From NCBI GenBank assembly GCA_001777915.1, contig MFFN01000008.1, positions 1 to 64,000 on the forward strand: a stretch of DNA of 64,000 nt, in the 5' to 3' direction. Positions 1 through 64,000 of this stretch are shown piece after piece (position 1 is the first letter of the stretch; each line of letters begins with the position of its first letter). The notes below the pieces were generated by a model that searched no databases, was not told the DNA's origin, and saw only the letters and a list, made by a program, of their open reading frames with translations. Made by a program: the position numbers and the translations under genes. The DNA comes from Candidatus Edwardsbacteria bacterium RifOxyA12_full_54_48 (GTDB taxonomy: Bacteria > Edwardsbacteria > AC1 > EtOH8).

Positions 1-154
1 CCCCGTCCCCGGCCGGTCATTTAGGCCCGGCCAAAACGACCGGCATTGGGTTGAGACCTACCCTGCCCGGCGGTTCCGGGCCCAGAATGACGAAAGCACT
101 GAAACGTGGCATTAAATAAAATCTTTTGTGATCTTTGTGCGCTTTGTGTTTCGA

Positions 155-275
155 AAGCTCAACGGGTCAATGGGACGCAGATTTACGCAGATTGACGCTG
201 ATCTTTACTGAATAACCAAAGTTAATGGCCTGTCACACTGAGAAGGCTGGCTTGCCTGGCGGGTTGAATGTGGGG
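155..275. repeat. long direct repeat, copy A
   Basis: About 120 bases, beginning AAGCTCAACGGG and including CTTTACTGAATAACCAAAG and GGCCTGTCACACTGAGAAGG, recur at 2267-2390 in the same orientation with few differences. A third, partial copy of the CCTGTCACACTGAGAAG part lies at about 2149-2193. The two main copies flank the glycosyltransferase gene at 940-2085. Confidence 0.85.
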
Positions 276-470
276 GCTACAGTAGACAGTATACAGGAGA
301 CAGGAGCCGGGGAAAGTACGCAGTTTAAAGTTCATAAAGTAGAAAGCAGATGCCAGTTTACAGTTTACAGTTGACAGGGGACAATACCCAGCTTAAAAGC
401 TTAAAGCGCAAAGTTTAAAAGAAGTAAAGACTTGGTGTCTCTGTGTCTTGGTGAGAGGAAAGAAGCCTGG

Positions 471-490
471 ATTCCCGCCTGCGCGGGAAT
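471..490. repeat. dyad-symmetric ATTCCC...GGGAAT element
   Basis: ATTCCCGC at 471-478 pairs with GCGGGAAT at 483-490 across CTGC. Elements of the form ATTCCC-N8-GGGAAT are known as dispersed repeats (dRS3) in Neisseria and similar dyads occur in many genomes; whether this one is related cannot be told from a single copy. Confidence 0.6.
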
Positions 491-518
491 GACACGATGG
501 GCGGAATAAAGTAAACCC

Positions 519-602
519 TTTGTGAGTTTTGTGCGTTCTGTGGTTAAACCAGTAGTAAGGATTTCGTGTAGTTTAGTGTGTTTGGTGGGGAAAAGTCCCT
601 GC
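519..602. repeat. direct repeat B, copy 1
   Basis: Three 9-base TTTGTG-type units followed by TGGTTAAACCAG, ATTTCGTGTAGTTTAGTGTG and a G-rich tail. The same order recurs at 759-846, offset by exactly 240 bases at the TGGTTAAACC block (541 and 781). Confidence 0.8.
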
Positions 603-613
603 GGCTCAAGAAC

Positions 614-694
614 CCTGGATCCCCAACCCCACCCTCACTCCCTCCCCGCAGCGGAGAGGGAAGCCGGCAGGCAGGGAGAGGACGGGGATGACAA
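614..694 (+). repeat. dispersed element, internally deleted copy
   Basis: Begins CTGGATCCCCAACCCC, continues to CTCCCCGCAGCGGAGAGGGA and ends GGGGATGACA. It matches the reverse complement of about 55207-55322 and the plus strand of 63477-63576, but lacks roughly 45 internal bases (the ACTATAAAAGGCTTTGC part). The inner CTCCCC-GCAGC-GGAGAGG portion is an imperfect hairpin. Confidence 0.75.
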
Positions 695-758
695 TATGGG
701 ATTGCATCATCTGGTAGTCAGGAAGAGTTTTCGCAATGACTGTAATGAACCCAGTATC

Positions 759-846
759 TTTGTGTTTTCTGTGCATTCTGTGGTTAAACCAGCAGTAAAG
801 TAATGAAGATTTCGTGCAGTTTAGTGTGTTTCGTGGGAAAGGTCCC
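759..846. repeat. direct repeat B, copy 2
   Basis: Second copy of the 519-602 block: TTTGTGTTT, TCTGTGCAT, TCTGTGG units, then TTAAACCAG, and TTTCGTGCAGTTTAGTGTG. It is followed at 852-903 by two similar blocks of the CTCTGCGG(T/C)TCAA(A/G)AGCC type. Confidence 0.8.
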
Positions 847-939
847 GGCGCCCTTTGCGTCTCTGCGGTTCAAAAGCCTCTGCGTCTCTGCGGCTCAAGA
901 GCCCCCTAACCAACAACCATCAACCAACAGCGGCAGACA

Positions 940-2085
940 ATGAAACGGATACTGATAATCTCGGCCTCGGCCGGCTCCGGCCACACCACCGCCGCCCGGG
1001 CCATCCAACAGTGGCTAGGGACGGTCCAGCGCTATCCCGATGAGTTCCAGGTGAGCCACATAGACATCCTGCAGTTCTCCACCATGCTCTACAAGAAGGT
1101 CTACCGGGACGTCTATCTGTACCTGGCCAGCAAGCAGCCCCTGCTGTACGGCTACATATTCACCACCTCCGACCGGCTGAAGCGGGAGAAGAAGCCGGAC
1201 TTTCTGCGCCGCTTCATGGACAACATCAACGCCCTCAAATTCAACAGCTTCATCCAGGATACGCCCTGGGACGTGATCGTCACCACCCACTTTTTATCCT
1301 CCCAGCTGCTGGCCGAGCTGAAGCGGAAGAAGAAGATCTTCTGCCCCCTGGTTACGGTGGTCACCGATTACGGGCTTCACTCCTACTGGATCAACCAGGA
1401 ATGCGATTATTACATCGTGGCCAATTCGGCCAGCCAGCACCACCTGGGCGCCATGGGCATCCGGCCGGAGCGGATCCATGATTTCGGCATTCCGGTGCTG
1501 CCGGTCTTCTCCCAGAAAAAAAATCTTGCGGCGCTGAAAAAGGGGCTGGGCCTGGCGCCGGCCCTGCCGGCCGTTTTGCTGCTGTCGGGCGGCTTCGGGG
1601 TGGGCCCCATCGAGCATATCGTGGCCGACCTGGTCCGGGTCAGGAAAAAATTCCAGCTGCTGGCCATCACCGGGCACAACCGCAAGATGCTGCAGAGACT
1701 CCAGGCCCTGGCGCCGGCCCTGCCTTTCCCCCTCCTGCCGGTGGGGTACACCGACCGGATGGACCAGTACATGGCGGCCTGCGACCTGGTGATCAGCAAG
1801 CCCGGCGGACTGACCACCGCCGAGGCCATGTCCCAGGGACTGCCGATGATAGTGATCAACCCCATACCGGGGCAGGAGGACATGAACAGCGACATGCTGC
1901 TGGAGGGCGGGGCGGGGGTCAAGGCCATGCATCCGGTGGATGTCAGCTACAAGCTGGAGATGGTGCTGGGCACACCGGGGCGCCTGCAGCAGATGAAGCG
2001 GGCGGCCAAAAAGCTGGCCCAGCCCAGGGCCGGGTATATGGCGGCGGATTTCATCGCCCGGCTGGCCCGGGAGCAGAATTTTTAG
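940..2085 (+). CDS. MGDG-synthase/UgtP-like glycosyltransferase
   Basis: A 381-residue protein of the GT28 monogalactosyldiacylglycerol synthase / processive diacylglycerol glucosyltransferase family, about the usual length. Family members add hexose from a UDP-sugar to diacylglycerol on the inner face of the cytoplasmic membrane, making non-phosphorus glycolipids. Visible motifs: the N-terminal SASAGSGHTTAARA (residues 8-21), LLSGGFGVGP (214-223) opening the sugar-nucleotide domain, SKPGGLTTAEAM (286-297) and NPIPGQEDMN (307-316). There is no signal peptide or clear transmembrane segment, as expected of a peripheral enzyme. The ATG at 940 starts exactly at the conserved MKRILIISAS strand, but no clear Shine-Dalgarno sequence precedes it. 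The gene stands alone between direct repeats at 155-275 and 2267-2390. The sugar and lipid acceptor cannot be told from sequence. Confidence 0.85.
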   Translation: MKRILIISASAGSGHTTAARAIQQWLGTVQRYPDEFQVSHIDILQFSTMLYKKVYRDVYLYLASKQPLLYGYIFTTSDRLKREKKPDFLRRFMDNINALKFNSFIQDTPWDVIVTTHFLSSQLLAELKRKKKIFCPLVTVVTDYGLHSYWINQECDYYIVANSASQHHLGAMGIRPERIHDFGIPVLPVFSQKKNLAALKKGLGLAPALPAVLLLSGGFGVGPIEHIVADLVRVRKKFQLLAITGHNRKMLQRLQALAPALPFPLLPVGYTDRMDQYMAACDLVISKPGGLTTAEAMSQGLPMIVINPIPGQEDMNSDMLLEGGAGVKAMHPVDVSYKLEMVLGTPGRLQQMKRAAKKLAQPRAGYMAADFIARLAREQNF

Positions 2086-2743
2086 GGGGCGGTCATAAAG
2101 GTCGGGCAGCAGTATAAAGTTCAAAGCTTAAAGTTAAAAGAATAAAAGCCTGTCACACTGAGAAGACTCACCTGACTGGCTGGCTGAATGTGTGAATATA
2201 GAATCTAGAATACAGAAGGTAGAATTCTGAAAAGGAACCCAGTGTCTTTGTGCCTTTGTGGTTAAGAAGCTCAACGGGGAACAATGGGACGCTGATCAAC
2301 GCAGATTGCCGCGGATCTTTACTGAATAACCAAAGTTAATGGCCTGTCACACTGAGAAGGCTGGCCTGCCTGGCAAGTTGAATGTGTGGGCATACGTCAG
2401 TTGAGAGTCTACAGTTTACAGGGGGCGGACCCCTCCCCTACCCCTCCCCGATGCGGAGAGGGAATATGATTTTCTTTGTGATTTTTGTGTTCTTTGTGGT
2501 TCAAAAGCCTCTGCGACACTTCGACAAGCTCAGTGCCTCGCTTGGTGGTTCAAAAGCCCCGTGGTATAGGAGACGGACCCCTCCCTGCCACTTCGGTTTG
2601 GGCAACAAGAGGTCAGGCTCATTGCAGGCTCTCCCCGAAGCGGAGAGGGAATATGATTTTCTTTATCCGATAGCTAGCAAAAGAAATCTTTGTGCCTTGG
2701 TGTCTTTGTGGTTAACTGTCAATCAAACGATTGGAAAAATATC
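2086..2743. other. repeat-filled intergenic region
   Basis: No gene is supported. It holds the second copy of the long direct repeat (2267-2390), TTTGTG-type units at 2246-2266, 2473-2500 and 2690-2715, and two variants of the CTCCCCG-N2-GCGGAGAGGGAA hairpin block (2444-2463 and 2630-2652), each followed by the same AATATGATTTTCTTT stretch. The phosphofructokinase start lies at its end. Confidence 0.8.
2267..2390. repeat. long direct repeat, copy B
   Basis: Counterpart of 155-275; see that entry. The shared core CTTTACTGAATAACCAAAG is at about 2316-2334, followed by TTAATGGCCTGTCACACTG. Confidence 0.85.
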
Positions 2744-3838
2744 ATGAACAAGATCAAGCGCATCGGACTGCTGACCGCCGGGGGCGACTGCCCCGGTTTA
2801 AATGCGGTGATCCGGGCGGTCACCAAGGCCGCGGTCAACGATTATAACATGGAGGTGATCGGGATCGAGGACGGCTATGCCGGGCTGATCGAGGGGCGGT
2901 TCCACCAGCTGAGATGGAACGACGTCTCCGGCATCCTGCACACCGGCGGGACCATTCTGGGCACCTCCAACCGGGACAATCCCTTCAAATATCCGGTGCA
3001 TAAGCCGAACGGCGACCTGGAGTTCATAGACGTTTTCGACCGGGTGGCCGGAAACATCAAAAAGCTTCACATAGAGGCCGTCATCGCGGTGGGCGGGGAC
3101 GGCACCATGGCCATCACCTCCCAGATGATGGAGCGGGGGGTCAATGTGGTGGGGGTGCCCAAGACCATCGACAACGACCTGGCCGCCACCGACGTCACCT
3201 TCGGCTTCGACACCGCCCTGGTCACCGCCACCGAGGCCCTGGACAAGCTGCACACCACCGCCATGTCCCACCACCGGGTGATGATCATGGAGACCATGGG
3301 GCGCTACGCCGGGTGGATCGCCCTGTACTCCGGGGTGGCCGGGGGCGGCGACGTCATCCTGATCCCGGAGATCCCGTTCCAGCTGGACAGCATCTGCCAC
3401 ACCGTGCAGGAGCGGGGCAGCAGGGGCAAGCGCTTCTCCATCATCGTGGCGGCCGAGGGGGCCAAGCCGGAGGGCGGCCAGATGGTGGTCCAGAGGATCA
3501 TCAAGGAGTCCACCGACCAGCTGAGGCTGGGCGGCATCGGCCAGCAGCTGGCCGGACAGATAGAGGACCGGACCGGCATCGAGTGCCGGGTGACGGTGCT
3601 GGGGCACCTGCAGCGGGGCGGCAGCCCCTCGGCCTTCGACCGGATACTGGGCACCCGCTTCGGGGTCAAGGCGGTGGAGCTGGCGGCGGCCGGGCAGTTC
3701 GGACGGATGGTGGCCCTCAAGGGGCTCAATGTGGAATCGGTTCCGCTGCAGGAGGCGGTGGGCAGTTTAAGGCTGGTCAGTCCGGACTCCGAGATCATCA
3801 AGGCCGCCCGTTCGGTGGGGGTCAGCTTTGGGGATTGA
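2744..3838 (+). CDS. pfkA: 6-phosphofructokinase
   Basis: A 364-residue phosphofructokinase that phosphorylates fructose 6-phosphate at C1, the committed step of glycolysis. TAGGDCPGLNAVIRA (residues 11-25) is the phosphate-binding start; GGDGTMAI (117-124) and PKTIDND (139-145) form the catalytic region, followed by METMGRYAGW (182-191). The Gly in GGDG at the position where pyrophosphate enzymes have Asp points to ATP use, while the Lys in PKTIDND is shared with pyrophosphate and mixed-type enzymes, so this resembles the so-called group III enzymes. I chose ATG 2744 because it opens the conserved MNKIKRIGLLTAGGD; an in-frame start at 2690 would add 18 residues encoded by intergenic repeat. 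The tail is followed by a tandem repeat. Phosphoglucose isomerase lies downstream at 5175. Confidence 0.93.
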   Translation: MNKIKRIGLLTAGGDCPGLNAVIRAVTKAAVNDYNMEVIGIEDGYAGLIEGRFHQLRWNDVSGILHTGGTILGTSNRDNPFKYPVHKPNGDLEFIDVFDRVAGNIKKLHIEAVIAVGGDGTMAITSQMMERGVNVVGVPKTIDNDLAATDVTFGFDTALVTATEALDKLHTTAMSHHRVMIMETMGRYAGWIALYSGVAGGGDVILIPEIPFQLDSICHTVQERGSRGKRFSIIVAAEGAKPEGGQMVVQRIIKESTDQLRLGGIGQQLAGQIEDRTGIECRVTVLGHLQRGGSPSAFDRILGTRFGVKAVELAAAGQFGRMVALKGLNVESVPLQEAVGSLRLVSPDSEIIKAARSVGVSFGD

Positions 3839-3876
3839 AATCTTTTCCTTTTACCGCTAGTGCCTCCGCTAAAGCT

Positions 3877-3985
3877 ATGGCACTCGAGGTAGCCAATTGA
3901 AAGCGAAAGCGGATGGCACTCGAGGTAGCCAATTGAAAGCGAAAGCGGATGGCACTCGAGGCAGCCGAGTATAAAGCGTAAGCGG
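3877..3985. repeat. 36-bp tandem repeat, three copies
   Basis: The unit ATGGCACTCGAGGTAGCC + AATTGAAAGCGAAAGCGG occurs at 3877-3912 and 3913-3948 without change and at 3949-3985 with changes and one extra base. The 23 bases just before and into it (3859-3881, AGTGCCTCCGCTAAAGCTAT...) recur inverted at 63651-63673. There are no unique spacers, so this is not a CRISPR array. Confidence 0.9.
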
Positions 3986-4044
3986 AAGACGCGAAGAACA
4001 CAAAGGTTTCTTCCAATAATAAAAAGTTGGTTAAATTACATTCA

Positions 4045-5151
4045 ATGACCAGGCTGTTGCGTTCGGCGATAACAATCATAATGGGGACCGGGATCTTTTA
4101 TCAGGCCCGGGCGGCCAACAGCGGGGCATCATACGATTATCTCCTGGTCCTGCCCTTCCAGCATAACTACTACCAGCCGATAGGGGCCCTGACCCTGGGG
4201 CGGGGCAACGGCCTGGATATTGCCCGGGGGGCGGCGGCCCTGTTCGGCAATCCGGCCCGGATCACGGAGCCGGGCCGATACCAGCTGATCCTGTCGGCCT
4301 CCGATCTCTCCGGAGGGCGCAGCTCATTGTCGGTATCCACCGATGGATCTCCGGCCCTGCCTTCGGCCGCGGCCGCCAGATTAAAATGGAGGGCCAACGA
4401 TCTGGCCCTGGGCTGGCGGCGGGCCATGGATGCCGACCTGTGCTTCCCCGATATGCTGGATCCGGAGATAATCGACCGGGCCGGGCTGTCACTGGATCAA
4501 TACGCCGCCGGCTGGTCGCTGTCGGCCATAAAACATTTTACTCTGGGGATCTCCGTCAGCCTGACCAGTTTTGATTTTAAATGGGCCGGCCCGGCCGGTC
4601 CGCTGGCCGAGGGGCGGGGGACGGCTCCGGGCTTCTCGGCCGGGATGTCGGCCGACCTGGGCCAGGACCTCTGCTTCTCGGCCGGATTCAGGAGCAAGAC
4701 GGAAGTGTCCTGCTATACCACCTTCCACGGGGACTCTACGGAGGATCGGCTGAAGCTGGCCGGGGCCATTCCCCCTGTCGGCTGGCTGAGCATCGCCTAC
4801 GCCCCGGAGCCGGGCTTTGAGGCCCAGGCCGGAATGGAGCTGACCGGATGGCACCTGGTGTCGTCGAGATACCTGGAGCAGGCGGACTACCACCTGGGCT
4901 GCCGGATCGAACTGATCGGGGGCCGGCTGGATGTCCTGGCCGGAAGCTACAGCCTGCGGCATCCCCTGGACCCTTTCCTGCGGCGCTACGACCCCCACCT
5001 GCAGGATATGTATTTCTTAAGCGGAGGGCTGGCCTTCCGCCTGGGCCCCTTGAGGCTGGCCTGTTCCGGGGCCAGCAGCCGGCCGCTTTCCGGCCAGGGC
5101 CTGAACCAAAATATCATATCGGCCGGGCTTGAATATCAGGCCCAGCCATGA
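4045..5151 (+). CDS. PorV-like outer-membrane protein, putative
   Basis: A 368-residue exported protein. It starts with a basic, hydrophobic segment (MTRLLRSAITIIMGTGIFY) ending near AxA at ARAAN, a plausible signal peptide. The segment ARGAAALFGNPARI (about residues 58-71) resembles the motif near the start of PorV/PorQ/FadL-like barrels, in which early strands read G.A..A..A.NPA. The rest alternates short aromatic/hydrophobic strands and turns, as in a beta-barrel. A role in the T9SS or in lipid uptake is inference only. TTG at 4027 is in frame, but ATG 4045 opens the signal peptide. It ends 23 bases before pgi, so the two may be cotranscribed. Confidence 0.55.
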   Translation: MTRLLRSAITIIMGTGIFYQARAANSGASYDYLLVLPFQHNYYQPIGALTLGRGNGLDIARGAAALFGNPARITEPGRYQLILSASDLSGGRSSLSVSTDGSPALPSAAAARLKWRANDLALGWRRAMDADLCFPDMLDPEIIDRAGLSLDQYAAGWSLSAIKHFTLGISVSLTSFDFKWAGPAGPLAEGRGTAPGFSAGMSADLGQDLCFSAGFRSKTEVSCYTTFHGDSTEDRLKLAGAIPPVGWLSIAYAPEPGFEAQAGMELTGWHLVSSRYLEQADYHLGCRIELIGGRLDVLAGSYSLRHPLDPFLRRYDPHLQDMYFLSGGLAFRLGPLRLACSGASSRPLSGQGLNQNIISAGLEYQAQP

Positions 5152-5174
5152 TATAAATGATTAGGAGGATCGCC

Positions 5175-6578
5175 ATGAACCACCGCATAAGATTAGATTT
5201 CAACAATCTGATGGCCGACCGGCTGGGGAATTACGGCCTCAGCCCGGCCGAACTGGAGGCGGCCGGAAGAATTGCGGCCCAAGCCAGCCAATGGTTCTAC
5301 GCCAAGCGCCAGGCCGGGAAGATGGATTTCTTCGACCTGCCGGCCACCGACCGGCATCTAAAAGCCAGCCTGAAGCTGGCGGCAAAATATAAGGGAAAGC
5401 ATGACGACCTGGTGGTGCTGGGGATAGGAGGCTCGGCCCTGGGCACCAGCGCCATCCACTCGGCCCTTAATCCCGCCACCCATAACCTGCAGGACAAAAA
5501 GGCCCGCCGGGGGCGGCCCCGGCTGTGGGTGCTGGACAATGTGGACCCGGAGAAGCTGAGGGCGGTGCTGGCCCTGCTGAAGGCCAAAAAGACCCTGGTC
5601 AACCTGATCAGCAAGTCCGGCACCACCGCCGAGACCAGCGCCCAGTTCCTGTGGATCAGGCAATGGTTGATCAAAAGCCTGGGGAAGAACTGGTCGAAGA
5701 ACCTGGTGGTCACCACCGACCCGGCCGGCGGGATCATGCGGCAGATCGTGAACCGGGAGAAGCTGTCCAGCCTGGAGGTGCCCTCGGGGGTGGGCGGGCG
5801 GTTCTCGGTGCTGACGGCGGTGGGGCTGTTCCCCCTGGCCATGGTCGGGGCGGATGTAAAGTCCCTGCTGGCGGGCGCCGATCAGATGCGGAAGATGACC
5901 CTTAATGAGAACCCCTGGAAGAATCCGGCCCGGCTGTACGCCCTAAGCCAGTATCTGCTTTACCAAAAAGGATACCGGATCAATGTTATGATGCCCTATT
6001 CCGACAGCCTGTACCCCATGGCCGACTGGTTCCGGCAGCTATGGGCCGAGAGTCTGGGCAAGCGGGTGGACAACCAGAACCGGGTGGTGGAGACCGGGCC
6101 CACCCCGGTCAAGGCCCTGGGGGCCACCGACCAGCACTCCCAGCTGCAACTGTACATCGAAGGGCCCCGGGACAAGGTGATCACATTTATGAGGGTGGAG
6201 AAATTCCGCAACGACATAACCATCCCCCGGGCCTATCCCACCATCGGCGATATCTCCTACCTGGGCGGCAAGAGCTTCGGGCAGCTGCTGAATGCCGAGG
6301 CCCTGGCCACCGCCCTGGCCCTGTCCAAGAACGGCCGGCCCAACTGCAGCTTCATCATCCCGGAGACAGGCCCCCGGACGGTGGGCCAGCTGGTGTTCCT
6401 GCTGGAGACCGCCACCGCCTACGCCGGCGGACTGTTCGGAATAAACCCCATGGACCAGCCGGGGGTGGAGGAGGGCAAGCGCTATGCCTACGGCCTGATG
6501 GGCAAGGCGGGGTTCGAGAACCGCAAGGCCGAGGCGGAGAAGTTCGAGCAGGGAAGCCAGAAAAAATACATCGTATAA
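5175..6578 (+). CDS. pgi: glucose-6-phosphate isomerase
   Basis: A 467-residue phosphoglucose isomerase that interconverts glucose 6-phosphate and fructose 6-phosphate in the cytosol. It shows LGIGGSALGTSAI (about 82-94), the phosphate-binding SKSGTTAETSAQF, SGVGGRFSVLTAVGLFPLA (PGI signature 1), the catalytic Glu region QLWAESLGKR and the ring-opening His region ATDQHSQLQLY. Start choice: AGGAGG at 5163-5168 sits six bases before ATG 5175; an upstream in-frame ATG at 5157 would place that site inside the gene. Length is typical of the shorter bacterial enzymes. With pfkA nearby it supplies upper glycolysis or gluconeogenesis. Confidence 0.95.
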   Translation: MNHRIRLDFNNLMADRLGNYGLSPAELEAAGRIAAQASQWFYAKRQAGKMDFFDLPATDRHLKASLKLAAKYKGKHDDLVVLGIGGSALGTSAIHSALNPATHNLQDKKARRGRPRLWVLDNVDPEKLRAVLALLKAKKTLVNLISKSGTTAETSAQFLWIRQWLIKSLGKNWSKNLVVTTDPAGGIMRQIVNREKLSSLEVPSGVGGRFSVLTAVGLFPLAMVGADVKSLLAGADQMRKMTLNENPWKNPARLYALSQYLLYQKGYRINVMMPYSDSLYPMADWFRQLWAESLGKRVDNQNRVVETGPTPVKALGATDQHSQLQLYIEGPRDKVITFMRVEKFRNDITIPRAYPTIGDISYLGGKSFGQLLNAEALATALALSKNGRPNCSFIIPETGPRTVGQLVFLLETATAYAGGLFGINPMDQPGVEEGKRYAYGLMGKAGFENRKAEAEKFEQGSQKKYIV

Positions 6579-6644
6579 TGGCCCGGGATCCGCCCGGCCG
6601 GAAAAACAACCGCATTGAACGGAGACCGCCGCCATCAGAAGGAC

Positions 6645-8036
6645 ATGAAAGGAACGGCCAGAAAGGAACATAGGATCGTACCCCTGAGGGCGGTCCATAT
6701 CCTGCACAACCGGGCCCAGGTCCTGGGACTGATCGGCCGGAACCAGCAGGCCCTGCAGGACCTGGAGCGCGGCCTGGCCCTGGCCCGGGAATTTCATGAC
6801 CTGAAAGCCCAGGCGGAATGCCTGCTGCAGCTCAGCCAGTCCCAGGCAGTGCTCAACCGCTACCAGGAAATGGAAAGCTATGTCAGAATGTCCCTGGAGC
6901 TCGAGCGGAACAGCGGCAACCAAAGCGGGATGGCGGCCTGCCTGAACAATATCGCCATGTCGATGGCCTACCGCGGTCAGCACCTGGCGGCCCTGGAGTA
7001 TCTGTTCCAAGCCATGGAGCTGCACCGCAACATCGACGACCCCAACGGTCTGTCCTACACCCTGGGAAACATTGGCTTTGTAAAAGGGCTGATCGGCGAG
7101 AACCGGCAGGCGCTGGACCACCATAGGCAGGCGCTGGAACTGCGGCGCCGGTTGGGCGATCGCAGGGGCGAAGCCACCACCCTGGACAATATCGGGGCCG
7201 CCCTTTTCCGGCTGGGGGACAAGGGATCGGCGCTGGACCACTTCAACCAGTCGCTGGCGATCCGGCTGGAAATAGGCGACCGCACCGGCCAGGCCACCTG
7301 CCTGAACAACATCGGCTACGTCCATTCGCTGTTCGGCGATTACCAGCGTACCCTGGAATGCTACGGGAGGTCACTGAAGATCCGCCAGGAGACCGGCGAC
7401 CAGCTGGGCTACGCCCTGATCCTGCAGAACTCGGCCATACTGCAGGCCCAGTTCGGCGACCACCGGCTGGCTCAGGCCCAGACCGAACAGGCCCTGGATA
7501 TCCGGCGACAGCTGGGCGACTGCTCCGGGCAGGCATACAGCCAGGTGGCGTTGGCCCGCATCCTGATGGAAACCGGCGACAGGGAGCGGGCCCGGAAACT
7601 GCTGGAGGCCGCGGCAGAAACGGCCGCAGCCATAGAAGAGAATGAGATCCTTTTCCGGGTGGCCATCAACCTGGCGGACATGGCCCTGGCCGAACAGGTT
7701 ACAAGCAGGGCCGAGGAGCATTTGTCGCGGGCAGTTGAGCTGTCCGGAAAACTGGGATCGAAGCAGGGGCATATCCAAACGGTCCTGTTGCAGGCCAGGA
7801 TCGACAGCGCCCTGGGAAGACATGATGCCGCCGGGAATGGTTTCCGTGAGGCTATAACCAATTATCAGGACTTGAAGCAACCGTTTGAGGTTGCCAAGGC
7901 CTGTCATTATTACGGGAAAGCGCTCGAATCCCAGGGCCGACCGGAACAGGCCGGGGAGTACTCGGACCGGGCCAGGGAGATATTCAGCGAGATCGGGGCC
8001 CGGGGCTGGCTGAGGAAGGCCGGCGATAAACAATGA
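6645..8036 (+). CDS. tetratricopeptide-repeat protein
   Basis: About 463 residues built almost wholly of TPR units of the roughly 40-residue LGN/Rapsyn type, with a recurring pattern GD..G.A.CLNNIG......G....AL......L.....IGD. At least nine units run from residue 10 to the end. No signal peptide, membrane segment or enzymatic domain is visible, so it is probably a cytosolic scaffold or sensor, as in Rap/Pins-like proteins; partner unknown. ATG 6645 follows AGAAGG closely; TTG 6615 is an alternative. Its stop overlaps by four bases (ATGA) an in-frame start at 8033 of the next gene, suggesting translational coupling. Confidence 0.8.
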   Translation: MKGTARKEHRIVPLRAVHILHNRAQVLGLIGRNQQALQDLERGLALAREFHDLKAQAECLLQLSQSQAVLNRYQEMESYVRMSLELERNSGNQSGMAACLNNIAMSMAYRGQHLAALEYLFQAMELHRNIDDPNGLSYTLGNIGFVKGLIGENRQALDHHRQALELRRRLGDRRGEATTLDNIGAALFRLGDKGSALDHFNQSLAIRLEIGDRTGQATCLNNIGYVHSLFGDYQRTLECYGRSLKIRQETGDQLGYALILQNSAILQAQFGDHRLAQAQTEQALDIRRQLGDCSGQAYSQVALARILMETGDRERARKLLEAAAETAAAIEENEILFRVAINLADMALAEQVTSRAEEHLSRAVELSGKLGSKQGHIQTVLLQARIDSALGRHDAAGNGFREAITNYQDLKQPFEVAKACHYYGKALESQGRPEQAGEYSDRAREIFSEIGARGWLRKAGDKQ

Positions 8037-8095
8037 CCAGATCTGCGAACAATCCTGTCCTCCGCTGGATAAATAAAAACAAGAGTGGTCTGACG

Positions 8096-9607
8096 ATGAA
8101 CATCAATAGAAGCCGTTTCAAAACGTACTACCGGACAATATTTTTGGTCCTATCGCTGGCCTCTGGGGCGGGCTGCGGAGGCGGGCGGGCCCTGATCCCG
8201 CCGGCGCCACCCCTTACCATCGCGGCCGACAGCTTCCAGATCAAAAGAGAGGCCCTGGGCCGGGCCATCGATACCATTCTGTCCGACAGCCTGCTGTTCC
8301 AGGCCAACCGGGCGGTCTATATAATATCATTGGATTCGAACCGGGAGATATATTCCCTTAACCGCTCCAGCCTGATGGTGCCGGCCTCGGTCAACAAGCT
8401 GTTCGTCACCGCCGCGGCCTACCGCCAGCTGGGCATCAACCACCGCTTCCGCACCGCGGTCCACGGCGACAGCATCGACGCTTTGGGAAGGATAAAGGGC
8501 GACCTGTATCTAAAGGGCTTGGGCGACCCGGAGCTGAAGGTCGCCGACCTGGAGGCCCTGGCCTACCGCCTGAGGGCCATGGGGCTGAAACAGGTGACCG
8601 GGAACCTTATCGCCGATGCCGGCTATTTCGACACCACCAGCTTCGGCTACGGCTGGATGTGGGACGAGGGGCCCTATGCCTACAATGCCCCGGTATCGGC
8701 CCTGTCCCTGAACCGCAACACCTTCGAGATAGGGCTGCGTCCCGGGAGCCGGCCGGGCCGGAGGCCGCGGGCCGAGCTCAATCCCCGAACGGCCTACCTG
8801 TCCATCGAAAACCAGGCCACCACCGTAAAGGCCGGCAGCCAGGCCAGGATCAGGGCCGACCGTTCTTTCACCGGGGCCGGCGATCTGGTCAGAATCACCG
8901 GGACCATGGCGGCCGACCAGGGCCTCAGCTACCTAGTCCGGACGGTCACCAATCCCGCCCTTTACTGCGGCACGGTCTTCCGGGAGGCATTGGCCGCCAA
9001 CGGCATCCGGATAGCCGGGACGGTCAGGGCCGGGTCCACCCCCCCGGAAAAGCCGGAGCTGAGCTGGCATGTTTCGCCGCCCCTGTACCAGATAATCCGC
9101 CACATGAACAAGGAGAGCGACAACTTCACCGCCGAGATGATCTTTCGCCGGCTGGGCAACGGGCAGGATTCGATCACCCCTGACCCGGCAAAGAACAACC
9201 GGTTGACAGAGATGCTCAAAGAAATGGGCTTCGGCCAGGAAAGCTTCCGGATGGCCGACGGCTCGGGGCTGTCGCGCTACAATTTGTGCACCGCCGAGCA
9301 GCTGGTGGCGGTGCTATCGGAAGCCTACCGCGACCCGGCCCTCCGGCCGGAGCTGCTGTCCTCGCTGCCCATCGCCGGGGCCGACGGCACCCTGGCCCGG
9401 CGGCTGACGGAGGACCAGCATAAGGGGGTCATCCGGGCCAAGACCGGGACCCTGACCGGAGTATCATCGCTGGCGGGATTCGTGTCCGGCCCCGGCAGCC
9501 AAACATACTGCTTTGCCATCATGTTCAACAATTACACCTCAAAAGCCAATTCCGTCCGGGCTCTGCAGGATTCCATCGTGGCCCGGCTGGCCAGGGCGGC
9601 GCCCTGA
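8096..9607 (+). CDS. dacB: D-alanyl-D-alanine carboxypeptidase, PBP4/S13 type
   Basis: A periplasmic penicillin-binding protein of peptidase family S13, about 503 residues, trimming or cleaving cross-links of peptidoglycan stem peptides. All three active-site motifs are visible: S98-V-N-K (in MVPASVNKLF), SDN at about 341-343 (NKESDNFTAEM) and KTG at about 448-450 (IRAKTGTLTG). The N-terminus has a hydrophobic stretch ending LASGAGCGGG, which could be a lipoprotein signal with Cys27, although Gly at -3 is not ideal. ATG 8096 opens the signal sequence; an upstream ATG at 8033, overlapping the preceding stop, would add 21 polar residues and remains possible. Confidence 0.9.
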   Translation: MNINRSRFKTYYRTIFLVLSLASGAGCGGGRALIPPAPPLTIAADSFQIKREALGRAIDTILSDSLLFQANRAVYIISLDSNREIYSLNRSSLMVPASVNKLFVTAAAYRQLGINHRFRTAVHGDSIDALGRIKGDLYLKGLGDPELKVADLEALAYRLRAMGLKQVTGNLIADAGYFDTTSFGYGWMWDEGPYAYNAPVSALSLNRNTFEIGLRPGSRPGRRPRAELNPRTAYLSIENQATTVKAGSQARIRADRSFTGAGDLVRITGTMAADQGLSYLVRTVTNPALYCGTVFREALAANGIRIAGTVRAGSTPPEKPELSWHVSPPLYQIIRHMNKESDNFTAEMIFRRLGNGQDSITPDPAKNNRLTEMLKEMGFGQESFRMADGSGLSRYNLCTAEQLVAVLSEAYRDPALRPELLSSLPIAGADGTLARRLTEDQHKGVIRAKTGTLTGVSSLAGFVSGPGSQTYCFAIMFNNYTSKANSVRALQDSIVARLARAAP

Positions 9608-9642
9608 ATCGGTGATTTTACAATGAACTAAAAGGAGGCCTC

Positions 9643-11038
9643 ATGGACTGCGATAAAAGGTACAGCGCCTTCAGCATGATATCATACGGCCTGATCGGGA
9701 CGGCGGTTTTCTGGATCGCGGACACCTTCATCGACACCTACCTGTTCCGGGAGGGAGACCTGATCCAGCAGGTGCTGCACCCCGAGCCGATGGAGATATA
9801 TTTCCGGGGGGCCGTCGGGGGGCTGTTCGTCATATTCGGGATACTGGGCCAGCGGCTTTTGAACCAGCGGAGGAAGGCCGAATGCCTGCTGGAGCAGACC
9901 AACCGGGAGCTGGAGCAAAAAATTTCGCAGCGGACCGGCCAGCTGGAGGAGGTGAATCAAAAACTCAAGGACGAGCTGGAGGACCGGAGCCGGAACGACG
10001 AGAGGATCAACTACCTGAGCTTTCACGACAAGCTGACCGGGCTGTACAACCGGGCCTACTTCGAGGAGGAGCTGAGCCGGCTGGACAGCGAGAGGTTTTT
10101 GCCCATCAGCCTGATCATCGGGGACGTCAACGGCCTGAAGCTGATCAACGATGCCTTCGGGCACCAGCAGGGCGACAAGTTCCTGGTCCGGACCGCCGAG
10201 ATCATCAAAAAGCAGTGCCGCAAGAGCGACGTGGTGGCCCGCTGGGGGGGGCGACGAGTTCGCGGTGCTGCTGCCCGGGACCGGGGCCGACACCGCCATC
10301 CGGATATGCGAAAAGATAAGGCAGTCCTGCAGCCGGAGCCCCAAGAAACCCGTCCAGCTGAGCGTGGCCCTGGGCACCGCCACCAAGCAGGACAAGAACC
10401 AGGACATCGACCGGGTGCTGAAAAAAGCCGAGGACTGGATGTACCAGTACAAGATGATGGAGGGCAAGACCGTCCGCAGCCGGATCCTGAGCTCCCTGGA
10501 GAAGACCCTGTGGGAGTCGGCCTACGAGACCGAGGAGCACACCAAGCACCTGCAGAAATACCTGCTGAAGATGGCCCTGGAGCTGAAGCTGCAGGACTCC
10601 GAGATAGACGACCTGATGCTGCTGGCCTCCTTTCATGACGTGGGGAAGATCGCCATATCCAACGCCATCCTCTCCAAGCCCGGCAAGCTGAATCCCAAGG
10701 AATGGGAGGCGGCCAAAAAGCATTCCGAGATCGGCTACCGGATCGCCCTGGCCACCCCGGAGATAACGGCGGTGGCCGACCAGATCCTGCACCACCACGA
10801 ATGGTGGGACGGCACCGGCTACCCCCGGGGGCTCAGGGGCGAGAAGATACCGCTGGCCTCGCGGCTGCTGAGCATAGCCGACGCCTACGATGTCAAGCGG
10901 AACATCCGCCCCTATAAAACGGCCAAGACCAGGACCCAGGCCCTCAAGGAGATGGGGGAGGCCGCCGGCAGACAGTTCGATCCCCGGCTGATAAAATTGT
11001 TCCTCAAGCTGGAGTCGTCGGAAAAGGGCCGGGGCTGA
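9643..11038 (+). pseudogene. GGDEF/HD-GYP protein split by a frameshift at a G8 run
   Basis: The reading frame from ATG 9643 (RBS AAGGAGG at about 9631-9637) encodes two membrane segments flanking a short periplasmic loop, a coiled coil and the first half of a GGDEF domain (DKLTGLYNRAYFEE, IIGDVNGLKLIN). At 10244-10251 there are eight G residues where seven would restore RWGGDEFAVLLPG. After the extra G the frame continues in +1 to 11038 with the rest of the GGDEF domain and a full HD-GYP domain (ASFHDVGKIAIS, HHHEWWDGTGYPRG). As written the product stops at 10638. The two halves together would be a 465-residue c-di-GMP synthase/phosphodiesterase. This is either a sequencing error, a real lesion or slippage-based switching; codon usage on both sides looks intact. 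Confidence 0.8.
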
Positions 11039-11120
11039 AGCCAACCCCGGATAAAAGTCCCGGTACCGGGGCGGTCCGGTGCTGCTTCGGGTGGACCTTA
11101 TAAGAATGGCGGAGCGATTA

Positions 11121-14033
11121 ATGAAAAGACTGAAGCATATTATCAGATCGGCCTGGCAGCCCCTGCTGATATTCTTACTGCTGTCGCTGAGCATCATGGC
11201 GGCCGGCTGGCTGTATTCATTTTACCATCTCAGGGACCACCAGAAGGAGGTCTTCCGGGAGCTGGAGTCGGTGGCCAGCCTCAAGGAGAAACAGATCGAC
11301 AGCTGGCTGGCCGAACGGATGTCCGACGCTCAGAACATAATAGACAACCCCTACATAGGCGAAAGGGTGGAGCAGCTTTTCCGGCAGCCCGCCTCCGAAA
11401 ATATCGGGCTGGACCGGCTCAAATGGATGCGCTCCCTGCAGGATCTTAAGCAGTACCAGAATGTTCTGCTGCTGGACAGGCGGGGGCGGATCAGGGTGCA
11501 GACCGGCCAGGAGACGCACCGGCTGGGCCCGGAGACCGCCGCCCTGGCCGGCAAAGTTGCGGCCAGCGGCCAGGCCAGTTTCAGCGATTTTTACTACTGC
11601 ACCAAATGCCGGACGGTGCACCTGGACGTTTTTGCCCCGGTGGTCCATTACAACCGCCAACGGGATTCGGTGGTGGGGTTGATCATCCTGCGGATCGAGC
11701 CTCAGAACCTGCTGTACCCCCTGATCCAGCAGTGGCCGGTGCCCAGCCAAAGCGCCGAGACCTACCTGGTCAGAAGGGACAACGGGGAGGTGCTGTACCT
11801 CACCGAGCTGAGGTTCCAAAATGGATCGGCCGCCAAATTAAGGCAGCCCCTGAGCCGGAAGGAGCTTCCCGAGGTGATGGCCATCGGCGGCAGCACCGGC
11901 AATGTTACGGCGGTGGATTACCGCGGCAAAAAAGTATACGCCTATCTTCACAATATGCCGTCCACCCCCTGGTATATCATCGCCAAGGCCGACCGGCGGG
12001 AGGCCGAGGCCATCGCCTATACCCATATCTGGTTCATCGTATTCATCGTGATAGCATTGATCATCGCCGCCGGGGGGATAATAGGATCCCTGTGGAACCG
12101 CCAGCAGAGGAGCTATTTTGAAAAACAGCTGGAGCTGGAGCAGGAGCGGCAGGCCCTGTCCAAGCATTACGAGTACCTTACCAAATACGCCAATGACATC
12201 ATCCTGCTGCTGGACCAGGACCTGAAGATCCGGGAGGCCAACGACAAGGCGGTGGCCGTCTACGGCTATTCCCGGGAGAAGATGCTGACCCTGGACATCC
12301 ACCGCCTGAGAAAGACGGATTCCCGGCCCTCGGTGGACGACCAGTACCGCAAGGCGGTGGACGAGAACGGCCTGCTGTTCGAGACCGTTCACCAGCGCAG
12401 CGACGGCTCCGCCTTCCCGGCGGAGGTCAGCGCCAGAATGATCGAGGTGGAGGGAAAGAAATATTTCCAGACCATCGCCCGGGACATCACCGAGAGGAAA
12501 CGCGACCAGGAGGTACTGCGGTCCCAGAAGCAGGAGCTGGAGGCTGCCAACCAGGAATTGCTGCTGGCCAACCGGAAGCTGCTGTCCTCCGAGCTGGAGC
12601 TCCGGCAGGCCGACGAGGATTTGAGGAACCAGCTGGCGGCGGTCCAGGAAAGCCGGGACGCCCTGGAGAGGAGCCAGGCCTCGCTGAAACAGATGGAGGA
12701 GATGTTCGAGCAGTTCCTGAGACACAGCCCGGTCTATGTGTTCTTCAAGGACGAGAATATCAGGCCCCTCAGGCTGAGCAAAAACTACGAGCAGCTGCTG
12801 GGCCGGCCGCTGCAGGAGCTGCTGGGCAGGACCATGGACGAGCTGTTCCCCTCGGACCTGGCCCGAAGCATGGTGGAGGACGACCAGCGGGTCCTGAGGG
12901 ATGGCCAGGTGGTCGAGTTGGATGAGGAGCTCAACGGCCGGCATTACCGGACCATCAAATTCCCCATTCTGCAGGAGGGCCGGCCCAAAATGCTGGCCGG
13001 GTTCACCCTGGATATCACCGAACGGCGCAAGGCGGAGCAGAGCCTGCGGGAGCTGAACCAGCGCTTTGAGTACGTGCTGGGAGCCACCAGGACAGGCTTT
13101 GACATCATCGACAAGGATTACAACTTGATCGATGTCGATCCCTACTGGAAAAAGGCCTACGGAGAGGCGGTCGGAAAGAAATGTTACCGCTATTTCATGA
13201 ACCAGGACGCGGTCTGCCCCAGCTGCGGGATCAAAACCGCCCTGGAGCTGAAACAGGTGGTGGTGACCCAGGAGTTCCTGAAACTGGAGAACCGATGGGT
13301 GGAGGTCCACACCATCCCCTTCCAGGACGCTTCGGGGGCCTGGCTGGCGGCCGAGTTCAACATCGACATCACCGAGCATAAAAAATCCCAGGAAAACATG
13401 ACCGCGGCCCTCAAGGAGAAGGAGGTGCTGCTGCGGGAGGTGCACCACCGGGTCAAGAACAACCTGCAGGTGATATCCAGCCTGCTGAACCTGCAGTCGG
13501 GATACATAACCGACCAGCGGTCGCGGGAGCTTTTCAAGGAGTGCCAGACCCGGGTGCGCTCCATGTCCCTGATCCACGAGAGGCTGTATCAGGCGGAGTC
13601 CCTGTCCCGCCTGAGCTTCTCCGGCTACGCCCGGGCCCTGGTGGAGGACCTGTTCCACAGCTACGGCCTTGACCGGGAGAAGGTGTCCTATTCCCTGGAT
13701 ATCATCGATAGGCCGATGAAGATAGATACCGCCATCCCCTGCGGGCTGATAGTCAATGAGCTGGTATCCAACAGCCTGAAATACGCCTTCCCCAGTTACC
13801 AACAGATAGGGCGGCAGGGCCTGATCAAGATCGCCCTGGTGGGCGGGGACGACGGCAGCCTGACCCTGAGCGTAAGAGACAACGGGGTCGGCCTGCCGCA
13901 GGGCTTTGACATCGAAAAGGTGGGATCGCTGGGGCTTCAGCTGGTGGCCACCCTGGTCCAGCAATTGGACGGGAAGCTGGAGATAAAAAATGAGGATGGG
14001 GCCTGGTTCAGTATGATCTTTAGGGCCGAATAA
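11121..14033 (+). CDS. multi-PAS sensor histidine kinase (HisKA_2 type)
   Basis: About 970 residues. Order: TM1 (about 16-36), an extracytoplasmic sensor of some 260 residues, TM2 (302-323, WFIVFIVIALIIAAGGIIG), PAS 1 (345-455), a coiled coil (460-525), PAS 2 (530-640), PAS 3 (645-755), HisKA_2 phosphoacceptor with EVHHRVKNNLQV (first His about 774) and a C-terminal HATPase_c with VNELVSNSLKYAF, DNGVGLP and GSLGLQLV. The His box is of the HWE/HisKA_2 kind, often paired with separate receivers; a stand-alone receiver follows at 14132. The sensor carries CTKC and PAS 3 carries CPSC, possible metal or redox sites. ATG 11121 is preceded by GCGGAG; GTG 11079 and ATG 11106 are alternatives. Confidence 0.9.
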   Translation: MKRLKHIIRSAWQPLLIFLLLSLSIMAAGWLYSFYHLRDHQKEVFRELESVASLKEKQIDSWLAERMSDAQNIIDNPYIGERVEQLFRQPASENIGLDRLKWMRSLQDLKQYQNVLLLDRRGRIRVQTGQETHRLGPETAALAGKVAASGQASFSDFYYCTKCRTVHLDVFAPVVHYNRQRDSVVGLIILRIEPQNLLYPLIQQWPVPSQSAETYLVRRDNGEVLYLTELRFQNGSAAKLRQPLSRKELPEVMAIGGSTGNVTAVDYRGKKVYAYLHNMPSTPWYIIAKADRREAEAIAYTHIWFIVFIVIALIIAAGGIIGSLWNRQQRSYFEKQLELEQERQALSKHYEYLTKYANDIILLLDQDLKIREANDKAVAVYGYSREKMLTLDIHRLRKTDSRPSVDDQYRKAVDENGLLFETVHQRSDGSAFPAEVSARMIEVEGKKYFQTIARDITERKRDQEVLRSQKQELEAANQELLLANRKLLSSELELRQADEDLRNQLAAVQESRDALERSQASLKQMEEMFEQFLRHSPVYVFFKDENIRPLRLSKNYEQLLGRPLQELLGRTMDELFPSDLARSMVEDDQRVLRDGQVVELDEELNGRHYRTIKFPILQEGRPKMLAGFTLDITERRKAEQSLRELNQRFEYVLGATRTGFDIIDKDYNLIDVDPYWKKAYGEAVGKKCYRYFMNQDAVCPSCGIKTALELKQVVVTQEFLKLENRWVEVHTIPFQDASGAWLAAEFNIDITEHKKSQENMTAALKEKEVLLREVHHRVKNNLQVISSLLNLQSGYITDQRSRELFKECQTRVRSMSLIHERLYQAESLSRLSFSGYARALVEDLFHSYGLDREKVSYSLDIIDRPMKIDTAIPCGLIVNELVSNSLKYAFPSYQQIGRQGLIKIALVGGDDGSLTLSVRDNGVGLPQGFDIEKVGSLGLQLVATLVQQLDGKLEIKNEDGAWFSMIFRAE

Positions 14034-14071
14034 CCAGCTTCGCCGAAAGAGTTTATTTGGCTAAAAAATGC

Positions 14072-14100
14072 TTAACTTTTAATATGAAATCGGTTATAAT
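14072..14100 (+). promoter_or_regulatory. sigma70-type promoter for the receiver gene
   Basis: TTAACT at 14072-14077 and TATAAT at 14095-14100 are separated by 17 bases, 32 bases ahead of the ATG at 14132. A transcript would start near 14107 and carry GGAAGGGGCG as ribosome-binding region. Confidence 0.6.
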
Positions 14101-14131
14101 CACAGTGTTTTATTGGAAGGGGCGATGAACC

Positions 14132-14515
14132 ATGGACAGTAGGCCCGAAAACGGGTATAAGATACTGGTGGCCGACGATGACAGCAATATGCTGTTCATG
14201 GTCTCCGAGATATTGGCCCGGCAGGGCTATGATGTCTTTCAGGCGGTCAACGGCGACCAGGCCCTTAAGGACGCCAGATCCCTTCTTCCCGATCTGATGG
14301 TGCTGGATATAATGATGCCGGTGATAGACGGGATTGAGGTATGCCGCAGGATAAAGGCCGCTCCCGAGACCCGCGATATCAAAGTGATAATGCTTACCGC
14401 CAAGACCGGCGGCAGGGATCTGGAGGCCGGCCTGGCCGCCGGGGCCGATCATTACATGACCAAGCCTTTTAAAATTGCCGAGCTTTCGGGAAAGATAAAG
14501 GAACTGCTGGGATAA
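14132..14515 (+). CDS. stand-alone response-regulator receiver protein
   Basis: A 127-residue CheY-like receiver with no output domain. The acidic pocket D15-D16, phosphorylation site D59 in VLDIMMP, T89 in MLTAKT and K111 in MTKPF are all present, so it should be phosphorylated. The likely partner is the HisKA_2 kinase that ends 98 bases upstream; the receiver has its own promoter (14072-14100). Such single-domain regulators act by protein contact or phosphorelay; the target is unknown. Confidence 0.88.
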   Translation: MDSRPENGYKILVADDDSNMLFMVSEILARQGYDVFQAVNGDQALKDARSLLPDLMVLDIMMPVIDGIEVCRRIKAAPETRDIKVIMLTAKTGGRDLEAGLAAGADHYMTKPFKIAELSGKIKELLG

Positions 14516-14592
14516 CAGGTTTTATTTAACAAAAACGCATTAATTGTATTGGCATAACGGTATGGTCATTCATGGCCATTGATGGTTTACCA

Positions 14593-14647
14593 GCGATATC
14601 ATTAATGGTATCGCCGGATATTCATCAAGGCCAGCTTGGGCTGGCCT
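14593..14647 (+). promoter_or_regulatory. two hairpins in the gcvT upstream region
   Basis: GCGATATC at 14593-14600 pairs with GGTATCGC at 14607-14614 (one G-T pair, loop of six). AGGCCAGC at 14628-14635 pairs perfectly with GCTGGCCT at 14640-14647 (loop TTGG). Neither is followed by a T run, so they read more like leader or operator structures than a terminator. I do not see the conserved core of a glycine riboswitch. Confidence 0.45.
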
Positions 14648-14731
14648 CCCAAGCAGAGTAGTAAAGCCAAATTATTAAATGGGTTGGTATTCGTTCATTA
14701 AATCCGCAATATATTTCTTAACAGGAGAAAA

Positions 14732-15832
14732 ATGGAAAAGAGAACGCCCTTCTACGATCAACATGTGGCTGCCGGCGGCAAGATGGTCCCCTTTGCCGGC
14801 TTTTTAATGCCGGTGCAGTATACCGGGATAATAGAGGAGCACCGTCATGTCCGATCCAAGGTCGGACTGTTCGATGTCTCCCATATGGGCGAGATCGAAG
14901 TGTGGGGCCCCGATGCCCTGAAGTTCGTCTCCTATGTGACGGTCAACGATCCGGCCGCCCTGGAGGTGGACCAGGTGCAGTATTCGGCCATGTGCTATCC
15001 GGATGGCGGCATTGTGGACGATCTGCTGGTCTACCGTTTTCCCGACCATTATTTTCTGGTGGTCAACGCCTCCAACCTGGACAAGGATTTCGCCTGGCTG
15101 CAGGAGCAGGCCAAGAAATTCAACGTCAGTCTGAAGAACACCAGCGACGATATCGCCCAGCTGGCCCTGCAGGGGCCGCAAGCCGAACCTTTGCTGCAAA
15201 AGATCTGCGACCTGAAGCTGTCGGACATGAAATTCTACTGGTTCAAGGTCGGCAAAGTCGACGGGGTGGAGATGATCGTTTCCCGCACCGGCTACACCGG
15301 CGAGGACGGCTTCGAATTATATTTTGACAACAAATACGCCGGGCAGATATGGGAGGCGCTCTTCAAGGCCGGGAAGGAATTCGATCTCAAGCCCAGCGGC
15401 CTGGGCGCCAGGGATTCATTAAGATTGGAAATGAAATACTGCCTGTACGGCAACGATATCGATAAGACCACCTCCCCGCTGGAGGCCGGCCTGGGCTGGA
15501 TAACCAAGCTCAAGAAGGAGGGCGATTTTATCGCCAAGGATGTCCTCCTGAAGCAGAAAGCGGATGGCGTAAAGCGGAAACTCATTGGGTTCGAACTTGA
15601 AGGCAATGCCTTCCCCCGCCAGCACTACAAGGTGTTCAAGGACGGCTCCCAGGTGGGCGAGGTGGCCAGCGGGGTGTTCTCCCCGTCGGTGGCCAAGGGC
15701 ATCGGCACCGCCTATGTCCAGAGCGAATATGCCAAGACCGGCACCGAGCTGCAGGTGGAGATCCGGGGGAAAATGATACCGGCCAAGGTGGCCGAGACCC
15801 CGTTCTGGAAACACAGCAGCATCAAGAAATAA
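14732..15832 (+). CDS. gcvT: glycine cleavage system T protein (aminomethyltransferase)
   Basis: A 366-residue aminomethyltransferase that moves the methylene group from aminomethyl-lipoyl-GcvH to tetrahydrofolate, releasing ammonia. The family start (PFYDQHVAAGGKMVPFAGF, residues 5-23), GLFDVSHMGE (about 46-55), SRTGYTGEDGFELYF and GLGARDSLRLE (the folate-binding region) are visible, and the length is typical. AGGAG lies seven bases before ATG 14732. gcvH and gcvPA follow on the same strand, so the three should serve one pathway, although the 194-base gap to gcvH is long for an operon. Confidence 0.95.
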   Translation: MEKRTPFYDQHVAAGGKMVPFAGFLMPVQYTGIIEEHRHVRSKVGLFDVSHMGEIEVWGPDALKFVSYVTVNDPAALEVDQVQYSAMCYPDGGIVDDLLVYRFPDHYFLVVNASNLDKDFAWLQEQAKKFNVSLKNTSDDIAQLALQGPQAEPLLQKICDLKLSDMKFYWFKVGKVDGVEMIVSRTGYTGEDGFELYFDNKYAGQIWEALFKAGKEFDLKPSGLGARDSLRLEMKYCLYGNDIDKTTSPLEAGLGWITKLKKEGDFIAKDVLLKQKADGVKRKLIGFELEGNAFPRQHYKVFKDGSQVGEVASGVFSPSVAKGIGTAYVQSEYAKTGTELQVEIRGKMIPAKVAETPFWKHSSIKK

Positions 15833-16026
15833 AAGACCATCTTATTTCCCCGAGGGATTTTATCCCCAGACGTTGTAGTGAGTGTTAACCGAACTATTAG
15901 CGCAGATCATGCTTGGTAATTTTTATTTACATTAAACGGATATTAAAAGATAGATCTGTGCAAATCCGTGAAACATGCGGAAAAGAAAAAACTAAAAATC
16001 AAAATAAATAATTACGGAGAAACAAC
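15833..16026. other. gcvT-gcvH gap with repeat remnant
   Basis: No gene or clear promoter. Around 15945-15980 the bases resemble the GATCTGTGCAAATCCGTG class of intergenic remnants seen elsewhere in the window (for example 176-215 and 2285-2320). Confidence 0.5.
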
Positions 16027-16413
16027 ATGAACTTTCCCAAGGACCTCAAGTACACCGCCAGCCATGAGTGGGCCCGGATCGAGGGCGACACCGCCACCAT
16101 CGGCATCACCGATTTCGCCCAGGGCGAGCTGGGGGACATCGTCTTCGTCGAGATGCCGGCCGTCGGCTCCAAGGTGGAGATGGCCAAGCCCTTCGGCACG
16201 GTGGAGGCCGTCAAGGCGGTATCCGACCTGAACGCCCCGTTGTCCGGCGAGGTGGCCGCGATCAACGGCGACCTGGAAGGCACCCCCGACCTGGTCAACA
16301 AGGATGCCTACGGCAAGGGCTGGATGGTCAAGATCAAATTATCCGATATCTCCCAGGCCGGGAAACTGATGGATGCCGAAGCCTACGAAAAGATGGAGAA
16401 GCACGGACACTAA
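16027..16413 (+). CDS. gcvH: glycine cleavage system H protein
   Basis: A 128-residue lipoyl carrier that shuttles the aminomethyl group between the P, T and L proteins. The lipoylation site is K63 in GTVEAVKAVSDLNAP (58-72), and the family start FPKDLKYTASHEWARIEG is intact. CGGAG precedes the ATG by eight bases. Genes for lipoate attachment are not in this window. Confidence 0.96.
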   Translation: MNFPKDLKYTASHEWARIEGDTATIGITDFAQGELGDIVFVEMPAVGSKVEMAKPFGTVEAVKAVSDLNAPLSGEVAAINGDLEGTPDLVNKDAYGKGWMVKIKLSDISQAGKLMDAEAYEKMEKHGH

Positions 16414-16449
16414 ACTAATTGCAAATTAGTAATTTATAATTTTCAGACC

Positions 16450-17766
16450 ATGCCATACATTGCCAATACCCCGGAGAATGTTCAGGAGATGCTGGCCCGG
16501 ATAGGGGTCAAAAATTTCAATGAGCTGATAGCGGACATCCCCCAGGATATCCTGCTGAAATCCCAGCTGGACCTGCCGGCCCCGCTGTCCGAGATGGAGG
16601 CGGCCCGTGAGATCACCGGGATCTCCAAGATCAATAGGCCGGCCGGGGAGATGATATCCTTCCTGGGCGGGGGGGCTTACGATCATTATATTCCGGCCGC
16701 GGTGGACCACATCCTGTCCCGCCCGGAGTTCTATACCGCCTATACCCCCTACCAGGCCGAGGTCAGCCAGGGCACCCTCCAGGCGATCTGGGAGTTCCAG
16801 AGCCTGATAGCGGCCCTGACCGGTATGGAGGTGGCCAACGCCTCGATGTACGACGGGGCCACCGCCCTGACCGAGGCCGGGCTGATGGCCTGCAGCCACA
16901 CCAAGCGCAAAAAGCTGATCATATCCGGCACCGTCCACCCGGAATATCTCGAGGTGCTGAAGACCTACTGCCGGGGGTTGAACATTGAGATAGCCGAGAT
17001 CCCCTGGAAGGACGGGGTCACCAGCCTGGAGGAGTTGGAAAGGACCATCGACGACAAAACCGCGGCCGTCCTTGTTCAGCACCCCAATTTCCTGGGGGCA
17101 CTGGAACCGGTCGAAGAGATGTCCGACATCGCCCACAGGAAAGGCGCGCTATTGGTGGTCTCGGCCGACCCGATATCGCTGGGAATTTTAAAAGCCCCCG
17201 GCAGCTACGGCGCCGATATCGCCACCGGAGAGGGACAGCCGCTGGGCATTCCCCTGGGGCTGGGCGGCCCCTACTTGGGGTTGCTGGCCGCCAAGAATTC
17301 CCTGCTGAGACTGATGCCGGGAAGGATCGTTGGTCTGACCACCGACAGCCAGGGCCGGGAAGGCCTGGTGCTGACCATGCAGGCCAGGGAACAGCATATC
17401 CGCCGGGAAAAAGCTTCATCCAACATTTGCTCCAACCAGGCCCTGTGCGCTCTGGCCGCCACCGTCTACCTGTCCCTGATGGGGCGCGACGGCATCAAAC
17501 AGGCGGCCGAACTCTGCCTTCAGAAAAGCCATTACCTGGCGGAGCAGCTGGGTCCGGCTTTTAAGGCGCCATTCTTCAAGGAATTCGTATATAAGACCAA
17601 CCGGCCGGCTTCTCAGGTTCTGGCAGAACTTAGGCAGAAGGGTATCCTGGCCGGGCTGGATCTGGGACGGTTCTTTAAACAACTGGAGGGCCATCTTCTG
17701 ATCTCGGTCACCGAGAAGAGGACCAAGGACGAACTGGATCTTCTGATCCGGGAGCTTTCGAAATAA
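16450..17766 (+). CDS. gcvPA: glycine dehydrogenase (decarboxylating) subunit 1
   Basis: A 438-residue N-terminal half of a split P protein, the pyridoxal-phosphate glycine decarboxylase of the glycine cleavage system. It begins PYIANTPENVQEMLARIG, with FLGGGAYDHYIPAAVDHI (about 74-91) and YTPYQAEVSQGTLQAIWEFQ as in other GcvPA proteins; length is typical. The PLP lysine belongs to the other subunit, GcvPB, which is needed for activity and is not in this window: the next gene is a WecA-type enzyme. There is little Shine-Dalgarno sequence before ATG 16450; the 36-base gap after gcvH is AT-rich. Confidence 0.94.
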   Translation: MPYIANTPENVQEMLARIGVKNFNELIADIPQDILLKSQLDLPAPLSEMEAAREITGISKINRPAGEMISFLGGGAYDHYIPAAVDHILSRPEFYTAYTPYQAEVSQGTLQAIWEFQSLIAALTGMEVANASMYDGATALTEAGLMACSHTKRKKLIISGTVHPEYLEVLKTYCRGLNIEIAEIPWKDGVTSLEELERTIDDKTAAVLVQHPNFLGALEPVEEMSDIAHRKGALLVVSADPISLGILKAPGSYGADIATGEGQPLGIPLGLGGPYLGLLAAKNSLLRLMPGRIVGLTTDSQGREGLVLTMQAREQHIRREKASSNICSNQALCALAATVYLSLMGRDGIKQAAELCLQKSHYLAEQLGPAFKAPFFKEFVYKTNRPASQVLAELRQKGILAGLDLGRFFKQLEGHLLISVTEKRTKDELDLLIRELSK

Positions 17767-17777
17767 AAATAAATCCG

Positions 17778-17802
17778 GCCGCCGTCATTGAATGAGGGCG
17801 GC
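17778..17802 (+). terminator. possible terminator after gcvPA
   Basis: GCCGCC at 17778-17783 pairs with GGCGGC at 17797-17802 across 13 bases, followed by TTCTAAATCT. The T run is poor, so termination is uncertain. Confidence 0.35.
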
Positions 17803-17826
17803 TTCTAAATCTAAAAGGATCACACT

Positions 17827-18855
17827 TTGCATTATCTGACAGCATTTTTCATAGCCGCCGTATTGAGCCTGCTGCTGACACCGCTGGCCCTGTATGTTTC
17901 GGTCAAAGGCAAGGTGTTCGACCGGCCCGGCCTGAGAAAGATACACCAAAAGGCCATGCCCTGCCTGGGGGGGGCGGCAGTGGCAGTGGCGGTGCTGATC
18001 ACCATCTGGCTGATAAAATCATTATGGCCCGGCATATTCCACGGATGGGCCGGGAAATTCACCACTATAACCTTCGGGGGCCTGCTGATCCTGGGGGTGG
18101 GGTTATATGATGATCTGAAAAACGCCTCGGTGGGCCTGCGGCTGGTCTTTCAGTTTGCCGCCGCCGGCATTCTTATAGCCGGGGGCTTCTGCGTGACCAT
18201 CCTGCCCAGCCCGCTGGGGGGCGTCTTCGAGCTGGGCCTTTTCAGCATACCATTTACGGCCCTGTGGATCGTGTTCATAATCAACGCCATCAATTTCATC
18301 GACGGGCTGGACGGGCTGGCGGCCGGCATCTCGATAATCGTGGCCGCCACCATCTTTGTTTCGGCCGAGGCCTCCGGGGAGGGGCTGATCGGCCTGCTGG
18401 CGATAGTCACCGTCGGCGCCCTGCTGGGCTTCCTGCCGTTCAATTTCCATCCGGCCCGTATCTTCCTGGGGGATTCGGGGGCCACCTTCATCGGATTCAT
18501 CCTGGCGGCCATGACCACCCTGGGGACCATGAAGAGCATCGCCACGGTGGCCCTGCTGATACCCATAGCCGCCCTGGGGGTGCCCATCGTGGACACCTTC
18601 AGCGCAGTTTTGCGCCGCACCTGGCGGGGCCAGATGTTCTACCGGGCCGACAAGGAACACGTTCACCACACATTGCTGACCCTCGGCTTCAGCCACCAGG
18701 GGGCGGTGATGTTCCTGTACGGCATAACGGTTTTTCTGGCGATATTGGCCATGCTGCTGTCGCTGGCCGACCGGCGGCTGGTATCAATATTGGTCGGACT
18801 GTTTTTGATACTGGCCTGGATATTCTTCAATAAATGGCAAAAGGGCAGGGATTAA
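17827..18855 (+). CDS. WecA/TagO-type polyprenyl-phosphate N-acetylhexosamine-1-P transferase
   Basis: A 342-residue, multi-span membrane protein of the MraY/WecA family. These enzymes transfer a sugar-1-phosphate, usually GlcNAc-1-P, from UDP to undecaprenyl phosphate to start surface-glycan synthesis. Visible motifs: YDDLKNASVGLRL (Mg2+ site), INAINFIDGLDGLAAG (about 155-170), FLGDSGATFIGF (about 214-225) and the cytoplasmic HVHHTLL. It starts at TTG 17827, supported by AAGGAT six bases upstream and by the immediate hydrophobic first span. It could supply the lipid-linked primer used by wecB and the GT4 genes at 49.4-52.9 kb. Exact substrate is not fixed by sequence. Confidence 0.9.
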   Translation: MHYLTAFFIAAVLSLLLTPLALYVSVKGKVFDRPGLRKIHQKAMPCLGGAAVAVAVLITIWLIKSLWPGIFHGWAGKFTTITFGGLLILGVGLYDDLKNASVGLRLVFQFAAAGILIAGGFCVTILPSPLGGVFELGLFSIPFTALWIVFIINAINFIDGLDGLAAGISIIVAATIFVSAEASGEGLIGLLAIVTVGALLGFLPFNFHPARIFLGDSGATFIGFILAAMTTLGTMKSIATVALLIPIAALGVPIVDTFSAVLRRTWRGQMFYRADKEHVHHTLLTLGFSHQGAVMFLYGITVFLAILAMLLSLADRRLVSILVGLFLILAWIFFNKWQKGRD

Positions 18856-18875
18856 TTTTTAGCGGTAAAAAATAA

Positions 18876-19874
18876 TTGGTCAAAACATTCGATCCAAATA
18901 TTCTAAAGGGCCGGGCGGTGTTGGCCCCGATGGCGGGCATTACCGATTCGGCCTTTCGTCTTATCTGCCACCGTTACGGCGCGGCTCTGGTTTATTCCGA
19001 GATGATCTCGGCCGAGGCCCTGTCCCGCGGACATTCCAAGACCATCAGGATGTTATCCTTCCGGGAGGAGGAGCGGCCCATCGCCGTCCAGCTTTTCGGC
19101 ACCCGCCCTTTGGCCTTTGCCGAATCGGTGGAGCGGCTGGAAAGGGACATTCAGCCGGATTACTACGACCTCAACTTCGGCTGCCCGGCCCCCAAGATAG
19201 TCAAGAACGGCGGCGGATCGGCCCTGCTGAAATTTCCGGAGAAGATAGCCCAGATAGCCAGGGCGGTGATCAATGTCGCCCAACGACCGGTGCTGGCCAA
19301 GATCCGCAGCGGCTGGGAGGTGGGCTCGGAGAACGCTTTGGAGGTGGCCAAACTTCTGGAGCAATGCGGTATCGCTGCCATCGCCGTCCACGGCCGGACC
19401 AGGAGCCAGATGTTCTCCGGCCAGGCCGACTGGACCATCATCTCGAAAATAAAGCAGCAGGCAAAGATACCGGTGATCGGCAACGGCGATGTAACCTCGG
19501 GAGCCGATGCCCGGAGGATGATCGAACAGACCGGATGCGACCTGGTGATGGTGGGCCGGGCGGCGCTGGGGAATCCGTTTTTGTTTGCTGAGATCAATGC
19601 CGCCCTGGATGGCGAATTACGAATTTCAAATTACAAATTCCGTGGGGCAGGCTGGCAGGAGCGGCTGGAGGTTATCAAAGAACATATAAAAATGTCGCTG
19701 GACGATAAAGGAGAGCTCCGCGGCATCCGGGAGATGCGAAAGCATCTGGGGTGGTATATCAAAGGGATCCCCGGGGCGGCGGCCCTGCGGCAGGAACTGA
19801 TGCATGCCGGGACCGAGGTAGAGGTGCTGAAGCTTTTGGAGAGCATCGGCCATGAAAAGAGGACCGATGAGTAA
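18876..19874 (+). CDS. dusB: tRNA-dihydrouridine synthase (DusB-like)
   Basis: A 332-residue flavoprotein that reduces uridines in tRNA D-loops. VLAPMAGITDSAFR (about 15-28), the catalytic DLNFGCPAPKIVKNGGG (about 104-120), VHGRTRSQMFSG and NGDVTSGADARRM are intact. The only plausible start is TTG 18876, with weak upstream AGCGGT. At 19614-19640 lies a 27-base AT-rich, partly dyad stretch (ELRISNYKF, about residues 247-255) that looks like an intergenic repeat kept in frame. The stop overlaps the start of the CPBP gene. Confidence 0.92.
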   Translation: MVKTFDPNILKGRAVLAPMAGITDSAFRLICHRYGAALVYSEMISAEALSRGHSKTIRMLSFREEERPIAVQLFGTRPLAFAESVERLERDIQPDYYDLNFGCPAPKIVKNGGGSALLKFPEKIAQIARAVINVAQRPVLAKIRSGWEVGSENALEVAKLLEQCGIAAIAVHGRTRSQMFSGQADWTIISKIKQQAKIPVIGNGDVTSGADARRMIEQTGCDLVMVGRAALGNPFLFAEINAALDGELRISNYKFRGAGWQERLEVIKEHIKMSLDDKGELRGIREMRKHLGWYIKGIPGAAALRQELMHAGTEVEVLKLLESIGHEKRTDE

Positions 19875-20571
19875 GGCTGTTTCAATAAAAGACAAAAAGG
19901 ATCTGTCCTTTTTGCTGGCGGTCCTCACCCTGACCCCGGCCCTGGTGAACTGGCTGGCCCTGTGGCTGCTGAATGATGCCTGGCTGGCCATCATCCTCTC
20001 CTCGGTGGTGTTTTACGGCGGGGCTTTTTGGCAGGTCAAAGCCTACGGGCTGGAGGAACGGGCAAAACTGCCGACAGGCAAGATAATCAAAAGCCTGGGG
20101 CTGGGGCTGATCTCGGCCGGGACGGTGGCGGCGCTCAGCATTTGGGCAGGGAACTTCTATTTCGGTAAAGCGATCCCGGACAATATGCTTAAATTGTGTT
20201 CCCAAAAACTCTATCAAAGCAATGCTTTTCCGGCCGGACTTCTTCAGTTCTTCATTTTCGTGGCGGTGATACTGCCGCTGGGTGAGGAACTTTACTGGCG
20301 GGCCGGCCTTCAGGGCCTCTTGGCCCGGCGGGCCGGTTTCAAGCGGCATATTCTGATATCGGCCCTGCTGTTCACCGTTTACCATCTGGTGACCATAAGC
20401 TTTTTGATGCCGGGCTGGGCCGGGTTGCCGCTGGTGGCGATCGTCTTTGCCGGCGGCCTGATCCTGGCCTGGCTGACCGAGCATACCGGGAACATCTGGG
20501 CGGCGGTGCTGTGCCACGGCCCGGGGGCCTGGGGAGCCACAATCTATCTTATCTGGAAATTTCTAAAGTGA
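19867..20571 (+). CDS. CPBP-family intramembrane metalloprotease
   Basis: About 234 residues with six or more hydrophobic segments. The Abi/CPBP motifs are present: GEELYWRAGLQGLL (the EExxxR motif), LLFTVYHLV and a late His in CHGPGAWG. Family members include Rce1-type CAAX proteases and bacteriocin self-immunity proteins; substrate unknown here. ATG 19867 is preceded by AGAGGA and overlaps the dusB stop by eight bases; ATG 19852 is also in frame. A strong terminator follows. Confidence 0.82.
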   Translation: MSKAVSIKDKKDLSFLLAVLTLTPALVNWLALWLLNDAWLAIILSSVVFYGGAFWQVKAYGLEERAKLPTGKIIKSLGLGLISAGTVAALSIWAGNFYFGKAIPDNMLKLCSQKLYQSNAFPAGLLQFFIFVAVILPLGEELYWRAGLQGLLARRAGFKRHILISALLFTVYHLVTISFLMPGWAGLPLVAIVFAGGLILAWLTEHTGNIWAAVLCHGPGAWGATIYLIWKFLK

Positions 20572-20585
20572 GAGTGAAGACGAAA

Positions 20586-20609
20586 AAGGGAGAGCCGCAG
20601 CTCTCCCTT
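20586..20609. terminator. bidirectional intrinsic terminator
   Basis: AAGGGAGAGC at 20586-20595 pairs perfectly with GCTCTCCCTT at 20600-20609 around CGCA. On the minus strand it runs into TTTTTCGTC, which suits the gene ending at 20632; it also lies just after the plus-strand CPBP gene. Confidence 0.8.
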
Positions 20610-20631
20610 ATTCATTGTTTGAGGGATGGTT

Positions 20632-22749
20632 TTACCTGATGACCATCATTCTTTTGGTGGCCTTGAATGCTCCGGCGTCAATCTGATAAAAATAGATGCC
20701 GTTGGGCAAAGCAGCGGTGTTGTATCTGATGGAGTATGCCCCGGCCGATTGGCGTCCCTGATCAAAACACTTCACCATTTGCCCGGCAATATTGTAGATG
20801 TTCAATCTGACATTGGCCGGGGCGGGCAGTTGATAACTCAGGTTGACCTGTTTGCCGGCCGGATTGGGGTAGGCATTGGCCAAGGAAAAACTTCTGATCT
20901 GAGTTTGGTCATCCGGCTTACCCATTACTCCGGTCCACCCGGCACTGGAGGTCAGAATAGCCCAGGTCAGAGGCTGGACTGAATCGGCATAAGAAGGCCA
21001 GGAACCAAAATGATCGTCGCCATCGGCAAAAACTGAAAATCCCACCGAATCTGCCGCCCCAGCTGTTATTCCCATCTTGTCCAAAGGCACCACGAATTCA
21101 GTGATCAGGTCTGTCTTGTCGGAAAAGCCGGAACGCCAAAGGGAGGCCGCGGTCAGTTCCCAGTTCTTTTCGCCGTAATATTCTACCGCTTGGCCGTCAA
21201 AATGGACGGAGAGTCGGATATCGTCTTTTTCCAATGTCTCCGTCCTGTTCATCAGGGTGTCAAAAAGCAGATGGTGGACTGTGATTCCGGCGGCGCTGTA
21301 ACTGGGCGTTTTCAAAACCAGATACAGCGTGTCCTGGTTGTATTTTACCCAGAATGAGTCCGGGATAAAGGCTTTAGTTTTATTAAGTATTCTGAAGGTG
21401 TCGCAATAGGCGTCGGCCCACTCTGCCGGTTCTATGGCTCCTTCAAAAACGGGGACTGTGCCGTTGGGTACGTCTATTACTTCTATTACCGGCATTCCGG
21501 TTCCCGTCAGCCCGGCCTTTACGGGGCTGTTCTCGGCTTCGCCGGAGTAAACTGCAACGGTATCAGTGACCAGGCCGGCGGCGCCCGGCTTGAACCACAG
21601 GGTGATCTGCAGGCTGTCGCCCGGAGTTAATGTCGAATCCGCCATGGGATCAACCCGGAAAGAACCGGTGGCAAATTTAAGGCTGTCGATCGAGAACGGC
21701 AGGCTGCCGATGTTTTTGATGTATAAACCGCTCCAGGACAGCGAATCCCCTATCGTCACGGAGCCAAAATCATGCTGGGCGGCGTTCAGCTCCATCACCG
21801 GCGGAATGGGATATTGCAGTATCCGCAGGCCGGAATCTCCATTCGCTACATAAACAAGACTGCCGGACACCGCCACGCCCCAAGCACCAACTGGGGTGCC
21901 GTAGCAGCCAGCTTCAACGGGTATGGCGGGGTTGCTGATATCTATTATCCGCAGGCCGTAACTATAATCCCCTACATAGGCATGGCTTCCGGACACCGCC
22001 ACGCTCCAATAACCGCTGGTCGAACTGTAATGACCGTCTTCATGCAGAGTTCCATCAAGATGCAATATACGCAAGCCGGAACCGGCATCTGCCACATAAA
22101 TATAATTGCCCGAGCTGGCCACCCCATTGGCAAACATCGGAGTGTCATAGGAAGCTACTATGCCGGGCGTAGCCGGGACGCTGATGTTGATCACCCACAG
22201 GCCGTAGTTGGCCCCGACCACATAAGCATAAGGGTAACTGCCGGATAGTGCCACTCCATTGGCATACTGCGGCGTAGCGCATATGCCGGTTTGGGTTGGG
22301 TTGGTTGGATCGCTGATGTTGATGACCGTTAAGCCGCCACCGCCGGCCATATATGCATAGCTTCCGAAGACCGCCACGTCCTCCATCCACCACGTTGCCG
22401 GGTCATAGTACCCTGTTTCAACCGGATTGGCCGGGTCGTGGATGTTGATAATCCGCAGGCCAAAATCTCCATCAGCCACATAGGCGAAACTGTCAATAAC
22501 TGCCACGTCACAAGCGTTCCCTGGAGTATTGTAAAAGCCGACCTCGGTTGGGATGGCCGGATTACTTATGTCAATTATCCGCAGACCGGAGTCTGAATCC
22601 GCCACATAGGCATAGTTGCCGGACACCGCCACGCCCCGGGCAAACCCCGGGGCATTGTAAATTCCTACCGTCCTGACGCTCAGGCTGTCGGCCAGGCTTA
22701 TGGCGCAAAAAACCATTCCCAGCATAACAGCAACAAATAATTTTCTCAT
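20632..22749 (-). CDS. secreted LVIVD-repeat protein with T9SS sorting domain
   Basis: 705 residues. A signal peptide (1-20) is followed by seven or so LVIVD-type repeats (about 25-325), each with a core like VAVSGNYAYVADSDSGLRII, probably a beta-propeller. Then come an ASH/choice-of-anchor-D domain (about 330-425, FGSVTIGDSLSW), a CBM9-like domain (about 430-600, FEGAIEPAEWADA) and a Por/T9SS type A sorting domain (about 620-705: NAYPNPAGKQVNLSYQL, ending KRMMVIR). It is likely secreted through the outer membrane and anchored at the surface. The last 90 residues are almost identical to those of the gene upstream at 22781. A GAAAGAAGCGGAAC stretch precedes the start. Confidence 0.85.
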   Translation of the reverse strand: MRKLFVAVMLGMVFCAISLADSLSVRTVGIYNAPGFARGVAVSGNYAYVADSDSGLRIIDISNPAIPTEVGFYNTPGNACDVAVIDSFAYVADGDFGLRIINIHDPANPVETGYYDPATWWMEDVAVFGSYAYMAGGGGLTVINISDPTNPTQTGICATPQYANGVALSGSYPYAYVVGANYGLWVINISVPATPGIVASYDTPMFANGVASSGNYIYVADAGSGLRILHLDGTLHEDGHYSSTSGYWSVAVSGSHAYVGDYSYGLRIIDISNPAIPVEAGCYGTPVGAWGVAVSGSLVYVANGDSGLRILQYPIPPVMELNAAQHDFGSVTIGDSLSWSGLYIKNIGSLPFSIDSLKFATGSFRVDPMADSTLTPGDSLQITLWFKPGAAGLVTDTVAVYSGEAENSPVKAGLTGTGMPVIEVIDVPNGTVPVFEGAIEPAEWADAYCDTFRILNKTKAFIPDSFWVKYNQDTLYLVLKTPSYSAAGITVHHLLFDTLMNRTETLEKDDIRLSVHFDGQAVEYYGEKNWELTAASLWRSGFSDKTDLITEFVVPLDKMGITAGAADSVGFSVFADGDDHFGSWPSYADSVQPLTWAILTSSAGWTGVMGKPDDQTQIRSFSLANAYPNPAGKQVNLSYQLPAPANVRLNIYNIAGQMVKCFDQGRQSAGAYSIRYNTAALPNGIYFYQIDAGAFKATKRMMVIR

Positions 22750-22780
22750 GTTCCGCTTCTTTCCTTGATAGTTACATTTA

Positions 22781-25423
22781 TTACCTGATGACCATCATCC
22801 TCTTGGTGGCCTTGAATGTTCCGGCGTCAATCTGATAAAAATAGATGCCGTTGGGCAAAGCCGCGGTGTTGTATCTGATGGAGTACGCCCCGGCCGATTG
22901 GCGTCCCTGATCAAAACATTTCACCATTTGCCCGGCAATATTGTAGATGTTCAATCTGACATTGGCCGGGGCTGGCAGTTGATAACTCAGGTTGACCTGT
23001 TTGCCGGCCGGATTGGGGTAGGCGTTGGCCAGGGAGAAAGACTTTATCTTTGGCTGGTCATCCGGCTGGCCGGTCACCCCGGTCCACCCGGCACTGGAGG
23101 TCAGAATCCCCCAGGTAGCGGGCCCGACCGAATCGGAGGCCACCGGCCAACGGCCGTAGATCCCGCCATCGCCTTCGGCCAGCACCGCGAAGCCGATGGT
23201 GTCATTGGCGCCGATACTGAGACCGAGCCGGTCGAAGGGAACGGCATAGAAGGTTATAAGATGGTCCTTGTTCGAAAAATCAGAACGCCATCCCGCCGGC
23301 GTGACCTTATCCCAAACCCCGGCCAGGCCGACAAATTCCACCGGCTCCCCGTCAGATACGACCAAAAACCTGTGGTCATCATCCTGCACTGTCGAAGTAC
23401 GGTCGAACTTCAGATCGAAGATCAGGGAATGGCTGGTTATCTTGTAATCAGCATAATTGGGAGTTATCAATGCCAAGTAAAGGGTATCGGTGTTGTACTT
23501 GACCCAGAAAGAATCCACGTTGTGATATTTTTTGGCCTGGTCTTCAAGCAAGAAGCTGTCGCAACAGGCGTCGGCCCACTCTGCCGGCTCGATGGTCCCT
23601 TCAAATTTAGGCATTGTGCCCCAGGGCACGTCAATAATATATGCCCCGTTTCCGGCCAGAGATATTATGCCTGGATTGTTGACCGGGTCATTGGAGTAAA
23701 TGCGCAGGGTATCCCGATAGGCCCCGGAGGAGTTCGGTTTGAACCAAACGGCGACCGCCAGGCTGTCTCCGGGGGCCAGCAATGAATCGGTCGGGGGATC
23801 GACCCTAAAATTACCGGAACCCAAAAGCAGGCTGTCGATATCCAGGTCCAGACTGCCGGTATTTTTCAGATAAAGGGACGTCCAGGAAAGAGAATCATCC
23901 GGCTTGATATAACCGAACTCGTGCTGGTTATCGTTTGCCGAAATGGCTGCCAGGCCCCACTTCTGGCTGGATTTGATCATTCCCCAGGTGCTGGGATTTT
24001 CCCAGTTGAAAGCAGAAGGCCAGCAATTGCCGCCGGCTCCGGGTGCGAATGAATAGACAACGGCAGACATTCCGACGCTGTCCGACGTACCCGGTACGAT
24101 ATCCAGCTTGGACAGGGCTATCTTCCATTCGGAGCACCACCTTCCAGGCGAGGCCCCGCCAATGGCATCCCAACCGGATATTGCGGCTCCCACCCACCCA
24201 AAACCAGCCCCGACACCTTCGTCTTTATACCCGTCTATTTGAATGCGAAGCCGGTGATCGTCTTCTATCGGAAGAGTGGCCCGGTCATAATTGTTGTCGA
24301 AATACAATTGCTGCTGATTGCCAGCAAAACTGTCGGCTCCCTTGAACCCAGCGTAAAGGGTATCCATATTGTATTTGAACCAGACGGTATCATTTAGTGT
24401 GGTAGTGTGCGGGGTGATGAAGGCGGCATCCGACCACTCGCCGGGTGAAAGCACGCCGTCGAAAGCCGGCTTGCCGCCGAAGGGAACGTCGACAACGGCG
24501 GCTGGCTCGACGCCGGTTCCGGACAAAACACATTGCCTGGCGGTAATTGCCGGGTCATTGGTGCTTACGGTAAGGGTGTCGGTATAGGAGACGAACTGGC
24601 CGGGTTTGAATTTTATGATCACCGCCTGGCTGTCGTTGGGAGCCACATTGAAAGGCACCGAAGTCAGCAGGGTGAAGGGTCCGGAAGTAACATCAACATC
24701 AATGACGGTGAGGGTATAGCTTCCGGTATTTTTCAGATAGATAGAGCTGCAGACGGAGGAATCGCCGGTATGCACCGGGCCGAAATCAAAGATAGTATCA
24801 GTTATCGAGCCGGCGGGCATTCCCCAATCGGCAGCAGAAGTGACCGCTTCCCAGCTTGACGGTACGTTGTAATTCACGCCGGCCGGCCACCAATACCCGG
24901 TGCCATCGACGTAGTTCGAAGCGGCAAAGCCGAAGGTATCGGCCGTTCCCGGAGTCAGTCCCAGTTTGGAATAGAATATTTTCCATTCCGCTGTCCAATA
25001 TCCCGTCCCGGTGCTGACCGAGTCCGCCCAGCCGACAGGCTGGATCGGCACCGCTTCCCAGGCCGTGCCGTTGCCGATCTTCTCATATCTTCCGCCGTCA
25101 ATGATACAAGACAATATATGGTCGTCGGTCTGGGGGGCGGTCATACGATCGTAATTGATGTCCAAAAGGATCCAGTTCAGGCTGGTGGCGACGGTATTGG
25201 GATTTTTGATCGCCATGAATATGGTGTCCTGAAAATATTTCAGCCATACCGAATCGGTCCCTCCGGAAGTAGTGAAGGTCTTAAGCGTGGCATCCTGCCA
25301 TTCTCCCGGAGAGATCACGCCGTCGAAGACCGGCTTGCTGCCAAAGCTTATGCTGGTTGCCGCCTGGGCCGGGTGTTCGGCAAACAACAGGACAGCCAGA
25401 GAGATTAACAAATTAAGTTTCAT
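22781..25423 (-). CDS. secreted modular protein: CBM9-like/ASH repeats with T9SS sorting domain
   Basis: 880 residues. A signal peptide ending AQA (about 22) is followed by alternating modules: CBM9-like (about 25-205, FDGVISPGEWQDA), ASH/choice-of-anchor-D (206-308, FGPVHTGDSSVC), CBM9-like (313-490, FDGVLSPGEWSDA), ASH (495-600), CBM9-like (605-785, FEGTIEPAEWADA), and a T9SS sorting domain (800-880). CBM9-like modules bind carbohydrate or act as spacers; no catalytic domain is visible. A strong AAGGGGG site (about 25434-25440 on the minus strand) precedes the ATG. With 20632-22749, 31 bases downstream, it forms a two-gene operon of paralogous surface proteins. Confidence 0.85.
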   Translation of the reverse strand: MKLNLLISLAVLLFAEHPAQAATSISFGSKPVFDGVISPGEWQDATLKTFTTSGGTDSVWLKYFQDTIFMAIKNPNTVATSLNWILLDINYDRMTAPQTDDHILSCIIDGGRYEKIGNGTAWEAVPIQPVGWADSVSTGTGYWTAEWKIFYSKLGLTPGTADTFGFAASNYVDGTGYWWPAGVNYNVPSSWEAVTSAADWGMPAGSITDTIFDFGPVHTGDSSVCSSIYLKNTGSYTLTVIDVDVTSGPFTLLTSVPFNVAPNDSQAVIIKFKPGQFVSYTDTLTVSTNDPAITARQCVLSGTGVEPAAVVDVPFGGKPAFDGVLSPGEWSDAAFITPHTTTLNDTVWFKYNMDTLYAGFKGADSFAGNQQQLYFDNNYDRATLPIEDDHRLRIQIDGYKDEGVGAGFGWVGAAISGWDAIGGASPGRWCSEWKIALSKLDIVPGTSDSVGMSAVVYSFAPGAGGNCWPSAFNWENPSTWGMIKSSQKWGLAAISANDNQHEFGYIKPDDSLSWTSLYLKNTGSLDLDIDSLLLGSGNFRVDPPTDSLLAPGDSLAVAVWFKPNSSGAYRDTLRIYSNDPVNNPGIISLAGNGAYIIDVPWGTMPKFEGTIEPAEWADACCDSFLLEDQAKKYHNVDSFWVKYNTDTLYLALITPNYADYKITSHSLIFDLKFDRTSTVQDDDHRFLVVSDGEPVEFVGLAGVWDKVTPAGWRSDFSNKDHLITFYAVPFDRLGLSIGANDTIGFAVLAEGDGGIYGRWPVASDSVGPATWGILTSSAGWTGVTGQPDDQPKIKSFSLANAYPNPAGKQVNLSYQLPAPANVRLNIYNIAGQMVKCFDQGRQSAGAYSIRYNTAALPNGIYFYQIDAGTFKATKRMMVIR

Positions 25424-25442
25424 GAGCTTTAACCCCCTTGAA

Positions 25443-25817
25443 TCAGTTTATTAATATTTTATGCACGTTTCTGAAAATATTTGGCGGCACTTTGCACTGC
25501 CAGATGTCGCTTCCCCCGATACGATTGGGGTTGGTGGCCAATAAAATGGTGTTTTTACCATCCAGCAAGAACACCCGAAAGGAAATCTCGGGGGCCGCAT
25601 TGATCAAAAAGCCGTCCGGCTCCAATATTATGTTCCTGGTAAAGGGCGGAAGATAAGCCAGGATCTCCCCCGATCCTTGGCCGCTTGCAGCAGAAGACTT
25701 CCCGTTGGTTCTTGCAAAATCAACATCCAGCCGCCCGCCCCAAACCCCCTGGATGGTCAATTTGTCGGGATCGCCATTTTTAAAGGCGTTGACCCTTATT
25801 ATTTTGATGCTCTTCAT
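25443..25817 (-). CDS. conserved-looking hypothetical protein
   Basis: A 124-residue protein I do not recognise. It lacks a signal peptide and membrane segment and alternates hydrophobic and polar residues as in an all-beta fold (for example GRLDVDFART, RNIILEPDGFLIN, EISFRVFLLDGKNTILLA). It sits 19 bases upstream of the 880-residue secreted protein on the same strand. A TATACT box lies at 25822-25827, only a few bases before ATG 25817, and an 11-base direct repeat lies further upstream (25871-25892). Confidence 0.6.
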   Translation of the reverse strand: MKSIKIIRVNAFKNGDPDKLTIQGVWGGRLDVDFARTNGKSSAASGQGSGEILAYLPPFTRNIILEPDGFLINAAPEISFRVFLLDGKNTILLATNPNRIGGSDIWQCKVPPNIFRNVHKILIN

Positions 25818-25870
25818 GTCCAGTATAAATTAAAAAAACGGCTGTTGGTTAAACTGATTTTAACAAAAGC

Positions 25871-25892
25871 CGCTTACAAATCGCTTACAAAA
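25871..25892 (-). promoter_or_regulatory. tandem 11-bp direct repeat, possible operator
   Basis: On the minus strand TTTGTAAGCG occurs twice with an 11-base period (plus-strand 25882-25891 and 25871-25880). Direct repeats in phase with the helix are the usual target shape of OmpR-like and SARP winged-helix regulators, and the neighbouring gene encodes a SARP-like protein. Function is inference. Confidence 0.4.
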
Positions 25893-25906
25893 TGACCGCT
25901 GTATGA

Positions 25907-28078
25907 CTACTTTGAACACTCCTTATACAAGGCAATGGTCTCGGGACTGACATCCAGCCCCAGGTCCCTTCGCAAGGCCGTTTGGCAGATTTGGAACTGC
26001 TTGGATATAAGCTCCTTTCGCCCCATGCGGTGATAAGCCGACAGCAATATGCGATGAGCCTCTTCCAGGCAGCGTTCCCGGGAAACGGCCAGGGCGGCGT
26101 ATTTTACCGCATCGTCCAGCCGGTTTTGTTTGAGATATAAACCTGCCAGGGAAAGCAACGCCTGAAAATATAATTGACGCAACCGCTCCCGGGTCCCTTC
26201 CATTTCGATCAGTTTGACGTCCGGCAGAAAATCGCCGCGGTAGATCTCCACCGCCTGGCGGTAGAATTCCAGGGCGGCCGGAGGCTGCCCGGTGATCTCC
26301 GCCTGCTGTCCCTTGCGGACAGCCGCTACGAAATCCGTAAAATCCAGAGAGATATTATCTATATCTATCCGGTAGCAGCCGTTCCGAAATTCGATAGGCC
26401 GTGAATTTTTCCCGCCCTTGAGCCCGGGCTCTAAGAGCCTGCGCAGCTCGGCCACCGCCACCTGAAGGTTTATTGACGCCGAAGCCAGGCTTTTTTTGGG
26501 CCACAGCATCAGGCTCAGCACCTCGGAAGGGATGAACTGCTCAGAATCATTGTGGGGATCCGCCTCCCGGGAAACATGGCGTGACAATAAAATACCCAGT
26601 ACCTGCCGGGAGGCGGTCCTTTTCCAGCGCTCCACCGGTTGCCCGTCCAGTAAAATCCCAAGGGAACCCAAGGTCGTGATCGCCGGTCTGGGATCGGCCG
26701 GGGAACGGTTCGAAGCTGTCTTGGACGGATCGAATATTTCAACCAGCTTGTTCAGGTATTTAGAGGAGCCGTTTGTTTTTAAATAGGCCGGGATCAGAGG
26801 CCAAAAACTGTCGGGATACCGGTCATTGAAAAAGAAATCATAATTGCCTTTCCGGCAGATATTCAGTCCCTGTGAGAAGGCCTGGCCGAAGGCCGGCAGT
26901 TTATTGTGCGCCAGATAGATCTCCGCCAGATTGAGCAAGGCCCGGGACTGCCGGTATGCCATTCCGGTTCTGGCATACGCCGCGGATGATCTTTTGGCGT
27001 AATGCAGGGTTTTGGCAAAATCCCTTGCCGCAAAATACACCCGGGATATATTATAATGGGCCTGGGCGGTGTCCAGCGGGCGCTCCGGGGATGTCCGTTC
27101 CAAGGATTCCAAGGCGTATCTCAGGGAAAGGGAAAGGTTGCCCTGCAGGCGATAGAGGGTGCTTAAGGCTATCAGGCAGGAAAAATGATACGATGCTTCG
27201 TCCGCGCTGTCGGTTTTATCTAATGCGAATTTAAGGGTCTTTTCCGCCTCGGGAAAACGGCCCTGGTGCATCTGGACTTCTCCCAGGTAGACCCTGGCCG
27301 GGCCCAGCGCCATCCCCAATCCGAGCTTCTGAATTTCCGGTATGGCCGAGGTCAGCAGAAATTCGGCTTTCTCCAGTTCGAACATCTCCAAGTAAAGGGA
27401 CGAAAGGTTCACGGCCGCCAGACAGTAGCTGCGCCGGTTGTCGGAATCCCGGTAAAAACGCAGAACCTCTTCTTTTTCCTTCCGGGCTTTTCCCAACTGG
27501 CCCAAAGCCTTGGTGATGGCCGATGAATTGGCCAGGGTGCGGATCTGTCCCTCCTTGTCGCCGGCCCTGATATAGATGTCCATCACCTGGGCGTAGATTT
27601 TAGAGGCCTTTTTGTAGTCCAGCAGCCTCCAGTAACTCCCGGCCATGGCTGCCAGCAGCCCGGCCCGTCCCCGGTAGTCATTCTTCTCCAGGTATTTCAG
27701 GCCCTGCCGGCTGTCGGATATGGCTTTTTGATTCTGTCCCATGTCCTGATGAATATAGGAGAGATAGCGGTAGGCGGCGGAAAGGGAGGAGCGGTCCCGG
27801 GCTTTTTTTAAAACGGGAATGGCGGTGGTAAGATAACGCAGGGCTGATTTTAGTTCGCCGCTCTGGTAATCGGCATTGGCCGCTATCAGGATAAGCTTGG
27901 GGTGGCGCAGGAAATGCTCCCGGGGGATCATTGCCAAAAGCTTCTTCAGTTCCGCAAGCCTGCCCGGCTGAAGTAGGTCCCGGCTGTGTTCGATGAGCAA
28001 CCTGACGCCGGAGTCGTACTGCTTCCCAGACAGATATTCTGTTATCGAACAGGCGATGTCGTTGGTTTTTTTGGGCAT
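25907..28078 (-). CDS. TPR and BTAD (SARP-like) transcriptional regulator
   Basis: 723 residues. The first 440 or so are TPR units (for example SAAYRYLSYIHQDMGQNQKA, residues about 100-119). The C-terminal third holds an OmpR-like winged helix (about 470-580, with TTLGSLGILLDGQPVERW, SVNLQVAVAELRRLLEP-type recognition helix in SINLQVAVAELRRLLEP, and FRNGCYRIDID) and a bacterial transcriptional activation domain (about 585-723, ending RDLGLDVSPETIALYKE). This inverts the usual SARP order, where the DNA-binding part is N-terminal; similar reversed forms accompany large LuxR/TPR regulators. A TTGACA-17-TTATCA promoter ends just before the ATG, so the message may be leaderless. It may control the surface-protein genes downstream. 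Confidence 0.82.
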   Translation of the reverse strand: MPKKTNDIACSITEYLSGKQYDSGVRLLIEHSRDLLQPGRLAELKKLLAMIPREHFLRHPKLILIAANADYQSGELKSALRYLTTAIPVLKKARDRSSLSAAYRYLSYIHQDMGQNQKAISDSRQGLKYLEKNDYRGRAGLLAAMAGSYWRLLDYKKASKIYAQVMDIYIRAGDKEGQIRTLANSSAITKALGQLGKARKEKEEVLRFYRDSDNRRSYCLAAVNLSSLYLEMFELEKAEFLLTSAIPEIQKLGLGMALGPARVYLGEVQMHQGRFPEAEKTLKFALDKTDSADEASYHFSCLIALSTLYRLQGNLSLSLRYALESLERTSPERPLDTAQAHYNISRVYFAARDFAKTLHYAKRSSAAYARTGMAYRQSRALLNLAEIYLAHNKLPAFGQAFSQGLNICRKGNYDFFFNDRYPDSFWPLIPAYLKTNGSSKYLNKLVEIFDPSKTASNRSPADPRPAITTLGSLGILLDGQPVERWKRTASRQVLGILLSRHVSREADPHNDSEQFIPSEVLSLMLWPKKSLASASINLQVAVAELRRLLEPGLKGGKNSRPIEFRNGCYRIDIDNISLDFTDFVAAVRKGQQAEITGQPPAALEFYRQAVEIYRGDFLPDVKLIEMEGTRERLRQLYFQALLSLAGLYLKQNRLDDAVKYAALAVSRERCLEEAHRILLSAYHRMGRKELISKQFQICQTALRRDLGLDVSPETIALYKECSK

Positions 28079-28085
28079 GGTTTAA

Positions 28086-28114
28086 TGATAACGTTAATGA
28101 CCTCTTAATGTCAA
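28086..28114 (-). promoter_or_regulatory. promoter of the BTAD regulator
   Basis: On the minus strand TTGACA (28114-28109) and TTATCA (28091-28086) are 17 bases apart. The start point would fall at about 28079, next to the ATG whose A is 28078, leaving almost no 5' leader. Confidence 0.6.
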
Positions 28115-28148
28115 GAAAATTTTACGTCTATCAGACGATAAAAAAATG

Positions 28149-28174
28149 AAAAGCCATCCAGTGAACGGCTTTTT
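28149..28174 (+). terminator. orphan hairpin with T run
   Basis: AAAAGCC at 28149-28155 pairs with GGCTTTT at 28167-28173, followed by one more T and GATGG. It is not next to a plus-strand gene end, so it may be a remnant or protect the downstream promoter region. Confidence 0.4.
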
Positions 28175-28244
28175 GATGGTGGGCGGTTGTGAACGATTTC
28201 CCAACCGTTTTATTCCCTAAAGGTAATAATAAATCATTTTAACC

Positions 28245-28274
28245 TTGATTTTGTTAGCACTTTATGTGTATAGT
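28245..28274 (+). promoter_or_regulatory. candidate promoter upstream of a small reading frame
   Basis: TTGATT at 28245-28250 and TATAGT at 28269-28274 are 18 bases apart. Transcription would start near 28281. Confidence 0.35.
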
Positions 28275-28299
28275 TACAGCAGTAAAAGGGAGTATTGGA

Positions 28300-28377
28300 A
28301 TGAATAAATTATTCATTTTGGTTTTCCATCACGCTTCGCGCCGGGGGATGGTTGGAATGCCTTGTTTTGACAGATAG
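28300..28377 (+). CDS. possible 25-codon small protein or leader peptide
   Basis: ATG 28300 opens 25 codons (MNKLFILVFHHASRRGMVGM, then PCFDR) ending in TAG. It has AAAAGGGAG about eight bases upstream and a candidate promoter at 28245-28274. The start codon lies inside a perfect palindrome (28299-28317), which could hide it in RNA. The second half overlaps an imperfect CCATC...GATGG hairpin, so the stretch may act as RNA rather than protein. Nothing but these signals supports it. Confidence 0.3.
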   Translation: MNKLFILVFHHASRRGMVGMPCFDR

Positions 28378-28384
28378 GTGAATT

Positions 28385-28413
28385 TTGACTTGACGGATGA
28401 GGTGAAATATTAT
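28385..28413 (+). promoter_or_regulatory. candidate promoter of the HD-GYP gene
   Basis: TTGACT at 28385-28390 and TATTAT at 28408-28413 are 17 bases apart. The pair lies between the arms of the inverted repeat TGACAGATA (28368-28376) and TATCTGTCA (28434-28442). Confidence 0.5.
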
Positions 28414-28476
28414 AAACTAAACTGAACATTCATTATCTGTCATGAACCTCACAGAAAATTCGAAGGATTAAATTCA

Positions 28477-29643
28477 ATGCCGCAGAATGAGTCACAGCAA
28501 CGGCATGAAGATATGGCTTCCGAATATGCCGAGGGTATTATTAATACCGTTCGTGAGCCTTTGCTTGCCCTGGATCACGACCTACGGGTGGTCACTGCCA
28601 ATAGTTCTTTCTACGAAGTCTTCAAGGTAAAACCCGAGGAAACCTTGGGCCAGCTGGTGTATGATCTGGGCGACCGCCAGTGGGATATCCCCAGGCTCAG
28701 GGAAATGCTGGAAACCATCCTGGCCCAGCAGACAACATTTGATGATTATGAGGTCGAGCACGATTTTGCTGCCATTGGCCAGCGGGTAATGCTTTTGAAT
28801 GCCCGGCTGATCCGCCGACCTTCAGGGGTTGAGCAGATCATCCTCCTGGCTATCGAAGACATAACCGACCGCAGATGGGCTGAGAGGGTATTGCAGCGTC
28901 ACGGCATAGAACTGGAATCAGAGATCGCCAAGAAGGCCAGCGCCTTGCAAAACGCCCTGCAGAGGATCGAACAGACCACACTGGATACCATCCACCGGCT
29001 GGCCAAGGCAGCCGAGTTCAAGGACCAGGATACCGGGGCCCATATCGTACGGGTAAGCCATTACGCAGCGGCCATCGCCCGGCGGATGGGACAGCCCCAG
29101 AGCTTCGCCGACATGTGCCTCTATGCCGTGCCCATGCACGACATCGGGAAGATCGGCATCCCGGACCATATCCTGCAAAAGCCGGGCAAACTCAACGAGG
29201 AGGAGGTCCAGAAAATGCGGGAACACCCGATGATCGGGGCCGCCATCCTGTCCGGGTCTGATTCGCAAGTATTGCGGATTGCGGAGGACGTTTCGCTCAC
29301 CCATCACGAAAGATGGGACGGCAGCGGCTATCCCCGGGGGCTGCATAACGAGGCCATCCCCTTGGTCGGGCGGATTACCGCCGTAGTAGATGTCTTCGAC
29401 GCCCTCTGTTTCCATCGCCCTTACCGGGAGGCGGTTCCAGTAGAACAGGCGATGAAGATGGTCCAGGACGACCGCGGCCATGCCTTTGATCCGGCCGTGG
29501 TGGATGCCTTTATGGCCAGCAAGGAGGCAATAATGGCCATCGGGGACCGGTTCGTGGATGTATGCCAGCCCGGGTTCAAGCGGGGGATCTATAAGTGGGT
29601 AGCGCCCCAAACGGCAAACGGTGCGAATAACACAGACAATTGA
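28477..29643 (+). CDS. PAS and HD-GYP domain protein
   Basis: 388 residues, soluble. An N-terminal PAS domain (about 15-130, EPLLALDHDLRVVTANSSFY to LLAIEDITDRRWAE) is joined by a helix (about 140-170) to an HD-GYP domain (about 172-370) with HIVRVSHYAAAIARRMG, the HD pair in MHDIGKIGIPDHIL and HHERWDGSGYPRGL. HD-GYP proteins hydrolyse c-di-GMP to GMP or pGpG. The PAS may sense a ligand or mediate dimers. There is no receiver domain. It has its own promoter region and ends in a strong terminator. Confidence 0.9.
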   Translation: MPQNESQQRHEDMASEYAEGIINTVREPLLALDHDLRVVTANSSFYEVFKVKPEETLGQLVYDLGDRQWDIPRLREMLETILAQQTTFDDYEVEHDFAAIGQRVMLLNARLIRRPSGVEQIILLAIEDITDRRWAERVLQRHGIELESEIAKKASALQNALQRIEQTTLDTIHRLAKAAEFKDQDTGAHIVRVSHYAAAIARRMGQPQSFADMCLYAVPMHDIGKIGIPDHILQKPGKLNEEEVQKMREHPMIGAAILSGSDSQVLRIAEDVSLTHHERWDGSGYPRGLHNEAIPLVGRITAVVDVFDALCFHRPYREAVPVEQAMKMVQDDRGHAFDPAVVDAFMASKEAIMAIGDRFVDVCQPGFKRGIYKWVAPQTANGANNTDN

Positions 29644-29671
29644 TCCGGCCGGCATTTATCACCGGGCCTAA

Positions 29672-29705
29672 CTAAAAAGCTTCCCAAAAACGGGAAGCTT
29701 TTTAG
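29672..29705. terminator. strong bidirectional terminator
   Basis: CTAAAAAGCTTCCC at 29672-29685 pairs perfectly with GGGAAGCTTTTTAG at 29692-29705 around AAAAAC. It closes the HD-GYP gene. Confidence 0.9.
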
Positions 29706-29844
29706 TATTATGGTGGGTAATGCGGGATTCTCCGCCGGCTGCCAAACAACGAAGCCGAGCTACGGCGGACACCGTAACGCCCTCCTGCGGCGAACTATTG
29801 TCCAGCCTGGAGTATTTATGGTGCCGGCGCAGAACCTGTCTAAA

Positions 29845-29876
29845 ACAAAAAAAGGCATCAAGCGATGCCTCTTTTT
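29845..29876 (-). terminator. terminator of tRNA-Val
   Basis: On the minus strand AGGCATC (29870-29864) pairs with GATGCCT (29859-29853) around GCTT and is followed by TTTTTTG. It lies 21 bases past the CCA end of tRNA-Val. Confidence 0.8.
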
Positions 29877-29890
29877 GTGTTTTGTAATTA

Positions 29891-29967
29891 TGGTGGGCGG
29901 TACAAGATTCGAACTTGTGACCTCTGGTATGTGAGACCAGCGCTCTAACCAGCTGAGCTAACCGCCC
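29891..29967 (-). tRNA. tRNA-Val (anticodon CAC)
   Basis: On the minus strand a complete cloverleaf can be folded: acceptor GGGCGGT/ACCGCCC, D arm with TAGCTCAGCTGGTTAGA, anticodon stem CTGGT/ACCAG around loop CTCACAT (anticodon CAC), T arm ACAAG-TTCGAAT-CTTGT, discriminator A and an encoded CCA at 29891-29893. A terminator follows. Confidence 0.96.
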
Positions 29968-30306
29968 GACCTATATTATTGCTTCGTCATCCTGAGATCA
30001 GCATCTTGCATTGCTTTCGAAGGACGCAAGAATTTTATTATCACAACAATATTCTAACAACAGATAAGTATATCAGTAATGTACTTTTTTTTCAAGGTAA
30101 TTTTGTTTGGAGCTTCTTAAAATTTAAAAATTGCCGAAAAACTGGTTGTGATAGTATCATTATTGTCATCACAGTATCTAATACTATGAATGGTAATAAT
30201 TTAGGTATTAATAAATCAATAAAAAACCTTTGCATTTTATCTATATATTGTGGTATAATCAACCCTTAAACACATCACTTTGGGTATTAGAAAACAGGGA
30301 AGTAGA
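29968..30306. other. AT-rich gap before recF
   Basis: No gene is supported. From about 30030 to 30280 the composition is clearly more AT-rich than the coding regions. It contains TTATCACAA and similar near matches but no exact DnaA box (TTATCCACA). The recF promoter lies at its end. This is where oriC often lies when dnaA and dnaN precede recF, but neither gene is present here. Confidence 0.6.
30230..30259 (+). promoter_or_regulatory. recF promoter
   Basis: TTGCAT at 30230-30235 and TATAAT at 30254-30259, 18 bases apart, 48 bases ahead of the recF ATG. Confidence 0.55.
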
Positions 30307-31407
30307 ATGTTTATTAAGACGGCCAAGGGAAGCAATTTCAGGAATCTATCTGTTTTTGATCTGGAGTTTTCGCCGGGAAAGAATCTTTTTTTAGGTATCA
30401 ACGGATCGGGCAAGACCAATCTGCTGGAGGCCATCCATTACCTGTGCATCGGGCGTTCCATGAGGAGCGTGGCCGAGGATGAACAGATGATAGGATTTAC
30501 CCGGGACTGGTTCCGGCTGGAGGGCCGGGCCCAAACGGCCGAGGGCGACATCAATGTCGAGGCGGCTTATAATAAGGAAGAGAAGCGGCTGAAGATCAAC
30601 GGCGAGCTGCAGCAAAAACTATCGGAGCTGATAGGCCGGATGCCGGTGATCAGCCTGTCCCCGGAGGACGACGATCTATGCAAGTCCGGCCCCGGAGTGC
30701 GCCGCCGTTTTATGGATCTGGCCATCTCCCAGTTCTCCAGGACCTACCTGGCCGATCTGCAGGATTACAATCGGATACTTAAGCAGCGCAACCAGCTGCT
30801 GTACGCCATCAAGGAAGGGCGCAGCAACGCCGCCTCGCTGGAGGCCTGGAACCAGCAGCTGGTGGATTGCGGGATGAAGCTGGTCCGGAAACGGATGGAG
30901 GTCATCGACGATCTGAAGGAGATGGCGGGCAGCCGGTATGTGGGCATCTCCGGCGGGCGTGAGCGGCTGGGCCTGCGCTACCATTTGTCATACAAATTCG
31001 AGCCGGGCCAGCCGATCGAGCAGGCCTTTGCCAAGGCCCTGGCCACCGGATTCGAATTCGAGCGGAGGCGGGGCATCACCATGTTCGGGCCGCACCGCGA
31101 CGACCTGGAGATATCGCTGGCCGGCATGCGCATCCGCCAGTTCGGCTCGCAGGGCCAGCAGCGGACGGCGGCCATCGCCTTGAAATTGGCCATGGCCGAG
31201 ATCATGGCCGCCCAGCTTAAGGAAAAACCGGTGATCCTGATGGACGAGATATTTGCCGAACTGGACAGCGGCCGTTCCGAATCGCTGATCCATCAGCTCG
31301 ATCCGGAATGCCAGGTGTTCATCGCTTCGGCCCACGAGAACGACATCACCCGGCAGGACGGTTTTAAAAAGTTCCGGGTGGATGATGGACTGATTGTACA
31401 GGAATGA
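30307..31407 (+). CDS. recF: DNA replication and repair protein RecF
   Basis: A 366-residue SMC-like ATPase that helps load RecA at single-strand gaps with RecO and RecR. Walker A GINGSGKT (residues 30-37), the ABC signature region GSQGQQRTAAIALKLA and Walker B VILMDEIFAELD are visible. ATG 30307 follows GGAAG and opens the conserved MFIKTAKGSNFRNL; an in-frame start 27 bases upstream is less likely. It heads a group that includes the helicase-loader-like gene and both gyrase genes. Confidence 0.94.
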   Translation: MFIKTAKGSNFRNLSVFDLEFSPGKNLFLGINGSGKTNLLEAIHYLCIGRSMRSVAEDEQMIGFTRDWFRLEGRAQTAEGDINVEAAYNKEEKRLKINGELQQKLSELIGRMPVISLSPEDDDLCKSGPGVRRRFMDLAISQFSRTYLADLQDYNRILKQRNQLLYAIKEGRSNAASLEAWNQQLVDCGMKLVRKRMEVIDDLKEMAGSRYVGISGGRERLGLRYHLSYKFEPGQPIEQAFAKALATGFEFERRRGITMFGPHRDDLEISLAGMRIRQFGSQGQQRTAAIALKLAMAEIMAAQLKEKPVILMDEIFAELDSGRSESLIHQLDPECQVFIASAHENDITRQDGFKKFRVDDGLIVQE

Positions 31408-31541
31408 TGTTTTTGGCACACGGATAAACACGGATTTTTTAAACACAGAAACACAAAGGACCCCGGGATCACCTCTTTCCCTTGATAAGTAAATTGGACA
31501 GGATGCCCCTGTCATCCAATAACCATGATCTATTTGCTATT

Positions 31542-32000
31542 ATGAAGCTAGCCACTCTGTGCTACATCAAAAAGGATGGCCGGACCCTGATGATGCACCG
31601 CATCAAACGCAAGGACGACCTGCATTACGGCAAATGGAACGGCCTGGGCGGCAAGATGCAGCCGGGAGAGACCCCCGAGGAATGCGTCATCCGGGAGGTG
31701 AGGGAGGAAAGCGGCCTGCTGGTGAAAGACCCCCATCTGAACGGGTTCCTGACCTTTCCCTCGTTCGACCAATGGGACGATTGGTATGTGTTCGTCTTCA
31801 CCGCCCAAAGATTCCGGGGGAAACTGCTGGATTCGGCCGAGGGCTATTTGAAATGGGTCAAAGACCAGGAACTATTAAAGCTGGACCTGTGGGAGGGCGA
31901 TCATATCTTCCTGCCCTGGCTGGAGGATGAAAAGTTCTTCTCGGCCAAGTTCAACTACCGGGAAGGCAGGCTGAAAGACCATTCGGTGAAGTTCTACTGA
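31542..32000 (+). CDS. NUDIX hydrolase (MutT/8-oxo-dGTP type)
   Basis: About 152 residues with a complete Nudix box from GGKMQPGETPEECV to IREVREESGLL (about residues 36-59). The pattern MHRIKRKDDLHYGKWNGLGG is typical of MTH1/8-oxo-dGTP diphosphatases, which clean the nucleotide pool. ATG 31542 opens the first beta strand; ATG 31482 would add 20 unconserved residues. Its TGA overlaps the next ATG by one base (TGATG), so the two genes are coupled. Confidence 0.88.
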   Translation: MKLATLCYIKKDGRTLMMHRIKRKDDLHYGKWNGLGGKMQPGETPEECVIREVREESGLLVKDPHLNGFLTFPSFDQWDDWYVFVFTAQRFRGKLLDSAEGYLKWVKDQELLKLDLWEGDHIFLPWLEDEKFFSAKFNYREGRLKDHSVKFY

Positions 32001-32746
32001 TGGAGATGAATAACTCCATCACATCGGCCAGGGCCTTTATAGAGGACAGCCTCTCCGGGGACGGCTTGTCATATCAGGATGTCATGCTGGAGTGCCCGGC
32101 GGTGCTGTCTTTCCGATATCTGTGGCACCAGATCAAGCATCAGGCGGGTCTTCAGGAGTTCAGCCACCGGGTGGTGAAGGATGCCTATATCCACCACGAC
32201 ACCCTTTTTGTCGAGAGCCGGATAGCATCGCCGGCCATGGCCATCCAGGTGGAAACGTTGCTGGCTTTGGGGGTGAAAAAGATGGTCTATATCGGCATCG
32301 CCGGCTCCATATCACCGGAACTGAATATCGGGGATCTGGTGGTCTCCACCGGAGCCATCAACGAGACCGGCACCGGGGTATGTTACGGGCACGATTTTCA
32401 GTCGGTGATCCCGGCCGACGGCCGGTTTGCCCGCCAGCTGAATGACCGCTTAAGGGAACAGGGGCTGGAGCCCCGTCTGGCGGTCCATTGGTGCACCGAC
32501 GCCCCCTATCGGGAGACCGGAGCCAAGGTCCGGGAGTACCGCAAAATGGGGGCGGCCTGCGTGGAGATGGAGGGGGCCGGTCTTTTTGCCGTGGCCGGGG
32601 AATACGGCGTTCCGGCGGCGGCGGTGTTTGTGATCTCCGACCAGCTCCAGGAGAGCGGGTGGATTCAGGGCTGGGGGGATCCAAAATTCAAACAGGCCGT
32701 GTCAAAGCTGGCCGGAGCCATGATCCATCTATCCCGCGATCTGTGA
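32000..32746 (+). CDS. PNP/UDP-family nucleoside phosphorylase
   Basis: 248 residues of the purine nucleoside / uridine phosphorylase superfamily, which cleaves nucleosides with phosphate. GVKKMVYIGIAGSI (phosphate site, about 91-104), IGDLVVSTGAINETGTG and the ribose-binding ACVEMEGAGLFAVA with a late ISDQ are visible. Translationally coupled to the NUDIX gene, which suggests a joint role in nucleotide salvage or sanitation. Base specificity is not clear. Confidence 0.88.
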   Translation: MEMNNSITSARAFIEDSLSGDGLSYQDVMLECPAVLSFRYLWHQIKHQAGLQEFSHRVVKDAYIHHDTLFVESRIASPAMAIQVETLLALGVKKMVYIGIAGSISPELNIGDLVVSTGAINETGTGVCYGHDFQSVIPADGRFARQLNDRLREQGLEPRLAVHWCTDAPYRETGAKVREYRKMGAACVEMEGAGLFAVAGEYGVPAAAVFVISDQLQESGWIQGWGDPKFKQAVSKLAGAMIHLSRDL

Positions 32747-32753
32747 GGCCGGA

Positions 32754-33050
32754 ATGAAAAAACTGGAAACAGTGGGGGACATCCTGAGCCGGGTCCTGAA
32801 ATCCCTGGAGATAGACCAGCGGATGGATGAGACCCGGGCCCTGACGGCCTGGCCGGAGGCGGCCGGCCCCAAGATCGCCGCCAACACCCGGGCGGTCTCG
32901 GTGATCCGGGGCCGGCTGATGGTGGAGGCCAAGAGCCCGGCCTGGGTGCAGGAATGCACCCTGCTCAAGGTCAGGCTCAAGGGAAAAATAAACCAGCTGA
33001 TCGGGGCCGAGGCCGTCAAGGATATCACCTTCAAGGTGGGGCCCTTCTAA
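32754..33050 (+). CDS. dciA: DciA-like protein (DUF721)
   Basis: A 98-residue DUF721 protein: KKLETVGDILSRVL, TAWPEAAGPKIAANTRAVSV, the RLMVEAKSPAWVQECTLLK strand-helix and a C-terminal ITFKVGPF. DciA is the ancestral loader of the DnaB helicase in bacteria lacking DnaC or DnaI. It is short, lacking the disordered C-terminal tail of some members. Its place between recF and gyrB fits a replication role; symbol assigned by family and context. Confidence 0.8.
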   Translation: MKKLETVGDILSRVLKSLEIDQRMDETRALTAWPEAAGPKIAANTRAVSVIRGRLMVEAKSPAWVQECTLLKVRLKGKINQLIGAEAVKDITFKVGPF

Positions 33051-33067
33051 AAAGAGTAAAATCATAA

Positions 33068-34993
<1,926 letters not shown>

Positions 34994-35076
34994 ATTACCA
35001 CTGAGTTACAGAGGCTCAAAGAACTTTCCGGACCTCTTGTCATTGAATAAATAAATGAATCTTATTTGGAGGCAAT

Positions 35077-35409
35077 ATGGCCGCCAGATATTATGCGGTT
35101 AAAAAGGTCCTGGAACGGGCCCAGCGGATCGGACCGGCCACCGAAAAGATGTTCTATGTGAAGAACGACGAGGTGTTGGTGGGCATCGTCCAGGGAAGCA
35201 AATACGCCATAGCGGCCGACCTGACGGACAAGAAGGAATACCTGGCCTTCTACCAGGCCTGTCAGAAGGGCCATTGGGTGGATATCGAACTGTACCGGAT
35301 GCCAAAAGAGGAGGCCGAAAGCTGCCCGGACCAGGGACGAATGACCATCGAGGACCTGAAGGCGCTGGATAAAAAGACTCCGCCTATCGACAGGGCCAAG
35401 AAAAAATAA
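35077..35409 (+). CDS. small unknown protein between gyrB and gyrA
   Basis: 110 residues, not recognised. It starts MAARYYAVKKVLERAQRIGP, has a probably beta-rich middle (KMFYVKNDEVLVGIVQGSKYAI) and a charged, lysine-rich tail (IDRAKKK). GGAGG precedes the ATG by five bases, and it ends 16 bases before gyrA, so it is almost surely expressed. Its position suggests a link to gyrase, but no domain supports a function. Confidence 0.75.
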   Translation: MAARYYAVKKVLERAQRIGPATEKMFYVKNDEVLVGIVQGSKYAIAADLTDKKEYLAFYQACQKGHWVDIELYRMPKEEAESCPDQGRMTIEDLKALDKKTPPIDRAKKK

Positions 35410-35425
35410 TATAAAGGATATATAG

Positions 35426-37894
35426 ATGGCACTTGAAAGAGAGAGAATAATCGGCTGCGAGATCGAGGAGGAGATGAAGACCTCCTACCTGAACTACTCC
35501 ATGTCGGTGATCGTGGGCCGGGCCCTGCCGGACGTCAGGGACGGCCTGAAGCCGGTGCACCGCCGGATACTGTACGCCATGAGCGAGCTGGGCATGGCCC
35601 ATAACAAGCCCTACAAGAAGAGCGCCCGCATCGTGGGAGAGGTGATGGGTAAATTCCATCCCCATGGCGATCAGGCCATCTATGACTCCATGGTGCGGAT
35701 GGCCCAGGAGTTCTCGCTGCGCTACATGCTGGTGGACGGCCAGGGCAACTTCGGCTCGGTGGACGGCGATCCGCCGGCCGCCCAGCGCTACACCGAGGCC
35801 AGGCTGTCCCGGATATCGGCCGAAGTGCTCAAGGATATAGACAAGGACACCGTCAAGTTCGTGGACAACTACGACGGATCGCTCCAGGAGCCCTCGGTGC
35901 TGCCCTCGCTGTTGCCCGGCCTGCTGGTCAACGGCTCCTCGGGGATCGCGGTGGGCATGGCCACCAATATCCCGCCCCACAATCTGGGCGAGGTGTGCGA
36001 CGCCGTCACCGCCCTGATCGACGAGCCGGAGCTGAAGCCGGAGAAACTGCTGAAGATAGTCAAGGGGCCGGATTTTCCCACCGGCGGCATGATCATGGGG
36101 GTCTCCGGGATCCGGGACGCCTACCTGACCGGCCGGGGCAAGGTGGTGATCAGGGGCAAGGTGATGGTGGAGACCGCCAAGAGCGGCAAGGAATACATCA
36201 TCATCTCCGAGCTGCCCTACGAGGTCAACAAGGCCAGCCTGATAGGGAAGGTGGCCGAGCTGGTGCGGGACAAGAAGCTGGACGGGATAGCCGACATCAA
36301 CGACGAATCCGACCGGGACGGCATGAGGGTGGTGATCACCATGAAGCGGGATGCCGACCCCCGGGTCACCATCAACCAGCTGTACCAGCACACCCAGCTG
36401 CAGAACAGTTTCGGAGTGATCATGCTGGCCCTGGTGGACGGGGTCCCCAAGGTGCTGAACCTGCATCAGGTGCTGAACCATTTCATCGATTTCCGGGTGG
36501 ATGTGGTCACCCGGCGCACCAGGTACGAACTGGCCCAGGCCGAAAAACGGGCCCATATCCTGGAGGGCCTGAAGATCGCCATCGAGAACATCGACGAGGT
36601 GGTCAGGATCATCAAGAAATCGGCCAACGTCGAGGCGGCCAAGGAATCGCTCCGGAAAAAGTTCAAACTCTCCGAGGAACAGGCCCAGGCCATACTGGAC
36701 ATGACCCTCAAGCGGCTGACCAGCCTGGAGACCAAGAAGATAGAGGAGGAATACGAGGAGCTGATCAAACTGATATCCAAACTGAAGGGGATCCTGGACA
36801 GCAAGCGCCGGCTGATGGGCGTCATCCGGGAGGAGATCGCCGAGCTGAAGAAGAAATACGGCGACGAGCGCCGCACCGAGATCCACGCCGCGGCCGAGGA
36901 GAGATTCTCCATCGAGGACCTGATAGTCGACGAGGAGATGGTGATCACCATCAGCCATGCCGGGTATATCAAGCGCCTTTCGGCCACGGCCTACAAGCGG
37001 CAGGGCCGGGGAGGCAAGGGGGTGACCGGCATGAAGACCAAGGACGAGGATTTCGTGGAGGGGATGTTCATCGCCTCCACCCACCATTACATCCTGTTCT
37101 TCACCGACAAGGGCCGCTGCTACTGGCTGAAGGTCTACGAGATCCCGGAGGGCGGCCGGGCCACCAAGGGCCGGCAGATCAGCAACCTCCTGGAGTTGAA
37201 GACCGACGAGAAGATCGCCGCTTATATCGCGGTCAAGGAATTCGACGACCAGCATTTCGTGGTGATGGCCACCAGCAGCGGGGTGGTCAAGAAGACCGCC
37301 CTGTCGGTATTCTCCAATCCCCGCAAGGCCGGCATCATCGCCGCCTCGGTGGACGACACGGATCATCTGATAGAGGCCAAGCTGACCGACGGGACCGAGG
37401 ACGTCATCCTGGTCACCCGCCAGGGGCAGGCCTGCCGCTTCCACGAGTCTGACGTCCGATCCATGGGCCGGACCGCAGGCGGGGTGCGGGGCATCACCCT
37501 GGAGAAGAAGGATTACGTGATCGGGATGGTGGTGGTCAAGCGGGAGGGCAGCCTGCTGACCATCTGCGACCGGGGATACGGCAAGCGGAGCGACATCGCC
37601 GATTACCGGGTGACCCGGCGGGGCGGCAAGGGGGTCATCAGCATGAAGCTCACCGACAAGACCGGCGAATTGGTGGCGGTCAAGGAGGTGGTGGACAGCG
37701 ACGAATTGATGATCATCTCGACCGAGGGCCAGGTGATAAGGCTGGCCCTCAAGAACGTCAGGGTGATGGGACGGGCCACCCAGGGGGTGCGCCTGATAAA
37801 TCTGGACGGCAAGGACAAGGTGGTGGATGTGGCCCGCCTGGCAGCCAAGGATGACGAGGAGAACGGGGATGGAGAACCCGAAGCTTTGGAATAA
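35426..37894 (+). CDS. gyrA: DNA gyrase subunit A
   Basis: An 822-residue DNA-cleaving subunit. The winged-helix region holds [17 protein letters not shown] and the catalytic Tyr122 in [12 protein letters not shown] long coiled-coil tower (about 370-490) is followed by a six-bladed C-terminal domain that starts with the GyrA box in [14 protein letters not shown] (about 526-539), diagnostic of gyrase. Position 83 is Gln, where Ser or Thr usually gives quinolone binding; Asp87 is kept. AAAGGA precedes the ATG. Confidence 0.96.
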
Positions 37895-37948
37895 TTACCT
37901 TAGCCGCTCTGTTAAAGGAGCGGCCGGTAAAATATCAGCCGGCCTGCC

Positions 37949-38641
37949 ATGAAGGATCTTTCCCAGCATCTGGAGCAGAAGCTGGAACTGTTGAGACACA
38001 AGGACCTCAGTTCCATCGACCGGCTGGACCTGATAGACGAGCTGGCCCAGGCCTGCCGGGAGCTGCAGCATTTGAACCGTTCTCTGGCCGAAGCCAACCA
38101 GCAGAAATCCAAACTGCTGGAGGACCTGGGAGCCAAGACCGCCGAACTGGAGCAGCAGACCAAGGAGGACGGTCTGACAGGTCTCTACAACCGCCGTTAT
38201 CTGGACCTGCGGCTGGAGAACGAGTTCGACCGGGCCAAAAGATACCGCCGCAACCTGACGGTGATAATGGCCGACATCGACCGTTTCAAGAACATCAACG
38301 ATACCTATTCGCATCAGGTGGGCGACCGGGTGCTGAAAAAAGTGGCCCAGATATTCACCGATAACTGCCGGGGGGTGGACATCGTCGCCCGTTACGGCGG
38401 GGAGGAATTCGTGCTGGTGCTGCCGGAGACCCCCTCCAGCGGAGGGATCCTGGTCTGCGAGAGGATAAGGAAGAGCATCGAGGAATATCGCTGGGCGGAG
38501 ATCCAGGAAGGTTTAAGGGTCACCATAAGTTTGGGATTGTGTTATGATGTCGGGCTTCCCAGCCACCGGGAGATGCTGGCCGAGGCCGATGCCAAGATGT
38601 ACCAGGCCAAGAATCAAGGCCGCAATCAGGTGAAATTTTAA
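37949..38641 (+). CDS. diguanylate cyclase (GGDEF domain)
   Basis: 230 residues: an N-terminal coiled-coil helix pair (about 1-68) followed by a GGDEF domain (about 70-230) with DGLTGLYNRRYLD, MADIDRFKNINDTYSHQVGD and active site RYGGEEFVLVLPE (GGEEF about 150-154). It should make c-di-GMP from two GTP. No sensor or membrane part is present, so control is likely through dimerisation or a partner. It follows gyrA by 54 bases and precedes a lone PAS protein. Confidence 0.9.
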   Translation: MKDLSQHLEQKLELLRHKDLSSIDRLDLIDELAQACRELQHLNRSLAEANQQKSKLLEDLGAKTAELEQQTKEDGLTGLYNRRYLDLRLENEFDRAKRYRRNLTVIMADIDRFKNINDTYSHQVGDRVLKKVAQIFTDNCRGVDIVARYGGEEFVLVLPETPSSGGILVCERIRKSIEEYRWAEIQEGLRVTISLGLCYDVGLPSHREMLAEADAKMYQAKNQGRNQVKF

Positions 38642-38664
38642 CCCTAAGCAATGGAGCGACAAAT

Positions 38665-39003
38665 ATGGCCGGGGAGTGGGTGGACGGATTCGGCGGGGCG
38701 GTCACGGTCTGCGACCGGGAAGGGATCATCCTTTACATGAACGATAAGGCCGTTGTCACCTTTGCCAAATACGGCGGCCGGGAGCTGATCGGCCGGAACC
38801 TTTTGGACTGCCATCCCGAACCGGCCAGGAGCAAGCTTATGGCTCTGATGAATGAACAGCGGACCAATGTCTACACCATAGAGAAGAACGGCATCAAGAA
38901 GTTGATCCACCAAAGCCCCTGGTTCAGGGATGGCAAATACCGGGGATTCGTGGAATTGTCCCTGGAGATACCCTTCGATATGCCGCACTTCGAGAGAAAA
39001 TGA
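38665..39003 (+). CDS. single-domain PAS protein
   Basis: 112 residues, one PAS fold: FGGAVTVCDREGIILYMNDK, then GRELIGRNLLDCHPEPARSK and a C-terminal RGFVELSLEIPF strand. Stand-alone PAS proteins bind small ligands or haem, or act as partners of other sensors. The diguanylate cyclase ending 23 bases upstream lacks a sensor, so this could be its sensory partner (inference). GGAG precedes the start. Confidence 0.75.
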   Translation: MAGEWVDGFGGAVTVCDREGIILYMNDKAVVTFAKYGGRELIGRNLLDCHPEPARSKLMALMNEQRTNVYTIEKNGIKKLIHQSPWFRDGKYRGFVELSLEIPFDMPHFERK

Positions 39004-39011
39004 TTTTCCGC

Positions 39012-39040
39012 TTGCTTTTTATAAGTCATCGTAGTATAGT
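39012..39040 (+). promoter_or_regulatory. promoter of the small membrane protein gene
   Basis: TTGCTT at 39012-39017 and TATAGT at 39035-39040, 17 bases apart; ATG follows at 39085 with GGAGG at 39072-39076. Confidence 0.55.
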
Positions 39041-39084
39041 TCAGATATAAGCAATTCCCCAAAACATAACTGGAGGTATGTTAA

Positions 39085-39501
39085 ATGGAAGATCAAATCG
39101 GCACCGGTCTGTTGGCGGCGATGGGCGTGGTCTGGATGTTCGTGGGGCTGGCCGCCTACCTGTTCTCGGCCTTTGCCTTGATGGCCATTGCCAAAAAGAC
39201 CGACACCCCCAACGGCTGGCTGGGCTTCATTCCGATCGGCAATGTGTATCTGATGACCCAGATAGCCAAATTGCCCTGGTGGTGGACCTTATCGATACTG
39301 CTGGCCATCATTCCGGTGCTGGGGGCGATCGTCATGATGGTGGCCATGATCTACATCTGGTGGAAGATCGCCGAGAGGTTGGGCAAGCCCGGCTGGTGGA
39401 GCCTGCTGCTGCTGATCCCGATCGCCAATATCGTGATAATAGCCATCATGGCCTGGGGCAAGGACACTCCGGCCCCGGCCCAGGGCACTCCCCAGGCATA
39501 A
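39085..39501 (+). CDS. small multi-span membrane protein (DUF5684-like)
   Basis: 138 residues with four hydrophobic segments (about 8-33, 45-56, 64-93, 100-120), the pattern GWLGFIPIGNVYLM and KPGWWSLLLLIPIANIVI that marks small bacterial membrane proteins of the DUF5684 type, and a short Pro/Ala tail. Function unknown. It has its own promoter and probable terminator. Confidence 0.65.
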   Translation: MEDQIGTGLLAAMGVVWMFVGLAAYLFSAFALMAIAKKTDTPNGWLGFIPIGNVYLMTQIAKLPWWWTLSILLAIIPVLGAIVMMVAMIYIWWKIAERLGKPGWWSLLLLIPIANIVIIAIMAWGKDTPAPAQGTPQA

Positions 39502-39531
39502 ACTTTTTACAGCCAAGTTAGCTCTGTTAAT

Positions 39532-39560
39532 AGCCGTCCTGTTGTTGAGACATGACGGCT
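39532..39560 (+). terminator. probable terminator
   Basis: AGCCGTC at 39532-39538 pairs with GACGGCT at 39554-39560 (15-base loop), followed by TTATCATTTT. Confidence 0.5.
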
Positions 39561-39620
39561 TTATCATTTTCCCGGCCACCTTTATTGACTTTATCACCGA
39601 ATAATAAGTATAATCCTTTC

Positions 39621-41678
39621 ATGAAATTGATCCTGATAATCCTGATAACGGCCCTGTCCTTCTGGTCGCTGGCAAGCGAAAAGGAAAGGATCGGCCGTAA
39701 ACTGCAGCTGGGGTTTGCCGGAATACGGCTTTTGGCCATCATCCTGTTCGCTTTGGCCCTGTGGGGAATTCCCCTCAGCCTGAATATTTTTGCCAGGCAG
39801 GAAAACAACATGGTCCTGGTAGTGGATGCCAGCCGCAGCATGGCCCAGCGTGACGGCCGTCCGACCGGACGTTTTGACAGGGCGATGGACCTGCTGGGCA
39901 AAATATCCTTCCGGCAGGATATAAAAAAATATATTTATGACCAGAACGGCCTGCGGGAGGCCTTGCCCGGCCCGCCGGTTGAGTATTCCGACAATACCGA
40001 TCTGATAAAGATGATCAAAGCGGCGGTCTCCTTAAAGCCGAAAGCGGTGGTGCTGTTGTCGGACGGCAATCATAACGCGCCGGGAGATCCGGCATCCGGG
40101 ACAGCCGGCGGGGATATTCCGATATACGCCATCGGCCTGGGCCCGGAGGCTGATGATCAGCGTCCTTCAATATCCCGGATAAATTCACCGGAGGACATCT
40201 CTCCCGGGCAGAAGGCGGCAATTGTGCTGCAGCTGGACAACGTCAAGGACAGGGATAAGATAGTCCTGAGCGACGGCCGGGGAAGAACCCTGCAACAGGC
40301 GGAGTATTCTGCCGACAAGAAAACGATCACCCTGGAGGCGGCCCCTTCTGCTTTGGGGCTCAACCGCTATACGGTCAGCATGCTGTCCGGGGGCGATACC
40401 ATCGACCGAAAAAATGTGGCAATAAACGTAAAAAAAGACCGGATCAATGTTCTCTACCTGTCAGGCGATCCGGGATGGGACCTGAGGTTCATGCAGCAGA
40501 CTGCGGCCAATGCCAAAAATATCGAATTGAACCCCTATCTGTGGAAGGATGACAGCTGGTCGGGCATCGGCAGCCAGGAGGGAGACCGGCAGGATCCATC
40601 TGATAAAATAAAAACCGCCGATGTGATCATTCTGCAGGGCATCCGGGAAAGCATGCTGGAAAGGGGTCTGGAGGGCGATATCGCCGCCCGGGTGCGGGAC
40701 GGAGGAGGCGGACTTTTGATACTGGGCCTGGACTGGCTCTGGGCGTTCCGCAGCCGCCAGCTGTATGCCATTGCACCCCTGATGCCTTCGTCCAATAGCG
40801 GGCTCAGTGAGGGAACGATTTCGCTGACGAAATATTTCTTGGCTTCCGGCCTGTTCGATCAGTCCCTGACCGAACAGATCGCTAAACGGATGGTAAAATA
40901 TCCTCCCTTGAACATCAGGGGGAAGGTCAAACAGTTGGCTGCCGATGCGGTGCTATTGGGAACTGTTGAAAACAACAAAGAGCACATCCCCTTTTGGGGC
41001 CGTGGCTACTTCGGCCGGGGCCGCGTAATGCAGATAACGGCATCATCACTGGGGCCGTGGAAAATGGCCGCCCAGGGGATGCTGGGAGACAGCCTGGTCT
41101 ATCCCGCATTGATCACCGGGAGCTTTCGCTGGCTGGCCGGCATGGAGGATCAAAACATAACCCTATCCACCGACCGAAGCTTTTACTATCCCGACGAAAA
41201 GATCATTTTCCAGGGAAGCCTGCCGGCGGAAAACAGCCGGGCCCAGGGCCTGGAGTGGTCGGTTGAGATCAAGGGCAGAAACGGCCTCCGGCAAAAACGG
41301 AGAATGTCCCATTGGGCCCCGGGGCGCTATATATTCGATGCCGGGGCCCTGCCGCCGGGAGAGTATGGTTATGCATCTGCCCTTTCGGCGGATGGTAAAA
41401 AACTGGCCGACCTCTCCGGTCGATTCTGGGTGGAGCCCTTCCCGGGCCAGGAAAAGGAGCGCTTCCAGAACCGGAAATTGTTAAGGGAGATATCCCGGAT
41501 CACCCAGGGCAGATATTGGGATATCGATTCGGTGGCCGGCAATAATGACTGGCTGGATCAGGTCAAACCGCAACCGGCGGCGGCAGAAAGACCTTTGGCC
41601 CCCTGGCTGTTACCGCTGATCATGGTCCTGCTGTTGGCCGGGGAATGGTACTGGCGGCGGCGCTCCGGATTAAGCTGA
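39621..41678 (+). CDS. membrane VWA-domain protein with glutamine-amidotransferase-like region
   Basis: About 685 residues. Two N-terminal membrane segments (about 1-17 and 31-53) are followed by a von Willebrand A domain with MIDAS motif DASRS (in LVVDASRSMAQ, about 72-76) and LLSDGNHNAPGD. A region from about 275 (INVLYLSGDPGWDLRF, VIILQGIRESML, GGGLLILGLDWLW) resembles class-I glutamine-amidotransferase-like folds without a catalytic Cys. A C-terminal membrane segment (WLLPLIMVLLLAGEWYW) ends the protein. Similar proteins sit beside BatA/MoxR-type systems, but none are seen here. ATG 39621 opens the first membrane segment. Confidence 0.75.
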   Translation: MKLILIILITALSFWSLASEKERIGRKLQLGFAGIRLLAIILFALALWGIPLSLNIFARQENNMVLVVDASRSMAQRDGRPTGRFDRAMDLLGKISFRQDIKKYIYDQNGLREALPGPPVEYSDNTDLIKMIKAAVSLKPKAVVLLSDGNHNAPGDPASGTAGGDIPIYAIGLGPEADDQRPSISRINSPEDISPGQKAAIVLQLDNVKDRDKIVLSDGRGRTLQQAEYSADKKTITLEAAPSALGLNRYTVSMLSGGDTIDRKNVAINVKKDRINVLYLSGDPGWDLRFMQQTAANAKNIELNPYLWKDDSWSGIGSQEGDRQDPSDKIKTADVIILQGIRESMLERGLEGDIAARVRDGGGGLLILGLDWLWAFRSRQLYAIAPLMPSSNSGLSEGTISLTKYFLASGLFDQSLTEQIAKRMVKYPPLNIRGKVKQLAADAVLLGTVENNKEHIPFWGRGYFGRGRVMQITASSLGPWKMAAQGMLGDSLVYPALITGSFRWLAGMEDQNITLSTDRSFYYPDEKIIFQGSLPAENSRAQGLEWSVEIKGRNGLRQKRRMSHWAPGRYIFDAGALPPGEYGYASALSADGKKLADLSGRFWVEPFPGQEKERFQNRKLLREISRITQGRYWDIDSVAGNNDWLDQVKPQPAAAERPLAPWLLPLIMVLLLAGEWYWRRRSGLS

Positions 41679-41694
41679 GCATGAAAGGCAAACC

Positions 41695-42366
41695 ATGATA
41701 CCCCTCAAGGACGACATACCATCATCCGGTTTCCCGGCGGTCAATACCCTGATGATCGCCCTCAACGGGCTGGTCTTTCTCTATGAGGTCGGCCTGGGCC
41801 AGGATGTCTCGCAATTCATCCAGCGTTTCGGTCTGGTCCCCGCCAGCGCGCTGAGCCTGGGCATTGCCGGATGGGGGAGCGTCTTTTCCTCCATGTTCAT
41901 TCACGGCGGCTGGGAGCATATCATCGGCAATATGCTGTACCTTTTCATCTTCGGCGACAACGTGGAGGATGCTTTGGGGCATGTCAAATATCTGTTCTTT
42001 TATCTGCTGTGCGGCCTGGCCGCCGCCTGGGGACATATTTTGTTCAACCCTCATTCGACCATTCCCACGGTGGGGGCCTCCGGGGCGGTGGCCGGGGTGC
42101 TGGGGGCCTATCTGCTGCTGTACCCCCGGGCCGGGGTGCTGACGCTGATCCCCCTGGGCATCTTCATCCGGATAATCAAGGTCCCGGCTGTCCTGGTGCT
42201 GGGTTTCTGGATAGTGCTGCAGCTGTTGTTCGGCCTGATCAGCCTGCCCCTGCCGGGCGAGCAGTCCGGCGGCATCGCCTGGTTCGCCCATATCGGGGGC
42301 TTCTTTGCCGGGATGCTGCTGGCCATCCCGTTTATCCGCCGGAGAAATAAAGGGTCTTTTGTTTAA
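41695..42366 (+). CDS. rhomboid-family intramembrane serine protease
   Basis: 223 residues, six membrane segments. The rhomboid motifs are complete: FIHGGWEHIIGNMLYL in the second helix, the catalytic Ser in GASGAVAGVLGAY (about 129) and the catalytic His in AHIGGFFAGM (about 200). It cleaves membrane proteins within the bilayer; substrate unknown. It begins 16 bases after the VWA gene and may be cotranscribed. Confidence 0.92.
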   Translation: MIPLKDDIPSSGFPAVNTLMIALNGLVFLYEVGLGQDVSQFIQRFGLVPASALSLGIAGWGSVFSSMFIHGGWEHIIGNMLYLFIFGDNVEDALGHVKYLFFYLLCGLAAAWGHILFNPHSTIPTVGASGAVAGVLGAYLLLYPRAGVLTLIPLGIFIRIIKVPAVLVLGFWIVLQLLFGLISLPLPGEQSGGIAWFAHIGGFFAGMLLAIPFIRRRNKGSFV

Positions 42367-42373
42367 AAAAATG

Positions 42374-42402
42374 TTGCAAAAGGGCCCGGTTTCTGACATA
42401 AT
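42374..42402 (+). promoter_or_regulatory. promoter of the creatininase/cyclase operon
   Basis: TTGCAA at 42374-42379 and CATAAT at 42397-42402 are 17 bases apart, with TGA directly before the -10 box (extended -10). The first ATG is at 42457, with AAGGA at 42444-42448. Confidence 0.6.
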
Positions 42403-42456
42403 TAAAATTCAGACCTGCGGTCAACTTATATCTTACATCATAGCAAGGAATCAGCC

Positions 42457-43185
42457 ATGGAACACCGAATGGAGAGATTGAACTGGAAGCAGTTCCAAAA
42501 GACGGTCCCCGGAAAGACCGATATGGTCCTGCTGCCGGTGGGGACCATCGAGGCCCACGGGCCGGGGGCCCTGGGCACCGATGCCATAATTCCCGGCTAC
42601 CTGGCCGACCGGCTTTCCCGGCCGCTCAACGCCCTGGTGGCCCCGGCCATCAATTACGGCGTCACCAATTCCCTGATCGGCTTTCCGGGGTCGCTGACCG
42701 TCAGCCCCCCGACCCTTAAGGCCTATGTCCGGGAGGCGGCCTTCAGCCTGGCCGACGCCGGCTTCAAGAAGATCATCGTGCTCAACGGCCATGGCGGAAA
42801 CATCGACAGCCTGGACGATCTGGGGGCCGGGCTGTGGAGGGATAAAAAGGCCGGCTGCCTGGTGATCCACTGGTGGATGGCGGCCGAAGAGGCATCGGCC
42901 AAATATTTCGACGGCTCGGGCCATGCCGGGGCCGACGAGCTGGCGGCCCTGATGGCCATCGACCCGGCGCTGGTCTCAAAGTCCGACTACCGCCGGGAGG
43001 AGGCCGGGCACCGTTTTGAGGGCATCAGCATGCACCCCTTCTACCGGAGCATGATATTGAACCAGCCGGGCAAGGGCTATCCGGTGTTCAATTCCGCCCG
43101 GGCCAAGAAATATATGGAGGCGGTGGTGCTGAAATTAACCTCGGACATCAAACAGATATTGGCCGGCTGGGAGAAGATCATCTGA
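42457..43185 (+). CDS. creatininase-family amidohydrolase
   Basis: 242 residues of the creatininase / MftE-like family, metal-dependent amidohydrolases. PVGTIEAHGPGALGTDAI (about 28-45) has the metal-binding Glu, His and Asp, and VLNGHGGNIDSL (about 108-119) the second site; HAGADELAAL supplies a further acidic site. The true substrate of most family members is not creatinine. ATG 42457 or 42469 are both possible. The stop overlaps the next ATG (TGATG), so it is coupled to the cyclase gene. Confidence 0.85.
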   Translation: MEHRMERLNWKQFQKTVPGKTDMVLLPVGTIEAHGPGALGTDAIIPGYLADRLSRPLNALVAPAINYGVTNSLIGFPGSLTVSPPTLKAYVREAAFSLADAGFKKIIVLNGHGGNIDSLDDLGAGLWRDKKAGCLVIHWWMAAEEASAKYFDGSGHAGADELAALMAIDPALVSKSDYRREEAGHRFEGISMHPFYRSMILNQPGKGYPVFNSARAKKYMEAVVLKLTSDIKQILAGWEKII

Positions 43186-45977
43186 TGGATAATGCCAGTT
43201 TCAAGATATCGGAATTCGAGAAGATCATCAAGACCAGCAGCCGCTATATCTCCCGGACCGATGAAACGCTGGGACAGCCGGAACAGGCCCGGGAGAAGAT
43301 AAGCCTGGTGTCCCGGTTCCTTAAAGAGAGAAGGCTGGGCGGCGAGATCCTCTCGGTGTTCGGGGAGGCCAAGAACCCGGGGCTGGTCTATGTGGAGCTG
43401 CCCCAGGGCACCCGGGAGTTCCACGGGCAGGCGGCCCAGATGCTGTTGGAATGCTGCCTGTACGACGCCGATGGTCAGCCCAACGAAAGGGCTTGGGACC
43501 GGTGGCGCGATTTCGGGAGGAACATCTATTACGGCACGGTGGAGGAGATCTACCTCAACTTCACTTCGGCCCAGCCGGAGCTGGCCCTGATATTCGAACT
43601 GGCCTACCGCCAGCTGATGTCAGAGTCTTCGACACCATGGTGGGATCAGCAGTCGGAGGCGGTCAGGGGCAAGGAGCCGCAGGTGATGCGGAGGTTCAAC
43701 CTGGAGCTGACCGCCCTGCTGCGACCCATCAGGGACAAGGTGCTGCAGAAGCATTCCATCGACACCGAACTTTTTGAGAAACTGCTGGATCAGGGCTGGA
43801 ACGTGACCTTCGACCTGGAGAATCCCCAGGCCGGAAATTTTGCCCCGCTGCTCAGGGAACTGAATCTTTCCCAATGGATGATCTCGGAGCTATTCCACCT
43901 GCTGTACACCGAGCAATTGAAGGCCAATGAAGAGGCGCTGTGGGAGAAGCTGGGCAGCAGCAACTTTGCCAAACCCGAAGAGATAACCAATATGATCTCC
44001 GGCAGCCTGGCCCAGATCACCGAGCTGGCCGCCAAGGAGATCCAGAAGGTCCTGATCAAGAGAGCCTCCGAGCTGGAGGTCAAGCTCAACCAGGAGCTGG
44101 CCGACCTTCAGAAATACACCAGCCGGGTCAAAAAGCAGACCCAGGAACTGGTGATGCTGAACAACAGCGACATGTCCAAGGTGGTGGACGCCAAGCTCTA
44201 TTCCGAAAACCTGCTGAACCTGGCGGCCAAGGTCACCGATTCCCTGATGCAATTCCAGAGAAACCTTACCGGCCAGCTGTGGTATCTGCAGGATCTGGAA
44301 CGCAAGGAGAAAGCCCTCCAGACCTCCATCGAAAGGTGCCAAGCGCTGCAGAGGATGCCTCTGAAGGACCTGACGGCAATGCTCACCTCCCAATCCGGCG
44401 AGATCGGCACCGATATTCTGAAGCATCTGGAATTTTTCAACAACCTTGACCAGTCGATAAAACGTGATTGGGAGGGGCTTACCAATAGCCTGGCCAAGAC
44501 CCTGGTGGAGATGATCCGGCAGGGGCTGGAGCAGGCCAACATCAAGGTGAAAACCCTGGATCGGGAGGCGGCCAGGCGCAACCCCAACGACCCCCATGCC
44601 GCCGCCGTCCTGCTGGAGATGGAGCAGGCCCAGGCCGACGGCCGGGCCATCTCCGGGCTGATAGAGGAACAGGGAGGGAACCGGGCCTTCCACGTGGAGC
44701 TGTTGATCGAGAACTACCGGAAGTTCCTCAAGGAGGTGGCCGAGCCGATCATGAATTTCCGCCGGCTGGCCTCGCTGGTCCGGCTGTGGCCGCCCCTGAT
44801 GGTGAAGGATCCTCCGGTTTTGAGACAGCAGGAATTATGCGACGAAGTTTTTTATCTTTCGGAAAGGCTCAAGAGATACAATCGTTGCTATTGTTTCGTG
44901 GCCCAGGGGGCGGTCCTGCCCCGGTCCTCGGCCGCCCTGAAGAACGACGGCGAGGTGCGGGATAGGGTGTACAAGCATTTCTCCCGGGTGGTGGCGGTGA
45001 TGGTCTACGACATCCGGGGATCAAGCTTCATGAGCTCCAAGCTGATGAACGCCGACAAGGAAAGGGAGATCAAGAACAAACTGGGCTATATGATCACCCA
45101 GGTGATCAGACAGCATGGCGGATTCATTGTCAAGGACACCGGGGATGGCGGACTGGCCTGGTTCGGGGACAATGCCCACGAAACCTACGAAAAATGCTAC
45201 AAGGAGGTCTTCACCGGCAAGGGGCTCAAACTGAGGCATTCCATCAGCTCGGGGACGGAATTGAACATCCTGCCGGCCACCGAATCCACCAAACAGGCGG
45301 TGGACTGCGCCACCGAGATGCTTAATGTGGCCGAGAAGTTCATCCAGGAGAATTTCAGCAATTACCGGGACTGGTTCCGGGACGCCAAGGAAAGGGAGAT
45401 ACTCTACGAAGGGATAAACTATGCGGTCCTGCCGCCGGCTTTCAAATCGCTGTTCCGGATAGGGGTGGGGATATCCTCCGGCTCCTCCGGCAAAGAGATC
45501 AACCTGTCGCTCAATTCGTTCGGCGATACCGACCTGTGCGGGGCGGCGGTCAACAATGCCAGCCTGTATGCCACCGGCAAGGACCCCAGCCGTTCGGTGA
45601 TAATGCTGGACCACGTCTCTTTCGCCAATATGATGCTCAACACCGAGAGGTTCACCTCCCTTCCTCAGGAGAAATTGTGGTGCACCAGGACCACCGGGAC
45701 CGATGGCTGGGAAAGCAAGCTCCGGGAGAGCCTCAAGATATGCGATTCCGTTGCCGATGAGGGCAGCTACTATATCCCGGGCAGGAATTATTCGGTCAGG
45801 AGGGCCGGATATCAGATCTTGGGGCTGTCGAACACCTCCAAGGAGGCCAGCCTGCGGATGGAGGCCGGGGACAAGGAGGCAGCCATGCAGGACGACGGCA
45901 GGTTCATGGATCCCCAGACCAAGACCGAGATAAAATTCGTATACGAAGTTCAACCCCAGGAGAAGGGGGGTAAGTAA
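43185..45977 (+). CDS. unusual class III nucleotidyl cyclase domain protein
   Basis: 930 residues with no signal or membrane segment. The first 590 residues are not recognised; they are helical, with long coiled coils at about 285-330 and 350-400. The C-terminal part is a class III cyclase fold: metal Asp609 in VYDIRGSS, Lys650 and metal Asp654 in VKDTGDGGLAWF (45 residues apart, the classic spacing), Asp783 and Asn790 in DTDLCGAAVNNASLY. These match the ATP-selecting Lys/Asp pair and transition-state Asn of adenylate cyclases. The transition-state Arg, expected at 794, is Leu, and about 65 extra residues lie between the two halves. It may be weakly active, use another Arg, or be a nucleotide sensor. 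It is coupled to creatininase upstream and a GGDEF gene two bases downstream. Confidence 0.75.
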   Translation: MDNASFKISEFEKIIKTSSRYISRTDETLGQPEQAREKISLVSRFLKERRLGGEILSVFGEAKNPGLVYVELPQGTREFHGQAAQMLLECCLYDADGQPNERAWDRWRDFGRNIYYGTVEEIYLNFTSAQPELALIFELAYRQLMSESSTPWWDQQSEAVRGKEPQVMRRFNLELTALLRPIRDKVLQKHSIDTELFEKLLDQGWNVTFDLENPQAGNFAPLLRELNLSQWMISELFHLLYTEQLKANEEALWEKLGSSNFAKPEEITNMISGSLAQITELAAKEIQKVLIKRASELEVKLNQELADLQKYTSRVKKQTQELVMLNNSDMSKVVDAKLYSENLLNLAAKVTDSLMQFQRNLTGQLWYLQDLERKEKALQTSIERCQALQRMPLKDLTAMLTSQSGEIGTDILKHLEFFNNLDQSIKRDWEGLTNSLAKTLVEMIRQGLEQANIKVKTLDREAARRNPNDPHAAAVLLEMEQAQADGRAISGLIEEQGGNRAFHVELLIENYRKFLKEVAEPIMNFRRLASLVRLWPPLMVKDPPVLRQQELCDEVFYLSERLKRYNRCYCFVAQGAVLPRSSAALKNDGEVRDRVYKHFSRVVAVMVYDIRGSSFMSSKLMNADKEREIKNKLGYMITQVIRQHGGFIVKDTGDGGLAWFGDNAHETYEKCYKEVFTGKGLKLRHSISSGTELNILPATESTKQAVDCATEMLNVAEKFIQENFSNYRDWFRDAKEREILYEGINYAVLPPAFKSLFRIGVGISSGSSGKEINLSLNSFGDTDLCGAAVNNASLYATGKDPSRSVIMLDHVSFANMMLNTERFTSLPQEKLWCTRTTGTDGWESKLRESLKICDSVADEGSYYIPGRNYSVRRAGYQILGLSNTSKEASLRMEAGDKEAAMQDDGRFMDPQTKTEIKFVYEVQPQEKGGK

Positions 45978-45979
45978 TC

Positions 45980-47395
45980 ATGGCGGAGATACTGATCGTT
46001 GACCAGGACCGGCTTTTTGCCCTGACCCTGGTCCATGTCCTGAGCGGTCATCACCACCAATCGGTGCTGGCCTCCGACGAAAAGGAGGTGGTGAGCATCA
46101 TCCGGGACCGCAACATCGACCTGATCCTGGTGGATGCCGAGCTGGCCAGCCGGAAGAGCCTCCATCTGCTGAAGCATTTGAGGCAGGCCAATCCCGATAT
46201 TCCGGTGGTGCTTTCGATATCTAAGAAGGTCGACAAGGACGATCGGGAGCAGCTTAGGAGCGGACTGTACGACTACATCAACAAGCCGTTCGGGCACGAG
46301 GAACTGCTGCTGGCGGTGGAACGGGGCCTGGAAAGGCGGCGCCTCCAGAATGAGAATCGCCAGCTGCTGGGGGATCTCAAGCAGCGGATCCGGGAATTGT
46401 CCACCTTCAACACCATCGCCAAGACCCTCAACTCCACCCTCAATCTCAAAGAGGTGCTGGACATAGTGATGGGCAAGGTCAAAGAGCTGATCAAGGCCGA
46501 GGCCTGGTCCATTTTGATGCTGGACGAAAAGACCAACGAACTGGTGTTCGAGGTGGCCACCGGGGAGAAGGGCCAGCAGGTGAAGGAGATGAGGCTGGGC
46601 ATGGGGCAGGGGGTGGCCGGCTGGGTGGCCCAGAACCAGCGGCCGGTGATCGTGCCGGATACCGCCCAGGATCAGCGTTTCTTCAAGGGCCTGGACCAGA
46701 AGACCGGATTCCGCACCCGATCCATCATCGCCACTCCCCTGATGTCGCGGGGCCGGCTGATCGGAGTGGTGGAGATAATAAACAAGCTGGGCGACGCCTC
46801 TTTTGAACAGAAGGACCTGGACCTGCTGCAGACCCTGACCGACCATGCCGCCATAGCCATAGAGAACGCCCGGCTGTACGAAAAGGCCCGGCGGCTGGCC
46901 ATCACCGACGACCTGACCGGGCTGTATAATTCCCGGCACTGCGACATGTTCCTGAAGAAGGCCCTGGATGAGGCGGTCAAAAAGGGCCAGCCGCTGTCCC
47001 TGATATTCATAGACCTGGACCACATGAAAGAGGTGGACGATACCTACGGCCACCTGATGGGCGGGCACGCCCTGAAGGAGGTGGCCGACCGGATAGCCGG
47101 GGAGGTCAGCCCGCCGGACATGGCCTCGCGCTACGGCGGCGACGAATACGTGATCGTCCTGCCCGGCAAGGATTCCCGGCAGGCCATCGAACTGGCCGAG
47201 ACCATCAGGAGGAAGATCGAGGCCCAGCCGTTTCTGACCGGCCACAAACTGTCGTGCCGGATAACGGCCAGCATAGGCATCGCCAATTACCCGGAGCAGG
47301 CCGGAAGCACCGACGAGCTGTTCTCCAAGGCCGACCAGGCCATGTACCAGGTGAAGGAATCGGGAAAGAACCGGATCAAACTGTCCGATAAATGA
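45980..47395 (+). CDS. REC-GAF-GGDEF diguanylate cyclase
   Basis: 471 residues. Receiver (1-120) with Asp52 in LILVDAELA and Lys102 in INKPFG; a helical linker; GAF domain (about 150-300, LKEVLDIVMGKVKELIKAEA to AAIAIENARLYEKA); GGDEF domain (about 310-471) with DDLTGLYNSRHCDMF and active site RYGGDEYVIVLPG (GGDEY about 385-389). Phosphorylation and a GAF ligand should together control c-di-GMP synthesis. No RxxD inhibitory site is seen just ahead of the active site. It starts two bases after the cyclase stop. Confidence 0.92.
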   Translation: MAEILIVDQDRLFALTLVHVLSGHHHQSVLASDEKEVVSIIRDRNIDLILVDAELASRKSLHLLKHLRQANPDIPVVLSISKKVDKDDREQLRSGLYDYINKPFGHEELLLAVERGLERRRLQNENRQLLGDLKQRIRELSTFNTIAKTLNSTLNLKEVLDIVMGKVKELIKAEAWSILMLDEKTNELVFEVATGEKGQQVKEMRLGMGQGVAGWVAQNQRPVIVPDTAQDQRFFKGLDQKTGFRTRSIIATPLMSRGRLIGVVEIINKLGDASFEQKDLDLLQTLTDHAAIAIENARLYEKARRLAITDDLTGLYNSRHCDMFLKKALDEAVKKGQPLSLIFIDLDHMKEVDDTYGHLMGGHALKEVADRIAGEVSPPDMASRYGGDEYVIVLPGKDSRQAIELAETIRRKIEAQPFLTGHKLSCRITASIGIANYPEQAGSTDELFSKADQAMYQVKESGKNRIKLSDK

Positions 47396-47413
47396 TTCCA
47401 GGGATATGATGCC

Positions 47414-47791
47414 ATGACGCCTTTCTGTCCCAACTGCCGGACCGAATACCGTGAAGGATTCAAGAACTGCTCGGATTGCGGATCCGATCTGATGGCGGCC
47501 CTGCCGCCGGAGGCCGACAACCGGGAGGAGGTGGATTCTGACCTGCTGGCGGTCTATGACGCCCCGGACCAGATGTCGGCCCTGGCCCTGTCGTCCCTTT
47601 TGAACGACAACGGCATCCGGAACATCATCAAATCGGAACAGATACCCATGTACGACGGGGTGGCCAGGATGCTGTTTCCCCGCTGGGGCCGGGTGATGGT
47701 CATGGAACACCAGTATCAAAAGGCCCGGGAGCTGATAGACGGATACCTGTCCGGGGAGGCGCTGGCCGAGGATGAACCCCCGCCGGCATAG
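47414..47791 (+). CDS. zinc-ribbon and DUF2007 protein
   Basis: 125 residues. An N-terminal zinc ribbon (CPNC at 5-8 and CSDC at 19-22) is followed by a DUF2007 domain (about 45-115, DQMSALALSSLLNDNGIRNI). DUF2007 is described as a putative prokaryotic signal-transducing domain, related to PII-like folds. It lies 18 bases after the GGDEF gene, as last gene of that operon. Confidence 0.8.
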   Translation: MTPFCPNCRTEYREGFKNCSDCGSDLMAALPPEADNREEVDSDLLAVYDAPDQMSALALSSLLNDNGIRNIIKSEQIPMYDGVARMLFPRWGRVMVMEHQYQKARELIDGYLSGEALAEDEPPPA

Positions 47792-47794
47792 AAA

Positions 47795-47820
47795 AAGCCG
47801 CAAACCTAAGTTTGCGGCTT
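47795..47820. terminator. terminator shared by DUF2007 gene and tRNA-Leu
   Basis: AAGCCGCAAAC at 47795-47805 pairs perfectly with GTTTGCGGCTT at 47810-47820 around CTAA. The minus strand continues TTTTTC, which suits tRNA-Leu; the plus strand has only TAAAAA. Confidence 0.8.
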
Positions 47821-47836
47821 AAAAATGCCGGTAAAA

Positions 47837-47923
47837 TGGTGCCGAGGGGGGGAGTCGAACCCCCATGTCCTTGCGAACACTAAGTTCTGAGCCTAGCGCG
47901 TCTACCAGTTCCGCCACCACGGC
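47837..47923 (-). tRNA. tRNA-Leu (anticodon CAG)
   Basis: An 87-base class II tRNA on the minus strand with encoded CCA at 47837-47839. D arm GCGGAACTGGTAGACGC, anticodon stem CTAGG/CTTAG around CTCAGAA (anticodon CAG), long variable arm, T arm GGGGG-TTCGACT-CCCCC. The acceptor stem GCCGTGG against CCTCGGC leaves a T-T mismatch at position 5-68; most related tRNAs have A there. Confidence 0.93.
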
Positions 47924-47939
47924 CTTGCCATCAGGTGTC

Positions 47940-47969
47940 ATTATAATATAAAATACGCTCCACTGTCAA
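47940..47969 (-). promoter_or_regulatory. tRNA-Leu promoter
   Basis: On the minus strand consensus TTGACA (47969-47964) and TATAAT (47945-47940) are 18 bases apart, placing the start about ten bases before the tRNA 5' end. Confidence 0.8.
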
Positions 47970-47975
47970 GATGAT

Positions 47976-48431
47976 ATGATGATCGAAAGCATATTAAATA
48001 AAAAGGCCCGGTATGATTACGAGATAATCGACCGGCTGGAGACCGGGATCGTCCTGCGGGGCACCGAGGTCAAGTCCATCCGCCAGGGGCAGGCCAACCT
48101 CAAGGACAGTTTTGCCATGGTCAAGGGCCGGGAGCTGTTCCTGTTCAATATGCATGTTTCCCCCTATGATCACGGCAACCGTTACAACCTGGAGGCCACC
48201 CGGCCCAGAAAGCTGCTGCTGCACCGGGAGCAGATCCGGAAATTGACCGCCCAGCAAAAAGAGAAGAGCCTGTCCCTGATCCCGCTGTCGCTGTATTTTG
48301 TAAAGGGAAAGGTGAAGATCGATCTGGCTCTGGCCAAAGGCAAGAAACAGTATGACCGGCGGGAGGACATCAAGAAGCGGGACGTGGACCGGGAGATGAG
48401 GGGCACCAACAAGGGGAGGTTCCGGGGATAG
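47976..48431 (+). CDS. smpB: SsrA-binding protein SmpB
   Basis: 151 residues (or 150 from the second ATG). SmpB binds tmRNA and delivers it to stalled ribosomes. NKKARYDYEIIDRLETGIVL, GTEVKSIRQGQANLKDSF and the basic tail KKQYDRREDIKKRDVDREM are characteristic. The tmRNA gene itself is not found nearby; the RNA just upstream is tRNA-Leu on the other strand. Its promoter must overlap the tRNA promoter. Confidence 0.96.
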   Translation: MMIESILNKKARYDYEIIDRLETGIVLRGTEVKSIRQGQANLKDSFAMVKGRELFLFNMHVSPYDHGNRYNLEATRPRKLLLHREQIRKLTAQQKEKSLSLIPLSLYFVKGKVKIDLALAKGKKQYDRREDIKKRDVDREMRGTNKGRFRG

Positions 48432-48433
48432 CC

Positions 48434-49429
48434 TCACCACCAGACCGAAAAATAACGGCAGTGCCGGCAGAGGGACAGCTGGTCCCTTTGGCCGGCATTA
48501 TGTTTTTGCCGCAGGCCTCCCAAAGCAGCTCCCTGCCAGATGGAGGCCAAAGCATCCGTTTGAGCGTTCCCTACGGTTTGCCGGGCCTCGTAATCCAGGC
48601 AGCAGACCGGCACTGTCCCGTCCCAGTAGATGTTCAGTTGCTCCCAGAGGTAACGGCAGGGCGGCCAATGCTCCCGTTCCACCAGGTGCGAGCTGTGCTC
48701 CCGGTCCGGGAGGGGCACCTGGCCGGCCCAGTCCTGGGCCTGCCGGAATATCAGGCGGTCGGCTTTGCGCTCCCATAAACGCCGCAGGTCGGTTATCTCT
48801 GCTTTATTATCGCTGAGGGTGACCACCTGGAGATGGATCTTGGGCCGGGGTGAAAGCGACAGGATATGGCCGATATTCTCCACCACTTTATGATAATCAA
48901 GCCCGGGGCGCAGTTTATGATAGGTTTCCGGGGAAGCTCCGTCCAGGCTGATATGCATCAGGTTCAGGCCGGCCCAGATCAGTTTTTGGGCCTTTTCCGG
49001 GGAGAGCAGGGAGGCATTGCTGACCAGGCCGATGTTCCCAAAGCCCTTCGATCTTGCCAGGGAGATGCGTTCCTCCAGATGGGGATCCAGCAGCGGCTCC
49101 CCGAAGCCGGACAGCAGAAGACTCCGGATGGGCCAGCCCTGCAGCTGCTCCAGGATCCTCTGATACAGCTCCAGCGACATCACCCCCTGGGCCCGTTTCA
49201 TACTCCGGTGCCCGCACATGACGCAGGCCGCATTGCAGGCATTGGTGCCTTCGATGGCCACCGTCGCGGGGTAGGGCAGCCCTCTTTGCTGCACCTCCTT
49301 TATCCGCCGGGAATAGAGACGCCGGTACCAAAGATTCCGGCCCAGCCGGCCCGATGAGAGAACCCGGTAAGCCAGGGGCCTTAAGAAGGGCGAGTCTGAT
49401 AATAAATGGGAGAGATCAAATTTATTCAT
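48434..49429 (-). CDS. radical SAM protein with SPASM-like C-terminus
   Basis: 331 residues. The radical SAM motif is NACNAACVMCGHRS (CxxxCxxC, about 60-73), in the partial barrel that also shows SLLLSGFGEPLLDP and NIGLVSNASLLS. The C-terminus has a Cys-rich region (PVCCLDYEARQTVGN and SLCRHCRYFS), as in SPASM proteins that bind extra iron-sulphur clusters. Such proteins occur in glycan clusters and in peptide maturation; the substrate is not known. Its start overlaps the GT4 gene upstream by eight bases. It ends two bases from smpB, in convergent orientation. Confidence 0.87.
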   Translation of the reverse strand: MNKFDLSHLLSDSPFLRPLAYRVLSSGRLGRNLWYRRLYSRRIKEVQQRGLPYPATVAIEGTNACNAACVMCGHRSMKRAQGVMSLELYQRILEQLQGWPIRSLLLSGFGEPLLDPHLEERISLARSKGFGNIGLVSNASLLSPEKAQKLIWAGLNLMHISLDGASPETYHKLRPGLDYHKVVENIGHILSLSPRPKIHLQVVTLSDNKAEITDLRRLWERKADRLIFRQAQDWAGQVPLPDREHSSHLVEREHWPPCRYLWEQLNIYWDGTVPVCCLDYEARQTVGNAQTDALASIWQGAALGGLRQKHNAGQRDQLSLCRHCRYFSVWW

Positions 49430-50534
49430 GGTCCAGCATCTGTGATAATTCTTCCAACGAACGCCGCCAGGAGAAATGTCCTGCGGTCATGACCGCCTGA
49501 TGGGAAATTTGCCTGCGGAGTTTTTCGTCGTCCACCAGCCGGATGATATGCCTGGCCAGGGCACGGCCGTCCCGGGGATGGTAGGCCAGGCAGTTTTGTC
49601 CGGGGCGGGCATATTCCGTGCTTCCGCCGTTCTGGCTCAGGATGACGGCGCAACCGCAGGCCATGGCCTCCAGGGCCGGAAGCCCGAACCCCTCGCTAAG
49701 GCTGGTGGATACGAACAGATCGCTGGATCTAAGTATTGTAGCCAGGGCCGTGTCGTTTAGGGGGCTTTCCACCTGCCATTCCCGGGGGATGTCGTAAGCC
49801 GTAAGATCGTCGGGGCTGACCAGGGTGACGGTCAATTCTTGTTTTGTATTCTCCGGCAGAAGAGCGAAGGCCGTTATCATTGTCTGGAGGCCTTTTATGG
49901 GATGGAACCTGGCCAGGTATGCCAGACGGAGCTTCTTCCCGTCCTTCTTTTTTTGCCGGCGGTCATTATTGAAAACATCGGGATCCACCCCGGGGCGGAC
50001 CAGCGACCGGGGCGCATTAGAACGGCCGGAATTTTCCAGGAACCGGCGGTGGCTGTAACCGGAGTTGAAGATAAAACGGACGTTGGGATACCGGTAGCTT
50101 AAGCGGGTAAGGAGCTTGTAGATGCCATAGATGAACTTATTGCGTAACAGGGCCAGATCGCTGAATATCAGAAGATCATCCGCCTGAATGAAGTTATAAA
50201 CAGTTGCCCCGGGGATGAATACCAGAAGAGGACCCAGGATCTGGCCGGTGGAGATTATATGCTTGAATCGGTTGGCCGACAGGTTGATTAAAATAAACAG
50301 CAATATTATATTTACAGCACGAATGACAAGATCATCACCGGCCAGGCCAATGGCTCTGACCTGCACCCCGGGGGCAGTCTTGTAATAACATTCACCGGAC
50401 CCCCTGGGGTGCCATATTTCGACAGGGTATTTTTCAATCAAGCCATTGGCCAGTTCGAAAACAACCCGGTTGCCGCCGCCGATCTTGACGGACGGCAACA
50501 GAAACAGGACGGACTGCGGCGGATTTCTTGTCAT
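49422..50534 (-). CDS. GT4-family glycosyltransferase
   Basis: 370 residues, GT-B fold. GGGNRVVFELANGL (about 19-32) is the usual acceptor-domain loop; the donor domain has LAYLARFHPIKGLQTMI and the E-x7-E motif in SEGFGLPALEAMACGC. It likely adds a hexose or HexNAc to a lipid-linked glycan at the inner membrane. Donor and linkage cannot be told. It begins 19 bases after the previous gene of the same operon. Confidence 0.88.
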   Translation of the reverse strand: MTRNPPQSVLFLLPSVKIGGGNRVVFELANGLIEKYPVEIWHPRGSGECYYKTAPGVQVRAIGLAGDDLVIRAVNIILLFILINLSANRFKHIISTGQILGPLLVFIPGATVYNFIQADDLLIFSDLALLRNKFIYGIYKLLTRLSYRYPNVRFIFNSGYSHRRFLENSGRSNAPRSLVRPGVDPDVFNNDRRQKKKDGKKLRLAYLARFHPIKGLQTMITAFALLPENTKQELTVTLVSPDDLTAYDIPREWQVESPLNDTALATILRSSDLFVSTSLSEGFGLPALEAMACGCAVILSQNGGSTEYARPGQNCLAYHPRDGRALARHIIRLVDDEKLRRQISHQAVMTAGHFSWRRSLEELSQMLDHE

Positions 50535-50553
50535 GGAGGCAAAATTTAAAAAA

Positions 50554-51831
50554 TCATAAGTTTGGGGCGGGGCTTTTTGAGACCAGCCGGTTGAGGTGGG
50601 CCGCCAGCTGTTGCGTGATCAGGCTCCGGTCATATCCATGCCGGGCCTTGTCATCGGGGTGAAAGACGGGCCGATTGTTCTGCCACTGATGGAAAAGCTG
50701 CCCGATCTGATATGCCAGCCCCAGATGATCATCGGGGTCCAATACCGTTCCGGTGCCGGTTTCTCTGATCAATTGGGCGGCGGGGCTGGAATCCGGGATC
50801 GAGGCCAGGATCGGTTTTCGGGCCCCCAGATATTCGTAAACCTTGCTGGTGGAGACGGTCGGTCCCTCCTCCCGTCCGATCGTGAACCACAGGACGGTGG
50901 CCGCTTCCAGTATTTCGATTATCCGGTCATGGGCCAGATGTCCCCGGAATTCAAAATATTCGGAGACCCCCAACTGCCGGGCGATCGCCAGATCTTCCGG
51001 TTTATATACCCCGGCCAGGATTATTTTGATCTTTTTGGCCAGGGGCGGCTTGCTTTGCAGCAGTTCGCGAAGAGCCCGGACCAAAACATCTATCCGCCGA
51101 TATTTGGTCAAAGAGCCGGTGTAGGCTATTGTAAACTTGTCCGATTTTGGCCGGGTATCGCTCAATGCGAAATCCAGGGGATCGAACCCCTGGGGCAGGA
51201 CGACCTTAGCACTGCCTTTTTTCAGGCCGATGTTTTGCAGGCCCTCGAGGATGGGGGCATTGATGGCTGTTATCATATCGGCCTGCCTGACGACCAGGCC
51301 CTCCAGGCGGCGGTTAAGATGCAGCCGGAAAGAAGAATATCCCCGGTTAAGGGTGTTGGGCTGGGACCAGGCGTCCCGAAAGTCACAGATCAGAGGCCGG
51401 GAGACCAGTCGTTTGATGGACAGGCCGGCCAGGTGCGAGGAGAAAGGCGGGGCGGACGAGAAGATGGCGTCGAAAGGTTCCTGCCGGAAGATCTTAAGGG
51501 CGGCCTGAACGGCGAAAGGCACCCAGCCGATCTTATTATCGGGGATAAAGAAGTTGTTGATCAGTTCGATTAAGCCGCGATGGCGGCTGACGGTTTCCGG
51601 ATCGATCCTGGAAGAGGAAAGATGCATGGGGTCCAAAGAACCGGTGCGGAATACCTGGGCCTGGCGCAGATCATTGGACAGGGAATCATCATACCGGTAG
51701 ATGCCCCGGGGATGGGGGGCTATCACCACCGGCTGCCAGCCGTTCTGGGGCAGGTATTTTATGAATTTCACCACCCGGTGAACGCCCCCTTGGGGAGGAT
51801 GATAGTAATTGAGTATCAGCAGGCGTTTCAT
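50554..51831 (-). CDS. GT4-family glycosyltransferase
   Basis: 425 residues. MKRLLILNYYHPPQGGVHR opens a GT4 acceptor domain and the donor domain shows IAYTGSLTKYRRIDVLV and GREEGPTVSTSKVYEYLGA, the last replacing the common EG.GL..E loop. The ATG at 51831 overlaps the wecB stop by four bases (ATGA), which fixes the start against an earlier in-frame one at 51999 inside wecB. Likely acts on the same glycan as its neighbours. Confidence 0.88.
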   Translation of the reverse strand: MKRLLILNYYHPPQGGVHRVVKFIKYLPQNGWQPVVIAPHPRGIYRYDDSLSNDLRQAQVFRTGSLDPMHLSSSRIDPETVSRHRGLIELINNFFIPDNKIGWVPFAVQAALKIFRQEPFDAIFSSAPPFSSHLAGLSIKRLVSRPLICDFRDAWSQPNTLNRGYSSFRLHLNRRLEGLVVRQADMITAINAPILEGLQNIGLKKGSAKVVLPQGFDPLDFALSDTRPKSDKFTIAYTGSLTKYRRIDVLVRALRELLQSKPPLAKKIKIILAGVYKPEDLAIARQLGVSEYFEFRGHLAHDRIIEILEAATVLWFTIGREEGPTVSTSKVYEYLGARKPILASIPDSSPAAQLIRETGTGTVLDPDDHLGLAYQIGQLFHQWQNNRPVFHPDDKARHGYDRSLITQQLAAHLNRLVSKSPAPNL

Positions 51832-52904
51832 CTGTCCAGGTGCCTTTCCAGATGCCCCACTATCAGCCGGGCGGCCCGGCCCCGGCCGTAAAGATCGGGA
51901 TGGGCGGCCGGCGGCTTCAACCCGGCCAGGGCTTTTAAGATGCGTTTTTTGTCCGGCCCCACCAGCTGATTCCAGCCGGTCTTGACCGTCTCCACCCATT
52001 CGGTCTCGCGGCGCACGGTCAAACAGGGGGTTTTCAGCAGGTAGGCCTCCTTCTGGATGCCTCCGGAATCGGTGACCACCGCATGGGCGGCCGACTGCAG
52101 ACTCAGTGATTCACTGTACCCCTGGGGAGGGATCAGCAGGATGTTATCCGATCTTTTTAACTTATCCCACAGCAAAAATTCCTTCAGCTTTTTCTCGGTG
52201 CGGGGATGGACCGGGAAGACCGCCTTTTTGCCGGATGAGAGCAGGGCCTCCATTATGGCCGATAGGTTATCGGGGTGGTCGGTATTCTCCGCCCGGTGGA
52301 TGGTCACCAACAGATAATCTCCCGGCACCAGCGACAGCCGCTTGATTATTTTTGCGGTCCGGTCCTGGGTGGGGAGAATATCCTTCAGGGCATCGTACAT
52401 GATGTCGCCCACCAGGTAGAGGCCGTTGGTTATCCCCTCTTTCTTCAGGTTCTTCACCGCAGTGTTGGTGGAGCAGAAATGCATATTCGACAGGTGATCG
52501 GCCACCACCCGGTTGACCTCCTCCGGCATCATCCTATTGAAGCTGCGCATGCCGGCCTCGATATGGGCCAGCGGGATATGCAGCTTGGCGGCTATCAGCG
52601 CCCCGGCCAGGGTGGAATTGGTGTCGCCGAAGATTATGATGGCATCGGGTTTCTGCCGGATGACCACCGGCTCCAGCTTGGCCAGCATGGCGGCGGTCTG
52701 GGCCCCGTGCAGGCCGGAGCCCACCTCCAGGTTATAATCCGGCCGGGGAATGTGCAGCTCCCTGAAGAACTGCTGGGACATACCGTAATCGTAATGCTGG
52801 CCGGTGTGCACCAGGATCTCCCGGTGCTTTTCCCTCAGGGCCCGGGAGAGCGGGGCGGCCTTGATGAACTGGGGGCGGGCCCCGATGACGGTTAAAAACT
52901 TCAT
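51828..52904 (-). CDS. wecB: UDP-N-acetylglucosamine 2-epimerase, non-hydrolysing
   Basis: 358 residues. It interconverts UDP-GlcNAc and UDP-ManNAc for surface glycans. TVIGARPQFIKAAPLSRAL (5-23), HTGQHYDYGMSQQF, FGDTNSTLAGA, HIEAGMRSFNRMMPEEVNR and TDSGGIQKEAYLLKTP match the family well. It overlaps both neighbours by four bases, in the middle of a coupled operon. No ManNAc dehydrogenase (wecC) is nearby, so ManNAc itself may be the product used. Confidence 0.95.
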   Translation of the reverse strand: MKFLTVIGARPQFIKAAPLSRALREKHREILVHTGQHYDYGMSQQFFRELHIPRPDYNLEVGSGLHGAQTAAMLAKLEPVVIRQKPDAIIIFGDTNSTLAGALIAAKLHIPLAHIEAGMRSFNRMMPEEVNRVVADHLSNMHFCSTNTAVKNLKKEGITNGLYLVGDIMYDALKDILPTQDRTAKIIKRLSLVPGDYLLVTIHRAENTDHPDNLSAIMEALLSSGKKAVFPVHPRTEKKLKEFLLWDKLKRSDNILLIPPQGYSESLSLQSAAHAVVTDSGGIQKEAYLLKTPCLTVRRETEWVETVKTGWNQLVGPDKKRILKALAGLKPPAAHPDLYGRGRAARLIVGHLERHLDR

Positions 52905-55066
52905 CTTATCATCACCAGTTTGCAGATTACCGGCTTTTGTCCGGATGAGGAGATGCGGCAGAGGTAGAGGCCGGCGGCCGGCCGTCGGGGAAAATCCGTA
53001 TCCGGCCGTATGCTTAGGGTATGGGCCGGGGCCGGCGGGCCGTAAAAAGTGCCGCAGGGCCGTCCGTCCAGGGTATAGATATCGATCCGTGCCTCGCTCG
53101 GCAGGTTGCTGAAATAGATATGACCATCCCGGGTCATATTGAACGGATTGGGGGCGACAGAGGGATTATCAACGGGCCTTTGTGCGACAGCATCATATCT
53201 TAATACGCTCAGTCCCTGGGCGGTGGCGATATAGATGTCGTCGCCGGACCGGTCATGGGGACAGACGGCCAATTGCCGGATATCGTTGCTGATCAAAGGG
53301 CTGAAGCGCCGGTCATAATTCACCCACTTCCCGTCCCAGGTCAGCAGGGACAGGCCCCGCTCGGTCCCGATCCACTTGTTGTCAGAGCGGTCGATGACTA
53401 TCGACCGGATATCATTCCCCAAAATCGGAGAACTGCTGGTTTGAAAGACCGTCGATCTCAGGGTATGGGCAACCGGATCATATTCCGAACGGCAAAGGCC
53501 GTTCCCGGTGGCCAGCCAAATGATGTTGCTGTTGTCAACGGCGATCTGGCGGATATTGACGTCCGGAATGCCCGACTCGACGCCAAAATGCTCCCAGGTG
53601 TTTTCCTGCGGTTTAAAGTAGGTGAGATCGTTATAATATGATCCCAGCCATAAACCACCCGACAGATCTTTGGCGATGGAGATGATCCACATGGCATTGT
53701 TATAGGCCCCGCGGGGCGAGGGATCGACGTAGCTGGTCCAGACCGAATCGTCCGGGGAGACGGAGAAGATGGCAAAATTATAGGCGGTGAAATATTTGGT
53801 GTTGTCCCGGTCGACCATGCCGGTCCAGACGCCGCAGCCGGCAGGCACCCGGGGCGTGGAGAAGATATTGACCAGGCTGTCGGGGCAGTATTTCAGGAGG
53901 TACGAATTATTGAGCCCGTCCCACCAGCCCAGGCCGATCCAGGCATTGTTATCTTGATCCACCGTTAAAGCGGTCAGGGGGATCCCCGGAATGGGGTTGG
54001 TAAAAGCGCTCCAGGAATTATTTTTATAATTAGATATCAAAGTATTGCCATCGGTGGTCCAAACGGTTTTGGTTTTGGAGACCGAAACGTGCTGGACATA
54101 ATTTTTGGCAATTCCGGGAAAAACATAATTATCCCAGCTTCCGGCGTCATAACGGCAAAGCCCCTGGTCGCATCCGGCCCACAGTATCTGGCCTTCGTCG
54201 ACCGTCAGCGAAAGCACATTATAACTTAACAATCCGGGGCTGATGTCGCTCAAAACATTCTGATGCCAGAGTTTTACCCCGTTGTTGGTGGCCAGGAACA
54301 GCGAATCCCCCATCCGGGCCAGGCTTCTCACCTGGTCGCCCAGCCCCGGGATCCTCTGCCAGGCCCCGCCCACCAGCCGGGCCGCCCCGTTGGCGGCGCC
54401 GATCATCGACAGGGTGTCCGTCAGCAGGATGCATCTTACATCAGATGAAAGCCCGTCGTAATTGCTGAAGGTTGTCCAGTTATTGGTATCACGGATCGAG
54501 GACAGGGGGGATACTTTTACAATGCGCAGCCCCTGGTCGGTGGCGATCCACAGCGAGTCGTCCCTGGCCGCCAGGGCCTGGGTCCGGTTGCCCAGTTCAT
54601 ATCCCTGCTGGGCCAGCAGGGAGAACCAGTTGTATCCGTCGTAATAGGAGAGGGAGCCGTACCCGCCGGCAAAAACGTTCTGCCCGCCGGCCGCGGTGCA
54701 AAGAACCGTGTCCGAGGCCAGGCCGTCGTTCCGGGTGAACACGGTCCAGGCATTGCCGGCCGAATCCAGTTTGGCCAGCCCGCCGCCCAGGGTGCCGATC
54801 CACTTGTGGTGGTGCTGGTCCAAAGTTACCGAAGAAGCCTCGATGTAGGGCAGGCCGTCCACGTTGGTATAGTGCTGGATCAAAACAGTATCGGTGGATG
54901 AAAAGGAGAATATCCCGCCGGGGGTGGCTCCCCAGATGATATGGCCTCCCGGCTGGAAGGCCAGCTGGGAAACATGGTTGAAATTGGTATGGCTGGTCCA
55001 CTGCTGGGCCTGGGACGTCAGGGGGAGGATAAGCAGGGATGATATGTAAAGGCAGATCTTTTTCAT
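52901..55066 (-). CDS. secreted propeller protein with T9SS-like C-terminus
   Basis: 721 residues. A signal peptide (MKKICLYISSLLILPLTSQA) precedes repeated propeller blades of the two-component-regulator type (Reg_prop), seen as WIGTLGGGLAKLDSAGNAW, WIATDQGLRIVKVS, WAGCDQGLCRYDAGSW and WIGTERGLSLLTWDG. A C-terminal region of about 75 residues (FSNLPSEARIDIYTLDGRP, ending CKLVMIR) resembles a Por/T9SS sorting domain. No kinase follows the propeller, unlike in hybrid two-component proteins, so it is probably a surface protein. It is first in the glycan operon and overlaps wecB by four bases. Confidence 0.82.
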   Translation of the reverse strand: MKKICLYISSLLILPLTSQAQQWTSHTNFNHVSQLAFQPGGHIIWGATPGGIFSFSSTDTVLIQHYTNVDGLPYIEASSVTLDQHHHKWIGTLGGGLAKLDSAGNAWTVFTRNDGLASDTVLCTAAGGQNVFAGGYGSLSYYDGYNWFSLLAQQGYELGNRTQALAARDDSLWIATDQGLRIVKVSPLSSIRDTNNWTTFSNYDGLSSDVRCILLTDTLSMIGAANGAARLVGGAWQRIPGLGDQVRSLARMGDSLFLATNNGVKLWHQNVLSDISPGLLSYNVLSLTVDEGQILWAGCDQGLCRYDAGSWDNYVFPGIAKNYVQHVSVSKTKTVWTTDGNTLISNYKNNSWSAFTNPIPGIPLTALTVDQDNNAWIGLGWWDGLNNSYLLKYCPDSLVNIFSTPRVPAGCGVWTGMVDRDNTKYFTAYNFAIFSVSPDDSVWTSYVDPSPRGAYNNAMWIISIAKDLSGGLWLGSYYNDLTYFKPQENTWEHFGVESGIPDVNIRQIAVDNSNIIWLATGNGLCRSEYDPVAHTLRSTVFQTSSSPILGNDIRSIVIDRSDNKWIGTERGLSLLTWDGKWVNYDRRFSPLISNDIRQLAVCPHDRSGDDIYIATAQGLSVLRYDAVAQRPVDNPSVAPNPFNMTRDGHIYFSNLPSEARIDIYTLDGRPCGTFYGPPAPAHTLSIRPDTDFPRRPAAGLYLCRISSSGQKPVICKLVMIR

Positions 55067-55217
55067 AAATGAATATTACCTTAAGTGGGCGGGCAAAGTC
55101 AATGCATAAATGCGGCAGTGTGTTTAACCACAAAGTGCACAAAGATCACAAAGGCTTTTACTTTAAAAAGGGTACAGTCATTGCAAGAAGTCAACCCGCC
55201 GTGATTGTCATCCCCGA

Positions 55218-55317
55218 CCTCTCCCTGCCTTGCGGCTTCCCTCTCCGCCACGGGGAGAGCCTGCACTGAGCAAAGCCTTTTATAGTGCCAAACGAAGTGG
55301 AGTGAGGGTGGGGTTGG
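55218..55317 (-). repeat. dispersed element, copy inverted relative to 63477-63576
   Basis: 100 bases that match the reverse complement of 63477-63576 with two differences. Includes CCTCTCCCTGCCTTGCGGC, the hairpin CTCTCC-N5-GGGGAG and CTTTTATAGTGCCAAAC. The homology to the 614-694 copy extends further, to GGATCC at about 55319 and TGTCATCCCC at about 55206. Confidence 0.9.
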
Positions 55318-55545
55318 GGATCCAGGGGGTCATTGGCCACATAATGCACACAAGGCACAGGTTTTTTAACCGCAGAGACGCGGAGACTTTTGAACCACAA
55401 AGGGCACAAAGACCACAAAGAGACACAAGGCTTCGTTAGGTTTGAGGAGATAATCTTTGTGAGCTTGGTGTTCTTGGTGTTAAAAATCAGGCGTGTCATT
55501 CCCTACCTGATCGGGGATCCAGGGGGTCATGCCCCACGAAATACC

Positions 55546-55573
55546 GTAGGGACACGATGCATCGTGTCCCTAC
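55546..55573. repeat. perfect 28-bp palindrome
   Basis: GTAGGGACACGATG at 55546-55559 is followed directly by its reverse complement CATCGTGTCCCTAC at 55560-55573. Palindromes of this GTAGGG...CCCTAC type are dispersed in many bacterial genomes. Confidence 0.9.
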
Positions 55574-55611
55574 CTGCATGCCCGGCAGGCGGGTCGAATG
55601 GACGGCAAAAC

Positions 55612-55720
55612 GGGACCGATCAAGGGTCAAACGGGATCGTTCTCTGCCCGAATGGGACCGATCAAGGGCCGAAAGGGACTGTTCTCTGCCCGAATGGGAC
55701 CGATCAAGGGCCAAAGGGCT
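55612..55720. repeat. 42-bp tandem repeat, 2.6 copies
   Basis: Units starting GGGACCGATCAAGGG and ending CTCTGCCCGAAT lie at 55612-55653 and 55654-55695, with a partial third at 55696-55719. The unit length is a multiple of three and the frame stays open, giving repeats of the MGPIKGRKGLFSAR kind, but there is no sign that it is translated. Confidence 0.9.
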
Positions 55721-55805
55721 TTATACAATCTTATCCTTTTACCCGCGGGGCTTCTTCTTTTATCTATTGCAAATCAAAACATACTTGTGATAACATAACA
55801 GCACT

Positions 55806-56984
55806 ATGTTCAGATCAGATTCTTACGACGTGATAGTGGTGGGCGGGGGGCCGGCCGGGTCCCTGGCCGCCAGGGAGATCGCCCGGGCCGGGCATTCCGT
55901 CCTGCTGGCCGAAAAGCACCGGGAGATCGGCGTCCCCCTGTGCTGCGCCGAGGCCACCAGCCTGCGGAGCCTGGGGCTGTTCATGGAGCCCGACCCCAAA
56001 TGGGTGGCGGCCCCCATCAACGGGGCGGTGCTCTATTCCCCGGACGGGACCGAGGTGGCGGTGCCCTGGGCCGGGGTGGGGGTGGTGCTGGAGCGCAAGA
56101 TCTTCGACCGCCACCTGGCCGGGCTGGCCGGGGCCGCCGGGGCCGAGGTGATGGTCAACACCGAGGCGGTGTCGGTCAAAATGAACGGCGAATTTGCGGA
56201 ATCGGTGACATTGATATCCGGCCATGAGACCAGGCAGATAAAATGCCGGGCGATCATCGGGGCCGACGGGGTGGAATCCCTGGTGGGGGCCTGGGCCGGG
56301 CTGGACACCCGGCTGGAGCCGGAACAATTTCACAGCTGCGCCCAGTACCTGATGTCCCAAGTGGACGGTCCGACGGACATGGTCCGCTTCTGGGTGGGCC
56401 GGGATATCGCGCCGGGCGGCTATCTGTGGATCTTCCCCAAAGGCGGCGGCCTGGCCAATGTGGGGTTGGGGATAGTGGCCTCATTGGCCGGGAAGAAAAA
56501 GCCGGTGCAATACCTGGATGAATTCATCGCCAAAAATCTGCCCGGGGCCAAAGTGATCGAAGCCATGGTGGGAGGCACCCCGGCCCTGGGGGCCGATCAC
56601 CCCATGGTCAAGGGCAACGTCCTGCTGGCCGGGGATGCCGCCCGGCTGACCGATCCCCTTTCGGGGGCCGGCATTGCCATCGCCATGGCCTCGGGCACGC
56701 TGGCCGGAAGGCTGACGGCAGAATATCTTAAGACCAACGACCTCTCGCTGCTGAAAAAATATCCCAAAGAATGGTGGAGCGGGCCGTGGAAGGACCTTAA
56801 ATTCCATCATTTGGTCCGGGAGGTGTTTTTGAAGCTGTCCGACCAGGAGATGGACCGGATCGCCAGACTGCTGGTCAATATCCTGGCCGGGAAGGATCCG
56901 GCCCGGATAAATCCCATAGATGTGGCCAAAACTGTCATCAAGTCCGATCCGGGGATCTTATTATTGGGAAGGCACCTGCTGTGA
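55806..56984 (+). CDS. geranylgeranyl-reductase-family flavoprotein
   Basis: 392 residues. FAD-binding IVVGGGPAGSLAARE (about 10-24), the Cys motif GVPLCCAEA (about 42-50), GADGVESLVGAW, the family's YLWIFPKGGGLANVGLG (about 206-222) and LLAGDAARLTDPLSGAG are present. The family reduces isoprenoid double bonds, in archaeal lipids, dolichol-type carriers, chlorophyll and menaquinone. Here it heads a coupled glycosyltransferase operon, which suggests a polyprenyl carrier as substrate (inference). Its last four bases (GTGA) hold the next start. Confidence 0.88.
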   Translation: MFRSDSYDVIVVGGGPAGSLAAREIARAGHSVLLAEKHREIGVPLCCAEATSLRSLGLFMEPDPKWVAAPINGAVLYSPDGTEVAVPWAGVGVVLERKIFDRHLAGLAGAAGAEVMVNTEAVSVKMNGEFAESVTLISGHETRQIKCRAIIGADGVESLVGAWAGLDTRLEPEQFHSCAQYLMSQVDGPTDMVRFWVGRDIAPGGYLWIFPKGGGLANVGLGIVASLAGKKKPVQYLDEFIAKNLPGAKVIEAMVGGTPALGADHPMVKGNVLLAGDAARLTDPLSGAGIAIAMASGTLAGRLTAEYLKTNDLSLLKKYPKEWWSGPWKDLKFHHLVREVFLKLSDQEMDRIARLLVNILAGKDPARINPIDVAKTVIKSDPGILLLGRHLL

Positions 56985-58021
56985 GCAAGATCAAGATCAT
57001 AATCATTGCATTCCTGGCATCTCTGTTGTTGTCGGCGGCGGAGCTGAGGGCCGGCATCTCCCAAGACTTCGACGGCCGGATAGACCAGGGGCTGGAGATC
57101 CTTTACCAGGGCGACTACGACAGCGCGGTGGTGATATTCGATTCCTTCATCCGGGACCACCCCAAAAACCCGGCCGGGTATTTCTTCAAGGCCGGGCTGT
57201 ACCAGACCAGGATGTCGGCCTATGAGAGCGATTTCTGGCACAGGTATTACAAAAATTCCGTGGACAGCGCCATCATGCTCTGCGACCTGGCCCTGGACGA
57301 TGATCCCGGGGATGCCTGGGCTTATTTTGTCAGGGGCGGGAGTTTCTCCTACATCGCGGCCTGGGATGCCCGGCAGGGCAAATACCTGGCGGCCTTCCGG
57401 AACGGCCTGAAGGCGGTGGCCGATTTCAAAAAGGCCCGGGAAATAGACTCAACGCTATATGATGCATACATAGGAATAGGCTCCTATCATTATTTCCGGA
57501 CCAAGGCCACCAGCCTTTTAAAGTGGCTGCCCTTCATCGGGGATGCCCGGGAACAGGGGGTCTCGGAGATAATCACCGCCGTCGAGAAGGGGCGCTACTC
57601 CCGGGTGATGGGGCAGAACGCCCTGCTGTGGATCTACACCGATTACGGCCGGGATAAAAAGGCCCTGGAGCTGGGCCGGCTTTTGGAAAAGCAGTATCCC
57701 AACAATCCCTTCTTCCACTGGGCGGTGCCGGAGGTATTGTGGCGGCAGAAAAGATGGCCGGAGGCCGAGGCCGCCTTTGGCAGACTGGTTAACCTGCTGG
57801 AAGGTCAGAATGCCCTGAACAATTACAACAAGGTGGTGGCCTCCTATAAACTGGCCAAATGTCTTTTGGAGAATGGGAAATACCACAGCGCTTACCGCGC
57901 CGCCCAGCAGTCCATCAGCTATCCGCTGGACCAGGATACCGCCGGCCGACTGGTGAACGAGCGCCGCCGGGCCCAGGAGGTGATGCTCCAGGCCGAAAAA
58001 AGGATCAGGGAAAATCAGTGA
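56981..58021 (+). CDS. exported TPR-like protein
   Basis: 346 residues. A signal peptide (SKIKIIIIAFLASLLLSAAE, about 2-21) is followed by helical TPR-like repeats (GLEILYQGDYDSAVVIFDS, about 37-55; LCDLALDDDPGDAWAYFVRG). No catalytic motif is seen. It starts at GTG 56981, overlapping the preceding stop by four bases, so it is coupled to the reductase gene. A periplasmic scaffold role is inference. Confidence 0.75.
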   Translation: MSKIKIIIIAFLASLLLSAAELRAGISQDFDGRIDQGLEILYQGDYDSAVVIFDSFIRDHPKNPAGYFFKAGLYQTRMSAYESDFWHRYYKNSVDSAIMLCDLALDDDPGDAWAYFVRGGSFSYIAAWDARQGKYLAAFRNGLKAVADFKKAREIDSTLYDAYIGIGSYHYFRTKATSLLKWLPFIGDAREQGVSEIITAVEKGRYSRVMGQNALLWIYTDYGRDKKALELGRLLEKQYPNNPFFHWAVPEVLWRQKRWPEAEAAFGRLVNLLEGQNALNNYNKVVASYKLAKCLLENGKYHSAYRAAQQSISYPLDQDTAGRLVNERRRAQEVMLQAEKRIRENQ

Positions 58022-58689
58022 AGCAAGTGACCGTTGCCATAATCGCCCGGGACGAGGCGGCCACCATCGCCCGGGTGGTCGAGGCGGCCCGACCCCTGGC
58101 CGACGAGCTGCTGGTCATCGACGGCGGCTCGACCGACGGCACCGCCGAAAAGGCGGCCGGGGCCGGGGCGGTGGTGATATCGGACGGCGGTAGAGGTAAG
58201 GGGGACGGGGTCAGAACCGCCATTCAAAGGGCCCGGGGAGAGGTGCTGGTGCTGATGGATGCCGACGGCTCCCACCAGCCGGCCGACATTCCCCGCCTGG
58301 CGGGCCCCATCATCGAGGGCCGGGCCGACATGGTGATAGCCTCGCGGCTGCGGGGGGGCTCGGACGAATTCCACGGCACCCTGGACAACATCGTCCGGCA
58401 GACCGGGGGAGCCCTGATCAGCCTGATGCTGCTCTGGCGCTGGAAGGCCGACATCACCGACTGCGAGAACGGCTTCCGGGCGGTCGATACCGCCAAGGCC
58501 CGGCAGCTGGGATTGAGGTCCGACGGGTTTTTGATAGAACAGGAGATGGTGATCAAGGCCATCAAGCAGGGGCTGGTGATCAAGGAGATAGCCAGCCATG
58601 AATTTTCCCGGCAGGGAGGCGTCTCCAAACTGAAGACCTCGCAGGGCTGGAAATTCCTGTGGCACATTTTCAAGGAGATGATGTTTTGA
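58018..58689 (+). CDS. GT2 glycosyltransferase, polyprenyl-phosphate-mannose synthase-like
   Basis: 223 residues. GT-A fold with IIARDEAATIARVVEAA, VIDGGSTDGTAE, the DxD-type metal site in LMDADGSHQP (about 76-85), SRLRGGSDEF and DCENGFRAVDTAKA. This is closest to DPM1-like enzymes that make polyprenyl-phosphate-mannose or -glucose; it has no C-terminal membrane anchor. Start GTG 58018 overlaps the previous stop by four bases (GTGA). The lipid acceptor could be the product of the reductase at 55806. Confidence 0.85.
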   Translation: MKQVTVAIIARDEAATIARVVEAARPLADELLVIDGGSTDGTAEKAAGAGAVVISDGGRGKGDGVRTAIQRARGEVLVLMDADGSHQPADIPRLAGPIIEGRADMVIASRLRGGSDEFHGTLDNIVRQTGGALISLMLLWRWKADITDCENGFRAVDTAKARQLGLRSDGFLIEQEMVIKAIKQGLVIKEIASHEFSRQGGVSKLKTSQGWKFLWHIFKEMMF

Positions 58690-60092
58690 AGGTCTTTCTG
58701 GTCAACCCGCCGGAATACCTGGGCGTGGCGCAGGTCAGGGAGGGCCGCTGCATGCAGCGGGCCGGGGCCTGGACCTCCGTCTGGCCGCCGTTGTCGCTGG
58801 CCCTGACGGCGGCCGTTCTGCGCCGGGCCGGGCATCAGGTGCTGCTTCACGACTGCATCGTGGAAAATATTTCCCGGGAAAAATTGGCACAGATCGCCCG
58901 GGGCTTTAAACCAGAATGGTGCATATTCAACAGCGCCACGCCCTCCATCGCCGGGGATATGGAAACGGTGGATGCCTTAAAAAACGCTTTGCCCGCCTGC
59001 CGTATGGCGGTGCTGGGGATCCATCCCACCGCCCTGCCGGAGGAGACCTTCGCCCTCTCCCGGCATCTGGAGGTGATCATAATGGGCGAGCCGGAGCAGA
59101 CCGCCCTGGAATTGATCTCAGCTGCTGATCTGGGCAGCGTGGCCGGCATCAGCTATCGGGCCGCCGGCATGATAAAGCACAATCCGCCCCGTCCGGCCAT
59201 CGAAGAGCTCGACCGCCTGCCCTTTCCCGCCTGGGACCTGATCCGGCGGGACCTTTACAAACTGCCGCTTTCCGACCAGCCCTTTCTGCTGCTGGCCACC
59301 AACCGGGGCTGTCCCTTCCACTGCAGATTCTGCGCCGACCATGTCTATTACGGGCGGAGGCTGAGAAAATTCTCGGCCAAAAGGATCGTCGATGAGATCG
59401 AACACGACATCAAGGAAATCGGGGTCAAGGAATTCCTGTTCTGGGCCGAATCCTTCACCCTGGACCGGCAGCATGCCCTGGCGGTGGCCCGCGAGATCAT
59501 CTCCCGGAAGCTGGACATCGGCTGGGTGTGCAACAGCCGGGTGGACCAGGTGGACCGGGAAATGCTGGAGGCCTTCAAAAGGGCCGGCTGCTGGATGATA
59601 GGGTACGGGGTGGAGTCCGGCAGCCAGAGGGTGCTGGACCTGATGAACAAGGGCACCACCCTGGAGCAGACCCGGGCGGCGGTGGCGGCGGCCCAAGCAG
59701 CCGGCCTCCAGGTGACGGCCCATGTTATGATAGGCTACCCCGGGGAGACCTCAAAAGAAATCGAACAGACCATCGCCCTGGTCAAGGAGCTGAGGTTCGA
59801 CTTCGCCCAGTTCTATGCGGCGGTGCCCTTCCCGGGCTCCGAGCTATATGCCGAGGCCAGGGACAAGGGGATGATAGAAAGCGGGGACTGGCGGTATTAC
59901 GAGCAGAATTTCTGCGTCATCAGGACCGATCAACTGGAGCCCCGGCAGGTGGAGAGGTGGCGCAATAGGGCCTTCCGGGAATTCTACCTGCGGCCGGGGC
60001 AGATGGTCAAAACCATGGCTCATTTAAGAACCCCGGGGGCCTGGCGGCAGGCCCTGAAGGCGGTCTGGGAGTTCAGGAAGTGGGCGGGATAA
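58686..60092 (+). CDS. B12-binding radical SAM protein
   Basis: 468 residues. An N-terminal cobalamin-binding-like domain (about 1-140, FLVNPPEYLG, CIFNSATPSIAGDMETVDAL, IMGEPEQTALELI) precedes a radical SAM domain with GCPFHCRFCADHVYYG (CxxxCxxC, about 205-220) and MIGYGVESGSQRVLDLMNKG. This class often methylates unreactive carbons or acts on lipids and antibiotics. TTG 58686 is preferred: AAGGAG lies seven bases upstream and it overlaps the previous stop by four bases. Substrate unknown; a lipid or sugar of this operon is plausible. Confidence 0.87.
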   Translation: MKVFLVNPPEYLGVAQVREGRCMQRAGAWTSVWPPLSLALTAAVLRRAGHQVLLHDCIVENISREKLAQIARGFKPEWCIFNSATPSIAGDMETVDALKNALPACRMAVLGIHPTALPEETFALSRHLEVIIMGEPEQTALELISAADLGSVAGISYRAAGMIKHNPPRPAIEELDRLPFPAWDLIRRDLYKLPLSDQPFLLLATNRGCPFHCRFCADHVYYGRRLRKFSAKRIVDEIEHDIKEIGVKEFLFWAESFTLDRQHALAVAREIISRKLDIGWVCNSRVDQVDREMLEAFKRAGCWMIGYGVESGSQRVLDLMNKGTTLEQTRAAVAAAQAAGLQVTAHVMIGYPGETSKEIEQTIALVKELRFDFAQFYAAVPFPGSELYAEARDKGMIESGDWRYYEQNFCVIRTDQLEPRQVERWRNRAFREFYLRPGQMVKTMAHLRTPGAWRQALKAVWEFRKWAG

Positions 60093-60115
60093 AATGATTT
60101 TATGATGAAAATTAT

Positions 60116-62005
60116 ATGAAAAAACAATATCTGCAAATATCGCTCATATTGCTTCTGACGGTCCTGGTATATCTGCCGGCCCTGAAGGCCGGCTTCATGT
60201 ACGATGACCGTTTTTTTGTGCAGGAGAACACCAAGATCCGGGACTGGAAATACGTCGGGGAATACTTCACCAATTCCGGACGCTCCATCGCCAGCATCTT
60301 CTGGGACGGCATCTGGCGACCCTTGAGGACCATCACCTATCTTGTCGACTACCAGGTCTGGGGCCTTAACCCCTTCGGCTTCCACCTGACCAGCCTGCTG
60401 TGGCATCTGGCAAACATCATCCTGCTGTATTTTTTGCTGGGGCGGCTGTTCAAGGATAAAAGACTGCAGCTGACAGCCGGCCTGATATTCGCCCTCCATC
60501 CGGTGCAGACCGAGGCGGTGACCTGGATCTCCAGCCGGGGTGACCTTATGTATGTGACCTTCGGCCTGCTGATGTTCATCTGGCATCACAGGTATCGGGA
60601 AAATAAAAGAATATATTTACTGGGGCTGTCGCTTTTAAGCTTGACCCTGGCTCTGCTGTCCAAGGAAACGGCGGTGGTCTTCCCATTGCTGGTCATGCTC
60701 TATGACTGGCTTTTTGAGAACAGGGGAAAAATAAGACCCTTCCTGGCCGGGTGGAAAACCTATCTTCCTTATCTGGCTTTGCTGGCTGTTTATCTGATAA
60801 CCAGGCGGCTGGCCCTGGGCCGGGTCTCCCAGTGCCCCTACTGGGGCGATTCCATATGGACCACCGTTTTCACCATGTTACGGGCGGCCCTGGATTATGT
60901 CCGGCTGTTATTCCTGCCCCTGTGGCTGAGGGTGGATTACGGGTACGACCTGTCCACCTCCTTGCTGGATTGGAGGGTGCTGGGCTCGCTGGCCATCCTT
61001 ACGATCATCAGCCTTCTGGCCGTCCGTGACATCAAAGGGTCAAGATTCCTGGCCTTCGGCTGGCTGTGGCTGGTGGTCGGCCTGCTGCCGGTCTCCAACC
61101 TTCTGCCGCTGACGGCCCTGCTGGCCGAGCGGTTCCTGTACCTGCCGGTGATCGGATTTGCGGTCTGGGCCGGCTTTCTGCTGGGCGGCATCCGGAGCCA
61201 AAAAATATTCCAGATGGTTATGATCACATTGATACTGCTGATGGCCGGTTTGTCGATAAGGCGGAATATTGAATGGCAGGAGCCGTTAAAATTCTGGCGG
61301 ACCGAGACGGAGCGTTCGCCAAATTCCTACATTGCTCACGGCAATCTGGGTAATATCCTGTTCCTGAACGAAGATATGCCCGGGGCCGAAAGAGAATACC
61401 GCCGGGCGGTGGAGCTGGATCCCACCTATGACAATGCCCTGTCCGGGCTGGCCATAACCTGCGCCCAGCTGCAGAAATACCAGGAGGGGGAAAGTTATGC
61501 CCAAAAATGCCTGGCGCTGAATCCCGGCAACACCAATGCCTTGCTGACAGCGGGCATTTGCCGGGCGGCCGGCGACGATCTTGATTCGGCTGAAATTTAT
61601 TTTTCCCGGGTCACCAATGCCGAACCGGAAAATGAAAAAGGATGGATCAATCTGGGGATAGTTCGCCAAAAACAGGGGGATTGGGATAAAGCCATGGCCT
61701 GTTTTGACCGGGCATTAGCGATACAGCCCCGGGATTATTTTCTATACAATGAGATGGGGGCTATCTGGGCCAGAAAGGGAGAACTGGATAAAGCGGCGGC
61801 TTTATGGCAAAGGTCCCTGTCCCTCGATCCTGACTTTCTGCCGGCCAGGATGAACCTGGCGCTTATTCTGGAAAAGTCCGATCCGGCCTTGGCGGCCAAA
61901 CATTGGGAGATCTTTTTGCAGAGGGCCGCGGCCCAAGGACAGTCGGTCAATGAAGCATTCGTCAGAAAAAGAATTGCGGAGCTGAATGAAAAGATCCGGA
62001 AATAA
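60116..62005 (+). CDS. TMTC-like GT-C membrane glycosyltransferase with TPR tail
   Basis: 629 residues. About ten to twelve membrane segments fill residues 1-400, beginning with LQISLILLLTVLVYLPAL and followed by the first luminal-loop acidic motif GFMYDDRFFVQEN. Other conserved parts are FHLTSLLWHLANIILLY, ALHPVQTEAVTWISSRGD and LLSKETAVVFPLLVMLYD. The C-terminal 200 residues are TPR units (HGNLGNILFLNEDMPGAERE). This is the layout of the eukaryotic TMTC O-mannosyltransferases, which use dolichyl-phosphate-mannose. It follows the radical SAM gene by 23 bases and overlaps the next gene by 20. Confidence 0.83.
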   Translation: MKKQYLQISLILLLTVLVYLPALKAGFMYDDRFFVQENTKIRDWKYVGEYFTNSGRSIASIFWDGIWRPLRTITYLVDYQVWGLNPFGFHLTSLLWHLANIILLYFLLGRLFKDKRLQLTAGLIFALHPVQTEAVTWISSRGDLMYVTFGLLMFIWHHRYRENKRIYLLGLSLLSLTLALLSKETAVVFPLLVMLYDWLFENRGKIRPFLAGWKTYLPYLALLAVYLITRRLALGRVSQCPYWGDSIWTTVFTMLRAALDYVRLLFLPLWLRVDYGYDLSTSLLDWRVLGSLAILTIISLLAVRDIKGSRFLAFGWLWLVVGLLPVSNLLPLTALLAERFLYLPVIGFAVWAGFLLGGIRSQKIFQMVMITLILLMAGLSIRRNIEWQEPLKFWRTETERSPNSYIAHGNLGNILFLNEDMPGAEREYRRAVELDPTYDNALSGLAITCAQLQKYQEGESYAQKCLALNPGNTNALLTAGICRAAGDDLDSAEIYFSRVTNAEPENEKGWINLGIVRQKQGDWDKAMACFDRALAIQPRDYFLYNEMGAIWARKGELDKAAALWQRSLSLDPDFLPARMNLALILEKSDPALAAKHWEIFLQRAAAQGQSVNEAFVRKRIAELNEKIRK

Positions 62006-63179
62006 AATATATGCGATCTGCCTGCTGAGCATATCAGCCATGGTCTTTAGCTGTTCCCCGGTCTACCTCAGCCGGAAACCGCCGGAGGGCGAGGTGCTGA
62101 TAAGGATCGCTCTGCAGAGGCGGCAGTCCATAGCGGTGGTCTACGGCTCATACAATATCTCGGTCTGGGACCAGAGCCATAAAGGAACCATCCTGCCGGG
62201 CGAAAGCTGGAGCCTCCTGCCGGCGGGTCCCGGATTGACGGCCGGAACCAACCGGGGCACGGCCATCGAAGGCATCGCGGGACGGATCCGTCTGTGGTCG
62301 GCCGATGAATATTTCATCAACCACAAGCGGGTGAAGGGCGCCATCGAGATCCGCCGCGACAACGACCAGGGACTGCTGATAATCGCCGAGATGCCGCTGG
62401 AGGAATACCTGCCGGGGGTGCTGGCCAGCGAGATCGGGGGTTTGGCCGACAAAACGCCGCAGGCGGCCATGGCCCAGGCCGTGATCTCCCGCAGCTACGC
62501 CTTGGCCAGGATCGGCGCCAATCCCCAGAGCTATTATGACATCGAAGCCGGAACCTCGCACCAGTGTTTTGACCTGGACAACATGGCCTCCCTGGCAATC
62601 AAAAGGGCGGTAAGGGATACCAAGGGTAAAGCGCTGACCTTCCGAGGCAAAGTTATATCACCCAACTTTCACTCCACCTGCGGGGGCAGGACCGCCCGTC
62701 CCTCCGAGGTCTGGAACGCCAAAGACGAGGATTTTCCCTATCTGGAACCGGTGGAGGATAAGTGGTGCGGCATCTCGCCCAGATACGCCTGGAGAGACAC
62801 CATCCTGGCGGAGGAGCTGGCGGGCAGGCTTTTTCCGGGGAAGCGGGAGGTTGTAAAAGATGTAAAGGTTCTGAAGGTCGGAAGGTCGGGAAGGATAATT
62901 TCTTTGCTGGTCTCCACCAGCGCTGGAGATACCGTGCTGACCAAAGCGGCGGTTCGCAACGGGCTGAGGGACAAGCCCCTGCTCAGTGCCTGGTTCGAGA
63001 TAGAGAACCTGAGGGATGCCCAGGGAAATATCGAAAGGATAATTTTGACCGGCCGGGGTTTTGGCCACGGGGTGGGCCTGTGCCAGTGGGGGGCCATCGG
63101 GATGGCCCGGGCCGGCAAAAGCTATAAGAGCATTTTAAAACATTATTACAAAGGGGTGGAGATAGAGAGGGTATATTGA
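61986..63179 (+). CDS. SpoIID/LytB-domain lipoprotein
   Basis: 397 residues. A probable lipoprotein signal ends SAMVFSC23SP. The SpoIID domain shows MPLEEYLPGVLASEIGG (about 138-154), AQAVISRSYALARI, FHSTCGGRTARPSEVW and the C-terminal GRGFGHGVGLCQWGAIGMA. SpoIID proteins bind or cleave denuded peptidoglycan glycan and enhance amidases. GGAG at 61978 supports the ATG. It closes the operon; a diverged copy of its 3' end lies 790 bases downstream (about 63911-63970). Confidence 0.9.
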   Translation: MKRSGNKIYAICLLSISAMVFSCSPVYLSRKPPEGEVLIRIALQRRQSIAVVYGSYNISVWDQSHKGTILPGESWSLLPAGPGLTAGTNRGTAIEGIAGRIRLWSADEYFINHKRVKGAIEIRRDNDQGLLIIAEMPLEEYLPGVLASEIGGLADKTPQAAMAQAVISRSYALARIGANPQSYYDIEAGTSHQCFDLDNMASLAIKRAVRDTKGKALTFRGKVISPNFHSTCGGRTARPSEVWNAKDEDFPYLEPVEDKWCGISPRYAWRDTILAEELAGRLFPGKREVVKDVKVLKVGRSGRIISLLVSTSAGDTVLTKAAVRNGLRDKPLLSAWFEIENLRDAQGNIERIILTGRGFGHGVGLCQWGAIGMARAGKSYKSILKHYYKGVEIERVY

Positions 63180-63476
63180 ACTTGTTATTGTAACTTTCCC
63201 GTTACGTTCTTATGACCCTTCACAACCAAGGCTGGTTGCTTTTCTCAGGGCAGGCGCCGAAAGTAACCAAAGGCCTGTCCTGAGGTAGTCTGCTTGCTCG
63301 GCAAACGAAGGAAGTCTTTACCGCCCAGTTTCGCGGAAAGTATGGCGTATGCACCGGCATTCATCGGACCAGAACCGGCTATAAGCAAATAACACGCTGA
63401 ATGCTTTTTCGGCGCTGCAGCAATGCCGCTCCACTGCCTGTCCGCCGAAGCAGAGCGTAGGAGGGATGGCTGAGAA

Positions 63477-63576
63477 CCAACCCCACCCACACTCCACTTA
63501 GTTTGGCACTATAAAAGGCTTTGCTCAGTGCAGGCTCTCCCCGTGGCGGAGAGGGAAGCCGCAAGGCAGGGAGAGG
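63477..63576 (+). repeat. dispersed element, plus-oriented copy
   Basis: 98 of 100 bases match the reverse complement of 55218-55317. Flanking homology seen between the 614 and 55.2-kb copies (GGATCC and GATGACA ends) is missing here. Confidence 0.9.
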
Positions 63577-63910
63577 CCCCACGGTCGCATTAGCTCTGCT
63601 GCTGAAAAAAAGGAGGCCGTCCGCTTTCGCACACTTCCGGCATTCACCAGGGCCATAGCTTTAGCGGAGGCACTTAAAAATTTGACATTGTTTGAGCGAA
63701 GCGAGTTTGTCAAATTTAGGCCAACGTTATAGGGCTGCCGAGCAGAGGTTTAGCGACGAGCTTTTGACCTCACCCTTCCCTCTCCTAATGCTTTAGGAGA
63801 GGGGTAGGGGAGAGGTGCGGGACAAAAAAGAAAAAGAACAATGCACAACGCCAGCCCTTCCATTCAAAACGTCCTGTTGCATTAAATGAGGGGGATTCTT
63901 CCCAGCAGGG

Positions 63911-63970
63911 GGTATAAAAGCATATTGAAATATTATTACAAAGGGGTGGAGATAGAGAGGGTATGTTGAA
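63911..63970 (+). pseudogene. fragment of a SpoIID-gene 3' end
   Basis: About 60 bases match 63121-63180, the last 19 or so codons of the SpoIID gene plus its stop, with roughly ten changes, including an unbroken block of 34 bases around ACAAAGGGGTGGAGATAGAG. The encoded end would read YKSILKYYYKGVEIERVC. No other part of the gene is seen upstream of it. Confidence 0.75.
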
Positions 63971-64000
63971 CAAACTATAAGGATATTTGCCGGTTCATCA

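Follow-up and report, generated by a model that had tools for sequence, protein, structure and literature searches.

In mammalian membrane adenylyl cyclases, the C1 domain keeps the metal-binding Asp residues and the Lys, carries a non-basic residue in place of the Arg, and works with the C2 domain of the same chain. In class III cyclases, one chain provides the metal-binding Asp residues and helix alpha-4 of the partner chain provides the Asn and the Arg, the Arg being a recognised stabiliser of the transition state (PMC2576301). Class III-like families lacking this Arg have already been predicted in the literature: in a set of 53 DUF2652 proteins, its position is occupied by Gln, His, Tyr or Cys in several (PMC4886424).

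We analysed a window of 64,000 nucleotides from Candidatus Edwardsbacteria bacterium RifOxyA12_full_54_48 (contig MFFN01000008.1), in which an ORF at 43185-45977 on the + strand, with an ATG start, encodes a 930-aa protein. The protein has a predicted helical N-terminus, a probable coiled coil, a class III cyclase-like domain and a C-terminal extension. Its family resembles class III nucleotidyl cyclases (PF00211; CyaC, Cya2, Rv1900c) in the fold, the order of elements, both metal Asp residues, the Lys four residues before the second Asp and the glycine-rich turn after the first. Unlike those enzymes, it lacks the transition-state Arg and a PF00211 match, carries two inserts between its halves, has a longer C-terminus and does not keep the Asn in every member. 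Like the DUF2652 cyclase-like proteins, several of which also lack the Arg, it is a divergent class III relative with both metal Asp residues; unlike it, DUF2652 proteins are mostly single-domain, about 250 aa long, with Glu/Lys or Lys/Glu selecting pairs (PMC4886424), and DUF2652 (PF10851) was absent from the Pfam matches of the 930-aa protein. Comparison of close relatives gave a dN/dS of 0.09-0.12 for the whole gene and 0.045-0.09 for the cyclase region, the lowest within the protein, and the gene is therefore maintained. The ORF is real and under strong purifying selection.

The relationship of the C-terminus to class III cyclases was assessed with profile, profile-profile and structural comparisons, which place a class III cyclase homology domain, interrupted by two inserts, at about residues 601-830 (44985-45674, + strand). 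Scored with a control profile built on 36 ordinary class III cyclases of related and sampled genomes, the family reached 17-45 bits, and profile-profile alignment of the family with class III cyclases (hhalign) covered both halves at 97% probability (E 1.5e-11). The AlphaFold models, made with a five-sequence input, were poor (pLDDT 46 for the cyclase domain and 44 at full length), too poor to superpose the pocket or to locate another Arg within it. With the low-confidence domain model as query, class III cyclases accounted for 50 of the 50 matches listed by Foldseek against the PDB, the best at E 4.2e-6; the TM-scores, normalised by query, were low (0.2-0.3), and the result therefore backs the fold and not atomic detail. 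We regard homology of the C-terminus to class III cyclases as safe on these sequence and model-based comparisons. The profile-profile and Foldseek results bear out the reading of the C-terminus as cyclase-like in the first-pass annotation, and the fold found, albeit from a poor model, is cyclase-like.

No Pfam or NCBIfam family matched the 930-aa protein; PF00211 gave no match at E up to 10, and a PF00211 search of the organism's own genome missed the locus. PHROGs returned one weak match, within the cyclase region. Matches to polyhedrin, beta-propeller and exonuclease families were attributed to chance, being short, sub-threshold, mutually unrelated, or repeats matching a tail segment. The PADLOC models of Pycsar pyrimidine cyclases matched weakly (best E 7.9e-5) over about 63 residues of the generic first half only. 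These matches, together with the wide variation of base selection within class III (PMC11224242), could point to different chemistry on the same fold, such as NTP pyrophosphohydrolysis or synthesis of a cyclic pyrimidine nucleotide, a linear product or a dinucleotide. We consider such chemistry very improbable, given the confinement of the match to the generic half and the lack of a Pycsar effector among the nearby genes examined, which encode creatininase, rhomboid and RR-GGDEF proteins. The protein shares with PycC the metal Asp residues and this weak first-half similarity; unlike PycC, it has an unmatched second half, and its size, N-terminus and gene context differ.

Residue invariance was counted over 11 homologues, namely ten Edwardsbacteria family members and a distant homologue of 943 aa and 27% identity from another phylum (genome G111, L031:6702-9533), the sole genome of its phylum in the sample. 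The most conserved 15-residue window of the whole protein spans residues 649-663 (VKDTGDGGLAWFGDN; 45129-45173, + strand), which aligns to the K-x-x-G-D motif of cyclases and contains K650 and D654. The second most conserved spans residues 606-620 (MVYDIRGSSFMSSKL; 45000-45044, + strand), where D609 aligns to the first metal Asp of cyclases and R611 and K619 are also invariant. Both windows held these ranks with the 27%-identical homologue included. D609, K650 and D654 were invariant in 11 of 11 and aligned unambiguously to the cyclase residues, so that the two metal-binding Asp residues of class III and the Lys of the base-selecting pair, whose other member is Asp or Thr, are all present; the earlier assignment of these three residues held in the control alignment. 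The top conservation of the metal motifs and the lowest dN/dS of the cyclase region are unlike a decaying domain.

The second half-site presented a different picture. All six residues named by the first-pass annotation (D609, K650, D654, D783, N790 and L794) lie where it had placed them, and its central claim, that the Arg is replaced by L794 (45564-45566, + strand), proved correct: the column holds Leu in 10 of the 11 homologues and Val in the distant one, versus Arg in 36 of 36 control cyclases. In the alignments extending that far, L794 fell on the Arg column and VN790 on the canonical VN. The transition-state Arg is thus absent from all 11 homologues. N790 (45552-45554, + strand) aligns to the ribose-orienting Asn and is Asn in 10 of 11 but Arg in the G111 homologue, and its proposed role as a transition-state residue is not secure. 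The beta-4 Arg (R758) is Gln in the same homologue.

The base-selecting position depends on the alignment. Residues 777-783 (N-S-F-G-D-T-D; 45513-45533, + strand) include N777, G780, D781 and D783, each invariant in 11 of 11. In one option, N777-x-x-G780-D781 supplies the selecting residue and the canonical GD, and D783 falls within a six-residue insertion; in the other, originally proposed, D783-L-x-G786 is matched to the canonical positions. Profiles without the distant homologue favoured D783, whereas most profiles with it favoured N777, since that placement lines the invariant G780-D781 up with the canonical GD. Given this ambiguity, and the changes at N790 and R758 in the distant homologue, the statement that all ATP-selecting residues are present was too strong: K650 is kept, but D783 has N777 as an alternative. 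What holds is that the metal site and the Lys survive while the canonical Arg is lost; the metal-bearing half is preserved and the other half has drifted.

These observations are weighed differently by two readings. The one we prefer, though we hold it tentatively and at somewhat under an even chance, is that the protein is a homodimeric cytosolic signalling enzyme that binds a metal-NTP and handles the transition state non-canonically, through a substitute residue. Homology to class III cyclases, the Foldseek match and the invariance of the metal motifs and of several basic residues argue for it, as does the proposal that activity is retained in class III-like families whose Arg is replaced by Gln, His, Tyr or Cys (PMC4886424). 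Against it, the missing Arg is a recognised transition-state stabiliser (PMC2576301), and the distant homologue has changed Asn to Arg, the beta-4 Arg to Gln and the Arg position to Val; the second half-site is therefore poorly kept, which equally fits a binding-only domain. The protein could then be a pseudo-cyclase, for which Mg-ATP or some other nucleotide is a ligand and not a substrate; occupancy of the site would alter the N-terminal region or act on a partner, the neighbouring RR-GAF-GGDEF protein being one candidate. Loss of the Arg in 11 of 11 and of the Asn in 1 of 11, alongside a preserved metal- and base-binding half, would suit such a ligand-binding role, but the extreme conservation of the metal-Asp motifs exceeds the usual need of nucleotide binding alone; we see this as a serious but rather doubtful possibility. 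If inactive, the protein would be a clean natural case of a cyclase turned nucleotide sensor and kept across a whole candidate phylum. If active, it would show that catalysis on the class III fold is possible even when the Arg regarded as its transition-state stabiliser is missing, and it would bring in a new regulatory architecture and perhaps a new product.

Candidates for a substitute residue were sought among the basic residues of the C-terminal region invariant in 11 of 11, which include R611, K619, K650, R684, R737, K754 and R873. The second Asp and beta-4 lie about 60 residues farther apart than in a control cyclase. The extra stretch noted earlier between the halves (about 65 residues) is real, and alignment gaps split it over two family-specific inserts. 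Insert 1 covers about residues 662-702 (45168-45290, + strand) and carries the invariant R684, and insert 2 covers about residues 724-752 (45354-45440, + strand) with the invariant R737-E738, directly followed by the invariant K754. Judged from the alignment, the Arg may be replaced by R684 or R737 in the inserts, by K754 just after the second insert, or by K619 or R611 close to the triphosphate turn. Under the enzyme reading, the helical N-terminal module and long coiled coil would dimerise the divergent cyclase domain, each domain would bind Mg-NTP, most likely ATP, through D609, D654 and K650, and catalysis would proceed without the canonical Arg, probably by way of K619, R611, R684, R737 or K754. 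There may also be a functional link to the adjacent GGDEF protein. The fuller proposal, an undescribed class III-fold enzyme family that makes a nucleotide second messenger, takes its transition-state residue from a lineage-specific insert instead of the canonical helix and is governed by a helical sensor without known relatives, we regard as unlikely.

The pattern of metal Asp residues and Lys kept and Arg lost is also that of mammalian C1, and the protein could be a half-site subunit that supplies the metals while a C2-like partner supplies Asn and Arg. Relatives do encode tandem proteins with a C2-like second half that lacks metal Asp residues and in which the Asn and Arg motif is intact. 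However, unlike mammalian C1, the 930-aa chain has no C2-like partner domain; the three other class III domains of its own genome all keep both metal Asp residues, and a protein with these inserts and this unique N-terminus is unlikely to pair with ordinary cyclases. Because no C2-like partner was found in its own genome at E up to 10, this arrangement is weakened, and we give it little credence.

The tandem cyclase proteins of the relatives (L072, L073, L080 and L081) have a degenerate first half and resemble the mammalian C1-C2 split; none was found in the RifOxyA12_full_54_48 genome. Descent of the 930-aa family from the first domain of such proteins was rejected, since its profile scores ordinary VKT-GD class III cyclases highest. 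A standalone class III domain of 209 aa in the same genome (L020:1369-1995; G000:C7 near 89131-89538) has Lys for the transition-state Arg (VNAASKL). Lys is also present in the corresponding domains of two other genera (L074 and L075), making a second Arg-less cyclase family in the phylum.

The N-terminal region matched nothing known. Residues 1-590 (43185-44954, + strand) are predicted to be all-helical from low-confidence secondary structure, and hydropathy revealed no membrane segment (maximum 1.02 over 19 residues). Within them, residues 264-389 (43974-44351, + strand) form two long helices in the same low-confidence prediction, a probable coiled coil. Searches of residues 1-590 against Pfam, NCBIfam and PDB sequences returned no match, in keeping with the initial remark that this helical stretch of about 590 residues was unfamiliar.

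A full-length copy, one per genome and 48-93% identical, was present in all ten family genomes examined. Apart from these and G111, the other ~380 sampled genomes held no relative of the same architecture; genomes were sampled twice, ~385 each time and largely the same set, and the second sampling returned, besides the known members, ordinary cyclases only. A scan of viral contigs found no relative, and the homologues in public records belong to Candidatus Edwardsbacteria and to a UBP2 MAG. This family is new, as are its two inserts and N-terminal module; so far it is limited to a single candidate phylum and one further genome.

Directly downstream on the same strand lies a response regulator-GAF-GGDEF gene (45980-47395, + strand), conserved in 10 of 10 Edwardsbacteria genomes. 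This pairing suggests a signalling role alongside the GGDEF protein, which favours the enzyme reading and would also suit a pseudo-cyclase acting on that partner, but the latter has to contend with the homologue of the other phylum, which has no GGDEF gene beside it. By ORF reading, the neighbours in G111 encode an endolytic transglycosylase and a UvrD-type helicase, and the homologue directly follows the putative transglycosylase gene with a 4-base overlap. Upstream of the 930-aa gene, a creatininase-family gene (42457-43185, + strand), whose stop overlaps the ATG, is kept in 6 of the 9 other family genomes; the creatininase and rhomboid genes on this side are kept in some Edwardsbacteria genomes only. 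Farther upstream, a 708-aa ORF (39552-41678) has no Pfam match at E 0.01; it contains a hydrophobic stretch at the N-terminus, and its VVDASRSM motif hints at a von Willebrand type A domain. A GGDEF protein followed by a small standalone PAS-domain protein (37949-39003) is encoded upstream of the same gene cluster.
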